From Candidatus Binatia bacterium (GTDB lineage: Bacteria; Desulfobacterota; Binatia; UBA9968; JAJDTQ01), in the NCBI GenBank assembly GCA_022823055.1, contig JAJDXX010000047.1, forward strand, positions 1 through 49,875: a DNA stretch of 49,875 nucleotides. Direction: 5' to 3'. Below are positions 1-49,875 of the stretch, piece after piece (the first letter of the stretch is position 1; each line of letters begins with the position of its first letter). A program made the position numbers and the translations under genes. The notes under the pieces are model-generated. The model saw only the letters and a list, made by a program, of their open reading frames with translations, did no database searches and was not told the origin of the DNA.

Positions 1-894
1 GCGGTCGTACTTGAGATGGCGGTTGTACCAGTCCACCACCTCGCCGGCGATCCGGTCGAAGTAGTCATTGTACACGCCGTAGTGAGTGGTCTTCCGCAGC
101 ATGACGAGCTTCTTGGGCTCGCCCGCCTTCTCGTACATGCGGATGGAGTGCTCTTCCGGGGTTGTAGCGTCGTTCTCCACCGCGATGAACAGTACGCCCC
201 GCGGCGAGATCTTGTGGACCACGTCCTCCGGGCAATAGTCCAGGATGGCGTCGGCGCACTGCAGCGGCATCTGGTTGGGGATCTTGGACGCGACCTCTTT
301 CTTGATGTTTGTGGTCACGCGCTCCGGGGTCTGGACCATGATCTCTTCGCGCGCCGCCACCAGCTCGCCGGCGCCGGTCACAACCCGCTGCCGGCGGTCT
401 TCCTCGATGCGCTTGAGGTAGTCGATCCACTCGTATTCCCGGCGCATGGAATGGAGCCAGTCGCGGCCGCTGCACACCCCCAGGTAGCAGACCACGCACT
501 TGACGCGGTTGTCGGTGGCGCCCACCAGCACGGCGTTGCCGCCACCGGTGCCGCCGGAGCCGTAGGTGGCGATGCGGTCGGAGTCCACGTCGTCGCGGGT
601 CTCCATGTAGGTGATGGCGTTGCGGATGTCCTCCGCCTGCCAGGTGGGCATGACCCAGCCCTTCTGCGGGCCCTCGCTCTGCCCCCAGCCGCGGTAGTCG
701 AAGCACAGGCACGCATAGCCCGCCTCGCACAACCGCTCGAACATCAGGATATAGTGCTTGGCGTCCTTGAGTCCCAGAAAGCCCGGACCCTGGACGATGC
801 CCGGCCAGGGCTTCCCCTGGTCGCCGTCGGGCAGGTAAAGGGTCCCGTGGACCTTGTAGCCCTCGCTGTAGAAGTAGACGTCCTCTGTTCGCAT
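1..894 (-). CDS. Alpha/beta hydrolase, 3' end beyond the window
   Basis: The minus-strand frame is open from an ATG at 894 to the first base of the window, giving at least 298 residues with no stop. The protein looks like a dienelactone-hydrolase or X-Pro-peptidase type alpha/beta hydrolase. There is an N-terminal beta-sheet region, a Y-R-G-W-G oxyanion-type segment near residues 68-71, a nucleophile-elbow region at about 110-120, a candidate acid (E-N-D-A-T-T-P) and a candidate His (T-T-H-Y-G) near the visible end. The elbow is odd: it reads Y-G-S-G-G-T-G-G and lacks the usual G-x-S-x-G, so the nucleophile is uncertain (Ser113, Thr116 or none). No signal peptide is seen, so the protein is probably cytoplasmic. 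The substrate is unknown. It lies 93 bp downstream of the LLM oxidoreductase on the same strand and may share its transcript. Confidence 0.8.
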   Translation of the reverse strand, partial: MRTEDVYFYSEGYKVHGTLYLPDGDQGKPWPGIVQGPGFLGLKDAKHYILMFERLCEAGYACLCFDYRGWGQSEGPQKGWVMPTWQAEDIRNAITYMETRDDVDSDRIATYGSGGTGGGNAVLVGATDNRVKCVVCYLGVCSGRDWLHSMRREYEWIDYLKRIEEDRRQRVVTGAGELVAAREEIMVQTPERVTTNIKKEVASKIPNQMPLQCADAILDYCPEDVVHKISPRGVLFIAVENDATTPEEHSIRMYEKAGEPKKLVMLRKTTHYGVYNDYFDRIAGEVVDWYNRHLKYDR

Positions 895-987
895 GTGGTT
901 CTCCCAGGGAGCCTCCGGCCGGGGGCAACGCGCCGGTCGCCGGCACGGCACCACCAGCCGCGGGTTTCCCGACCCCGACTCGTCCGC

Positions 988-1977
988 CTAGGCGCGCACC
1001 GCCGGCAGGACTTCCTTGCCCAGCAGCTCGATCTGCTCGTACCAGTCCTCGTAGCGGAAACGCAGGTCGTAGACGATGTGGTTGAGGCCGCCTTCCTCGT
1101 AGCGTTGCGTATCGCGGACGATGTCCTCCGGCGTACCCGCCAGCAGCAGCCCCTCGATGTCCTCGAGCTTGGAGAAGGTGCCGGACTCGGGCTTCACCCA
1201 GGTGGGCTTCTTGTTGCCCTCGTTGATGAGCCCCGGCGCGTTGACCTTGCTCACCGCGGTGTCCTTGTCCTTGGCGATGCTGGTGATGGGAATGGCGCCC
1301 GTGGTGACCATGGGCTTGCCGGCCTTGTCGCAAAGGTCGTGCAGGTACTTGATGCACTTGTGGAAGGTGCGCAGCGGGATGCGCCCGGGCATCCAGCCGT
1401 CGCAGTAGTCGACCGCCCGCCGGCACGAAGCCGGGGTGCCGCCGCCGTACCAGATGGGGATGGGCGCCAGCGGAGTGGGCTTCAGCTCGACGTCCTGGAA
1501 GGAGTAGTACTCGTCCTCGTAGTCGACCTTCTCGCCGGCCCAGAGCCGCCGTACGAGGTTGGAGTTGACCTTGGCCATGTTGAAGCGGTCCTCGCGGGTA
1601 TTCTTGAGCCCCGCCGCGGCGAACTCGTGCTGGAACGTTCCCGCGCCGATGCCCATGATCACCTTGCCGTCGGCCAGGACGCTCAGGGCCGCCATGCACT
1701 GGGCGAGGTGGATCGGGTGCCGGTGGGAGATCATCGTGCCCGTGCCCAGGATCAGCTTCTTGCACACCGAAGAGATCGCCGACAGGATGGCGACGCATTC
1801 GATATGGGTGTTGTCCGTGCCCTCCATGCCGTGAGGCTCGAAGACCAGGTGGTCACGGACCCAGACGGAGTCGAATCCCAACGACTCGGCCAGCTTCGAT
1901 CCCTCGATGCACTTCTCCGCTGATCCCTGATCCCCGAAATGGGGCAGCAACAGTCCGAACTTCAGTTTCGTCGCCAT
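988..1977 (-). CDS. LLM-class flavin-dependent oxidoreductase
   Basis: The gene encodes 329 residues of the luciferase-like monooxygenase family (F420- or FMNH2-dependent TIM barrel). The start reads M-A-T-K-L-K-F-G-L-L-L-P-H-F-G, the canonical first strand of the family. Other family blocks are an S-V-W-V-R-D-H segment near residue 45, G-T-G-T-M-I-S-H-R-H-P near 80 and W-Y-G-G-G near 170. The start at 1977 is chosen because AAGGAGG sits 7 nt upstream; an upstream in-frame start would add 31 residues that do not fit the family. Such enzymes act on small organic substrates in the cytoplasm, but sequence alone does not fix the substrate or the cofactor (FMN versus F420). The downstream neighbour is an alpha/beta hydrolase, a common pairing in degradation clusters. 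Confidence 0.88.
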   Translation of the reverse strand: MATKLKFGLLLPHFGDQGSAEKCIEGSKLAESLGFDSVWVRDHLVFEPHGMEGTDNTHIECVAILSAISSVCKKLILGTGTMISHRHPIHLAQCMAALSVLADGKVIMGIGAGTFQHEFAAAGLKNTREDRFNMAKVNSNLVRRLWAGEKVDYEDEYYSFQDVELKPTPLAPIPIWYGGGTPASCRRAVDYCDGWMPGRIPLRTFHKCIKYLHDLCDKAGKPMVTTGAIPITSIAKDKDTAVSKVNAPGLINEGNKKPTWVKPESGTFSKLEDIEGLLLAGTPEDIVRDTQRYEEGGLNHIVYDLRFRYEDWYEQIELLGKEVLPAVRA

Positions 1978-2356
1978 GCTCAAACCTCCTTGCGGCTTCC
2001 TTTGGATATTGACCTGGCTGGCTCGGGGAGGGACGCTCACCCGTCCCCGCAACCGGCTCGCCGGAAACAATTGGCCGAAACGGCGCCGTCAAGCGCCATT
2101 TCGATTCATCAACTTGGGGATGCTTTTGCTGCGAAGGACCATGAACAATGCGGCCGGAGAGGAGCATTGCTGGACCGCATCGCGGCAGTGACGCCCTGCA
2201 CGATGTTCCGAGCCGAAAAGCATTTTTATAGACTCCGCTCGCGAGTACTGTCAAGCGTGCGCCGAGGCACCGGACCACGAGTCACCGGGCTCGAGAGGCG
2301 CAGGGTGGCGCAGGGACGAAGGTTGGTCCGCGAACTCGTGCGCCGGCCGGCGAGGG
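1978..2356. other. Intergenic region without a recognised gene
   Basis: These 379 bp separate two minus-strand genes. Frames open here on either strand do not carry recognisable protein motifs and lack convincing ribosome binding sites. The end adjoining the LLM gene holds its RBS. A less GC-rich patch near 2210-2235 could carry the LLM promoter, but no good -35/-10 pair is visible. Confidence 0.5.
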
Positions 2357-3304
2357 TCACGGAGACTTTGGCTCGCTGGTCGTCGACTGGGGCTCCAGGC
2401 GGTCGACGGCGGCGCGAGTCTGGGAGAGGTACGTGCGGCTGACCGGAACCACGTGCGCACCCGTGAGCTGCAGGAACATGCGTTGGTTGCGTTTGGTCCA
2501 GCCGCTCACGTGTCGAAGCGAAACCCAATAGGATCGGTGTACGCGAATGCCCTCGTTGCCCAGTTCGTCGATGGCGTCGGCGAAGCGCATCAGCAGGGTG
2601 CAATAGCCGGTGGCGGTAATGACCTCCACGTAGTGGTCGCTCATCTTGAGGTAAACGACCTCCTGGCCGGCCTCCGCGGGCAGACGGCGAAGGAAGGGAG
2701 ACGGGGATGTCGCGGCGTCCTTGTCGGCCGCGACACGGGACGCCGGGTAACCGTTGGAGGTGCCCGTCGGGGCCGGTTCGGGCAGAGTCTCGGTCCACGG
2801 ATCACCGGCAGCCTCGTTCTTGAAACGCTGGCTGACCAGGTAGTGGACGACAGCCCCGCATATCAGGACGGAAAACGTAAGGAACAGGTACACGGTCGGC
2901 CAGTCGTCGCGAGCGAGCATTGTAAGGGGAAGCAGCGTGTCGACGCCGTAGGCGACGGCCGTGGTTGTCGGCGTGGCAATGAACGTGGCGCCGACAAGCG
3001 CCAAGTTGATGCCGAGCGGACTCCAGGACCGCGTGAGGTAGAGCGTGGTCACGTATTCGGCGTAGCAGAGGGGCGCGCACAGGGTCGAGCACAGGCTGAG
3101 ATAGAGTGTGCGTTGGGTCCAGGTCAGTTCATTCGTGCCCAAGGGAGATATGACGATGTATGCGCCCAGATAGAGCCCGACAAGGATCAGGACCCTTTTG
3201 AAGACATAGAAGGTCAGTGCTTCGCGATACGCTGTTTGCCAGGGATATCTCTTGTCGCCGTCCACCTCATCATCCGAAACCGACGAAGAGTACGAACTGC
3301 CCAT
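2357..3304 (-). CDS. Membrane-anchored LytTR-domain transcription regulator
   Basis: The 315-residue protein has four predicted membrane helices in its first half, at about 32-54, 66-88, 96-118 and 133-156. A low-complexity Pro/Ser/Thr linker follows (about 165-205), then a C-terminal LytTR DNA-binding domain (about 212-305). The LytTR block includes V-Y-L-K-M-S-D-H-Y-V-E-V, I-R-V-H-R-S-Y-W-V and P-V-S-R-T-Y-L. LytTR proteins bind imperfect direct repeats in promoters. Here the receiver domain of the AgrA/LytR type is replaced by a membrane module, so the signal is probably sensed at the membrane. No histidine kinase is adjacent. A TTGACA-type promoter precedes it (3365-3393). Its target is unknown; the divergent bicupin gene is a candidate by position only. 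Confidence 0.87.
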   Translation of the reverse strand: MGSSYSSSVSDDEVDGDKRYPWQTAYREALTFYVFKRVLILVGLYLGAYIVISPLGTNELTWTQRTLYLSLCSTLCAPLCYAEYVTTLYLTRSWSPLGINLALVGATFIATPTTTAVAYGVDTLLPLTMLARDDWPTVYLFLTFSVLICGAVVHYLVSQRFKNEAAGDPWTETLPEPAPTGTSNGYPASRVAADKDAATSPSPFLRRLPAEAGQEVVYLKMSDHYVEVITATGYCTLLMRFADAIDELGNEGIRVHRSYWVSLRHVSGWTKRNQRMFLQLTGAHVVPVSRTYLSQTRAAVDRLEPQSTTSEPKSP

Positions 3305-3364
3305 GTTTTCACCACTTCATTCGCTAGAAGGCTCTTCTCGGGGTAAATTTCTCTTCTAAGGATA

Positions 3365-3393
3365 AACTTATTTGACCGATCGATTATTGTCAA
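3365..3393 (-). promoter_or_regulatory. Sigma70-type promoter candidate for the LytTR gene
   Basis: On the minus strand a perfect TTGACA (3393-3388) is followed after 17 nt by TAAGTT (3370-3365), about 60 nt before the ATG at 3304. The spacing is ideal and the -10 box is weak. Confidence 0.45.
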
Positions 3394-3424
3394 CAGTGGA
3401 TTCCGGACGCAGCCGCCCGCCTTC

Positions 3425-3453
3425 TTGTGGTAGGAGCGGAATTCGTCTAGAAA
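3425..3453 (+). promoter_or_regulatory. Promoter candidate for the bicupin gene
   Basis: TTGTGG (3425-3430), a 17-nt spacer and TAGAAA (3448-3453) lie about 50 nt upstream of the ATG at 3506, divergent from the LytTR promoter. Both boxes are imperfect. Confidence 0.3.
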
Positions 3454-3505
3454 ATGCACAGGTTAACGGACACGCCCGCCGCGTGGCGGGCAGGGAGAGG
3501 AAACG

Positions 3506-4453
3506 ATGAGCGACTTTTATAGTGAATGGTTGAGCGCCACCGAACGGAACGAGCAGTTCGTCGAGAACGCGCCGCGAGTCGCGCGCCACAGGGAGCTGGA
3601 GTGGGTCAAGACGCGGCAGGACGCCAAGGCGGCGTTGATGATCGCGCCCGAGAAAGGCTTCCCTACCGGCGGCAGCATGATGATGCGGGCGGAGATTCCC
3701 GTGGGATGGCACACCGGGCGTCACAGCCACGGCGAGGAAGCCATCTACGTCGAGAACGGCACCGGTTTCATGGTGCTCGACGGGAAGCGCTATGACTTCG
3801 GGCCGGGCACGGTCCTCCACGTGCCCTATCGTTCCGAGCACCAGTTGTTCAATACCGGTGACGTCCCGGTGGGATACATATCCGGGCTCGCCTGGCACCT
3901 GGAGGCCTCCGTCTACATGGGCCGCATGGACCAGTTCGAGGACTGCGGCCCCAACGATTCGGCGGCGCTGGAGGCCATCGGGCCGGAAGAATCCCAGAAC
4001 TGGCAGGAAGACGGCCGACGCATCTCCATGCACCAGGACCAGCACGAGCTTTCGGCCGAGTCCAAGCACGGCGCCACCTACTTCCTCATGGGCCGCAGCG
4101 GCAACCGCAACGGCTTCAAGGCCACCGCCGCGGCCATCAGTTCCATCTTCGTCGAGCTGCCGCGTTCGAAGAGCCACAGCCACGCCCACCCCGAGGCGTA
4201 TCTCTATGCGCTCATGGGGGCCGGCTACTCGGAGATCGGCGGCAAGCAGTACACCTGGGAGCAGGGGGACGCCGTCCACGTGCCCCCGGGCATGATGCAC
4301 CACCAGCACTTCAACCCCAGCGACGGCGAAACCCGCGAGCTGCGCTTCGAGTTCGGCATCCGCTACTGGCTGGTGGACCAGTGGAAGGGGTACACCACCA
4401 TCGACAAGCATCTGAAGGCCATGTCGATGGACGAGGACGACGAGGACAAGTAG
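3506..4453 (+). CDS. Bicupin domain protein
   Basis: The 315-residue protein has two cupin barrels. The first carries a metal-binding type motif W-H-T-G-R-H-S-H-G-E-E at about 68-78, with the second half H-V-P-Y-R-S-E-H-Q near 105-113. The second barrel has S-H-S-H-A-H-P-E-A near 230 and P-P-G-M-M-H-H-Q-H-F-N near 265. The His-rich sets suggest that both barrels bind a divalent metal, as in gentisate or 3-hydroxyanthranilate type dioxygenases, though a non-oxidative role is possible. The tail is very acidic (D-E-D-D-E-D-K). A GGGAGAGG RBS lies 5 nt before the ATG. It is a single-gene unit, divergent from the LytTR regulator and convergent with oligopeptidase B. The substrate is unknown. Confidence 0.85.
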   Translation: MSDFYSEWLSATERNEQFVENAPRVARHRELEWVKTRQDAKAALMIAPEKGFPTGGSMMMRAEIPVGWHTGRHSHGEEAIYVENGTGFMVLDGKRYDFGPGTVLHVPYRSEHQLFNTGDVPVGYISGLAWHLEASVYMGRMDQFEDCGPNDSAALEAIGPEESQNWQEDGRRISMHQDQHELSAESKHGATYFLMGRSGNRNGFKATAAAISSIFVELPRSKSHSHAHPEAYLYALMGAGYSEIGGKQYTWEQGDAVHVPPGMMHHQHFNPSDGETRELRFEFGIRYWLVDQWKGYTTIDKHLKAMSMDEDDEDK

Positions 4454-4484
4454 CCCGGTGGGAGGCCGGGTCCGCGCGAGCTTC

Positions 4485-4521
4485 GACAGAGAACCGGAGA
4501 GGGAAGTGCCGGTTCTCTGTC
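4485..4521. terminator. Hairpin between convergent genes
   Basis: A perfect 13-bp inverted repeat (GACAGAGAACCGG at 4485-4497 and its complement at 4509-4521) encloses an 11-nt loop. It lies between the stop of the bicupin gene and the stop of the convergent oligopeptidase gene, so it probably acts as a bidirectional terminator. No U-tract follows on either strand, so termination may be of the non-canonical type. Confidence 0.5.
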
Positions 4522-4555
4522 CCTGTCGTGCGGACGCGTTTCGTTGAGCGCGCCG

Positions 4556-6610
4556 CTACTCGCTGATTCCAACGAGATCCAGCAGAAACGCGTATTCCAG
4601 GGCGATCTCGCGGTAGCGCTTGAAGCGTCCGGACGCGCCGCCGTGTCCCGCCTCCATATTGGTCTTCAGCAGCAGCCGGTTCCGATCGGTCTTGACGGCG
4701 CGCAGCCTGGCCACCCACTTGGCCGGCTCCCAGTACTGCACCTGGGAGTCGTGCAGGCCGGTGGTCACCAGCATGTGCGGGTAGTCCTTGGCCGCGACGT
4801 TGTCGTAGGGCGAGTAGGACAGGATGTAGTCGTAGAACTCCTTGTCGTTGGGGTTGCCCCACTCGTCGTACTCGCCGGTGGTGAGGGGGATGTCCGGATC
4901 CAGCATGGTGGTGACCACGTCCACGAACGGCACCTGCGCCACCACGCCCTTGAAGAGATCCGGCCGCAGGTTCAGCACCGCCCCCATCAAGAGGCCGCCG
5001 GCGCTCCCGCCCATGGCGAAGAGCCGTTCCCGTGACGTATAGCGCTGCTCGACCAGGTGCTCGGCGCACGCGATGAAGTCCGTGAACGTGTTTTTCTTCC
5101 GGAGCAGCTTGCCGTCCTCGTACCACGCCCGCCCCATCTCCTCGCCGCCGCGGACGTGGGCGATGGCGAAGACGAAGCCGCGGTCGAGCAGGCTCAGGCG
5201 CGCGGAGCCGAAGCCGGCGTCGAGGCTGTGGCCGTAGGAGCCGTAGCCGTAGAGGAGCAGCGGGCGGCGGCCGTCCCGTTCCATCCCCTTGCGGTACACC
5301 AGCGAGATGGGCACCCGGGCGCCGTCTCCGGCGGTGGCGTGAAGCCGCTCGGTGCGGTAGTCGCCGCTGTCGAAACCGCCCAGCACCTCCTCCTGCTTGA
5401 GCAGGGTCTTCTCCCGCGTCACCATGTCGTAGTCGTAGATGGAGCTGGGCGTGGTCATGGAGGTGTAACCGTAGCGCAGCACCGTGGTGTCGAACTCCGG
5501 GTTGACGCTGGTGCCGGCGGCGTAGGCGGGCTCGCCGAACTCCAGGTAGTGCTCCGCTGAGCCGTCCCACGGGATGATGCGGATGCGCATCAGCCCTTCG
5601 TGCCGTTCCTCCAGCACCAAGTGGTCGCGGAACACCTCGAAGCCCTCCAGTAGTACGTCGGGCCGGTGCGGGATGACCTCCTTCCAGTGCTCCCTGCCGG
5701 TGCGGTCCACGGGCGTCGACATGAGGCGGAAGTTTTGCGCTTCGTGGTTGGTGTGGATGAAGAAGCGGTCCTCGAAGTGGTCCACGGCGTGTTCGTGTCC
5801 CCGTTCCCGCGGAACGAAGACGGTGAACGCGCCGGTGGGGTCGCCGGCGTCCAGGTAGCGGTACTCGCTGCTCAGGGTCTGGGAGGAGACGATCATCAGG
5901 TATCGCTTGGACTTCGTCTTGAACACGTGGGCCGAGAAGGTGTCGTCGCTCTCCTCGTAGACGAGCACGTCCTCCGCCGGATCGGTTCCCAGTACGTGGC
6001 GGTAGATGCGGCACGAGCGCAGGGTCTCGGGGTCCTGCTTGGCGTAGAAGAGGGTGCGGTCGTCGTTGGCCCAGGTGATGTTGCTGGTCACTTCAGGGAT
6101 GACGTCGGGCAGCGTCTCGCCGGTGGCGAGGTCCTTGAACCGGATAGTGTAGATGCGCCGCCCCTGCGTATCCTCCGTGTACGCCAGCAGATCCTGCCCG
6201 AAGCTCACCGCGATCCTCCCCACCGAGAAAAACTCGTGGCCCTCGGCGAGCGCGTTGACGTCGAGCATCAGCTCTTCCGGGTTCTCCAGTGACTCGCGCT
6301 TGCGCGCGTACAGCGGATACTCCTGGCCCTCCTCGAAACGGGTGTAATAGTAGTAGTCGTCCCGCCGGTAGGGCACGGACATGTCCGTCTGCTTGATGCG
6401 TCCCTTGATCTCCTCGAACAGGGAGTCCTCCAGCCCTTGGACGTGGGCCATGACCTCCTTGGTGTGGGCGTTTTCCGCCTCCAGATAGGCCACGGTGTCG
6501 GGGTTGTCCCGTTCCCGCAGCCAGTAATAGTCATCGGTGCGCATGTGACCGTGTTGTTCCATCCTCTTGGGAATGATCTTCGCCGCCGGCGGATTGAGGG
6601 TGCGTTCCAT
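4556..6610 (-). CDS. ptrB: Oligopeptidase B (prolyl oligopeptidase family S9A)
   Basis: The 684-residue protein matches oligopeptidase B in length and layout. An N-terminal seven-bladed propeller (about 1-410) is followed by an alpha/beta hydrolase domain. The catalytic Ser536 is in M-G-G-S-A-G-G-L-L, Asp621 in G-L-H-D-S-Q-V and His656 in E-A-G-H-G-G-A-S-G-R; the spacing equals that of the E. coli enzyme. The family cleaves short peptides after basic residues in the cytoplasm. The N-terminus has the usual D-D-Y-Y-W-L-R-E-R motif. There is no signal peptide. It is a monocistronic minus-strand gene; the start at 6610 is the first ATG before the conserved P-P-x-A-K segment. Confidence 0.95.
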   Translation of the reverse strand: MERTLNPPAAKIIPKRMEQHGHMRTDDYYWLRERDNPDTVAYLEAENAHTKEVMAHVQGLEDSLFEEIKGRIKQTDMSVPYRRDDYYYYTRFEEGQEYPLYARKRESLENPEELMLDVNALAEGHEFFSVGRIAVSFGQDLLAYTEDTQGRRIYTIRFKDLATGETLPDVIPEVTSNITWANDDRTLFYAKQDPETLRSCRIYRHVLGTDPAEDVLVYEESDDTFSAHVFKTKSKRYLMIVSSQTLSSEYRYLDAGDPTGAFTVFVPRERGHEHAVDHFEDRFFIHTNHEAQNFRLMSTPVDRTGREHWKEVIPHRPDVLLEGFEVFRDHLVLEERHEGLMRIRIIPWDGSAEHYLEFGEPAYAAGTSVNPEFDTTVLRYGYTSMTTPSSIYDYDMVTREKTLLKQEEVLGGFDSGDYRTERLHATAGDGARVPISLVYRKGMERDGRRPLLLYGYGSYGHSLDAGFGSARLSLLDRGFVFAIAHVRGGEEMGRAWYEDGKLLRKKNTFTDFIACAEHLVEQRYTSRERLFAMGGSAGGLLMGAVLNLRPDLFKGVVAQVPFVDVVTTMLDPDIPLTTGEYDEWGNPNDKEFYDYILSYSPYDNVAAKDYPHMLVTTGLHDSQVQYWEPAKWVARLRAVKTDRNRLLLKTNMEAGHGGASGRFKRYREIALEYAFLLDLVGISE

Positions 6611-6673
6611 GCGTCCACCTTAGCAGAATTCGGCGCGCCCACGAACGCGGCGCGCGCTCGCGAGACCCCTTGA

Positions 6674-6705
6674 TTCGTCATTCCCGCGCAAGCGGGAATC
6701 CAGGG
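6674..6705. repeat. Single box of the dispersed palindromic repeat family
   Basis: TCGTCATTCCCGCG, CAA, then GCGGGAATCCAGGGG forms a small palindrome. The same box occurs as paired inverted copies at 11722-11849, 40641-40735 and 49779-49875. Here only one box is present, between the start of oligopeptidase B and a divergent bicupin gene. Confidence 0.7.
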
Positions 6706-6806
6706 GAGATGGGGCGGGTTGCAGCGCCTCGGCGTGCGCTCGCATTCCGCGGTCAAAGGCTATAGCCTGTGCGCATCCGCAACGGACACCAGGAGAGGAG
6801 GGCGTC

Positions 6807-7862
6807 ATGGCGACCAGGGCCGTCAAGGAGTTCGAAGTCCATCCTTACGTGCAGTTCATGAGCGACCGGTTCGGTGCGTATGACCGCTGGATCGAATCCG
6901 AGGGGTTGCCGGTGGTCAGCGGCTCCCACGTCCAGGACGTGCGCGGCATGGAGTTGGGCGCGTGGCCGCGCCGGGGCGGCAAGGGCGCCTACCTGTCGTT
7001 CTCGGACCAGCGCGTGGCCGACGGTTACGTGTGCGAGATCGCCCCGGGAACGAGCCTCGAGCCCCAGCGGCACCTGTTCGAGGAGATTGTGCTCATTACC
7101 CAGGGGCGCGGTGCCACCACGGTGTGGTACGACGAGGCGCGCAAGCGCACCTTCGAGTGGGAGACCGGAAGCCTCTTCGCCATCCCGCTCAACGCCTGGC
7201 ACCAGCACTTCAACGCCAGCGGCCGGGAACCGGCGCGCTACTTCGCCCTCACCAGCGCCCCGGTGGTGTTCGAGCTCTACCGGGACCCGGGCTTCATCTT
7301 CAACACCGACCACGTCTTCAAGGACCGCTTCGACCCGGCCCAGGAGGACTTCTTCAGCCGCGACGGGAAGTACAACACCGACTATTACGGCGGCATCCTG
7401 GAGAACAACTTCATCAGCAACATCCGTGACATCAAGCTGGTGCCGCGGGAGAAGCGCGGCAAGGGCAACCGCAACATGTACATCCACATGGCCGGCAGCA
7501 CCATGCTCGCCCACGTCTCGCAGTTCCCGGTTGGGACCTACAAGAAGGCCCACCGGCACGGCCCCGGCGCCCACATCTACATGCTCGACTCCACCGGCTA
7601 CTCACTCATGTGGCAGGAGGGCGAGAGGCCCCAACGCTTCGACTGGCAGGAAGGCACGGTGATGTCGCCGCCAGCGGGGAGCTGGCACCAGCACTACAAC
7701 ACCGGCCCCGAGCCCTGCCGGTTCGTGGCCCTGCATGCCTCCACCGCCGTTCAGGGCGAGGAGCGGGGCGTCGAGCAGATCGAGTTCGAGGACGAGGACC
7801 GGGCGTTGCGGCAGATGTACGAAGACGAGTGCGCGCGCAACGGCGTCGAGGCACAGATGTGA
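6807..7862 (+). CDS. Bicupin domain protein
   Basis: The 351-residue protein has two cupin barrels. Barrel one carries P-Q-R-H-L-F-E-E-I at about 87-94 and P-L-N-A-W-H-Q-H-F-N at about 127-136. Barrel two carries K-A-H-R-H-G-P-G-A-H near 250 and P-A-G-S-W-H-Q-H-Y-N near 290. The W-H-Q-H-(F/Y)-N signature appears once in each barrel, which indicates internal duplication. It shares architecture but little sequence with the bicupin gene at 3506. The start at 6807 is supported by GGAGAGGAGG just upstream. A VOC-family gene follows 99 bp later on the same strand and is probably co-transcribed. The enzymatic role is unknown; cupin plus VOC suggests oxidative or isomerase chemistry on small metabolites. 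Confidence 0.85.
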   Translation: MATRAVKEFEVHPYVQFMSDRFGAYDRWIESEGLPVVSGSHVQDVRGMELGAWPRRGGKGAYLSFSDQRVADGYVCEIAPGTSLEPQRHLFEEIVLITQGRGATTVWYDEARKRTFEWETGSLFAIPLNAWHQHFNASGREPARYFALTSAPVVFELYRDPGFIFNTDHVFKDRFDPAQEDFFSRDGKYNTDYYGGILENNFISNIRDIKLVPREKRGKGNRNMYIHMAGSTMLAHVSQFPVGTYKKAHRHGPGAHIYMLDSTGYSLMWQEGERPQRFDWQEGTVMSPPAGSWHQHYNTGPEPCRFVALHASTAVQGEERGVEQIEFEDEDRALRQMYEDECARNGVEAQM

Positions 7863-7961
7863 CGAGGACTCGCGGCGCGGGGAGCGCCATGGCGATGTCC
7901 CCGTGCCGGGAAGCAGGTGAGCGGCGGTCGCGCCCGCCCGCCGGGACCGAAAGGAGCAGTC

Positions 7962-8423
7962 ATGAGCGAGAGCACGCCCAGGAAAGCCCGGGCCATGGGC
8001 ATCAACCACGTGGTGCTGGAGGTGGGGGACCTGGACGAGGCGCTGGAGTTCTACGGCGCCATCTTCGACTTCAGCCTGCGCGGCCGGAGCGACCACAACG
8101 CCTTCATCGACCTCGGCGACCAGTTCATCCAGTTGAGCTTGGGCAAGACCCAGGAGGCGGACGGCAAAAGGCACTTCGGCTTCGTGGTGGACGACCGCAC
8201 ACCCGTGCGCGCCGCCCTCGAGCGCCTCGGGGTCGAGCCCCTGGACCAGCGCCTCAACTTCCGCGACCCCTGGGGCAACCGCATCGAGGTGGTGCCCTAC
8301 GACGACGTCCAGTTCTCCAAGGCGCCCAACGTGCTCAACGGCATGGGCCTCGGGGGACTGAAGAAGACGTCATCCGCCGTCGAGGAGCTTTCGAAGAAGG
8401 GGATGGCACCAGGCTCGATGTGA
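7962..8423 (+). CDS. VOC family (glyoxalase/dioxygenase-like) protein
   Basis: The 153-residue protein has a single vicinal-oxygen-chelate fold. A metal-ligand His is in I-N-H-V-V-L-E-V (His16), another in K-R-H-F-G-F-V-V, and the terminal Glu in N-R-I-E-V-V-P-Y-D-D. The start at 7962 is chosen because AAAGGAG lies 6 nt upstream and the protein begins the fold soon after; an upstream in-frame start at 7917 has no RBS. Single-domain VOC proteins usually dimerise to form the active site. Homologues include glyoxalase I, fosfomycin-resistance enzymes and extradiol dioxygenases, and nothing here decides between them. Confidence 0.85.
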   Translation: MSESTPRKARAMGINHVVLEVGDLDEALEFYGAIFDFSLRGRSDHNAFIDLGDQFIQLSLGKTQEADGKRHFGFVVDDRTPVRAALERLGVEPLDQRLNFRDPWGNRIEVVPYDDVQFSKAPNVLNGMGLGGLKKTSSAVEELSKKGMAPGSM

Positions 8424-8511
8424 CGGGCGCGGCGGGAACTGTCGGCGCGACGGCCGCCGCTAACCGCTCTCAAGTCGAGCCGGTTCCGGCAGCCGCGGCG
8501 CCGCACCGGGC

Positions 8512-9549
8512 TCAGGACTGCGGCTTCTTGAAGCCGGTCAGGACCTGCAGGTACTCCTGGATGTCCGGCGGCATGTTGTTCATGGCCTTCAGCCGTTCCG
8601 CGATGTCCTGCGGGGATACGTAGGCGATGTTCAAGCGGGCCTTCTTCGTTTCCGCCAGAAAGTCCGAATCCTCCATCACGGCCTTGTAAGCCTTCCGCAG
8701 CGTCGCCACGCGGTCCCTTGGGGTGCCGGGCGGCAGCGTGTATACGCGCGTGATCCGGTTCTGGGCGTTCCAGGCGTTGAAGGCCGCGAGATTCTGACCG
8801 GTGAGGACCTCGGAGAACAGCGGAATGTTCTTCACCTCGGGATCGGCGTGACGCTTGGTGATGATGAAGGGGATGAACTTCTTGTCCCCGGAGGCATCGA
8901 GCATGCCGCGCGCCGTGACCCTCATGGACTCCCAGGTCCAGCAGGCGCCGTCCACCTCGCCCGACTCCATGGCGAGCCGTATCTTGGCAGTGCCGCCGTA
9001 CCCGGGGATGCTCTTGAACTTCGTTCCCAGTTGCTTGTTCAGGAACAGGAACGGATCCGTCGTGTTGCCGGGCGCACGGGTGCCCCCCATGGTGACCGTC
9101 CTGCCCGATTTGACGACATCGTCCAGGGACTTGAGCCCCGAGGCCGCCATGAGGCCGCAGGTTACGGAGTCCGACGTCGGTGTGCCGATGTACTCGAACT
9201 TGGCGGGCTCGATCTGCACCTTCTTGTCACCCATGGCGTGGGCAAAGATCAGCGCCGGGCTCCACACCCCCAAGGTCCGCCCATCGGGTTTGGCGCGCTT
9301 GAAAATGTACGTGGCGGTGATCAGGCTCCCCGCACCCGGCATGTTCTGAACCACGGGCGTCGGGTTTCCTGGAATGTATTTGCCGATGTAGCGGGCAATG
9401 TAACGGGTATAGGTGTCGTAACCGCCTCCCGGGGAGAAGCCCACGAGCATGCGCAGGGTCTTGTCCTTGTAGAATTCTTCGGCGCCCGCGGGTGTCTGCC
9501 CCAGGGTTAGCGCCAGCAATGCCCCCAGCAGCACGATTCTGCGTAACAT
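8512..9549 (-). CDS. Tripartite tricarboxylate transporter substrate-binding protein (TctC/Bug type), copy A
   Basis: The 345-residue protein begins with a signal peptide (basic M-L-R-R, hydrophobic stretch, A-G-A cleavage near residue 23). The mature protein starts E-E-F-Y and shows V-G-F-S-P-G-G-G-Y-D-T-Y, N-M-P-G-A-G-S-L and W-S-P-A, characteristic of TctC-family periplasmic carboxylate-binding proteins. The start is the ATG at 9549, preceded by GGAGG at 5 nt; an upstream in-frame TTG overlaps that RBS and is unlikely. It lies 97 bp downstream of a paralogue of identical length. No TctA or TctB membrane gene is in the window, so this is an orphan binding protein; its ligand is unknown. Confidence 0.88.
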   Translation of the reverse strand: MLRRIVLLGALLALTLGQTPAGAEEFYKDKTLRMLVGFSPGGGYDTYTRYIARYIGKYIPGNPTPVVQNMPGAGSLITATYIFKRAKPDGRTLGVWSPALIFAHAMGDKKVQIEPAKFEYIGTPTSDSVTCGLMAASGLKSLDDVVKSGRTVTMGGTRAPGNTTDPFLFLNKQLGTKFKSIPGYGGTAKIRLAMESGEVDGACWTWESMRVTARGMLDASGDKKFIPFIITKRHADPEVKNIPLFSEVLTGQNLAAFNAWNAQNRITRVYTLPPGTPRDRVATLRKAYKAVMEDSDFLAETKKARLNIAYVSPQDIAERLKAMNNMPPDIQEYLQVLTGFKKPQS

Positions 9550-9646
9550 GCGATCCTCCAATCTCTATCCGAGCGTCTTGCGGCCCGGTTGGGAAAGCCG
9601 TCGGTCCTGGATCGTGACTGTAACGATTCAGGGCTCGACAGGCCAA

Positions 9647-10684
9647 TCATTGCTTGAACTTCTTGAAACCCGTCAGAACCTGCAGGTACTCGCGGATGTC
9701 CGGCGCCATGGTGTCGAATCCGACCAAGGCCTTGCGGATCTCCCGAGGCGACACGTAGTCGACGGCGAGGTCGGCCCTCCTCGCGTCCGCGAGGAAGGCG
9801 GGATTCTCAGTCACGGCCTTGAACGCCTTCTGCAGTATCGCTACCCGGTCCTTGGGCGTGCCCGGCGGCAGCGTGAAGATGCGCGTGATGCCGTTCTGCA
9901 GGTTCCAGACCTTGAACGCCTCCAGGTTCTTACCGGTCAACACTTCCTGGAACAGCGGCAGGTCCTTGACCTCCGGGTTGCCGCGCCGCTGGGCGATGAT
10001 GAACGGAATGAGCTTCCTGTCGCCGGTGTTGTCGAGCATGCCGCGGGCCGTGATCCTCATGGAATCCCATGTCCAGCACGCGCCGTCCACTTCGCCCTTG
10101 TCCATGGCCAGCCGCACCCGGGCGGTGCCGCCGTACCCCGTGATGCTCCTGAACCTGGTGCCCAACTCCCGGTTCAGGAACAGAAACGGGTCGGTGGTGA
10201 TGCCCGGGGCGCGGGTGCCGCCCATCTTGAGCTCCCTCCCCGACTTGATGGTGTCGTCCAGTGTCCTGAGGCCCGTGCGCCCCATGATCGCGCACGCCAC
10301 GGCGTCCCGCGTCGGCACCCCGATGATCTCGAAACGCCGGGGAACGATCTTCACCTTCCTGTCGCCCATGGCATGGGCCAGCACCAGTCCCGGACTCCAT
10401 ACCCCCAGGGTCAGCCCGTCGGGCTTGGCTTTCTTGTAGATGAAATTGGCCGTCACCAGACTCCCCGCGCCGGGCAGGTTCTGCACCACCGGGGTCGGAC
10501 TCCCTGGAATGTACTGCCTGATGTAACGGGCGACGAAACGGGTGTAGGTGTCGTAGCCCCCGCCCGGCGAGAAGCCCACCAGCATGCGCAGGTTCTTGCC
10601 CTTGTAGAACTCCTCGGCCGCCACCGCGGCATGGGACGGGAAGAGCGCCAGCGCGACGGCCAGCGACATGATCATGCGAAACAT
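9647..10684 (-). CDS. Tripartite tricarboxylate transporter substrate-binding protein (TctC/Bug type), copy B
   Basis: This is a 345-residue paralogue of the next gene. It aligns along its whole length without obvious gaps and is well over half identical by eye: both share the E-E-F-Y-K start of the mature domain, G-G-T-R-A-P-G, G-E-V-D-G-A-C-W-T-W and the C-terminal E-Y-L-Q-V-L-T-G-F-K-K. A signal peptide with an A-V-A-A cleavage region ends near residue 23. The start at 10684 is preferred over an upstream start at 10747 because it gives a clean signal peptide and has an AAGGG upstream. The tandem arrangement indicates a local duplication followed by divergence, possibly for two related carboxylates. 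Confidence 0.88.
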   Translation of the reverse strand: MFRMIMSLAVALALFPSHAAVAAEEFYKGKNLRMLVGFSPGGGYDTYTRFVARYIRQYIPGSPTPVVQNLPGAGSLVTANFIYKKAKPDGLTLGVWSPGLVLAHAMGDRKVKIVPRRFEIIGVPTRDAVACAIMGRTGLRTLDDTIKSGRELKMGGTRAPGITTDPFLFLNRELGTRFRSITGYGGTARVRLAMDKGEVDGACWTWDSMRITARGMLDNTGDRKLIPFIIAQRRGNPEVKDLPLFQEVLTGKNLEAFKVWNLQNGITRIFTLPPGTPKDRVAILQKAFKAVTENPAFLADARRADLAVDYVSPREIRKALVGFDTMAPDIREYLQVLTGFKKFKQ

Positions 10685-10859
10685 CGGCAAACCCTTGGGG
10701 TGGTTTCCGGTCTTACAGCCGATCGAATCGGCTACGCGTAACAGCATGCCCTTGGAGTGTCAACACACCCAGCAGTTCCTCTCGGCCGTGCTCGAAGCGG
10801 GGTAGGCGGCGGCATAGCCCTTCGACAGGCTCCGCTTCGCATAGCCGAAACGCCGGCGA

Positions 10860-11708
10860 TCAGCGTCTTACCGAAATGTCTTGGACGGCCTCGTTGAGGG
10901 AGCCGGTGCGGTAGCCCTGGAGGTCGATGCTGACGTAGGTGAAGCCGGCGTCCTTGAAGCGCCGAAGGATCTCCTCGCGCACGTCCGGACGCATCAGCTT
11001 GTCGAACTCGTCCGGCGCCACCTCGATGCGCGCCAGCTCGTCGTGGTAGCGCACCCGGTAGACGCGGAAACCCAGTTCGCGGAGCACCCGCTCGCAGCGG
11101 TTCACCTGGGTGAGCTTCTCGGGGGTGATGGCGGTGCCGTAGGGGAATCGGCTGGAGAGGCACGCCAGGGCAGGCTTGTCCCAGACCCGGAGCCCCATGC
11201 GCCGGGCGGCCTCGCGGATGTCGGCCTTGGTGAAGCCCAGTTCGTCCAGCGGGGAGCGCACGCGGCGCTCGCGTGCCGCTTTCCGGCCGGGACGGTGGTC
11301 GCCGCGGTCGTCCAGGTTGAAGCCGTCGAGCACATGCGGGATGCCCAGGGCCGCGGCCTCGTCGATGGCCTTGCCGTAGAGCTCGGTCTTGCAGAAGTAG
11401 CAGCGGTTGACAGGGTTGGCGGCGTAGCGCGGATCGTCCAATTCGTAGGTGTCGATGAGCAGGTGCCGGGCGCCGATGCTCTCCGCCAAGCCGCGGGCGT
11501 CCGCTCCCTCCTCCGGCGCGAGGCTGGGAGAAACCGCCGTGAGCGCCAGGGCGTTGTCCCCGAGGACGTTCACCGCCTCGGCCAGCAGGTAGCCGGAGTC
11601 GACGCCGCCGGAGAAACAGACCACCACGTGGCCCATTTCCCGCAGCAGCGCCTGAAGCCCGGCAACCTTGCTCGTCAGCGGGTCAGCGTCCGCCATGCCG
11701 TTCCACAT
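10860..11708 (-). CDS. larE: ATP-dependent sacrificial sulfur transferase LarE
   Basis: The 282-residue protein has a PP-loop ATP-pyrophosphatase motif S-G-G-V-D-S-G at 33-39. It also has the LarE block D-K-P-A-L-A-C-L-S-S-R-F-P-Y-G-T (Cys183) and N-R-C-Y-F-C-K-T-E-L (Cys103, Cys106). LarE inserts sulfur into the nickel-pincer cofactor of lactate racemase and related enzymes. In some members the conserved Cys is sacrificed; in others a three-cysteine [4Fe-4S] cluster carries sulfur. The Cys103/Cys106/Cys183 set here fits the cluster type. No larB, larC or larA is in the window. The start at 11708 has GGAGAGAA directly upstream; Met5 is an alternative. It is the last gene of a minus-strand group that includes a probable selenoprotein. 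Confidence 0.9.
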   Translation of the reverse strand: MWNGMADADPLTSKVAGLQALLREMGHVVVCFSGGVDSGYLLAEAVNVLGDNALALTAVSPSLAPEEGADARGLAESIGARHLLIDTYELDDPRYAANPVNRCYFCKTELYGKAIDEAAALGIPHVLDGFNLDDRGDHRPGRKAARERRVRSPLDELGFTKADIREAARRMGLRVWDKPALACLSSRFPYGTAITPEKLTQVNRCERVLRELGFRVYRVRYHDELARIEVAPDEFDKLMRPDVREEILRRFKDAGFTYVSIDLQGYRTGSLNEAVQDISVRR

Positions 11709-11721
11709 TTCTCTCCGTCAT

Positions 11722-11849
11722 TCCCGCCCCCGAATCGTCATTCCCGCGAAAGCGGGAATCCAGGGGTGGAGAGGGGCCGAACGAGCGTATTCCCCACCGC
11801 CCCACCCCTGGATTCCCGCTTTCGCGGGAATGACGATTCGGGGGCGGGA
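11722..11849. repeat. Palindromic repeat with perfect 48-bp arms
   Basis: The left arm (11722-11769) and right arm (11802-11849) are exact reverse complements over 48 bp, around a 32-nt centre. Each arm contains the smaller palindrome ATTCCCGCGAAAGCGGGAAT followed by CCAGGGGTGG. The element lies between the GST-like gene and larE. On RNA it would fold into a very strong hairpin and could terminate or protect the upstream transcript. The inner boxes resemble the dRS3-type repeats of Neisseria; a mobile MITE-like origin is possible. Confidence 0.92.
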
Positions 11850-11880
11850 GCGGTCAGACTCCGAGTCGCATCCATGCGCC

Positions 11881-12444
11881 TCACGGCGTTGACTTGACCC
11901 TCGGCCGTTCCAGCAGCCGGTCGCGCCAGCGCTTCACGTTGGGCAGGTCCTCGGTGATGGACGTCCGGTAGTGGTCCTCGCGGGTGAAGAACGGGATGTA
12001 GGTGATGTCTGCCAGCGAGTAGTCGTCGACGATGTAGTCCCGCCCGGTCATGCGCTCTTCCAGCGTCTCCAGGTGTTCCCGCAGCCGCTTCTTGTTCTTC
12101 TCCACCTCGTGGTCGTGGCGGATGTTGCCCGCGGCGGCCTGGAGCCGGGTGTTGCAGAAGTCGATCCAGATGCGCACCACGGCGCGCTTCGTCAGGTCCT
12201 TGGGCATCAGCGGCACATCGGGGAACTTCTCGTCCAGGTACTCGTTGATGACCGCGGACTCGTAGATCACCGCGTCCCCGTCCACCAGCACGGGCACCTT
12301 GCCGTACGGGTTGAGGGTGACGAGTTCCTTCGACTTGTTCTTGAGGTCGCACTCGACCAGATCGTAAGGGATGTCTTTTTCCGCCAGGACAAGCCTTGTC
12401 CTGTGGGCGTACGGTCAAGGACCGTAGGACAGTAGTCGCAACAT
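11881..12444 (-). CDS. Glutathione S-transferase-like selenoprotein candidate (in-frame UGA at codon 10)
   Basis: Read through one UGA, this gene encodes 187 residues: M-L-R-L-L-S-Y-G-P-U-P-Y-A-H-R-T-R-L, a thioredoxin-fold N-domain (to about residue 80) and a helical GST C-domain. The UGA (12417-12415) sits exactly where omega/beta GSTs and SspA-like proteins have the catalytic residue of C-P-Y-A-H-R. Downstream in the same frame are N-P-Y-G-K-V-P-V-L (cis-Pro) and Y-E-S-A-V-I (glutathione contact). The start at 12444 has AAGGAGG 6 nt upstream, so initiation before the UGA is well supported. A stem-loop fitting the bacterial SECIS model follows the UGA. A caller that treats UGA as stop would start at 12297 and lose the active site. 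It lies 79 bp downstream of a small cupin. The alternative is a nonsense mutation or sequencing error. Confidence 0.82.
12380..12417 (-). promoter_or_regulatory. Candidate bacterial SECIS element (selenocysteine insertion)
   Basis: Directly after the UGA (12417-12415) the mRNA can form a perfect 8-bp stem, CAGGACAA with UUGUCCUG (12403-12385), closed by a GGC loop. The loop begins 20 nt after the UGA and its first two bases are G. These values fall in the range described for bacterial SECIS elements: loop 16-37 nt from the UGA, with a G in the first two loop positions. Extra pairing of CGC with GCG below a small bulge is possible. SelB binding is inferred. Confidence 0.72.
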
Positions 12445-12523
12445 GTCGTCCTCCTTCGGCTCCGCGGCCCGCTCCTGGGCCGGCCGCCGTTCGGGCGGGC
12501 TCGAAACCCGCCCCTGATCAAGT

Positions 12524-12910
12524 CTACGCGATGATGGGCTCCCTCACCGGGATGTGGCTGGGCCGCCGGGGCACCCGCGTGCGCGGCTTGCCGTCCACCT
12601 GCGAGTTGCCCGCGCCGAAAAGCAGCAGACGCCCCTCGCCCGTGTTGCAGAGCTGGTACGGCTGGCCCGATTGCAGCAGGATCGTGTCGTGCGGGTTCAG
12701 GACGAACTCGTCCTCGGGCGTCCGCACCGTGCACTGGCCCTCGAGGACCATGAAGATGTGGTCGTCGTTCTCGTGGTAGTGCATGTCGTCCTGCATGTTC
12801 TCTTCGCAGTTGATGGTCCAGTAGTAAGCCAGATCCGTGCGCCACAACGAAAGATGGCGGATCTCCGGGTTGGCCTTGGCCTCCTCGATGGGGTTCTTCA
12901 CCTCGTACAT
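12524..12910 (-). CDS. Small cupin-domain protein
   Basis: The 128-residue single-barrel cupin carries M-H-Y-H-E-N-D-D-H-I-F at about 43-53, a variant of the first cupin motif with three His and an acidic residue. The second motif region, L-L-Q-S-G-Q-P-Y-Q-L-C-N-T-G at about 78-91, has lost the usual His, so metal binding may be altered. AGGAGG lies 8 nt before the start. It is the middle gene of a minus-strand group with a double-CDGSH protein 34 bp upstream and a GST-like selenoprotein candidate 79 bp downstream. That placement suggests a role in redox or thiol metabolism, but the substrate is unknown. Confidence 0.83.
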   Translation of the reverse strand: MYEVKNPIEEAKANPEIRHLSLWRTDLAYYWTINCEENMQDDMHYHENDDHIFMVLEGQCTVRTPEDEFVLNPHDTILLQSGQPYQLCNTGEGRLLLFGAGNSQVDGKPRTRVPRRPSHIPVREPIIA

Positions 12911-12944
12911 GCGCCTGTCCTCCTTCCGACTTCGGGGGTGGCGG

Positions 12945-13193
12945 CTACTTGTTCGCCACCAGCTTGCCGTGGGTGCCGTCGCAGTAGGGCCGGGTCTTCG
13001 ACCGCCAGCACGAACAGATGGCCATAGTCCGGGGCCTGTCCACGGTGATCTCCCGCGGCGTGATGGACGTCACCTTGTGCGAGCCGTCACAGAACGGAAA
13101 GTTCTGGGTGCGCCCGCACATGCAGTAGAACCGGCTCGCGGACTCCTGCCGGACGATCACCGGCTCGATCAGATCATCGTACGCCAAACCCAT
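12945..13193 (-). CDS. CDGSH iron-sulfur domain protein with two motifs
   Basis: The 82-residue protein contains two CDGSH units, Y-C-M-C-G-R-T-(6)-F-C-D-G-S-H at about 24-40 and I-C-S-C-W-R-(5)-Y-C-D-G-T-H at about 58-74. Each supplies three Cys and one His for a labile [2Fe-2S] cluster. Double-CDGSH proteins of this size resemble the mitochondrial Miner2 type and bacterial soluble relatives, thought to work in redox sensing or Fe-S transfer. The start at 13193 is chosen for AGGGAGG at 7 nt; an upstream in-frame start at 13259 would add 22 unrelated residues. It is first in the minus-strand group running to larE and is divergent from the complex I operon. Confidence 0.9.
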   Translation of the reverse strand: MGLAYDDLIEPVIVRQESASRFYCMCGRTQNFPFCDGSHKVTSITPREITVDRPRTMAICSCWRSKTRPYCDGTHGKLVANK

Positions 13194-13394
13194 GCGAGGT
13201 CCTCCCTTGCTGTGATTGCGCTCTGGCTCGGCCGGGCACCCGCGCAATGACCGCGCCATTGACGATGGAGCATGAAATATATACTCCAGTTTGCGGTGGA
13301 GGGCCAGACGAAAGCCGCGGCCGGGACGGTGGCCGCTCTCCGGGCCGGCCTTGAGGACCGCGAAGCCTGAAACACCTTGGAACGGCCCGGCAAG

Positions 13395-13423
13395 TTGACA
13401 CTATTTCACCCATATACTACGCT
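13395..13423 (+). promoter_or_regulatory. Promoter candidate for the nuo operon
   Basis: TTGACA at 13395-13400 is followed after 17 nt by TACGCT (13418-13423), about 65 nt upstream of nuoA. The -35 is perfect and the -10 is weak. It is the best match in the 293-bp divergent region between the CDGSH gene and nuoA. Confidence 0.4.
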
Positions 13424-13486
13424 CCTCTTCCAGCCTCCGCATGACTCTCCTGACAGGACCGTGCGCGGCATTTTGACCATTGGACG

Positions 13487-13894
13487 ATGGGTAGCGAGAC
13501 GCTCTGGCCGCTGGGTCTGTACTTTCTGATTGCTCTCGTTGTGGCGGGCAGCATGATCGGGTTGTCGTTCGTCCTGGGCGAGCGGCACAAGGACCGTGCC
13601 ACCGGCCAGCCCTACGAGTCCGGTATCCTCTCCACCGGGTCGGCGCGCGTGCGCCTGTCGGTGAAGTTCTACATCGTCGCCATGCTCTTCGTGATCTTCG
13701 ACCTCGAGGCGGTCTTCATCTTCGCCTACGCCGTGGCATACGAGGAGGTGGGCTGGGCCGGCTACGCCGGCATGGTGGTGTTCGTGGCGATTCTGGTGGT
13801 GGCGCTGATCTACGAGTACCGCATGGGCGCGCTCGACTGGGAGCCCATCCGCCTGAGGCGGGCCAAGGCCGGTCGGGAAAGGATCGGCATTTGA
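13487..13894 (+). CDS. nuoA: NADH-quinone oxidoreductase subunit A
   Basis: The 135-residue membrane subunit has three helices, at about 9-30, 60-82 and 89-110. The conserved loop P-Y-E-S-G-I before helix two and the F-D-L-E-A-V-F motif near 72-78 are diagnostic of NuoA/ND3. NuoA lies at the junction of the peripheral and membrane arms of complex I. No strong RBS precedes the ATG at 13487. The stop overlaps the start of nuoB by one base, which implies translational coupling. It is the first gene of a 13-gene operon. Confidence 0.95.
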
Positions 13895-14523
13895 TGCAAT
13901 GGTCGCTGTCCAAACCCCAGGCTGCCGAGCCGGGGAAAGGTGCCTTCGACGACGCCATACGGCGCCTTCTGGTAATGGCGCGCCTCGAGGACCTGGTGCG
14001 GTGGGGGCGCAAGAACTCCATGTGGCCGTTCCACTTCGGGCTCTCCTGCTGTTTCGTGGAAATGGCCACGAGCCTCACCAGCAAGTTCGACGTCGCCCGC
14101 TTCGGCGCCGAGGTCATCCGCGGCACGCCGCGGGAGGCGGACGTCATCGTGATCGCCGGCACCCCCTTCATCAAGATGGCGCCGGTGGTGCGGCGCCTGT
14201 ACGAGCAGATGATGGAGCCCCGCTGGGTGATCTCCATGGGCGCGTGCGCCAACTCCGGCGGCATGTACGACATCTACAGCGTGGTCCAGGGGGTGGACAA
14301 GATCCTTCCCGTGGACGTGTACGTGCCGGGCTGCCCGCCCGCTCCCTGGGCCTTCCTGGAGGCGTTGACCCTGTTGCAGAAGGCCGTGGGCAACGAGCGC
14401 CGGCCCCTGAGCTGGATGGTGGGTCCCCAGGGCGTGGAGAAGGCGGTGCTGCCCGCCATGCGCGACGTGAAGCGGCCTGACCGGGTTCGAGCCACGAGCC
14501 TGCGTACGCCGGACGAAGTCTAG
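13894..14523 (+). CDS. nuoB: NADH-quinone oxidoreductase subunit B
   Basis: The 209-residue peripheral-arm subunit carries the N2 [4Fe-4S] cluster next to the quinone site. The ligands are the tandem Cys52-Cys53 (S-C-C-F-V-E-M), Cys118 (M-G-A-C-A-N) and Cys147 (V-P-G-C-P-P). The start is the ATG at 13894, overlapping the nuoA stop; a TTG three bases earlier is also in frame but unnecessary. A 125-bp gap separates it from nuoCD, the longest gap in the operon, and no gene is seen there. Confidence 0.96.
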
Positions 14524-14648
14524 GGTTCCCGGCAAGTATTCCCCGGCAAGCCGATGAGCACGGTTGCTTCGTTCTTGAGCAGGAATGACCGAATGATCCA
14601 ATCGGCGCCGCGCTCGTACACCGAGGAGAAGGGCAGGGTTTGCGGACG

Positions 14649-16397
14649 ATGAGTGACGCCCCCGCCGCGGTCGCCGAGCTCGAAGGCCGCTTCGGCGCCG
14701 ATGCCTTCACGGTGCAGGAGACCCGTTCCGGCTTTCCCACCCTGTGGACGTCACGGGACAACCTCCCGGCTTTCCTGAAGTTCCTCAAGACCGAGGTGCC
14801 GCGCCCCTTCGGCACGCTGTACGACCTCACCGCCATCGACGAACGCTTCCGCCAGAAGCGCGACGGCCAGCCCGAGAGCGATTTCACCGTCCTGTATCAT
14901 TTGCTCTCCTACGAGCGGAACGAGGACCTGTGCATCAAGGTGCCGCTGTCGGACGGCGACGCCGCGTTGCCCACGGCCACCGGCCTGTGGCCTTCGGCCA
15001 ATTGGTACGAGCGCGAGGTGTGGGACATGTTCGGCGTGCGCTTCGACGGACACCCGGCGTTGCGCCGTATCCTCATGCCGCTTACCTGGGAAGGCCACCC
15101 GCTGCGCAAGGAGCATCCGGCCCGGGCCACGGAGATGGGACCGTTCCAGCTTCCCGACGAGCGCCAGGAACGCGAGCAGGAGGCGCTTCGGTTCCGCCCG
15201 GAAGACTGGGGCATGAAGCGCACGCGCGAGGGTACGGACTTCATGTTCCTGAACGTCGGCCCGCAGCACCCCGGCACCCACGGGGTCATCCGCATCATCC
15301 TGCAGCTCGACGGCGAGGAGATCGTCGACTGCCTGCCCGAGATCGGCTTCCACCACCGGGGCGCCGAGAAGATGGGCGAGCGCCAGTCGTGGCACTCGTT
15401 CATCCCCTACACCGACCGCATCGATTACCTCGGCGGAGTGATGAACAACCTCGCTTACGTCCTGTCGGTGGAACAGTTGGTGGGCATGGACATCCCTGAC
15501 CGCGCACAGGTGATCCGCGTGATGATGTGCGAACTGTTCCGCATCGCCAGCCACCTGGTGTGGTACGGCACCTTCGCCCAGGACGTGGGTTCCCTTTCCG
15601 CTGTCTTCTACACGTTCAACGACCGGGAGCGCATCTTCGACATCGTCCAGGCGGTGTGCGGCGGACGCATGCACCCGAGCTGGTTCCGCATCGGCGGCGT
15701 GGCCCACGACCTGCCCAAGGGCTGGCAGGCCATGGTGCGGGACTTCGTCAACTACATGCCGGACCGGCTCGCGGAATACGACAAGATCGTGATGCAGAAC
15801 CGCATCTTCAAGGCCCGCACCCAGGGCATCGGCGCCTACACCGCGGAAGAGGCCATCGACTGGGGCGTCACCGGCCCCGGCCTCCGGGCCTGCGGCTACG
15901 AGTGGGACTTCCGCAAGAAGCGGCCCTACTCGGGCTACGACCAGTTCGATTTCGACGTTCCCATCGCCCGGAAGGGCGACTGTTACGACCGCGCGCTGGT
16001 GCGCGTCGAGGAGATACGCCAGAGCTTGCGCATCATCGACCAGTGCCTCAAGAACATGCCCGCCGGCCACTACAAGTCGGATCATCCCCTGGCCACGCCG
16101 CCGCGCAAGGAGCGCACGATGCACGACATCGAGACGCTCATCAACCACTTCCTCAGCGTGAGTTGGGGGCCGGTGATCCCGGCCGGGGAATCCTTCGTGG
16201 GCATCGAGGCCACCAAGGGCAACAACGGCTACCGCCTGGTGAGCGACGGCGGCACCATCCCTTACCGGGTGCGCATCCGCACGCCGTCCTTCGCCCACAT
16301 GCAGATGATTCCGCTCATGAGCCGCGGCGTGATGGTGCCGGATCTGCTGGCGATTCTGGGGAGCATCGACTTCGTCCTGGCGGACATAGACCGATGA
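14649..16397 (+). CDS. nuoC: NADH-quinone oxidoreductase fused subunit C/D
   Basis: The 582-residue protein is a natural fusion of NuoC (30 kDa subunit, about 1-180) and NuoD (49 kDa subunit, about 200-582), as in E. coli. The NuoC signature [11 protein letters not shown] and H-P-x-L-R-R-I-L-M-P lies near 120-145. NuoD begins at [11 protein letters not shown] and includes G-F-H-H-R-G-A-E-K near 235, whose His lines the quinone pocket. The ATG at 14649 is used; an in-frame TTG at 14640, closer to an AAGGGCAGGG stretch, is a real alternative. The fusion normally goes with the 13-gene operon type, which matches what follows. Confidence 0.95.
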
Positions 16398-16418
16398 AGA
16401 ATGGCATCCTTGGGCTTA

Positions 16419-16457
16419 GCGTAGCGAAGTCGGGGGACGCGGAGCGAAGTCGAGGGG
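16419..16457. repeat. Two tandem imperfect copies of a short repeat inside the nuo operon
   Basis: GCGTAGCGAAGTCGGGGG (16419-16436) and GCGGAGCGAAGTCGAGGGG (16439-16457) are imperfect direct copies. They fill most of the 70-bp gap between nuoCD and nuoE. Similar GAAGTCGA-type short repeats are common in intergenic DNA of GC-rich bacteria. They leave no obvious RBS for nuoE. Confidence 0.5.
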
Positions 16458-16467
16458 CGACGACGAC

Positions 16468-16947
16468 ATGCTGACGCAAGACGAGCGCAACAGGATCCGG
16501 GCCGAGGCCGCCCACTACGACCATCCGCAGGCCGCGTGCGTGGAGGCGCTGAAGATCGTCCAGGAGCACCACCGCTGGGTGTCGGACGAGCACCTGAAGG
16601 AAATCGCCGCGCTGCTGGACATGAGCCCGGAGGCGCTGGACAGCGTCGCCACCTTCTACAACCTGATCTTCCGCAAGCCGGTGGGAGAGAACGTCATCCT
16701 CCTGTGCGACAGCGTGAGTTGCTGGATCATGGGTTACGAGGGTATTCGTGCCCATCTCAAGGAACACCTCGGCGTGGAGTTGGGGGAGACCACCTCGGAC
16801 GGCAAGTTCACGCTGCTTCCCATGGCTTGCCTGGGCACCTGCGACCGGGGGCCGGCGATGATGGTGGGGAACGAGCTGTACCGCAATCTGGACAACGACA
16901 AGGTGGACGAGATACTTGCCCGCTACCGGCATCCGTCGGGCGCCTGA
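16468..16947 (+). CDS. nuoE: NADH-quinone oxidoreductase subunit E
   Basis: The 159-residue 24 kDa subunit of the NADH dehydrogenase module has a thioredoxin-like C-domain binding the [2Fe-2S] cluster N1a. The ligands are Cys80 and Cys85 (C-D-S-V-S-C) and Cys121 and Cys125 (A-C-L-G-T-C-D). The N-terminal helical part has the usual L-x-M-S-P-E-A and V-A-T-F-Y-N blocks. The start at 16468 follows a short repeat; only GAGGGGCGA is available as RBS, at a longer than usual distance. Confidence 0.95.
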   Translation: MLTQDERNRIRAEAAHYDHPQAACVEALKIVQEHHRWVSDEHLKEIAALLDMSPEALDSVATFYNLIFRKPVGENVILLCDSVSCWIMGYEGIRAHLKEHLGVELGETTSDGKFTLLPMACLGTCDRGPAMMVGNELYRNLDNDKVDEILARYRHPSGA

Positions 16948-16961
16948 CCGGACTGGACGAT

Positions 16962-18251
16962 ATGGCGAACGGATCATCCATGGACAAGCCCCTGACCGGG
17001 GACCTGCTGCCCGACGGCAGCGTGCTGGACCTTGCGGCCTACGAGAGGGTGGGCGGGTACGAGGCGCTGCGCAAGGTGCTCAAGGAGATGACCCCAGCCG
17101 ACGTCCTCAAGGAGGTGACGGACTCCAGGCTCCGCGGCCGCGGCGGCGCGGGCTTCCCCACCGGCCAGAAGTGGAGCTTCGTGCCCATGGGCGACAACGC
17201 GCCCACGCCCAAGTACCTGGTGGCCAACGCCGATGAGATGGAGCCGGGGACCTTCAAGGACCGCCTGATCCTGGAAGGGAACCCGCACCTGCTCATCGAG
17301 GGGATGATCCTGTCCGCCTACACCATCCAGGCCACCCAGGGTTATATCTTCCTGCGCTGGGCCTACAAGCTCGCGGCGGAGCGCATCACCCGGGCCCTGG
17401 CCGAGGCCTACGACAAGGGTTACCTGGGCAAGAACATCCTGGGCTCGGGCTACAGCTTCGAGCTGCACCTCCACACCAGCGCCGGGCGCTACATGTGCGG
17501 CGAGGAGACCGGGCTCCTGAACGCGCTGGAGGGCAAGCGCGCCAATCCCCGGGCCAAGCCGCCGTTCCCCCAGGTGAGCGGCCTGTTCGGCAAGCCCACC
17601 ATCGTCCAGAACGTCGAGACCCTGTGCAACGTGGCGCCGATCCTGCGCAACGGCGCCCAGTGGTACCTGGGCCTGAGCCGCAGCGAGGACGGCGGCACCA
17701 AGCTCTACGGCGTGAGCGGCAAGGTGCGGCGGCCGGGCGTGTGGGAGCTGCCCCTGGGTACCACCATCCGCGAGATCCTCGAGCGGCGCGCCCGCGGCAT
17801 GCGCGAGGGCTACAAGTTCCGCGGCCTTCTGCCGGGCGGCGCCTCCACGGATTTCCTTGTGGAGGACCACCTGGACGTGAAGATGGACTACGGCTCGGTG
17901 CAGGCGGCGGGCAGCCGCCTGGGCACCGGCCTGATGGTCGTCCTCGACGACCAGACCTCGGTGGTGGGCATGGTGCTCAACCTCGAGCGCTTCTTCGCCC
18001 AGGAGTCCTGCGGCTGGTGCACGCCGTGCCGCGACGGCCTGCCCTGGACCGCGCGGATTCTCCAGGGGCTCCTGGAAGGACGCGGACGTCCCGGCGACCT
18101 GGAGCGGCTGGAGATGCAGACCCGCATGATGGGGCCGGGCAACACCTTCTGCGCGCTGGCGCCCGGCGCCATGGAGCCCTTGCAGAGCGCCCTCAAGTAT
18201 TTCCGGGAGGACTTCGAGAAGCTCATTAACACTAGAAGCGACGCAGCGTAA
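16962..18251 (+). CDS. nuoF: NADH-quinone oxidoreductase subunit F
   Basis: The 429-residue 51 kDa subunit binds NADH and FMN and cluster N3. The glycine-rich FMN/NADH segment G-R-G-G-A-G-F-P-T-G-Q-K-W is at 59-71, N-A-D-E-M-E-P-G-T at 89-97 and the C-G-E-E-T-G block at 179-184. The N3 ligands are Cys350, Cys353, Cys356 (C-G-W-C-T-P-C) and Cys397. The start at 16962 gives a short N-terminal extension; Met7 (16980) is an alternative. The frame continues open well upstream, over nuoE, but that part is a shadow of nuoE. Confidence 0.95.
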   Translation: MANGSSMDKPLTGDLLPDGSVLDLAAYERVGGYEALRKVLKEMTPADVLKEVTDSRLRGRGGAGFPTGQKWSFVPMGDNAPTPKYLVANADEMEPGTFKDRLILEGNPHLLIEGMILSAYTIQATQGYIFLRWAYKLAAERITRALAEAYDKGYLGKNILGSGYSFELHLHTSAGRYMCGEETGLLNALEGKRANPRAKPPFPQVSGLFGKPTIVQNVETLCNVAPILRNGAQWYLGLSRSEDGGTKLYGVSGKVRRPGVWELPLGTTIREILERRARGMREGYKFRGLLPGGASTDFLVEDHLDVKMDYGSVQAAGSRLGTGLMVVLDDQTSVVGMVLNLERFFAQESCGWCTPCRDGLPWTARILQGLLEGRGRPGDLERLEMQTRMMGPGNTFCALAPGAMEPLQSALKYFREDFEKLINTRSDAA

Positions 18252-18256
18252 CGATC

Positions 18257-20956
18257 ATGGCTACCATCTACGTCGACGACCGCCCCTACGAGGTCGACCC
18301 CGCCAAGAACCTGCTGGAGGAATGCCTCTCCAAGGGGCTCGACCTGCCGTACTTCTGCTGGCACCCCGCCCTGGGGTCGGTGGGCGCCTGCCGCCAGTGC
18401 GCGGTCAAGCAGTACCGGGACGAGAACGACCAGCGCGGCCGCATCGTCATGGCGTGCATGACCCCGGCCATGGACGGCGCGCGTATCTCCATCCGCGACA
18501 AGGACGCGGTGCAGTTCCGCGCCGGCATCATCGAGCTCCTGATGAGCAACCACCCGCACGACTGCCCGGTGTGCGACGAGGGCGGCGAGTGCCACCTGCA
18601 GGACATGACGGTGATGACCGGGCACAACTACCGCGGCTACCGCTTCGGCAAGCGCACCTTCACCAACCAGCAGCTTGGGCCGTTCATCAATCATGAGATG
18701 AACCGCTGCATCACCTGCTACCGCTGTGTGCGCTACTATCGCGACTACGCCGGCGGCAAGGACCTGGACGCCTTCGCCTCCCACAACCACGTCTACTTCG
18801 GGCGCCACGAGGACGGCGCCCTGGAGAACGAGTTCAGCGGCAACCTGGTGGAAATCTGCCCCACCGGCGTCTTTACCGACAAGACCCTCAAGCAGCACTA
18901 CACGCGCAAGTGGGACCTGCAGACCGCGCCGTCGGTGTGCGCCCATTGCAGCCTCGGGTGCAACACCATCGCGGGCGAGCGCTACGGCCAGCTCCGGCGC
19001 ATCCTCAACCGCTACAACGCCCAGGTGAACGGCTACTTCCTGTGTGATCGCGGCCGTTTCGGCTACGGCTTCGTGAACGGCGACCGGCGCCTGCGCCAGC
19101 CGCGCCTGCTCCAGGACGGCGAGAGCCGGCCTGTGAGCGGCGCGGAGGCGCTCAAGCGGACGGCGCTCCTCCTGGGACGGCAGTCCCGCGTCATCGGCAT
19201 CGGCTCGCCGCGGGCGTCCGTGGAGGCGAACTTCGCGTTGCGGACCCTCGTGGGCTCGCGGAACTTCTTCAGCGGCATGGCCCCCGGGGAAGAGCACTTG
19301 GTGGCGCGCATGCTGCACGTACTCCGCGGCGCCGGGGTGCGCACGCCGTCGCTGTGCGAGGTGGAGTCCGCCGACGCGGTTCTGGTGCTGGGGGAGGACG
19401 TCACCCAGACGGCGCCGTTGCTGGCGCTGGCGATACGCCAGGCGGTGAAGCAGGCGCCGCGCAGGCAGGCCATGCAGTTGCGCATTCCGCGCTGGGACGA
19501 CGCGGCCCTGAACGAGGTGATGCAGCAGCAGAAGGGACCGCTCTACATCGCCACGCCGGCGGGCACCCGGCTCGATGAAGCGGCCACCCAGTGCTTCCGG
19601 GGAGCGCCGGACGACGTGGCGCGGCTGGGTTTTGCCGTGGCGCGCGCGTTGGATGCCACCGCTCCGCCGGTGAGAGGGCTGTCGCGGGAGGAGCGAGCGG
19701 CGGTCCAGGCCATCGCCGGTGCCCTGCGGAAGGCGGAACGGCCCGTGGTCGTGTCCGGGTCCGGATGCGGCAGCGAGGCGGTGGTGGACGCGGCGGCGCA
19801 GGTGGCGCGGGCGCTCGGCGGGGCCGGGACCGCCAACCTGTGCTTCACCGCGGCCGAATGCAACAGCTTCGGCCTGGGACTGCTCAACGCCATGGGCACC
19901 GCCGAGGCCTTCCAGCGGGTGGCCGACGGCTTGGTCGACACGGTGGTGGTGCTGGAGAACGACCTCTACCGCCGGGTGGGCCGCGCCTCCGTGGAAGCCA
20001 TGCTGGCGTCCGCCCACGTGGTGGCCATCGACCACTCGGCCACGGACACGGTGGCCGGCGCCGAGGTGGCGTTTCCCTCGGGCACCTTCGCCGAGACCGA
20101 GGGCACGATGGTGAACAACGAGGGGCGCGCGCAGCGCTTCTACCAGGTGTTCGTGCCCCAGGGCGAGGTGAAGCCGGCGTGGAGCTGGCTGGGGGAGCTG
20201 GCCCAGGCGGCCGGACGCACCGAGTTGACGGGGCTGCGCTCGCCCGACGATCTCCTGGCCGCGCTGGGGCGTGCGGTGGCGGCGTTCGAGGGACTGCCGG
20301 AACGTGTGGCCGGCGCGTCGTTCCGGGTGAACGGGGAAAAGGTGCCGCGGCTGTCGCCGCGTGCCAGCGGTCGCACGGCCGTGTCCGCCAACGTGAACGT
20401 GCACGAGCCCAAGCCGCCGGAAGACCCGGATTCTCCCTTGGCGTTCACCATGGAGGGCTATCCGCAGCAGCCCCCGTCGCCGCTGATCACGCGTTTCTGG
20501 GCGCCGGGCTGGAACTCCGTCCAGTCGCTCAACAAGTTCCAGGCCGAAGTGGGCGGGGCGCTCGCCGGGGGCGACCCCGGCATGCGGCTCATCGAGCCGG
20601 TGGCCAACGGGGCCGCCGCTTACACCGACGAGATCCCGCCCGCGTTCAGGCGCCGAGCGGGCGAGTTCCTGGTGGTGCCGCTGCACCACATCTTCGGCTC
20701 GGACGAGCAGAGCGCGGTGGCGCCGGCGGTGGCGCAACGGAGTCCCGGGCCTTACGCCGCGCTCAGCCCGGAGGACGCGCAGACGCTGGGCGTCCAGGAT
20801 GGCGAGTTCGTCGAGATCGAGCTCGACGGGGGGATGTTCCAGTTGCCGGCCCTCCTCATGTCGAGCATGACCGTCGGCGTGCTGGGCGTGCCCGTTGGAA
20901 TCGGCAGCCTCCGGGGCGTGGACCTTCCGGCCAGGAGCCGGTGTCGCAGGGTGTGA
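18257..20956 (+). CDS. nuoG: NADH-quinone oxidoreductase subunit G (with N7 cluster ligands)
   Basis: The 899-residue subunit is of E. coli-like length. The N-terminal ferredoxin domain binds N1b (Cys34, 45, 48, 67). N5 uses His99, Cys103, 106 and 112; N4 uses Cys151, 154, 157 and 201. A further set, C-x2-C-x3-C-x27-C (Cys228, 231, 235, 263), matches the extra N7 cluster kept in E. coli and Thermus and lost in many lineages. The rest is a molybdopterin-oxidoreductase-like domain without cofactor function. The start is 5 bp after the nuoF stop. The C-terminal part is less conserved and ends just before the GTG start of nuoH. Confidence 0.94.
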
Positions 20957-20957
20957 C

Positions 20958-21914
20958 GTGACCGACGTGTTGCTACAGGTCGCGGTGATCCTCGGGGTGC
21001 TGAACGCGCCCCTGATCCTGGCCGCGCTGCTCATCTGGCTGGAACGGCGCTTCCTGGCACTCTTGCAGGACCGCTACGGACCCAACCGGGTGGGTCCGCT
21101 GGGGCTCGGCATCGTGCTGGCGGACATGATCAAGATCTTCACCAAGGAAGACTGGGTCCCGCCGTTCGCCGACCGGGCCGTGTTCACCCTGGCCCCGGCG
21201 GTCATCGTCATCACCGGCTTGATGTCCGTTGCGGTGATTCCCATCACCGAGACCATCGGCGTCACCGATCTCAACATCGGGCTGCTTTTCTTCCTGGCCA
21301 TGTCGTCCATGGGCGTCTACAGCGTGGTGCTGGCGGGCTGGGCCTCCAACAACAAGTACGCGCTCCTGGGGGGGCTCCGGGCCTCGGCGCAGATGGTCAG
21401 CTACGAGGTTTTCATGGGACTCTCGCTCATGGGCGTGGTGCTCATGGCCGGGTCCTTCAGCCTGCGCGACATCGTCGCGGCGCAGCAGGACATCTGGTTC
21501 ATCGTGCCCCAGTTCCTGGGTTTCGTGATCTTTTTCATCGCCGGGCTGGCCGAGACCCATCGCCTGCCTTTCGACCTGCCCGAGGCCGAGGCCGAGTTGG
21601 TGGCGGGTTTCCACTCGGAGTACTCGGGGATGAAGTTCGGCATGTTCTTCGTCGGCGAGTACGTGGGCGTGACGGTGATCGCGGCGATGATCGTGACGCT
21701 GTTCTTCGGGGGCTGGATGGGGCCGGTGCTCCCGGGGATCGTGTGGTTCGGGCTGAAGCTGCTGTTCTTCATCCTGATCTTCATCCTGTTGCGGGCGGCG
21801 CTGCCGCGACCGCGCTTCGATCAGTTGATGGCTTTCGGCTGGAAGGTGCTCCTGCCGCTGTCGCTGCTCAACCTGGTGGTGACGGCCGGGGCGCTGCTGC
21901 TTTGGAAGGCTTGA
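20958..21914 (+). CDS. nuoH: NADH-quinone oxidoreductase subunit H
   Basis: The 318-residue ND1-type membrane subunit has about eight helices and forms the quinone entry chamber. Diagnostic blocks are [10 protein letters not shown] and [10 protein letters not shown] near 25-45, [13 protein letters not shown] near 145, and [18 protein letters not shown] near 205. The start is taken as GTG at 20958, one base after the nuoG stop with AGGG upstream. The ATG at 20895 would lie 60 bp inside nuoG and add residues not found in the family. Confidence 0.94.
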
Positions 21915-21960
21915 GGGTTTCGCCGATGTCGTCGTGCCCGAACGCCGTGAGGAACCATCG

Positions 21961-22476
21961 ATGCTAAGCATGCTGCGGACCATTTGGACGGTGCTGCTGC
22001 ACCTGTTCCGGCGCCCCATCACGGTTCAATACCCCGAGGAGAAGCCGTACCTGCCGCCGCGGTACCGCGGACGGATCATCCTCTCGCGGGATCCGGACGG
22101 CGACGAGCGCTGCGTGGGCTGCTACCTGTGCTCCGCCGCCTGCCCGGTGGACTGCATCGCGCTCCAGGCGGGGGAGCGGCCGGACGGCCGGCGCTACCCC
22201 GAGTTCTTCCGCATCAACTTCTCGCGCTGCATCTTCTGCGGCCTGTGCGAGGAGGCGTGTCCGACCTATGCGATTCAACTGACGCCGGACTTCGAGCTGT
22301 GCGACTACAACCGGCAGAATCTCGTGTACGAGAAGGAGGATCTGCTGATCAACGGCCCCGGCAAGTATCCCGGCTACAACTTCTACCGGGTCGCCGGCCT
22401 GGCCGTCAGCGGCAAGGAAAAGGGCGCGTCCGAGAACGAGGACAAGCCCGTGGACGTGAAGAGCCTGTTGCCGTGA
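21961..22476 (+). CDS. nuoI: NADH-quinone oxidoreductase subunit I
   Basis: The 171-residue subunit carries two [4Fe-4S] clusters, N6a and N6b. The motifs are C-V-G-C-Y-L-C-x3-C-P (Cys51, 54, 57, 61) and C-I-F-C-G-L-C-x3-C-P (Cys90, 93, 96, 100). The N-terminal amphipathic segment lies on the membrane. The start at 21961 has GAGGA 8 nt upstream; a GTG at 21934 in frame is less likely. The stop overlaps the nuoJ start. Confidence 0.95.
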
Positions 22477-22988
22477 CGCTCATCTATTATCTCGCGGCCG
22501 CCGTCGCGGTCATCTCGACGGCCATGGTCATCACCCGCTCCAACGCGGTGCACGCGCTGCTGTACATGATCGTGTCGCTGCTGTCGCTGGCGCTGATCTT
22601 CTTCACGCTGGGGGCGCCCTTCGTGGCGGCCCTGGAGGTGATCATCTACGCCGGCGCCATCGTGGTGCTGTTCGTGTTCGTCATCATGATGCTCAATCTG
22701 GGCGCCGAGGCGACCGCGCGGGAACGCCGCTGGCTGCAGCCCAAGGCATGGATCGGTCCCGCGATTCTCACGGCCATCCTGTTCGCCGAGTTCCTGGTGG
22801 TGGTCGCCACCGAGCCCGCCGCCACGGGCGCTCCCGCGGGCGTGGGCGTCAAGCGCGTGGGCGCCGCCCTCTACGGCCGCTACGTGCTGGGGGTGGAGCT
22901 GGCCGCCATGCTCCTGCTGGCCGGTCTGGTGGGCGCGTTCCACCTGGGCCGCCGCGTGCCCTCCGGCGACGAGGAGGATGAATCCTGA
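22473..22988 (+). CDS. nuoJ: NADH-quinone oxidoreductase subunit J
   Basis: The 171-residue ND6-type membrane subunit has five helices. The key block [20 protein letters not shown] near 49-68 contains the glutamate and the pi-bulge helix linked to proton coupling. The start is a GTG at 22473 that overlaps the nuoI stop in GTGA. Longer upstream starts in this frame run through nuoI and are shadows. The stop overlaps the nuoK ATG by one base. Confidence 0.94.
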
Positions 22989-23296
22989 TGGCCGCGGTCC
23001 CCATGGAGCACGGACTCGTGCTGGCGGCGGTGCTGTTCGGGCTGGGGCTCACGGGCGTCCTGGCGCGCCGCAACATCATCTTCGTGCTCCTTTCCTTGGA
23101 GATCATGCTCAACGCCGCCGCCCTGGCCTTCGTGGTGGCGGGGGCGCACTGGGGCCAGGCCGACGGACAGGTGATGTTCTTCTTCATCCTGGCCATGGCC
23201 GCGGCCGAGGTGGCGGTGGGTCTGGCGCTGGTGGTGCAGCTCTACTATCGCTTCAACACCCTGGACGTGGACACGGTGAGCGACCTGAGAGGCTGA
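22988..23296 (+). CDS. nuoK: NADH-quinone oxidoreductase subunit K
   Basis: The 102-residue ND4L-type membrane subunit has three helices. The conserved glutamates are in [11 protein letters not shown] (helix two) and [10 protein letters not shown] (helix three). The start at 22988 overlaps the nuoJ stop (TGATG), so the genes are translationally coupled. Confidence 0.95.
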
Positions 23297-23297
23297 C

Positions 23298-25208
23298 ATG
23301 CTCGAGCTGCTGTGGCTGATACCCGCCTTTCCCCTCGCCGGCTTCGTCGCCCTCACGCTGGTGGGATCGCGCCTGTCGCGCCCCGAGGTGGCCTACGTGG
23401 GCGCGGGCTCCGTGGGCCTGTCGGCGGTGGTCACGCTGCTCGTGGGGCTGAGCTTCATGGCCGCGCCGCCCGCCGGAGGCAGCTTCGTCCAGACCCTGTG
23501 GGTGTGGGTGGACGTGGCCGGCTTCCGTCCCGCCTTCGCGTTCCACCTCGACGCCCTGTCGCTGACGATGATCTTCGTCGTGACCTTCGTGGGCTTCCTG
23601 ATCCACCTCTACTCCGTCGAGTACATGATGGAGGAGGAAGAGGGCTACAGCCGCTTCTTCGCGTACATGAACCTGTTCGTGTGCGCCATGCTGACGCTGC
23701 TCCTGGCCGACAACCTCATGCTGCTGCTGCTGGGCTGGGAGGGCGTGGGCCTGTGCAGCTACCTGCTGATCGGCTTCTTCTACAAGGACGAGGCCAACAG
23801 CCAGGCCGCGAGCAAGGCCTTTATCGTCACCCGGGTGGGGGACACGGCCATGCTCATGGCGCTGTTCCTGCTCTTCGCCGAGCTGGGCACCCTGGACATC
23901 CAAGCGCTCCTCGAGCGGGCGGGCCAGCAGTTCCAGCCGGGCTCGGGCATGGCCACCGCCGTGGCGCTGCTTCTGCTGGGCGGGGCCGTGGGCAAGTCGG
24001 CGCAGCTTCCGCTCCAGACCTGGCTGCCGGACGCCATGGCCGGGCCCACGCCGGTGAGCGCCCTCATCCACGCGGCCACCATGGTCACCGCGGGCGTCTA
24101 CCTCATCGCCCGCACCCACGTGCTCTTCACCCTGGCGCCGGCGGTGCTGACGCTGGTAGCGGTCATCGGCACGCTGACGCTCCTGATGGCGGGCTTCGCC
24201 GCCCTGGTGCAGTCCGACATCAAGCGGGTGCTCGCCTACTCCACCATCAGCCAGATCGGCTACATGTTCCTGGCCCTGGGGGTGGGCGCGTGGTCGGCGG
24301 CGCTGTTCCACTTCATGATCCACGCCTTCTTCAAGGCGCTGTTGTTCCTGGGAGCGGGCGCGGTGATCATGTCGCTGCATCACGAGCAGGACATGTACCG
24401 CATGGGCGGACTGCGCCGGCAGATGCCGTTCACCTTCTGGTGCTTCCTCATCGGGTCCGGCGCGCTGGCGGCCGTCCCGGTGGTCACCGCGGGCTTCTAC
24501 AGCAAGGACCTGATCATCTGGAACGCGTACAACTCCGAGATCGGCGGCGTCTGGCTGTGGGCCGGGGCGCTGGCCGGGGCGCTTCTGACCTCCGTCTACA
24601 CCTTCCGCATGGTGTTCCTGACCTTCTACCGCGAGGCCACCGAGTGGGTGCGGCATCTCATGCCCATCCACGAGCCGGGCCCGTGCGTGCGCATTCCTCT
24701 GGGGGTCCTGGCGGTGCTGTCGGTGGCGGCCGGGGTGATCGAGCTGCCCCACACCATGGGCTCGCTCACCCTGTTCTCCGGTTTCCTGAACACGGCGCTG
24801 CCGGAGTATCACGGCGTACACGCGAGCTACGGCACCGAGCTTCTGTTCGAGCTGCTGGCGGCGGCGGCCTCGCTGGGCGGCATATGGCTGGTGTGGACGC
24901 TGGTGATGGCGTCGCCCGGGTCCATGGAACGCATCGCGGCGCAGCCGTGGGCGCGCGGCCTGGAGCGCCTGTGGTTCAGCGGCTGGGGCTTCGACGCGCT
25001 CTATGACGCGCTCTTCGTCAAGCCCTGGCTGTGGTGCGCGAAGGTCAACAAGGACGACTTCATCGATTTCTTCTATCGCGCCGTCGCCTTCATCACCGAG
25101 ACGCTCCACTTCGTCGCGAGCATGACCCAGACGGGCGCGGTGCGGTGGTACGCCACCGGCATCGCGGTGGGCGCGGTAGTGACCGTGGGACTGGTGATCA
25201 TCCTATGA
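23298..25208 (+). CDS. nuoL: NADH-quinone oxidoreductase subunit L
   Basis: The 636-residue antiporter-like subunit is at the distal end of the membrane arm and has the long lateral helix at its C-terminus. The key Glu148 is in L-G-W-E-G-V-G; the family lysines and the broken-helix segment L-P-D-A-M-A-G-P-T-P-V-S-A-L-I-H-A are present near 240-260. The start lies one base after the nuoK stop. The stop overlaps nuoM in ATGA. Confidence 0.96.
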   Translation: MLELLWLIPAFPLAGFVALTLVGSRLSRPEVAYVGAGSVGLSAVVTLLVGLSFMAAPPAGGSFVQTLWVWVDVAGFRPAFAFHLDALSLTMIFVVTFVGFLIHLYSVEYMMEEEEGYSRFFAYMNLFVCAMLTLLLADNLMLLLLGWEGVGLCSYLLIGFFYKDEANSQAASKAFIVTRVGDTAMLMALFLLFAELGTLDIQALLERAGQQFQPGSGMATAVALLLLGGAVGKSAQLPLQTWLPDAMAGPTPVSALIHAATMVTAGVYLIARTHVLFTLAPAVLTLVAVIGTLTLLMAGFAALVQSDIKRVLAYSTISQIGYMFLALGVGAWSAALFHFMIHAFFKALLFLGAGAVIMSLHHEQDMYRMGGLRRQMPFTFWCFLIGSGALAAVPVVTAGFYSKDLIIWNAYNSEIGGVWLWAGALAGALLTSVYTFRMVFLTFYREATEWVRHLMPIHEPGPCVRIPLGVLAVLSVAAGVIELPHTMGSLTLFSGFLNTALPEYHGVHASYGTELLFELLAAAASLGGIWLVWTLVMASPGSMERIAAQPWARGLERLWFSGWGFDALYDALFVKPWLWCAKVNKDDFIDFFYRAVAFITETLHFVASMTQTGAVRWYATGIAVGAVVTVGLVIIL

Positions 25209-26773
25209 GCCTTGCCTGGATCCTGCTTCTGCCTTTCGCGGGCGGCCTCGCGGCGTGGATCGCCGGGCGGTGGAGCGACCTGTGGGCGCGCTGGATCGCG
25301 CTGGGGACGGCGCTGCTCCACCTGTTGTTGCTGCTGGTGACCTGGGGCGTCTTCTTCACCCGCGTCGCGCCTGCGCCGGGTGGGTGGCTGATGGCTTCCA
25401 AGCAGCCCTGGATCCCGCAGTTGGGCATCAGCTTCCACCTGGCGGTGGACGGCATCAGCCTGCTGATGCTGCTGCTCGCGAGCTTCCTCACGGTCCTGGC
25501 GGTGCTGACTTCCTGGACGTCCATCACCCGCTCTGTGGGGTTCTACCACTTCAACTTGCTGCTGATCCTGACGGCCCTGTCGGGCGTGTTCATCGCCTTC
25601 GACCTGTTCCTGTTCTTCGCCTTCTGGGAAATCTCGCTGCTGCCGCTGTACTTCCTCATCGGCATCTGGGGCTACGAGAACCGTGTCTACGCCACCACCA
25701 AGTTCTTCATCATCACCCAGGGGAGCGGCCTGCTGATGCTGGTGGCCATCCTCGGTCTGGTGGTGGTGCACTGGCAGTCCACCGGCGTCCTCACCTTCGA
25801 CTACCTGGACCTGGTGGGCACGGTCATGTCGGACACCAAGGCGTTCTGGCTGATGCTGGGTTTCTTCATCGCCTTCGCCGTGAAGCTCCCGGTGGTGCCG
25901 TTCCACACTTGGCTGCCCGACGCCCATACCCAGGCCCCTACGGCGGGCAGCGTGGCGCTGGCGGGCCTGGTGCTCAAGATCGGCGCCTACGGCATGCTCC
26001 GTTTCGTGGTGCCGATGTTCCCCCAGGCGGTGGCGGACTTCACCCTGACGGCCATGATCCTCGCGGTGGTGGGCATCCTCTACGGCGCGCTCCTGGCCCT
26101 GGGCCAGACCGACCTGAAGCGCATGGTGGCGTACACCAGCATCAGCCACATGGGCTTCGTGCTGCTGGGAATCTTCGCCGGCAACGAGCTGGCGCTTCAG
26201 GGGGCGGTCATCATCATGCTGTCCCACGGTTTCAGCGCCGCCGCGCTGTTCATCATGGTGGGAGACCTGCAGCACCGCACGCACACGCGCGAGCTGGGCC
26301 GGTTCGGCGGCCTGTGGGCGGTGATGCCGCGCATGGGCGGCGTGGGGCTGTTCTTCGCCATGGCGTCGCTGGGGCTGCCCGGGCTTGCGAGCTTCGTGGG
26401 CGAGTTCCTGGTGCTGCTGGGCGCGTTCCAGGTGAACATGCCGCTGACGGTGCTGGCTTCGGTGGGCCTCGTGGCCGCCACCGTCTACTCGCTGTGGATG
26501 ATGCAGAAGGTCTACTACGGCGCCAACACCGGGGACTGGCAGGTTGACGACACCAGCGGCCGGGAGATGACGGTCATGGCGTCGCTCATCGGCGCGACGC
26601 TGTGGCTCGGACTCTACCCGCAACCGGTGTTGACCACCTCCGGGCATGCGCTCGCCGAGATGAAAAAGTTCGCCGCCGAGGCCCGCGCCACGGCCGCGCG
26701 CCCCGAGGGCACGGGAAGCGCGGCGTCCGGCGCCGTCGCGGCGACATCGCCGGTCGGAGGTGAGCGGCCTTGA
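25205..26773 (+). CDS. nuoM: NADH-quinone oxidoreductase subunit M
   Basis: The 522-residue antiporter-like subunit shows the ND4 signature F-F-A-F-W-E-I-S-L-L-P-L-Y-F near 138-151, P-F-H-T-W-L-P-D-A-H near 232-241 and the S-H-G-F-S-A-A segment near 340. The C-terminus carries an Ala/Gly/Ser-rich tail of about 30 residues beyond the usual end, probably disordered. The start is the ATG at 25205 overlapping the nuoL stop. Its end contains the RBS GGAGGTGA used by nuoN. Confidence 0.95.
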   Translation: MSLAWILLLPFAGGLAAWIAGRWSDLWARWIALGTALLHLLLLLVTWGVFFTRVAPAPGGWLMASKQPWIPQLGISFHLAVDGISLLMLLLASFLTVLAVLTSWTSITRSVGFYHFNLLLILTALSGVFIAFDLFLFFAFWEISLLPLYFLIGIWGYENRVYATTKFFIITQGSGLLMLVAILGLVVVHWQSTGVLTFDYLDLVGTVMSDTKAFWLMLGFFIAFAVKLPVVPFHTWLPDAHTQAPTAGSVALAGLVLKIGAYGMLRFVVPMFPQAVADFTLTAMILAVVGILYGALLALGQTDLKRMVAYTSISHMGFVLLGIFAGNELALQGAVIIMLSHGFSAAALFIMVGDLQHRTHTRELGRFGGLWAVMPRMGGVGLFFAMASLGLPGLASFVGEFLVLLGAFQVNMPLTVLASVGLVAATVYSLWMMQKVYYGANTGDWQVDDTSGREMTVMASLIGATLWLGLYPQPVLTTSGHALAEMKKFAAEARATAARPEGTGSAASGAVAATSPVGGERP

Positions 26774-28212
26774 ACCCCTTCAGCGCACTGACCCCCATCG
26801 TCCTGCTGGGCTTGACGCCGCTGGTGCTCATGCTGGTGATCTCGTTCCACCGGAGCCACCGGCTCGCCGTGGTCATCTCGCTGGTGGGCATGGCGCTGCC
26901 GCTGGCCCTGCTGGCGGGTACGGCCACGAGCGCCGCGCCGCCGCTGGCGCCGCTCCTGATCATCGACGGCTACGCGCTCTTCTACATCGGCCTTCTGTCG
27001 ACCGCGACCATGGTGGTGGTTGTGCTGTCGTACGGCTTCCTCGAGCGGGTGCCGGGCAACCGTGAGGAGTTCTATCTCCTGCTCACGCTGGCTACCTTCG
27101 GCTGCGCGGTGTTGACCGCCAGCAACCACTTCATCTCGTTTTTCCTCGGGCTCGAGATCCTCAGCGTTTCCCTCTACGGGCTCGTGGCGTATCTGCGCAC
27201 GACGCGCACGGCGCTGGAATCGGGCATCAAGTACCTGATCCTGGCGGCGGCGTCGGCGGCCTTCCTGCTCTTCGGCATGGCGCTCATTTACGCCGACCTC
27301 GGCACCATGGACTTTACCGCCATGACCTCGGTGCTGGCGGCCAAGACCCGTGAGCCTTCCGTGCTGCTTCTCGGCGGCTTCGGCATGGTCATCATCGGCG
27401 CCGGCTTCAAGCTCGCGGTGGTGCCGTTCCACATGTGGGCGCCGGACGTCTACCAGGGCGCCCCCACGCCCGTTACGGCCTACCTCACGACGGTTTCCAA
27501 GGGCGCCATGGTGGCGCTGCTGCTGCGCTACGGTCAGTACGGCGGGCTCCTGGACTACGACTCGGTGGCCTCGGTGCTGGCGGTGATCGCGGTGCTCTCC
27601 ATGTTCCTCGGCAACCTGCTGGCGCTCTTGCAGGACAACCTCAAGCGCCTGCTGGCCTATTCCTCCATCGCGCATCTCGGTTACCTGCTGGTGGCGGTGA
27701 TCGCCGCCTCCCGCGAGGGGTCGCACGCGGTGACCTTCTACCTGGTGGCCTACTTCATCACTTCCCTGGGCATCTTTGGGATCATCACGGCGCTCTCGGA
27801 CGAGCGCAAGGAAGCCGACGAGATCAGCGACTACCGCGGCCTGTTTTGGCGCCGTCCCTGGGTGAGCGGCGCGCTGTCGCTGATGTTGTTCTCGCTGGCG
27901 GGGATCCCCCTCACCGCCGGCTTCGTGGGAAAGTTCTACGTCCTCACAGCGGGCGTGCTGTCCGACCTGTGGGCGCTGGTGATCCTGCTGGTGGTGAGCA
28001 GCGTCATCGGCCTCTACTACTACTTGCGCATTATCATCACCATGTACCTGTCCGCCCCCGAGGACCCGTCCTCGCCCCTGTCCGCCACCCGCCGGTTCTC
28101 GCTCCCCGAGGGACTCGTGCTCGCCGGCCTCACGGTGCTGCTCATCTGGTTCGGCATCTACCCCGCGCCGCTGCTGAGCGCGATTCAGGCCGCCGTGGGC
28201 AGCCTGGCCTGA
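26770..28212 (+). CDS. nuoN: NADH-quinone oxidoreductase subunit N (TTG start)
   Basis: The 480-residue ND2-type antiporter-like subunit is the last subunit of the complex. Typical blocks are F-F-L-G-L-E-I-L-S near 122-130, P-F-H-M-W-A-P-D-V-Y-Q-G-A-P-T-P near 220-235 and L-L-A-Y-S-S-I-A-H near 290. The start is a TTG at 26770 that overlaps the nuoM stop (TTGA). A strong GGAGGTGA lies 7 nt upstream, so the TTG is well supported and may tune its level. The FAD oxidoreductase follows after 25 bp. Confidence 0.94.
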   Translation: MNPFSALTPIVLLGLTPLVLMLVISFHRSHRLAVVISLVGMALPLALLAGTATSAAPPLAPLLIIDGYALFYIGLLSTATMVVVVLSYGFLERVPGNREEFYLLLTLATFGCAVLTASNHFISFFLGLEILSVSLYGLVAYLRTTRTALESGIKYLILAAASAAFLLFGMALIYADLGTMDFTAMTSVLAAKTREPSVLLLGGFGMVIIGAGFKLAVVPFHMWAPDVYQGAPTPVTAYLTTVSKGAMVALLLRYGQYGGLLDYDSVASVLAVIAVLSMFLGNLLALLQDNLKRLLAYSSIAHLGYLLVAVIAASREGSHAVTFYLVAYFITSLGIFGIITALSDERKEADEISDYRGLFWRRPWVSGALSLMLFSLAGIPLTAGFVGKFYVLTAGVLSDLWALVILLVVSSVIGLYYYLRIIITMYLSAPEDPSSPLSATRRFSLPEGLVLAGLTVLLIWFGIYPAPLLSAIQAAVGSLA

Positions 28213-28237
28213 GGGGCGAAAGGCTTCGCCGCCGGCA

Positions 28238-29596
28238 ATGCCGAGAAGGATTGCCATCATCGGCGCCGGCGTTTCCGGATTAGGCGCCGCGTGGGCGCTG
28301 CACCGGCACCCGGACCGGTTCGATTTCCGGCTGTTCGAAGCCCGCGCGCAACTCGGCGGCAATGCCGTTACCGCGGACATGCCGCAGGAAGACGGCACCT
28401 CGATTCCGTTCGACATCTCCGTTACCGCGTGCATTCCCTCCGTCTATCACCATATCCTTCTGCTCATGCGGCAATACGGCATCGAACCGGTGGATACCCG
28501 GTTCAGCTACAGCGTGAAGTATCACGGCGGTGTCTATGCGCACGATTTCGACTCCGATATCAGGAGGCAGTTGCAGCCGGAAATCGAGAGATTCCAGAAG
28601 CTCCTGAGGCGCCTGAAGTGGTTCGGCCGGCTTAACCGCTCCAAGTCGAGACTGCTCAATGCACTGAATCCGTTCAACTATTTCAGCATGGGCACGGTGC
28701 TCAACTTCGGCCGCTTCTCCGGAGACTTCAGGTACAAGATTCTGAAGCCGATGTTCGTCAACTTCCTGATGGCGACGAACGTGTTTGACATGCCCGCGTC
28801 CCTGTTCGCGCGTTACCTGGAGTTCTTCGACATCGAGACCGCCACGCCGATGCAGACCTGGGACGGGGGTACGCGGCGCATCTACGAGAAGTTGTCGGCC
28901 GGCTTCCGTGACAAGATCTACCTGGGCCGGCCGGTTCGAAAGGTGTACCGGCGATCCGCCGACGCGGTCGTGGAGGACGAAGAGGGGAGGACGGAGACAT
29001 TCGATGACGTGGTCTTCGCGTGCAACGCGAATCAGACGCTGATGATGCTGGACAAGCCGACGTTCCTGGAGAGCTACCTGCTGTCCTCGATCCGTTACGA
29101 GAGCGAGCTGCACAACCATACGGTGGTGCACTCGGACGCCTCGGTGCTGCCGGACAACGACGTCGAGCCGCTCGCCACCCGCAGCAACCACATCGAGCAG
29201 TACGGCGCGAGGCCGGACAACTACGAGATCACCTACATCATGCACAACCAGCAGCCCTGGGCGAACCGGTCGGACAAGCCGTGCCTGGTGACCTACAATC
29301 CCGTCAGCCGCATCGACGAGGACAAGATCGTCAAGAGGTGGTGGTTCCAGCACATCGTGCACGACGTGCGTCACGTGGCCTTCCTGATCCATCTCTTCCG
29401 CTTCGTGCAGGGCCGCCGGCGCACGTGGCACTGCGGTGCCCACACCCTGGTCAACAGCCAGGAAACCTGCTTTGTGTCCGGCCTCGTGACGGCGGGACAG
29501 ATGGGCGCGGACTACCCGTTTCAGGACGTTGAGGCGAGGAAGTGGTTCAACTTCTACGGGCGCACGATGTACGGATGGCGCTTCAGGAGAGCATGA
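28238..29596 (+). CDS. FAD-dependent amine-oxidase-type oxidoreductase
   Basis: The 452-residue flavoprotein begins with a Rossmann fingerprint G-A-G-V-S-G at 9-14, then F-E-A-R-A-Q-L-G-G-N-A near 33-43. This is the layout of NAD(P)-binding Rossmann/FAD amine oxidase or desaturase-like proteins (COG2907 type). C-terminal features are H-C-G-A-H-T-L-V-N-S and F-V-S-G-L-V-T-A-G near 400-420, equivalent to the FAD-contact end. The middle part is Phe/Tyr-rich and may contact lipids. COG2907-type proteins often sit beside cyclopropane-fatty-acid synthases, but none is here. It lies only 25 bp after nuoN and may be read from the same mRNA; a functional link with complex I is not evident. Confidence 0.82.
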   Translation: MPRRIAIIGAGVSGLGAAWALHRHPDRFDFRLFEARAQLGGNAVTADMPQEDGTSIPFDISVTACIPSVYHHILLLMRQYGIEPVDTRFSYSVKYHGGVYAHDFDSDIRRQLQPEIERFQKLLRRLKWFGRLNRSKSRLLNALNPFNYFSMGTVLNFGRFSGDFRYKILKPMFVNFLMATNVFDMPASLFARYLEFFDIETATPMQTWDGGTRRIYEKLSAGFRDKIYLGRPVRKVYRRSADAVVEDEEGRTETFDDVVFACNANQTLMMLDKPTFLESYLLSSIRYESELHNHTVVHSDASVLPDNDVEPLATRSNHIEQYGARPDNYEITYIMHNQQPWANRSDKPCLVTYNPVSRIDEDKIVKRWWFQHIVHDVRHVAFLIHLFRFVQGRRRTWHCGAHTLVNSQETCFVSGLVTAGQMGADYPFQDVEARKWFNFYGRTMYGWRFRRA

Positions 29597-29655
29597 GGCA
29601 CGGCCGGCGGCGCGGTCGATGGTCCTGGTCCGTCGGCGCGACAAACGCGTGAGTC

Positions 29656-30456
29656 TCAGACTCCGGCCAGCAACTCGCCGCGGAAGACCGTGACCGCCTG
29701 GCCCACCAGGAGGACGCGGTCGCGGTGGACAACGACCTTGATGAGGCCTCCTCGTTCCGACACCTGCCGGGCGGTGAATGCATCCCTTCCCAGGCGCTGT
29801 TGCCAGTAGGGTCCGAGGCAACAGTGCGCTGATCCCGTGACGGGGTCCTCGTCAATTCCGGTGCCGGGGGCGAAAAAGCGCGACACGAAATCGACGCCCT
29901 CGGCGTCGGCGCGCGCGGTGACGATGATCCCGCGCGCCTTCAGCCTCTTCAATGCCGCAAAGTCCGGCGCGAGTCGCTCGACGGTCGCTTGGCTGTCGAC
30001 CTCGATAAGGTAGTCGAAGCGGTTCCGGCCGACGTACGTGAGCTTGGCTCCGAGGGCGGCAGCAAGTTCGTCCGGAGCAGGAGCAGGGTCGGGCGGTTCC
30101 ACCGGGAAGTCCATCGCGATCCACCCGTCGCGCAGTTCCGCCGACAATCGACCGGAGCGGGTGTGGAAGACGGTTGGGACGTCCGGTGGCAGGTGTCCTT
30201 CCTCCCAAAGCACGTGGGCGCTGGCGAGTGTGGCGTGACCGCAGAGATCGACCTCGACCCTGGGCGTGAACCAGCGCAGGTCGAATTCGCCCGCTTCCCG
30301 GCGAAACAGGAAGGCGGTTTCCGAGAGGTTCATCTCCCGCGCCACCCGCTGCATCCACTCAGCGTGGGCTGGAGCGGGCAGGAGGCACACGGCTGCGGGG
30401 TTGCCGCCGAACGGCTCGCTGGTGAAAGCGTCGACTTGAGTGATGGTCAGGGTCAT
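29656..30456 (-). CDS. PhzF family isomerase/epimerase
   Basis: The 266-residue protein has the duplicated diaminopimelate-epimerase-like fold. The catalytic Glu46 is in N-L-S-E-T-A-F-L, G-H-A-T-L-A-S-A is near 73-80, and D-E-D-P-V-T-G-S-A-H-C is near 206-216. Characterised members isomerise dihydro-hydroxyanthranilate in phenazine synthesis, but most genomic copies have no known substrate, and no phenazine genes lie nearby. It is convergent with the FAD oxidoreductase and divergent from the ThDP lyase gene. AGGGAA lies upstream of the ATG at 30456. Confidence 0.92.
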   Translation of the reverse strand: MTLTITQVDAFTSEPFGGNPAAVCLLPAPAHAEWMQRVAREMNLSETAFLFRREAGEFDLRWFTPRVEVDLCGHATLASAHVLWEEGHLPPDVPTVFHTRSGRLSAELRDGWIAMDFPVEPPDPAPAPDELAAALGAKLTYVGRNRFDYLIEVDSQATVERLAPDFAALKRLKARGIIVTARADAEGVDFVSRFFAPGTGIDEDPVTGSAHCCLGPYWQQRLGRDAFTARQVSERGGLIKVVVHRDRVLLVGQAVTVFRGELLAGV

Positions 30457-30513
30457 CTGCGACCATTCCCTGCGCGAGTGGATATCTTACCACAAAACCT
30501 CGGGCAAGCCTGA

Positions 30514-30542
30514 TTGACAGACGTGACGGACAGGGATTAACT
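30514..30542 (+). promoter_or_regulatory. Promoter candidate for the ThDP lyase gene
   Basis: TTGACA (30514-30519), 17 nt, then TTAACT (30537-30542) lies about 70 nt before the ATG at 30615, in the divergent region between phzF and the ThDP gene. The -35 is perfect; the -10 is partial. Confidence 0.4.
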
Positions 30543-30614
30543 AACTGCATTTTGCCGGTTTCGGCGGCAATGGGGCGAGGTAGCGGCAAGCGCCTCAGCG
30601 AAGGAAGCGCATAC

Positions 30615-32366
30615 ATGGCAAAGGTTGCAGCCGACAAACGAACATCCAACACGGCCGAGGACACCCTCGCGCAAAAGAGTCGTGACGAGAACGTCGTCTC
30701 GGGCGGCCATTTGGTGGCGGCCGCGCTCAAGAACGAGGGGGTGGACACGATCTTCACCCTGTGCGGCGGCCATATCATCGACGTCTACGACGGCTGCATC
30801 GACCACGGCATCCGCGTGGTGGATGTGCGCCACGAGCAGGTGGCGGCTCATGCGGCCGACGGCTACGCCCGGCAGACCGGGCGGCTCGGGTGCGTGGTGA
30901 CGACCGCAGGGCCGGGGTTCACCAACGCGCTCACGGGTATCGCCACGGCGTTCCGGTCGGAGAGCCCGGTGCTCCATATCGGCGGACAAGGAGCGTTGAC
31001 CCAGCACAAGATGGGCTCGCTGCAGGACCTGCCGCACGTGGACATCGCCGCGCCCATCACCAAGTTCTCGGCCAGCGTGCGTTCCACCGAGCGCATCGCC
31101 GACATGGTGGCCATGGCGGCGCGCGAGTGCTTCGCCGGGGCGCCGGGGCCGAGCTACCTGGAGATTCCCCGGGACGTCCTCGACCGCGAGGTGCCGGCGG
31201 ACAAGGCGGTGGTGCCCGAGGCCGGCCGCTCGCGGGCGTCCACCAAGTCCATCGGCGATCCCGCGGACATTGAGAGGCTGGCGGAGTTGTTGGTGAGGTC
31301 CGAAAGGCCCGCCGTGCTGCTGGGCGCCCAGGTATGGACCTGTCGCGGGCACGAGGCGGCCACCTCGCTGTTCAAGGCGCTCAACGTGCCCTGTTACATG
31401 AACGGCGCTGCCCGCGGTCTGCTGCCGCCCGGGGACCCGCATTACTTCAACCGCACCCGTGGCGACGCCTTCGGCGAGGCCGATGTCATCGTGGTCGTGG
31501 GCACGCCCTTCGACTTCCGCATGGGTTATGGCCGGCGGCTGCGCGCCGACGCCATCGTGGTGCACATCGACATGGACTACCGCACGGTGGCGAAGAACCG
31601 TGACGTTTCTCTGGGGCTGGCGGGCGATCCTGGGGCTATTCTCAGGGCGGTGCGGGCAGCGGTGGGGGAACGGCCGGACAACGGCGCCGAGGGCCGCGTG
31701 CCCTGGCTCGCGCACCTCCGGGGCCTGGAGAACGAGCGCAAAGAGAAGCTCATGCCGCTCTTCACGTCCGACGCCAATCCCATCCACCCTTGGCGTGTCG
31801 CCTGGGAGCTCAACGAGTTCCTCACCGAGGACACCATCTACATTGGGGACGGCGGCGACGTCGTGACAATCAGCGCCCAGGCCGTGGAGCCCCGCGCTCC
31901 CGGCAACTGGATGGACCCCGGAGCCCTCGGGGCTTTGGGCGTGGGCACGGGCTTCGCTCTGGCCTCCAAGCTGGTACACCCGGAGAAGGAGGTGCTTTGC
32001 TACTATGGCGACGGCTCTTTCGGCATGACCGCCTTCGACATGGAGACCGCCAACAGGTTCGGCGCTCCCTATATCGCGGTCATCGGCAACAACTCCGCCA
32101 TGAACCAGATCCGCTACGGTCAGCTCTCCAAGTACGGCGAGGAGCGCGGCAACGTCGGTAACCTTCTCGGCGACGTGCCGTTCTCCCGGTTCGCCGAGAT
32201 GCTCGGCGGCTACGGCGAGGAGGTCACCGAGTGCCGCGAGGTCGCGCCGGCGTTGCGCCGGGCACGGGAATCTGTTCGGAACACCGGCAAGTCCACGGTC
32301 GTCAACATCTGGGTGAACGCCGGTGAATGGGCTCCCGGCACCAAGCGTCAGACCATGTACAAGTAG
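30615..32366 (+). CDS. Thiamine-diphosphate enzyme, oxalyl-CoA decarboxylase / 2-hydroxyacyl-CoA lyase-like
   Basis: The 583-residue protein has the three-domain layout of acetolactate synthase-type enzymes. The N-terminal pyrimidine domain carries the catalytic Glu in V-R-H-E-Q-V-A-A-H-A-A; a central domain follows. The C-terminal pyrophosphate domain has G-D-G-S-F-G to G-N-N-S as the ThDP/Mg motif. The segment L-Q-D-L-P-H-V-D-(6)-T-K-F-S-A resembles 2-hydroxyacyl-CoA lyase more than acetolactate synthase. The next gene is a formyl-CoA:oxalate CoA-transferase, which makes oxalyl-CoA decarboxylase or a related acyl-CoA lyase the best guess. The start at 30615 follows AAGGAAG; an earlier start at 30552 lacks one. 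Acetolactate synthase or another ThDP lyase cannot be excluded. Confidence 0.75.
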   Translation: MAKVAADKRTSNTAEDTLAQKSRDENVVSGGHLVAAALKNEGVDTIFTLCGGHIIDVYDGCIDHGIRVVDVRHEQVAAHAADGYARQTGRLGCVVTTAGPGFTNALTGIATAFRSESPVLHIGGQGALTQHKMGSLQDLPHVDIAAPITKFSASVRSTERIADMVAMAARECFAGAPGPSYLEIPRDVLDREVPADKAVVPEAGRSRASTKSIGDPADIERLAELLVRSERPAVLLGAQVWTCRGHEAATSLFKALNVPCYMNGAARGLLPPGDPHYFNRTRGDAFGEADVIVVVGTPFDFRMGYGRRLRADAIVVHIDMDYRTVAKNRDVSLGLAGDPGAILRAVRAAVGERPDNGAEGRVPWLAHLRGLENERKEKLMPLFTSDANPIHPWRVAWELNEFLTEDTIYIGDGGDVVTISAQAVEPRAPGNWMDPGALGALGVGTGFALASKLVHPEKEVLCYYGDGSFGMTAFDMETANRFGAPYIAVIGNNSAMNQIRYGQLSKYGEERGNVGNLLGDVPFSRFAEMLGGYGEEVTECREVAPALRRARESVRNTGKSTVVNIWVNAGEWAPGTKRQTMYK

Positions 32367-32395
32367 AACAGGAACACAGGTAACCAGGAAACTCC

Positions 32396-33652
32396 ATGGA
32401 CAAGGCACTCTCCGGCATACGCATCCTGGACATGACCCACGTCCAGGCAGGTCCCACCTCGAGCCAGCTCATGGCCTTTCTCGGCGCGGACGTCATCAAG
32501 CTCGAGTCGCCCGCGGGCGACGCCACCCGCAAGCAGCTCCGGGACCTTCCCGACGCCGACAGCCTTTACTTCACCATGCTGAACTGCAACAAGCGCTCCA
32601 TCACGGTGAACCTGAAGAACCCCCAGGGCAAGGAAGTCTTCACTCGGCTCGTGAAAACGTGCGACGTGCTGCTGGAGAACTTCGGCCCGGGCGTGCTGGA
32701 CCGCCTCGGGTTCGGCTGGGAGAAGGTACACGAGCTGAATCCGCGGATGATCATGGGCTCCATCAAGGGATTCGGCAGCGAGGGACCCTACGCCGCCTTC
32801 AAGGCCTACGAGAACGTGGCCCAGGCCATGGGCGGGGCCATGAGCACCAGCGGCATGTTCGATGGCCCGCCGGTGGTCACCGGCGCACAGATCGGCGACT
32901 CGGGCACCGGCGTGCACCTGCTGGCCGGAATCCTCGCGGCTCTGCTCCAGCGCGAGCGCACCGGACGCGGCCAGTACGTGGAGTGTGCCATGATGGACTG
33001 CGTCATGAACCTCTGCCGGGTCAAGTTCCGGGACCACCAGCGCATCGAGCACGGCCCGTTGGCCGAGTATTCCGTGCAGGAGTTCGAGGACTTTACGCCC
33101 CGGGCCGGCAACGACTCGGGCGGCGGGCAGCTCGGCAACGCCATCGCGTGCAAGCCCGGCGGCGCCAACGACTACCTGTACGTGGTGGTGCAGGAACACG
33201 TGTGGACCGCCCTGGCCACGCGCGTCGGCGGCGAGGCTCTGGCCAACGACCCGCGGTTCGACAACATCGACGTCCGGCGCGCCAACCAAGCCGAGATGTG
33301 GCGCCTGCTGGAGGAGTTCGCCCGCGACTACACCAAGTGGGAGCTCATGGAGATCCTCAACGAACTCGACGTTCCCTGCGGCCCGATCATGAGCACCAAG
33401 GACCTGGCGCACGACGAGCACGTCCAGCTCCGGGAGATGATGGTCGAGGTGGACCATCCGGAGCGCGGCCGGTGGCATAACGTCGGCTGCCCCATCAAGC
33501 TCTCGGACTCGCCCGTGGAGATGAAGCGTTCGCCGCTCCTGGGCGAGCACACCGACGAAGTCCTGAGCGAGGTTCTGGGCTACGGCGCGGATGAGATCGC
33601 CGCGCTCCGGAGCGCTGGCGCGTTCACGCGCGAGCCGCCGGCCGGCGGTTGA
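32396..33652 (+). CDS. frc: Formyl-CoA:oxalate CoA-transferase (CaiB/BaiF family)
   Basis: The 418-residue class III CoA-transferase closely follows the formyl-CoA transferase pattern. It starts with G-I-R-I-L-D-M-T-H-V-Q-A-G-P (Gln17), followed by S-L-Y-F-T-M-L-N-C-N-K-R-S-I-T near 56-70. The catalytic Asp168 is in Q-I-G-D-S-G-T-G, and a glycine-rich loop S-G-G-G-Q near 240-245 gates the active site in this family. The length is close to the Oxalobacter enzyme (428). The reaction would move CoA from formyl-CoA to oxalate. It lies 29 bp after the ThDP lyase gene, forming a probable oxc-frc-like operon. AGGAAA precedes the ATG. Other acyl-CoA/carboxylate pairs remain possible. Confidence 0.85.
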   Translation: MDKALSGIRILDMTHVQAGPTSSQLMAFLGADVIKLESPAGDATRKQLRDLPDADSLYFTMLNCNKRSITVNLKNPQGKEVFTRLVKTCDVLLENFGPGVLDRLGFGWEKVHELNPRMIMGSIKGFGSEGPYAAFKAYENVAQAMGGAMSTSGMFDGPPVVTGAQIGDSGTGVHLLAGILAALLQRERTGRGQYVECAMMDCVMNLCRVKFRDHQRIEHGPLAEYSVQEFEDFTPRAGNDSGGGQLGNAIACKPGGANDYLYVVVQEHVWTALATRVGGEALANDPRFDNIDVRRANQAEMWRLLEEFARDYTKWELMEILNELDVPCGPIMSTKDLAHDEHVQLREMMVEVDHPERGRWHNVGCPIKLSDSPVEMKRSPLLGEHTDEVLSEVLGYGADEIAALRSAGAFTREPPAGG

Positions 33653-33664
33653 TCGGGGCGTACG

Positions 33665-34591
33665 TCAAGCCTGCCGGTCGCGGCGCTTCTGCATGAACGT
33701 GCGCAGCCTTCCCGTCAGTGAATCGGTTCGGTACCGTCCCTTGGCAACGTGGCGGATCCGGCACACCCCCGGGACATCGATGGGCGTGCCGTGCGTTCCC
33801 AGAAGCCAGCGGAACGCACGGTCTTCGTAGGCCTTGCGCCAGCGAGGCGCCGGACGCTGATAGAAGTCGATGGACGCGCAGTAGCCGAGAGCGCGCGCTA
33901 CGTCGCCGTGTGCTATCTGGTACGGCCCGGTGGCCTTGTCGAGGGTAGGGCCTCGGAGCGGGAACGCCTCCAGGGGGATCCGCCGAACCGCCGGTCCGGT
34001 CCGACCCTCGCGCAGGATGTCATGGTCCTCCGTCAGCAACGACGTGCTGCGCGGGGTCCGGGGATACACCAACGCGTCGTCCCTTCCCTGCAAGAGTTCC
34101 GCCAAGGCGTCGAGACAACCCTCGTGGAAGACGACGTCCGCGTCGGTAAACCAGATCCAGTCCGCTCCTGTGTTGCGGGCCGCGAGGTTCCGGCCGATGC
34201 TGCGGCGGAACAGCCGCTCCTTCGGCAACGAGACCCAGTTCCAGGCTACATTCGGCACCTCGATTTTCTCGAAGAAGCGCAACAGCCGTGTCACCGGCTC
34301 GTCTCCCGCCGCGTGATACACGGTCATGGTCACATGAAGCTTGTCGGTGCGGTGGTTGACGAGGGAACCGAGTTGGTAGGTCAGCAAGTGGCCGTATTGC
34401 CAGCAATGGCTGACGATCTCGAGGTTCAGCCTGCCGGTACGTTTCGCCCTTGCCACCCGCTGGGCATCCGTCGTGCGGAACCACGACGCCGGCAGTGCGC
34501 CACTGGCGGCGAAACGGTAGAAGAGTCCGACCGCGGCCTGACCGAAACCTTGCATGGGCGCCTTGTCCAAAGAAACGGCAGCTATCCCCAT
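33665..34591 (-). CDS. Family 2-like glycosyltransferase
   Basis: The protein (308 residues from the ATG at 34591) has a GT-A-type nucleotide-sugar fold with a D-A-D metal motif at 150-152 in W-I-W-F-T-D-A-D-V-V-F. The preceding strand reads L-N-L-E-I-V-S-H-C-W near 55-64. The start at 34591 overlaps the last codons of the upstream capsule-type gene by 10 bp. An alternative ATG at 34555 has AAGG 6 nt upstream and removes 12 residues. The longer frame that opens upstream is a shadow of the capsule gene. It probably adds a sugar to a surface glycan made with its neighbour. The acceptor is unknown. Confidence 0.82.
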   Translation of the reverse strand: MGIAAVSLDKAPMQGFGQAAVGLFYRFAASGALPASWFRTTDAQRVARAKRTGRLNLEIVSHCWQYGHLLTYQLGSLVNHRTDKLHVTMTVYHAAGDEPVTRLLRFFEKIEVPNVAWNWVSLPKERLFRRSIGRNLAARNTGADWIWFTDADVVFHEGCLDALAELLQGRDDALVYPRTPRSTSLLTEDHDILREGRTGPAVRRIPLEAFPLRGPTLDKATGPYQIAHGDVARALGYCASIDFYQRPAPRWRKAYEDRAFRWLLGTHGTPIDVPGVCRIRHVAKGRYRTDSLTGRLRTFMQKRRDRQA

Positions 34592-35718
34592 GTGAACCGG
34601 TCGGGCGCGGTCAAGCGTTCCTTTACGGCGTCGATGTGCCGGGGCCCGGGGTCCTGGTGCCGGTCGGGGATCAGGTATTCGTCGTTCAGGAAGCGGAGGT
34701 AGCTGTTCCGGAGGGGCGCCGCCGGAGGGCGGCCGGTCCACACGTCCTCGATCCATCGCACGACTTCGTCCTCGGTACGCGCCGAGGACGCCACCCCCGG
34801 CACTTCGTAGACCGCGTTGCCCAGCGCAAGCAGCGGTTTGGCCAGCAGCAGGCTTTCGGCGCCCACGGTCGAGTTGATGGTGACGACGCCCGCCGCGTTC
34901 CGGATCAACTCCTCGGTGGGATTCCCGTTGGCGAAGCGGACATCGTCGAGTCGCGACGCCTTTTGGTGCAACTCGGGATAGCGCATCGGGCAACTCGGAT
35001 GCTCCTTGAACACCAGCGCAGGACCGCCGGGCACACGTCCAGCGCACCGGACCATGGTGTCGAACAACTGGTGCATGTCCCGGATCCAGGGAGAGTGGAG
35101 GATGACCTGACTATCGAGGCGCACCTGGAACGGGACGAACAGGTAGCGCTCCGGAAGGGGCGCCGGTGACAGGCCCCGCTTGGCCCGCAGCGGCGTCCTC
35201 GGGGACGGCGCATACGGGACTTCGGGGTCCGCGGCATTGGCGCGCTTCCTGTAGAACGCCTCGTCACGCGGTACCGAGGACTCGGCGTTCACTCCGCGCA
35301 CGTCCATTTGCGTCGTGTTGGGAAGATAACCGTTCTCGAATAGAAAACACGGGAGATCGGCGTTGCGCGCGGCCACGGCCACCGCTCTCGCGTCCAGGGC
35401 GTTCCCTCCCCAGACCCCGACCGCATCGGGGCGCAAACGACTGATGGCCTGCACTACGTGGTTGTAGTGGAGCACGGCCGCCGTGCGGTACGCCCGGTGA
35501 AAGAACGCCAGCCGCGCAGGGCCGTAGTGCGTGCGTGCCTTCTTGCGGCGCATGCCGTAGTCCATGATCTCCTCGACGCTCGCTGCCGGCGGTGGGGAAC
35601 TCGACAGGCGGAAGGAAACCCCGTGACAGATGACCTCTGGAGACACGATACTCGAACTCAGGAGGGAGAAGTACTTCTTGACACGCGGTGAATTATAGAG
35701 GAGCAGAACTCGACGCAA
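34582..35718 (-). CDS. Capsule polysaccharide transferase/export-like protein (KpsC/KpsS type)
   Basis: The 378-residue protein resembles the Capsule_synth family. It has W-G-G-N-A-L-D near the middle, F-V-P-F-Q-V-R-L-D-S-Q near 205, K-E-H-P-S-C-P near 255 and V-T-I-N-S-T-V-G-A-E-S-L near 290-301. The last two blocks are characteristic of KpsC/KpsS Kdo transferases that build the linker on the lipid anchor of capsules. The start is taken as TTG at 35718, because GAGGAGGG lies 6 nt upstream and the Rossmann-like strand R-R-V-L-L-L-Y-N begins right there; an ATG-containing frame to 35832 has no RBS. It overlaps the downstream glycosyltransferase. Confidence 0.78.
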   Translation of the reverse strand: MRRVLLLYNSPRVKKYFSLLSSSIVSPEVICHGVSFRLSSSPPPAASVEEIMDYGMRRKKARTHYGPARLAFFHRAYRTAAVLHYNHVVQAISRLRPDAVGVWGGNALDARAVAVAARNADLPCFLFENGYLPNTTQMDVRGVNAESSVPRDEAFYRKRANAADPEVPYAPSPRTPLRAKRGLSPAPLPERYLFVPFQVRLDSQVILHSPWIRDMHQLFDTMVRCAGRVPGGPALVFKEHPSCPMRYPELHQKASRLDDVRFANGNPTEELIRNAAGVVTINSTVGAESLLLAKPLLALGNAVYEVPGVASSARTEDEVVRWIEDVWTGRPPAAPLRNSYLRFLNDEYLIPDRHQDPGPRHIDAVKERLTAPDRFTWG

Positions 35719-35978
35719 CGGCGACCCTCCTCGTGGCAACTTATGCGGGGGAGAACCCGCCGTGTCAACCGTTCGCGGGCTTTGCCGAGCCCGCAACCCG
35801 TTGCGTCGGACCTTGACGGACGTGCCGTCCAAACGAGCTTGACCTCGGCCGATGGAAGGGATACGCAGGATTCACGCCGGACGGGACCCTCGGTTTCAGA
35901 GCCGCCGTGGCAGGCTGACGCAGGATCGCGGGGCGTCCACGCGGTGGGATCCTAATCGAGACAAGGAGACATCAGGCC

Positions 35979-38123
35979 ATGCAGGCAGGATCGAACCGGC
36001 AAGAGGAAGTGCGCTCGGTGCTGGAGCGCGTGAAGTCCGACGGTCGGACCTCGCTGTCGCCGCTGGAATGCGGCGCGGTTCTGCGCGCCTACGGGGTGAC
36101 GCTGCCGCGGGAAGGCGTGGCCCAGTCGGCGGCGGAGGCCGCGGACCTGGCCGAGGACATCGGTTTCCCCGTGGTGATGAAGATTGTCTCCGAGGACATC
36201 CTGCACAAGACCGAGGCCGGCGGCGTGCTGGTGGGGGTGGCGGACCGGGAGCAGGCGGAGCAGGCCTACGGGACTCTCCTCAAGAACGCCCGGGCCTACA
36301 AGGCCGACGCCTCACTGGGCGGGGTGCAGGTCCAGCAGCAGGTGTCCGGCAAGGGCGTGGAGGTCATCGTCGGCGCGGTGACCGATCCGAGCTTCGGCAA
36401 GGTGGTGGCCTTCGGATTGGGGGGCGTGCTGGTGGAGGTGCTGCGGGACGTGACCTTCCGGCTGGCTCCGGCGAGCCGTGACGACGCCCTGTCCATGCTC
36501 GACGGGGTGGCCGCGGCGGAAATCCTTCGGGGCGTCCGGGGCGGCGCGGCGGTGCACCGGGAGGCCCTGGCGGACGTCATCGTCGGCGTCTCGGAGGTGG
36601 TGAACGACTTTCCGGAGATCCGCGAGGTGGACCTCAACCCGGTGCTGGCGGACGCCGACGGCGCCACCGCGGTGGACAGCGTCATGACCGTGGACTTCAC
36701 GCCACAACCCGAGCCCTACCGGCCGTCGCAACAGGACATCGTCTCGGCCATGCGGCGCATCATGAACCCCAAGGCGGTGGCGGTCATCGGCGCCTCGGAC
36801 GGGGAAGGGAAGATCGGCAACTCGGTGATGAAGAACATCATCAACGGCGGTTACGCCGGCGCCCTCTACCCCATCAATCCACGGGCCGACGAGATCCTCG
36901 GCAAGCAGTGCTACAAGAGCGTCAAGGACATCCCCGGGGAAGTGGACGTGGCCATCTTCGCGGTGCCCGCCAAGTTCTGCGCCGCCGCCATGACCGAGGT
37001 AGGGGAGAAGGGCATCCCGGGCGCCGTGATGATCCCGTCGGGCTTCGCCGAGGTAGGCGAGAAGGAGATGCAGGAGGAGCTGCTGGCCGAGGCGCGCAAG
37101 TACGACGTGCGCGTCATGGGGCCCAACATCTACGGCTTCTACTACACGCCCGCCAACCTCTGCGCTACGTTCTGCACGCCCTACGACGTCAAGGGCCCGG
37201 TGGCGCTGTCGTCTCAGAGCGGCGGCGTGGGCATGTCCATCATCGGCTTCAGCCGCTCCACCCGGCTGGGAGTCTCGGCCATCGTCGGCCTGGGAAACAA
37301 GTCGGACCTTGACGAGGACGACCTGCTCACCTACTTCGAGCAGGACGACAACACCCAAGTGGTGGCCATGCACGCCGAGGATCTGAAGGACGGTCGCAGC
37401 TTTTACGAGGTCGCCAGCCGGGTGTCGAAGAAGAAGCCGGTGGTGATGCTCAAGGCGGGCCGCACACAGCTCGGCGCCCGTGCTGCGGCCTCCCACACGG
37501 GCGCCTTGGCGGGCGACGACAAGGTCTACGACGACCTCCTGAAGGCGTGCGGCGTCGTGCGCGCCTACTCGCTCAACGACATGCTCCAGTTCGCCCGCGG
37601 CTTGTCGGTGCTGCCCACGCCCAAGGGCGAGGAGATCGTCATCATCACCGGCGCCGGCGGCTCCGGCGTGCTCCTGTCCGACGCGGTGGTGGCCAACGGA
37701 CTCTCGCTCATGAGGTTCCCCCAGGACCTGGACGAGGGCTTCAAGCAGTTCATCCCGCCCTTCGGCGCCTCGGGCAACCCGGTGGACATCACCGGCGGCG
37801 AGCCCCCCACCACCTACGAGCGCACCGTCCGCTTCGGCCTGGAGGACGACCGCATCCACGCCCTCATCCTGGGTTACTGGCACACCATCATCACCCCGCC
37901 CATGGTGTTCGCGGAGCTGTGCGCCCGGGTGGTGCAGGAGGGACGCGACAAGGGCATCGACAAGCCCGTGGTGGTGTCGCTGGTGGGCGACGTGCAGGTG
38001 GAGGAGGCCTCCGAGTACCTCTACGAGCGGGGCATCGTCGCCTGTCCCTACACCACCGAGCTGCCGGTGGCCATCCTGGGGGCAAAGTACCGGTGGGCCA
38101 GGGGCGCGGGGTTGCTGGGATAG
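35979..38123 (+). CDS. Acetate-CoA ligase (ADP-forming)-type fusion protein
   Basis: The 714-residue protein belongs to the NDP-forming acyl-CoA synthetase superfamily. The ATP-grasp domain is N-terminal (about 20-240, with P-V-V-M-K-I-V-S near 64-71 and H-K-T-E-A-G-G-V near 76-83). A CoA-binding Rossmann domain follows (about 255-390, A-V-A-V-I-G-A-S and V-M-G-P-N), then succinyl-CoA synthetase-like ligase domains (S-S-Q-S-G-G-V-G near 411-418). The probable phospho-His is His506 in A-S-H-T-G-A-L-A-G. The beta-before-alpha order differs from the common alpha-beta fusion. Members convert acyl-CoA plus ADP and phosphate to acid plus ATP, or the reverse. The specific acid is unknown. AAGGAG lies upstream of the ATG, and the gene is divergent from the capsule pair. 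Confidence 0.88.
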   Translation: MQAGSNRQEEVRSVLERVKSDGRTSLSPLECGAVLRAYGVTLPREGVAQSAAEAADLAEDIGFPVVMKIVSEDILHKTEAGGVLVGVADREQAEQAYGTLLKNARAYKADASLGGVQVQQQVSGKGVEVIVGAVTDPSFGKVVAFGLGGVLVEVLRDVTFRLAPASRDDALSMLDGVAAAEILRGVRGGAAVHREALADVIVGVSEVVNDFPEIREVDLNPVLADADGATAVDSVMTVDFTPQPEPYRPSQQDIVSAMRRIMNPKAVAVIGASDGEGKIGNSVMKNIINGGYAGALYPINPRADEILGKQCYKSVKDIPGEVDVAIFAVPAKFCAAAMTEVGEKGIPGAVMIPSGFAEVGEKEMQEELLAEARKYDVRVMGPNIYGFYYTPANLCATFCTPYDVKGPVALSSQSGGVGMSIIGFSRSTRLGVSAIVGLGNKSDLDEDDLLTYFEQDDNTQVVAMHAEDLKDGRSFYEVASRVSKKKPVVMLKAGRTQLGARAAASHTGALAGDDKVYDDLLKACGVVRAYSLNDMLQFARGLSVLPTPKGEEIVIITGAGGSGVLLSDAVVANGLSLMRFPQDLDEGFKQFIPPFGASGNPVDITGGEPPTTYERTVRFGLEDDRIHALILGYWHTIITPPMVFAELCARVVQEGRDKGIDKPVVVSLVGDVQVEEASEYLYERGIVACPYTTELPVAILGAKYRWARGAGLLG

Positions 38124-38165
38124 GCTGTGTGTCCACTGTTCTCGTCAACACATTGGAGGTGAACC

Positions 38166-39122
38166 ATGGAGCGACTCCCCCGCGGAGCGAACTTTCAACG
38201 CGCCCTGATGCTGTGGCAGATTGGGTTGCACGTCGCGGGTGACCCGAACACGCCGTACTACGGCAACCGGGACATGTGCATCTCGGTGGGGAGCGGGTCG
38301 GCGGAGAACTTCCGCCCTTGGCTGCGCATGTCCACGGGGTCGCCCATCATCGCCCACGCGGTGGCCAAGGGGGACCTGGAGATGGCCATGGTCAACCCGT
38401 CGGCCTTTCTGACCCAGGCCCACCGGGGCACCGGGCTGTTCGATGAGCCGCTGCCGTTGCGGGTGGTGGCATGCTACCCGTCCTGGGACCGCTTTGTGTT
38501 CATGATGCATCCGCGCACCGGTTTGACCTCGCTGTCGCAGATCAAGGAACGGAAGTACCCGCTGCGACTGTCCATCCGCGAGGATCCGACCCACTCTACC
38601 CGCGTGCTGCTGGACCAGACCCTGGAGATCCACGGGTTCACGGTGGCGGACCTGGAATCCTGGGGCGGCAGCCTCCAGCTCAACGGCGGACCCGGCGACG
38701 AGCGGCGCATGACCGCGTTGCGGGAAGAGACCATCGACGCGGTATTCGACGAGGGCCTGACCCTGTGGTTCGACGAGTCCCTGGCGCGTGGCATGGAGCC
38801 GTTGACGCTGGAGGACTGGGCCTTCGAGAAGCTCGGCGCCATGGGTTGGCGCAAGGTGGACATTCCCGCGGGCCGCTACCCGCATCTGAAGGAGGACCAC
38901 ACCTGTCTGGATTACGGCGGCTGGCCCCTCTACACGCGCGCCTCGTTGCCGGACGAGGACGTGTACAAGGTGTGCGCGGCGTTGAAGGAACGGCAGAACG
39001 AGATCTACTGGGAGACGCTCAGCGGTATCGACCAGTTGTGGAAGGACACCGATGCCACGCCCCTGGACGTGCCGCTGCATCCCGGAGCGGAGCAGTTCTG
39101 CAAGGAGCAGGGCTACCTGTGA
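38166..39122 (+). CDS. TAXI-like TRAP solute-binding-type protein lacking a signal peptide
   Basis: The 318-residue protein resembles the TAXI family of periplasmic binding proteins. I-S-V-G-S-G-S-A-E-N-F near 39-49 and A-M-V-N-P-S-A-F near 73-80 match the ligand-pocket loops, and the P-L-R-V-V-A-C-Y region follows. Unlike normal TAXI proteins it begins M-E-R-L-P-R-G-A-N-F-Q and has no hydrophobic signal sequence, so it is predicted to be cytoplasmic. A GGAGGTGA RBS is just upstream. Its stop overlaps the start of an amidase, and no TRAP membrane subunit is near. It may sense or deliver the amidase substrate. The ligand is unknown. Confidence 0.75.
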   Translation: MERLPRGANFQRALMLWQIGLHVAGDPNTPYYGNRDMCISVGSGSAENFRPWLRMSTGSPIIAHAVAKGDLEMAMVNPSAFLTQAHRGTGLFDEPLPLRVVACYPSWDRFVFMMHPRTGLTSLSQIKERKYPLRLSIREDPTHSTRVLLDQTLEIHGFTVADLESWGGSLQLNGGPGDERRMTALREETIDAVFDEGLTLWFDESLARGMEPLTLEDWAFEKLGAMGWRKVDIPAGRYPHLKEDHTCLDYGGWPLYTRASLPDEDVYKVCAALKERQNEIYWETLSGIDQLWKDTDATPLDVPLHPGAEQFCKEQGYL

Positions 39123-40555
39123 TGGACCCGGAGGAACTCACCCTCGCCGAGGCCGCGCGCCGCATCCGGGCGCGCGAGGTCTCGCCGCTGGAGCTGACCC
39201 GGGCGTACCTGGAGCGCATCGACCGGTTGGACCCCGACCTCAACACCTTCGTCACCGTGATGCGGGAGCAGGCCCTGGCGGCCGCCGGCCGCTGCGAAGC
39301 GGACATCGCCGCGGGCCGCTACTGCGGCGCGTTGCACGGCATCCCCGTCTCCATCAAGGACAGCCTCGCCACCGCCGGCGTGCGCACCACCGCGGGTGCC
39401 AGGCACTTGTCCGACTGGGTCCCGGACGAGGACGCCACGGTGGTGGCCCGACTCAAGCAGGCCGGGGCGGTGATCCTGGGCAAGACCAACATGAACGAGT
39501 GGGCCGCCGGCTGCACCACCATCAACCCCTACTACGGCACCACCCGCAACCCCTGGGACCGGGACCGCGTCTCGGGAGGCTCCAGCGGCGGCTCGGCCGC
39601 GTCCGTCGCCGCAGGCCTGGCCCTGGGGTCCATCGGCACCGACAACGCCGGCTCCGTGCGCAACCCCGCGTCCCTGTGCGGCGTGGTGGGGCTCAAGGCC
39701 ACCTACGGCCGGGTGAGCCGGGTCGGCGGCGTGGCCGGCACCGGCGGCTACTCGACGGACCATTTCGGGGTGCTGACGCGCACGGTGCGCGACAGCGCGC
39801 TGATGCTGCAGGCCATCGCGGGTGTCGACCCGAGGGATCCCTTGTCGAGCGACGCCCCGGTGCCGAACTTCAGCGGGCAACTCGGCGAGGGCGTCGCGGG
39901 CCTCAAGGTCGGCGTCATCCGCGACTACTTCGACGGCCTGGCGGTAGACGAGGTCAAGGAATCGGTGGCCGGTGCGGTGAAACTGCTGGAGTCCCTGGGC
40001 GTGTCCGTCCAGGAGTTGTCGATCCCCTGCATGGAGCATGTGCCCATGGTGCAGCTCGTCACCGCGCGCGCCGAAAACCTGTCACCCGCCGAGGCGTTCC
40101 TGCGCACGCGCCCGCGCGACTACAGCCCCGAGCTGCTGTACCGGCAGGTGCGCGCCCTGGCCATCCCCGCGCACGCGTACGTCACCGCGCAACGGGTGCG
40201 CCGCCTCATCTGCCAGGCCTTCGACCGGGCCTTCGAGCAGGTGGACGTGATCGTGAGCCCGGCCGTGGGCATGCCCGCGGAGACCATCGAGGAATGCGAG
40301 CGGGGGTACGTGGAAACGGCGGGCCGCAGGATTCCGCTGCAGGACGCCCGCGGCACACGCGGCACCCTGTGCACGATCCCGTTCAACGTCACCGGCGCAC
40401 CGGCCATCAGCGTTCCCTGCGGTTTTTCCGCCCGGGGTCTCCCCATCGGCCTGCAGATCGCCGCGCCCCATTTCGAGGAGCCGGCACTGCTGCGGGTGGC
40501 CCACGCCTACGAGCAGGCGGCGGGCTGGCACACGCGGAGGCCGCCGGTGGGCTGA
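39122..40555 (+). CDS. Amidase signature family protein
   Basis: The 477-residue amidase has the Ser-cisSer-Lys triad: Lys79 (V-S-I-K-D), Ser154 (G-G-S-S-G-G-S) and Ser178 (D-N-A-G-S-V-R). The spacings of 75 and 24 residues equal those of fatty acid amide hydrolase. The block is D-N-A-G-S instead of the usual D-T-G-G-S. The family hydrolyses carboxamides; GatA is excluded because gatB and gatC are absent and the gene is paired with a TAXI-like gene. The start ATG at 39122 overlaps the preceding stop (TGATG). Upstream open frame belongs to a shadow of the TAXI gene. The substrate is unknown. Confidence 0.9.
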   Translation: MDPEELTLAEAARRIRAREVSPLELTRAYLERIDRLDPDLNTFVTVMREQALAAAGRCEADIAAGRYCGALHGIPVSIKDSLATAGVRTTAGARHLSDWVPDEDATVVARLKQAGAVILGKTNMNEWAAGCTTINPYYGTTRNPWDRDRVSGGSSGGSAASVAAGLALGSIGTDNAGSVRNPASLCGVVGLKATYGRVSRVGGVAGTGGYSTDHFGVLTRTVRDSALMLQAIAGVDPRDPLSSDAPVPNFSGQLGEGVAGLKVGVIRDYFDGLAVDEVKESVAGAVKLLESLGVSVQELSIPCMEHVPMVQLVTARAENLSPAEAFLRTRPRDYSPELLYRQVRALAIPAHAYVTAQRVRRLICQAFDRAFEQVDVIVSPAVGMPAETIEECERGYVETAGRRIPLQDARGTRGTLCTIPFNVTGAPAISVPCGFSARGLPIGLQIAAPHFEEPALLRVAHAYEQAAGWHTRRPPVG

Positions 40556-40928
40556 GAATCCGTAGAAGATCGGTTGAACTGCATGTCCTGTCTTGTTCAA
40601 TGATTTCTGGTAGTTACGGAATCCCGCTACACCCCAACGAGTCATTCCCGCGGAAGCGGGAATCCAGGGGGGTGGGGCCGGGCAATGAGGCCGCCACACC
40701 CCCCACCCCTGGATTCCCGCTTCCGCGGGAATGACATATTTGGGGGGCCGCGAATGATGAAGACGGACGTCTGTAACTACCTGAATTTACTGTACAAGAT
40801 TCTATTTCATATCAATGACGACTCGGAAAGGCTCTGCCTCACCAGTCTTGACACAGCCTGGAAGGCGGGAATCCGGGGGAGGGGTCAATCGGAGGTCGTT
40901 TCACGTTTCATGATGACAAGGAGGCTGC
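40556..40928. other. Intergenic region holding a palindromic repeat and a possible promoter
   Basis: These 373 bp contain the inverted repeat at 40641-40735, then about 190 bp of AT-richer DNA. TTTACT (40786-40791), 18 nt and TATCAA (40810-40815) is a weak promoter candidate for the ASST-like gene. A small open frame (40685-40942) starts inside the repeat and lacks an RBS, so it is not called. Confidence 0.55.
40641..40735. repeat. Palindromic repeat, paired boxes
   Basis: The left arm (40641-40670) and right arm (40706-40735) are perfect 30-bp reverse complements, each containing ATTCCCGCGGAAGCGGGAAT and then CCAGGGG. The 35-nt centre is partly symmetrical too. It is the same family as 11722-11849 and lies after the amidase stop. 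Confidence 0.9.
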
Positions 40929-41999
40929 ATGAGACACCGTGATGTGGGCGTTCTGGTTTACGACAAGGCCAAGGCGACCCCGGGCTACACCCTCATCGTG
41001 CCGCAGTCGTCACACAAGGGGTACCTCATCGGCATGCGCGGCGAGGTGCTGCACGAGTGGTCGTTCCCGCTGTGTCCGGGGAATTACGCCCACTTGCTCC
41101 CCAGCGGCAACCTGCTGTGGGCCGGACGCACGGATGAGGGGCCCAAGTTGCGGCGTGGCAAGGGCGGCCTCCTGCGGGAGTACACCTGGGACGGCGAGGT
41201 CGTGTGGGAGCACCGGGACGACGCCCAGCACCACGACTTCCGCAGGCGCCCGGACGGCAACACCCTCTACATCGGCTGGGAGCCGGTGCCCGCGGACGTA
41301 CAGCCCCGCATCAAGGGCGGGTGTCCGGGGACCGAGCACGACGGGCTTACCTACGGCGACTACGTGCGGGAGGTCTCGCCCGCCGGCGACACGGTGTGGG
41401 AATGGCACGCGTGGCGTGACCTGGACCTGGACCGCTGGGAGATGTGCCCCTGCTGCGGGCGCGACGAGTTCGCCCATGCCAACGCCTGCTTTCCGCTGGA
41501 CGACGGCGGCGTCATGCTCAGCTTCCGGCGCCTGAACGCCATCATGATGATCGACCGCGAGACCTGCAAGGTGCGCTGGTCGCACCAGGACGTCACCTGG
41601 GGCCATCAGCACGACTGCACGGTATTGCCCAACGGCAACATCCTGCTGTTCGCCAACGGCATCCACTGCATCGACAACCCCCATTCCCGGGTCATCGAGC
41701 TGGACCCCAAGTCGGGCGAAACGGTATGGTCCTACCGGGGCTCGCCCATCTGGAGTTTTTTCAGCCCCAACATCAGCGGCGCCCAGCGCTTCGAAAACGG
41801 CAACACGCTCATCTGCGAGGGCCAGATGGGACGGGCCTTCGAGGTCACTCAGGCAGGCGAGATCGTGTGGGAGTACGTCTGCCCGTTCTTCGCGGACTAC
41901 GAGGGCTGCGGCCCCGCCAACAGCATGTTCCGGGTCTACCGCTACGCGGCCGATTCCCCGGAGATCGGCGGCCGGCTGGCGAGTCCGGTGGCCTGGTAG
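40929..41999 (+). CDS. Arylsulfotransferase (ASST)-like beta-propeller protein
   Basis: The 356-residue protein has at least five repeats of an aromatic blade motif (V-V-W-E-H, T-V-W-E-W, V-R-W-S-H, T-V-W-S-Y, I-V-W-E-Y), each followed by x-x-G-N-T/I-L. This is the pattern of the ASST/PF14269 propeller family. Histidines lie in A-Q-H-H-D (101-102) and G-H-Q-H-D, at equivalent blade positions. A Cys-rich patch C-P-C-C-G-R-D (173-179) is unusual and might bind metal. No signal peptide is present, unlike periplasmic ASST. AAGGAGG precedes the ATG at 40929. The BNR propeller gene follows after 32 bp. Sulfotransferase activity is not established. Confidence 0.75.
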   Translation: MRHRDVGVLVYDKAKATPGYTLIVPQSSHKGYLIGMRGEVLHEWSFPLCPGNYAHLLPSGNLLWAGRTDEGPKLRRGKGGLLREYTWDGEVVWEHRDDAQHHDFRRRPDGNTLYIGWEPVPADVQPRIKGGCPGTEHDGLTYGDYVREVSPAGDTVWEWHAWRDLDLDRWEMCPCCGRDEFAHANACFPLDDGGVMLSFRRLNAIMMIDRETCKVRWSHQDVTWGHQHDCTVLPNGNILLFANGIHCIDNPHSRVIELDPKSGETVWSYRGSPIWSFFSPNISGAQRFENGNTLICEGQMGRAFEVTQAGEIVWEYVCPFFADYEGCGPANSMFRVYRYAADSPEIGGRLASPVAW

Positions 42000-42031
42000 G
42001 CAGGTGATCGGAAATCATCGGGAGAACCATC

Positions 42032-43234
42032 GTGAGCGCAATCCGAGTCCTCGTGGGCACCCGCAAGGGAGCCTTTGTCCTCACGGCCGACGGCCGGCGC
42101 CGCGACTGGTCCGTGGCCGGGCCGCATTTCTCCGGCTGGGAGATCTATCATCTGAAGGGCTCCCCGGCGGAGCCCGACCGCATCTATGCTTCACAGAGCG
42201 GCGGTTGGTTCGGGCAGGTTATTCAGCGCTCCAGCGACGGCGGCCTTACCTGGGAGCAACCGGGGTCGGCCCCGCCGGAGCCCAATGCTTCCCCCGACGA
42301 CGCGGCGGGTTCGCCCATGCCTCAGGGCGAAAGCAACAAGTTCGTCTACGACACCTCCGAGGAAACCGGCCGCCCGTTAACCACCCACCAGTGGTATGAC
42401 GGCACGCAGCATCCATGGGAGTTCGCGCGGGTGTGGCACCTGGAACCGTCGCTCGCCGATCCGGACGTTGTCTACGCGGGCGTCGAGGATGCCGCGCTGT
42501 TCCGCTCAACCGACGGCGGCGAATCGTGGCACGAGCTTGCGGGCCTGCGCGGCCACGATACCGGCGCCGAGTGGGCGCCCGGCGCGGGCGGCATGTGCCT
42601 GCACACGATCCTGCTCGATCCCAGGGACCCGCAGCGGATGTTCGTCGCCATCTCGGCGGCGGGCTCATTCCGCACGGAGGACGGCGGCCGGACCTGGACG
42701 ACCATCAACCGCGGCCTGCACTCGGCGTTCCTCCCCGACCCCACCGCCGAGATCGGCCACTGCGTGCACCGCCTGGCGATGCACCCGTCGAATCCCGACC
42801 GGCTGTTCATGCAGAAGCACTGGGACGTGATGCGCAGCGACGACGCCGGCGCCAACTGGTACGAGGTCAGCGGCAACCTGCCGAGCGACTTCGGCTTCCC
42901 CATCCACGTCCACGCGCACGAACCCGAAACGGTCTACGTCGTGCCCATCAAGAGCGACTCCGAACACTATCCTCCCGAGGGCAGGCTGCGCGTCTACCGA
43001 AGCCGCACGGGCGGCAACGAATGGGAGGCGCTGACGGACGGACTGCCCCAGAAGGACTGCTACGTGAACGTGCTGCGGGATGCCATGGCGGTCGATTCGC
43101 TCGATCCCTGCGGCGTTTATTTCGGCACCACGGGCGGGCAAGTGTACGTGTCGCCGGACGGGGGCGACCACTGGACCGCCATCGTCCGGGACCTGCCTGG
43201 CGTCCTGTCCGTGGAGGTGCAGACCCTGCCATGA
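42032..43234 (+). CDS. BNR/sialidase-like beta-propeller protein
   Basis: The 400-residue protein contains four or more Asp-box (BNR) repeats: S-S-D-G-G-L-T-W near 67-74, S-T-D-G-G-E-S-W near 159-166, T-E-D-G-G-R-T-W near 215-222, S-D-D-A-G-A-N-W near 269-276 and S-P-D-G-G-D-H-W near the end. These mark a sialidase or Vps10-type propeller. The arginine triad of true sialidases is not obvious, so the hydrolase role is doubtful. It has no signal peptide. The start is a GTG at 42032 with GGGAGAA at 7 nt. It overlaps the next gene, a MoaD/ThiS-type protein, by 4 bp (ATGA). Its function is unknown; the overlap suggests the two proteins work together. Confidence 0.78.
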
Positions 43235-43527
43235 TCCGGGTCGCGCTGCCCTACCACTTGCAGACGCTCGCCGGCATCCGTTCCGAGGTGACGCTGACGG
43301 TAGTGGGGCCGGTGACGCGGGACAGCGTCCTGGACGCCCTCGAAGCGCGCTACCCGATGCTCCGTGGCACCATCCGCGATCACGTCACCCGCCGCCGGCG
43401 GCCCATGGTGCGGTTCTTCGCCTGCAGCGAGGACCTCACCCACGACCCCGCCGACGCGCAGCTCCCCGACGCCGTCGCTTCCGGCGAGGAGCCCTTGCTC
43501 ATCGTGGGAGCCATCGCTGGAGGGTAG
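43231..43527 (+). CDS. MoaD/ThiS-family ubiquitin-like protein ending in Gly-Gly
   Basis: The 98-residue protein has a beta-grasp pattern: I-R-V-A-L-P-Y-H-L at the N-terminus, an alpha helix [11 protein letters not shown], and [11 protein letters not shown] at the C-terminus. The terminal Gly-Gly is the site where MoaD and ThiS are adenylated and thiocarboxylated. No moaE, moeB or thiG is near. The start overlaps the BNR gene stop in ATGA, so this is a translationally coupled pair. It may be a sulfur carrier or a conjugated modifier used with the propeller; either is inference. Confidence 0.8.
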
Positions 43528-43530
43528 GGC

Positions 43531-43580
43531 GCGAAGACCCTGAGAACTCAGGGTGTGTTGCTGGAATTCAGAGTCTTCGC
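43531..43580. terminator. Nested inverted repeats between convergent genes
   Basis: An 8-bp outer pair, GCGAAGAC (43531-43538) with GTCTTCGC (43573-43580), overlaps a 7-bp hairpin ACCCTGA/TCAGGGT (43537-43554, loop GAAC). It lies in the 69-bp gap between the MoaD-like gene and the convergent methyltransferase, so termination in both directions is likely. No U-tract is present. Confidence 0.4.
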
Positions 43581-43596
43581 GGGTTACCGGATCGCG

Positions 43597-44442
43597 TCAC
43601 GTCTTCCGGAAGTGCAAGATACCCCACTGAAGGTAGCCGCGATTGCCGCCGTCCACCCAGTGCCGCAGGCCGGTCTTCACGCGCCGTACATGATCGGCGC
43701 CACACTGCGTCGTCAGATCCTGCTCATTGGCCAACAGATCATCGAGGATACGTCCGTAGTGGGTGGCGAGGTGCGGCGTGAGGTCGACGAACTCCAGTTC
43801 CTCGAACCCCAACTCGGACAGCATCGCGCGGTACTCCCGGAGGGATCCCAAGGAGTCGAGGTGGACGCGGTCGAGGATGGGTTGCAGGGCTTCCGCGGGG
43901 CAGGAATCGCCCTGCATGGGGTCGGTGAAGATGAACTGACCGTTCTTGCGCAGCACCCGGCCGACTTCGGCGAAGACCTGCCTCCGCCGGGTGCTGTGCA
44001 GGATGGCGTCCTGGGACCATACCACGTCGAAGCTGTCGTCCGTGACCGGGACATCTTCGAAGCTCCCGTCCACGACGTTGACGGCCAGGGAGCAATTGTC
44101 CCTCGCATTCAAGGCCCGGTTCCGGGAGTTCTGCTCTTCGCTCAGGTTGAGGCATGCCACGTGGCATCCGTACTGGCGGAACAGGTAGCGGGCGGACCCG
44201 CCATGGCCCGCGCCGATGTCGAGCACGCGCGTGCCCGGGCCCAGTCCCTGGATAATGGAGGCGATTCGTTCCACGGTCCGCTGGCCGGCTTCGTCCACCG
44301 TGTCGGTGTCGTTTTCGTAGATACCGAGATGCAGGTGTTCGTCGCCGTACGAGTTCGCGTAGATCCGGCGCACGTCATCGCTGTTGTAGTAGCTTCGGAC
44401 CGATTCCACGGCCTCCGCATAGCGGACTTCCGGTGGTCGCAT
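43597..44442 (-). CDS. Sarcosine/dimethylglycine N-methyltransferase-like protein (second copy)
   Basis: The 281-residue SAM-dependent methyltransferase aligns over nearly its whole length with residues 285-550 of the upstream fused protein. Shared blocks are V-L-D-I-G-A-G-H-G-G-S-A-R-Y-L (SAM motif I, near 73-87), N-V-V-D-G-S-F-E-D, V-V-W-S-Q-D-A-I-L-H-S and D-P-M-Q. It ends with the same Y-L-Q-W-G-I-L-H-F-R-K. It probably methylates sarcosine and dimethylglycine toward glycine betaine. It starts 7 bp after the upstream gene, whose last codons supply AAGGTG as RBS. It is a tandem duplicate, and divergence may have shifted its substrate. Confidence 0.85.
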   Translation of the reverse strand: MRPPEVRYAEAVESVRSYYNSDDVRRIYANSYGDEHLHLGIYENDTDTVDEAGQRTVERIASIIQGLGPGTRVLDIGAGHGGSARYLFRQYGCHVACLNLSEEQNSRNRALNARDNCSLAVNVVDGSFEDVPVTDDSFDVVWSQDAILHSTRRRQVFAEVGRVLRKNGQFIFTDPMQGDSCPAEALQPILDRVHLDSLGSLREYRAMLSELGFEELEFVDLTPHLATHYGRILDDLLANEQDLTTQCGADHVRRVKTGLRHWVDGGNRGYLQWGILHFRKT

Positions 44443-44449
44443 CGGCCCG

Positions 44450-46102
44450 TCACACCTTGCGGAAGTGTAGGATCCCCCACTGGAGATGGCCTTTGTTGCC
44501 GCCGTTGACCCAGTGTTGCAGACCCGCCTTCATCCGTTCGATGTACTCTTCGCTGCAGACCTTCAGCAGGTCCCACTGGTCGGCCTGCACTTCGTCGAGG
44601 ACCCGCGCGTAGTGGGTAGCCAGTTGTGGCGTCAAGTCGACGAACTCGATTTCCTCGAACCCCAGCGCTGAGAGTATCGTGCGGTATTGCGGCACGGACC
44701 CCAGGGAATCGAGGTGAATGCGGTCGAGGATCGGTTGCAGGACTTCCGTCGGGCAGTCCTCGCGCTGCATGGGGTCGGTGAAGATGAGCTGGCCGCCCGC
44801 GGAAAGGACGCGGCTCACTTCCTCGAACACACGCTGCCGGTTGCCGCTGTGCAGAATGGCATCCTGGGACCACACCACGTCCACGCTTTCATCCGGAATG
44901 GGGATGTCCTCGAAGCTCCCGTCCACGACGTTGATGGCAAGGGAGAGGCTCCTCTTGGCGTTGATGTCGCGGTTGCGCGTGTTCTGGACCTCGCTCAGGT
45001 TCAGGCAGCCGACGTTGCAGCCGAATTCCTCCACCAGGTACCGGGCCGACCCGCCGTACCCCGACCCGATGTCCAGCACGCGGGTCGTCGGCTCCAGTTG
45101 CTGGATCATGGAAGCCATCCGCATGACGGTGCGCCGGCTGGCGTCGAAGATCGTGTCCCCCTCGCCCTCGTACAGGCCGACGTGGATGTCCTCGCCGCCC
45201 CACACGGTGGCGTAGAAGCGGTCGGCGTCGTTGCTGTTGTAGTAGTCCCGGGCGGTCTCCACCGTCCCCGAGTACGTGACGCCGAGCCCGGCCCGGCCCG
45301 GCCGCTCCTCGTTCTTGTAGAGCTTCTCCGCCACGTGGATGAAGAAGTCCGGATCCTCCACGCGGTGGGTTTCCTGGAAGTCGGCGAAGGTCTTGACCTG
45401 CTGGAACCCGACCTCGCCCATGAGCTTGCGCACGTAGTCCTTGCGTAGGGGAAACATGTTCAGATGGAAGACGGACTTGTCCGGGAACTCGTAGCGGAAC
45501 CGCGCCAGCCCCTCGTCCACGTACTCCGGCTCGGCGCTGACGTTCTCGCCACAGTAGTAGTAGATGTGCTTGGACGTGAACCCATCGTCGAGGATGTCGT
45601 CGTAGTTGCGTTGGTCCAGGACCAGGACGCCGTCGTGCTGCAGCACCGAGTAGAACTCGGCGAGGGCCTTCCGGCGATCCTGCTCCGAGAACAGATGGGT
45701 CAGCGAGTTTCCCAGGCAGATGACCGCGTCGTACTGGGTGTGGACGTCCCGGCTGAGCCAGCGCCAGTCGGCATGGAGGGTCTTCATGATGAAGCCCTGC
45801 CGCTTGGCGTTCTCGAAGGCCTGGGACAGCATCTCGGGGCTGCCGTCCACGCTGGTGACGTCGAACCCGGCCTTGAGCAGCCGAATGGAATGGAAACCCG
45901 TTCCGGTGGCCACGTCCAGGACACGTTCCACGCCCCGTTCCTTGAGGATGTTGATGAAGAAGTCGCCTTCGCTGGCCGCCCGCGCCTCCCAGTCGATGAG
46001 CTCGTCCCATTTCCGCACGAAACTGTGGACGTATTCCCGCTTGTACTGGTCGGTCTTGCGCTGGGCGATGGGGTTGTCGCCATACAGTTGCTCGTCGCTC
46101 AT
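44450..46102 (-). CDS. Fused glycine/sarcosine and sarcosine/dimethylglycine N-methyltransferase
   Basis: The 550-residue protein joins two SAM methyltransferases. Residues 1 to about 275 match glycine/sarcosine methyltransferase: Y-V-x-S-F-V-x-K-W-D-E-L-I-D-W near the start, V-L-D-V-A-T-G-T-G-F-H-S as motif I, and C-L-G-N-S-L-T-H-L-F. Residues 285-550 match sarcosine/dimethylglycine methyltransferase: V-L-D-I-G-S-G-Y-G-G-S, W-S-Q-D-A-I-L-H-S. Together they convert glycine to betaine in three SAM-dependent steps in the cytoplasm, giving an osmoprotectant. The halophile Actinopolyspora has a similar fusion, while most organisms have two genes. GAGGAGGTGA lies 3 nt before the ATG. An SDMT-like duplicate follows. 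Confidence 0.93.
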   Translation of the reverse strand: MSDEQLYGDNPIAQRKTDQYKREYVHSFVRKWDELIDWEARAASEGDFFINILKERGVERVLDVATGTGFHSIRLLKAGFDVTSVDGSPEMLSQAFENAKRQGFIMKTLHADWRWLSRDVHTQYDAVICLGNSLTHLFSEQDRRKALAEFYSVLQHDGVLVLDQRNYDDILDDGFTSKHIYYYCGENVSAEPEYVDEGLARFRYEFPDKSVFHLNMFPLRKDYVRKLMGEVGFQQVKTFADFQETHRVEDPDFFIHVAEKLYKNEERPGRAGLGVTYSGTVETARDYYNSNDADRFYATVWGGEDIHVGLYEGEGDTIFDASRRTVMRMASMIQQLEPTTRVLDIGSGYGGSARYLVEEFGCNVGCLNLSEVQNTRNRDINAKRSLSLAINVVDGSFEDIPIPDESVDVVWSQDAILHSGNRQRVFEEVSRVLSAGGQLIFTDPMQREDCPTEVLQPILDRIHLDSLGSVPQYRTILSALGFEEIEFVDLTPQLATHYARVLDEVQADQWDLLKVCSEEYIERMKAGLQHWVNGGNKGHLQWGILHFRKV

Positions 46103-46452
46103 GTCTCACCTCCTCGGTTGCGGGCCTGAGATTGCCTGTCCTTCCTCCAACGGAGGATCGAGAGCCCCGTGCCGGGGCGGCCGGGGCAGGCAGGAAAGGG
46201 CTAGTCTCCCAACATTGGGCGCACAAAGTCAAACGGGTCCGGGGAAGGCTCCGCCCACCGCCCCGCGGTCCGTTGTGCGCCGAAGCCGGGAGTGCTAATT
46301 GACCGGACAGGATCCTGAGAGTCTGTCGGACCGAGCCGCGCTGATCCGACTGACGGGTAGACGGGTTACGGCCAGCGATTCCTGGACGAGAGCGTTACAG
46401 GACGCGGGTGAATCCGCGGGCCACACGGCACGCAAGGAGGGACGACCGAACC
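46103..46452. other. Intergenic region between divergent methyltransferase and deacylase genes
   Basis: These 350 bp hold the RBS of both flanking genes and no convincing coding frame. A 9-bp inverted repeat, GGCGCACAA (46218-46226) and its complement (46273-46281), flanks a GC-rich stretch of 46 bp upstream of the betaine genes; it may be an operator or leader hairpin. No clear promoter pair is seen. Confidence 0.5.
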
Positions 46453-48045
46453 ATGGCTATTTTCGATACGGTGCTTCATGGCGGGGCCATCATCGACGGC
46501 GCCGGCAACCCCTGGTACTACGGCGACCTGGCCATCAAGGACGGCCGCATCGCGGCCATGGGGCGGCTGGACCCGACCTCCGGGACGCGCTCCATCGACG
46601 TGCGCGGCAAGATGGTCACGCCCGGCTTCATCGACATGCACACCCACAGCGATCAGCCGCTGATCAAGGACGGCAACGGCGAGAGCAAGATCCGCCAGGG
46701 CGTGACCCTGGACATCATCGGCGAGAGCCAGACGGTGGCGCCGCTGGTGGGGCCGGTGTTCGAGGAGTACGTGGCCGAGCACCGGCACCGGAGCGGCATC
46801 GAGACGGACTGGTCCACCTTCAGCGAGTACTTCGAGCGGCTTGCGGCGGGCGGCATCTCCATGAACGTGGCCTCGGGCGTGTCGCCGCAGCAGGTCAAGC
46901 GCGTGGTGGTGGGGTTCAAGGAACGCCCGGCCAGCGAGGCGGAGCAGGAGCGGATGAACGCCTACGTGGCCCAGGCCATGGAGCAGGGCGCACTGGGGCT
47001 CACCGCGGCGTGGCACGCCAAGGGGCCGGAGTACCCGGACGAGGTGGTGTCCATGGCGCGGGTGGCGCGCAGGTACGGCGGCTACTACGGCGTGCACCTG
47101 GGGAGCGAGGGATTCGACATCATGGAGGAGCTGGAGAAGGCGCTCAAGGTGGGACGCGAAGCCGGCATCCCCATCCACGTGTACCATCTCAAGATGCGCT
47201 CCAAGGAGAACTGGGGACGGGTGATGGAGGTGGTGGAGCAGATCGAGGAGGCCCGGAGCGAGGGTCTGGACGTCACCGCCAACCAGTATCCCTACACCGC
47301 CATGCAGCACCCGTGGCGGCGGCTGTTCCCGCGCTGGGTGCAGGACGCGCCCGTGCAGGAAACCATCGGCGAGTTCATGAGCCCGTCCTTCCGCCAGCGG
47401 GTCATGGACGATCCCGAGTTCACCCAGTACGTGAGCGAGCACGGCGGCTGGGAAGGCATCGTGGCAGCGCGGCTCGACAAGCCCGAGCACCATGCGTGGG
47501 AAGGCAAGACCATCCAGCAGATCGCGGAGATCCGCGGCCAGGATCCCGCCAGCACGTGCTTCGACCTGATCTACGGCGAGGGCATCTTCATCCACGGCAT
47601 CCACCACACCATGCGCGAGCAGGACGTGCAGGACGTGATGCGGGTGCCCTGGATCTCGGTATCCTCGGACGGCAGCGCCCTCAACATGGAGTCTCCGGGC
47701 CGGCCGCACCCGCGCAGTTTCGGAACCAACGTGCGCGTGCTGGGCCGCTACGTGCGCGACGAAAAGGTGCTGACGCTGCCCGATGCGGTGCGCAAGATGA
47801 CCTCGCTGCCGGCCCAGGTGCTGGGGCTCAAGGACCGCGGATTGCTGCGGGAAGGCTACTGGGCCGACGTGGTGGTGTTCGACCCCGACACGGTGACGGA
47901 CCGGGCCACCTTCGACGAGCCGAAACAGTATCCCAGGGGCGTCGATTACGTGTTCGTCAACGGGGACATGGTCATCGAGAACGGCGACCACACCGGCGCC
48001 CGGCCCGGGCGGGTGGTCTACGGACCCGGCAAGAGGGAGGGGTGA
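46453..48045 (+). CDS. N-acyl-D-amino-acid deacylase-like amidohydrolase
   Basis: The 530-residue protein has the amidohydrolase fold with the two-part beta-sandwich and TIM barrel of D-aminoacylases. Metal ligands are His63 and His65 (D-M-H-T-H-S-D), His215 (G-V-H-L-G-S-E), His245 (V-Y-H-L-K) and Asp406 (S-S-D-G-S). The numbering is offset by 4-5 residues from the Alcaligenes enzyme over the first ligands. The bridging Cys96 of that family is replaced: the aligned residue here is Ser92 (I-G-E-S-Q-T). This suggests altered metal binding or a different amide or ring substrate. The start at 46453 follows AAGGAGGG. The next amidohydrolase gene is coupled to its stop. Confidence 0.85.
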   Translation: MAIFDTVLHGGAIIDGAGNPWYYGDLAIKDGRIAAMGRLDPTSGTRSIDVRGKMVTPGFIDMHTHSDQPLIKDGNGESKIRQGVTLDIIGESQTVAPLVGPVFEEYVAEHRHRSGIETDWSTFSEYFERLAAGGISMNVASGVSPQQVKRVVVGFKERPASEAEQERMNAYVAQAMEQGALGLTAAWHAKGPEYPDEVVSMARVARRYGGYYGVHLGSEGFDIMEELEKALKVGREAGIPIHVYHLKMRSKENWGRVMEVVEQIEEARSEGLDVTANQYPYTAMQHPWRRLFPRWVQDAPVQETIGEFMSPSFRQRVMDDPEFTQYVSEHGGWEGIVAARLDKPEHHAWEGKTIQQIAEIRGQDPASTCFDLIYGEGIFIHGIHHTMREQDVQDVMRVPWISVSSDGSALNMESPGRPHPRSFGTNVRVLGRYVRDEKVLTLPDAVRKMTSLPAQVLGLKDRGLLREGYWADVVVFDPDTVTDRATFDEPKQYPRGVDYVFVNGDMVIENGDHTGARPGRVVYGPGKREG

Positions 48046-48047
48046 GG

Positions 48048-49718
48048 GTGGCGCTGCCCGAGAGTCTCTACGCCGATACGATCCTGGTCAACGGAAACGT
48101 CATCACGATGGACGGCGCCCGTCCCGCGGCCGAGGCCGTGGCGCTCAAGGGCGACCGCATCCTCCACGTGGGCAGCAACGCCGACGTGCGCGATTGCGCC
48201 GGCCGGAACACGCGCGTCATCGACTGCGCCGGCAAGACCGTGCTGCCCGGTTTCATCGAGCCCCACACCCACTTCATGTCCTTCGGCGTCCGCCTGGGGA
48301 TGGTGAACGTGCGCACGCCGCCCAACGACTCCATCGAGGACGTGCTCGCGCGCATCCGCGAGCGCGCCGCCGTGACCCCCAAGGGGCAGTGGATCGAGGC
48401 CCAAGGCTACGAGCATACCGCCGTCGCGGAGAAACGCTGGCCCACGCTCGCGGAACTGGACAGCGCGGCGCCGGACAACCCGCTGGTCATGACCTACCGC
48501 TCGTCCCACGTGTGGATGGCCAACAGCGCCGCGCTGAAGCTCGCCGGCATCGACGACGACACACCCCAGCCAGAGGGCGGCCACATGGACCGGGACCCGC
48601 GCACGGGCAAGCTCACCGGGGTGTTGCGGGAGAAGGCCGCCGCCCGGCCGGTGAACAACCTGGTGCCGCATCCGACGCTACGGCAGCTCAAGGACGGCGT
48701 GGAGCTGGCGGGCCGCGAGTACAATTCGGTGGGCATCACCTCCACCCACGACGCCGGCACCGGCGACACGCCGGACTACTACCGGGCGTACCAGGAGACC
48801 ATCGACGAGGGCCGGCTCAAGGTACGGGTCTACCTGATGATCCACGACCTGCCCTACAAGCGCTTCTACCTGGAGCGGGACCTGGGGCTGCGCACCGGCT
48901 TCGGCTCGGACTGGATACGGCTGGGGGCGGTCAAGACCTGCAGCGACGGCTCCATCCAGGTGCACACCTGCGCCTTCTACGACCCCTACCTCACCAGTGA
49001 CACCGACGATCCCACCAAGGACCCGTGCGGCGTGCTCCAGTACGCGCCCGAGGACCAGAAGAAGCTCGTGTCCGAGGCCCACGGCAAGGGCTACCAGGTG
49101 GCCATCCACGCCCAAGGGGACCGCGGCGTGGACGTGGCCCTGGACGCGGTGGAGAACGCCATGAAGGAGACGCCCCGGCCCGATCCGCGCCACCGCATCG
49201 AGCACTGCCAGGGGGTCACCCGGCAGGCGCTGGAGCGCATGAGCCGCCTGGGAGTCATCGCGTCGTTCTACCCGCACCACGTGTGGTACTGGGGCGACCG
49301 CCACATCCACGACTTCCTGGGCATGGAGAGGGCTCGGCGGCTGGACCCCATGCGCACCGCCATCGACCTGGGCGTGGTGACGGTGGCCCACTCCGACACC
49401 CCCATCGCGCTGCCCAAGGACCCGCTCTTCGCCACCGACCCGCTCTTCGGCATCTGGTGCGCGGTCAACCGCAAGACCCGCGCGGGCGTGGTGCTGGGCG
49501 AGAACGAGCGCATCACCCCCATGGAGGGCCTCCGCGCCTACACCATCAACGCCGCCTACGCGGCCTTCGAGGAGAACATCAAGGGCTCCATCACCGCCGG
49601 CAAGCTGGCCGACCTGGTGGTGCTGGGGGACAACCCGCTGACCGTAGACCCGTGGGAGATACGGAACATCCCGGTGGAGCGGACCATCGTGGGGGGTGAG
49701 ACGGTGTACGAGGCGTGA
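48048..49718 (+). CDS. YtcJ-type amidohydrolase (Amidohydro_3 family)
   Basis: The 556-residue protein has an N-terminal sandwich (D-T-I-L-V-N-G-N-V-I-T-M-D near 10-22), then the metal-binding F-I-E-P-H-T-H-F (His73, His75). H-A-Q-G-D-R-G-V-D near 345, R-I-E-H-C-Q near 380 and A-H-S-D-T-P near 445 follow. These are the YtcJ/Amidohydro_3 blocks for exoenzyme-type amide or aryl-amide hydrolysis. The start is GTG at 48048, with GAGGGAGG 7 nt upstream; a GTG at 48042 overlapping the previous stop (GTGA) is an alternative. Coupling to a deacylase-like gene suggests a two-step breakdown of an N-acyl or cyclic compound. The substrate is unknown. Confidence 0.88.
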   Translation: MALPESLYADTILVNGNVITMDGARPAAEAVALKGDRILHVGSNADVRDCAGRNTRVIDCAGKTVLPGFIEPHTHFMSFGVRLGMVNVRTPPNDSIEDVLARIRERAAVTPKGQWIEAQGYEHTAVAEKRWPTLAELDSAAPDNPLVMTYRSSHVWMANSAALKLAGIDDDTPQPEGGHMDRDPRTGKLTGVLREKAAARPVNNLVPHPTLRQLKDGVELAGREYNSVGITSTHDAGTGDTPDYYRAYQETIDEGRLKVRVYLMIHDLPYKRFYLERDLGLRTGFGSDWIRLGAVKTCSDGSIQVHTCAFYDPYLTSDTDDPTKDPCGVLQYAPEDQKKLVSEAHGKGYQVAIHAQGDRGVDVALDAVENAMKETPRPDPRHRIEHCQGVTRQALERMSRLGVIASFYPHHVWYWGDRHIHDFLGMERARRLDPMRTAIDLGVVTVAHSDTPIALPKDPLFATDPLFGIWCAVNRKTRAGVVLGENERITPMEGLRAYTINAAYAAFEENIKGSITAGKLADLVVLGDNPLTVDPWEIRNIPVERTIVGGETVYEA

Positions 49719-49778
49719 TTGGGGGAGAACGACGCACCAACCATGTCATTCTCGCGAAACAGGGCGTGTCAAAAGAAT

Positions 49779-49875
49779 CGTCATTCCCGCGAAAGCGGGA
49801 ATCCAGGCGGAGTGGAGTGGGGCTGCTGCGATGCACGCCGCACCCCTCCACCCCTGGATTCCCGCTTCCGCGGGA
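49779..49875. repeat. Palindromic repeat, paired boxes, cut by the window end
   Basis: The left box starts at 49779 (CGTCATTCCCGCGAAAGCGGG, then AATCCAGG) and the inverted right box starts at 49851 (CCCCTGGATTCCCGC) and runs off the end at 49875. The centre differs from the other copies. A further partial box (GTCATTCTCGCG) at 49745-49756 is degenerate. Confidence 0.88.

Follow-up and report, generated by a model that had tools for sequence, protein, structure and literature searches.

We identified, on a contig of a Candidatus Binatia bacterium (JAJDXX010000047.1, assembly GCA_022823055.1), an unannotated gene that we take, with a probability of about 0.95, to be a genuine bacterial selenoprotein gene. 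It encodes a GST-like protein (Sec-GST) with an in-frame UGA at the active-site position; this interpretation, put forward by the first-pass annotation, is supported by a TGA that is conserved among the orthologues, by a covarying hairpin downstream of it, and by the sel genes found in the same genome. The reading frame, the Sec/Cys pairing, the conservation of the SECIS element and the presence of the sel machinery are points that the sequences themselves establish. The window (the whole stretch of DNA that was analysed) is 49,875 nucleotides long. The host is a sponge-symbiont-type bacterium, and the MAGs of its genus relatives carry the label Candidatus Binatia or Deltaproteobacteria.

Gene structure and reading frame

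The Sec-GST gene runs on the minus strand from 12444 to 11881 and comprises 187 codons, including one UGA that is predicted to specify selenocysteine. Nine sense codons (MLRLLSYGP), beginning with the ATG at 12444-12442, are followed by the TGA at 12417-12415; the residues after this UGA begin PYAHRTRLVLAEK... / PYAHRTRLVLAEKDIPYD..., and the frame runs on to the terminal TGA. The motif around the first UGA is U-P-Y-A-H-R. The features of the locus are as follows.

11881..12444, minus strand: Sec-GST gene, with an ATG start and a UGA stop at 11883-11881 (AlphaFold mean pLDDT 96)
12450..12456, minus strand: ribosome-binding site AAGGAGG, 5 nt 5' of the ATG; a GGAGG-type site is kept in the genus
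12415..12417, minus strand: in-frame UGA (codon 10), predicted to be read as selenocysteine and aligned with the active-site Cys of Cys-type GSTs
12385..12403, minus strand: predicted bacterial SECIS element, with an 8-bp stem (CAGGACAA/TTGTCCTG) and an apical loop GGC, inside the coding sequence
11881..12297, minus strand: truncated 138-aa ORF with a GTG start (table 11), which a standard caller would report

The ribosome-binding site, ATG, nine sense codons, UGA and GST frame to a stop that had been described for this locus are thus all present in the sequence, and the strand, which the description did not name, is the minus strand. It had also been claimed that a standard caller would report a 138-residue protein lacking its catalytic half, and this is what translation with table 11 gives: the ORF from the GTG at 12297 has 138 aa and contains neither the Sec nor the greater part of the thioredoxin-like domain.

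The predicted SECIS hairpin

In SelB-dependent recoding, a hairpin recruits SelB together with Sec-tRNA. The first-pass annotation had reported a perfect 8-bp stem with the loop GGC at the right distance from the UGA, and such a stem is present at 12403-12385, 11 nt to the 3' side of the UGA. In the window, the 19-nt sequence of the hairpin is found at a single site (0 expected). The folding energy of this single sequence is only mildly unusual (z of -1.5 to -1.9); the case for the hairpin rests on comparative evidence. Among 40 distinct sequences from two GST clades (see below), 97.5% of the stem cells are paired; with the second clade counted in, three of the eight stem pairs show double changes (C-G/G-C/U-A, G-C/A-U, and A-U/G-C/U-A). 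There are 24 double-changed stem cells, compared with 6.0 expected from shuffles, and 0 in the slid-partner controls. The conserved element is a covarying 8-bp stem 11 nt after the UGA, with a small apical loop that contains G (GGC or GGA). In addition, three codons within the stem and loop are frozen, R15 (AGG), R17 (AGG) and V19 (GTC) being identical in 36 out of 36 orthologues; the mean synonymous diversity of conserved columns outside the hairpin codons is 0.49 in the same orthologues, and AGG makes up 4.7% of the Arg codons in the long ORFs of the window.

Selenocysteine machinery

The sel genes had been named as a check on the selenoprotein reading, and selA, selB, selC and selD were all found over curated cut-offs in the same genome (G000). 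The profile scores are 579 bits for selA, 387 bits for selB and 373 bits for selD; the tRNA-Sec (selC) scores 73 bits and has a TCA (UCA) anticodon. The genes for SelB, SelA and SelD adjoin one another on contig C247, and since selD (L018, G000:C247:6066-6992) has an in-frame TGA of its own (AAG-U-AAKLGPADL), the SelD of this genome is probably itself a selenoprotein.

Across the order, SelB is over the cut-off in 29 of 35 genomes, and tRNA-Sec in 25 of 35. Three genomes speak against the selenoprotein reading: in the MAGs of G010 (rated 100% complete) and G029, the UGA-GST is present and none of selA, selB and selC was detected; similarly, the MAG of G020 has the UGA-GST and selC, with neither selA nor selB detected. 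It is plausible that one assembly gap accounts for the absent sel genes of G010, because selB and selC are close together in G015 and G022, which belong to the same genus; the alternative is a loss of the sel genes.

Conservation of the UGA and alternative readings

Codon 10 is TGA in all 36 full-length orthologues that we collected across genus and order (52-97% identity, independent assemblies), so the UGA is not an error. The homologues in the eight other genomes of the genus are 80-97% identical, and each has a single TGA, at this codon; those in the order-level genomes are 52-70% identical, and the same holds for nearly all of them. The terminal stops of the 36 orthologues are a mixture of TGA, TAG and TAA. 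Opposite the UGA, the alignment has Cys in the SspA structures 4qq7 and 6v91 and in the Pseudomonadota homologues L062 and L063, so that the proposed comparison of homologues at codon 10 returned Sec or Cys. The UGA had been said to replace a residue of the redox motif rather than a random one, and its homologous position is indeed Cys in the Cys-type GSTs. Among the other GST copies listed for the same genome none has an internal stop, and a scan of viral contigs gave no instance of the UGA-plus-hairpin signature.

The GTG-started short protein might be the real product, with the nine-codon frame acting as a leader peptide and the hairpin regulating translation, and table 11 does yield such an ORF. 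However, codons 11-49, which come before the GTG of the caller's ORF, show strong protein-level conservation within the genus (dN 0.041, dS 0.477; dN/dS about 0.09), the residues that they encode complete the thioredoxin-like fold in the AlphaFold model, and the UGA stands precisely at the catalytic position, all of which makes this reading very improbable. There is a similarly slight chance that the UGA specifies some amino acid other than Sec, by suppression or under a reassigned code: any read-through product would restore the frame too, but TGA ends 22 of the 31 long ORFs in the window and the Sec-GST gene as well, a SelB-type hairpin and all of the sel genes are present, and the homologous residue is Cys. 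Hardly credible is a pseudogene, in which a normal Cys-GST would have acquired the UGA by nonsense mutation or would only seem to have it through a sequencing error; one substitution from TGC or TGT is enough to give a lone in-frame stop, but the same TGA recurs in every orthologue down to 52% identity and purifying selection flanks it on both sides. We rejected these readings on the 36 conserved TGA codons, the use of TGA as a stop, and the purifying selection, and we retain the reading of codon 10 as selenocysteine.

Phylogenetic distribution

The 36 order-level Sec-GSTs form one supported clade in the tree (98/96) and, as far as their sequences tell, the Sec form is fixed across the whole bacterial order. 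The expectation that a Sec-GST of this type would be rare did not hold, since the Sec form is general in this order. A second Sec clade consists of 11 sequences from another family of the class (35-40% identical, with the motif U-P-[FY]-A-M-R); it adjoins the first clade in the tree, with two long-branched Pseudomonadota Cys proteins between them, and has its hairpin at the same place. A third Sec clade of three sequences (L117, L119, and L123) comes from a third family, has the motif U-P-[YW]-A-R-K, and is separate in the tree. Its predicted 8-bp stem (GCCCTTTT/AAAAGGGC in L117), with the loop GGA, is located 24 nt after the UGA, compared with 11 nt in Sec-GST; because of this position, selenocysteine may have entered the GST fold independently in at least some cases. 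The Ser and Cys relatives fall outside the Sec clades.

Fold and predicted function

Sec-GST contains the Pfam domains PF13409 (GST N-domain, 7e-22) and PF00043 (GST C-domain, 3e-11). The AlphaFold model has a GST fold, with a thioredoxin-like N-domain and a helical C-domain; a strand at residues 2-6 is followed by a loop that holds residue 10, and then by a helix at residues 11-22. The closest PDB structures, both by sequence and by fold (Foldseek), are SspA and tau/omega GSTs, several of them with bound glutathione, and Sec-GST has conserved P51, E62, and S63, the usual thiol-binding positions of GSTs. The earlier assignment to an SspA/omega type is therefore right as to similarity (to SspA, tau, and omega GSTs) but not as to SspA itself: the SspA equivalog model gives 101.9 bits against a curated cut-off of 314, and on this score we ruled out an SspA-type transcription factor. 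The alignment of the Sec-GST clade has no conserved counterpart of the PHP motif of E. coli SspA. Sec-GST shares the fold and the conserved thiol-binding site with SspA and the omega/tau/DHAR-type GSTs, and SspA has Cys at the position of the Sec; it differs from all of them in that Sec replaces Cys or Ser, and the identity is about 30%.

We infer that selenocysteine is inserted in vivo. SelB with Sec-tRNA(Sec) would bind the hairpin 3' of codon 10 and direct the insertion at the UGA, and the second UGA of the gene would serve for termination. The product would be a 187-residue GST with selenocysteine just before helix 1, at the site of the catalytic thiol in Cys-type GSTs (omega, SspA-like, DHAR-like). 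By analogy with these enzymes, the selenolate would attack an oxidised substrate and might then be regenerated by glutathione or gamma-glutamylcysteine; we see about an even chance that its role is that of a reductase or peroxidase of the Cys-GST type, dependent on a thiol, and this is the likeliest role. A glutamate-cysteine ligase is encoded in the genome (TIGR01436 over the cut-off; L155, G000:C74:18354-19229), and the canonical glutathione synthetase model, TIGR01380, has no match in this genome.

Seleno-GSTs prepared by chemical means acquire a strong activity as glutathione peroxidases (PMC9944854). These semisynthetic enzymes have selenium at the GST active site, as Sec-GST is predicted to have, and they show that glutathione peroxidase chemistry is possible on this scaffold; their selenium was introduced in the laboratory by chemically changing a Ser, whereas the Sec of Sec-GST would be genetically encoded.

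Genomic neighborhood

The genes next to Sec-GST are as follows.

12524..12910, minus strand: cupin-domain gene, upstream on the same strand, 79 nt before Sec-GST
10860-11708, minus strand: LarE sulfur transferase
12945-13259, minus strand: CDGSH iron-sulfur protein
13487-16397, plus strand: nuoA, nuoB, and nuoCD, divergent

The gene order (cupin gene upstream, larE downstream) is kept within the genus and not outside it. The cupin gene is kept in most members of the genus, is missing in G001, and was not found near Sec-GST outside the genus; on this distribution we ruled it out as a partner of Sec-GST. Between larE and Sec-GST there is a 60-nt inverted repeat (11722-11849), whose arms are 92% complementary and separated by 8 nt. 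Its core, TTCCCGCGAAAGCGGGAATCCA, has six occurrences in the window (0 expected), and the repeat resembles a dispersed palindromic element.

Relation to known GST-like selenoproteins

The kind to which Sec-GST belongs is not new: it was already listed in 2005, when the Sargasso Sea yielded four GST-like selenoproteins under COG0625 (Zhang, Fomenko and Gladyshev 2005, PMC1088965), and was listed again in the GOS data (12 sequences) and in catalogues of 2022 and 2026 (PMC2398784, PMC9312934, PMC13188914), the last of which calls such selenoprotein families largely uncharacterised. Like the COG0625/PF13409 family (PMC1088965), Sec-GST is a bacterial GST selenoprotein without a UxxC motif, and both were recognised from Sec/Cys pairs together with a SECIS element downstream. 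That family was catalogued from marine metagenomes (e.g. PPR62222.1), and Sec-GST is tentatively placed in it by COG0625/PF13409. Our literature search found no study that joins Binatota with a selenoprotein, and no direct study of natural seleno-GSTs. Sec-GST is a well-supported addition to the GST-like selenoproteins known since 2005, and its lineage-wide distribution was not found described in this search.

More tentatively, and in a form that we consider rather doubtful, the Sec-GSTs could be an old, vertically kept group, with one order-wide clade, a second clade with a homologous SECIS element, and a third with its SECIS element elsewhere, in which Sec appeared, or was restored, on more than one occasion; as enzymes, they may be natural seleno-GST peroxidases, possibly working with gamma-glutamylcysteine instead of glutathione.

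In each genome of the lineage, standard callers would cut Sec-GST to a fragment that has no active site, and a lineage-wide selenoenzyme would therefore be missed. The 36 orthologues, together with the two further Sec clades, make this uncharacterised GST-like selenoprotein family directly testable.
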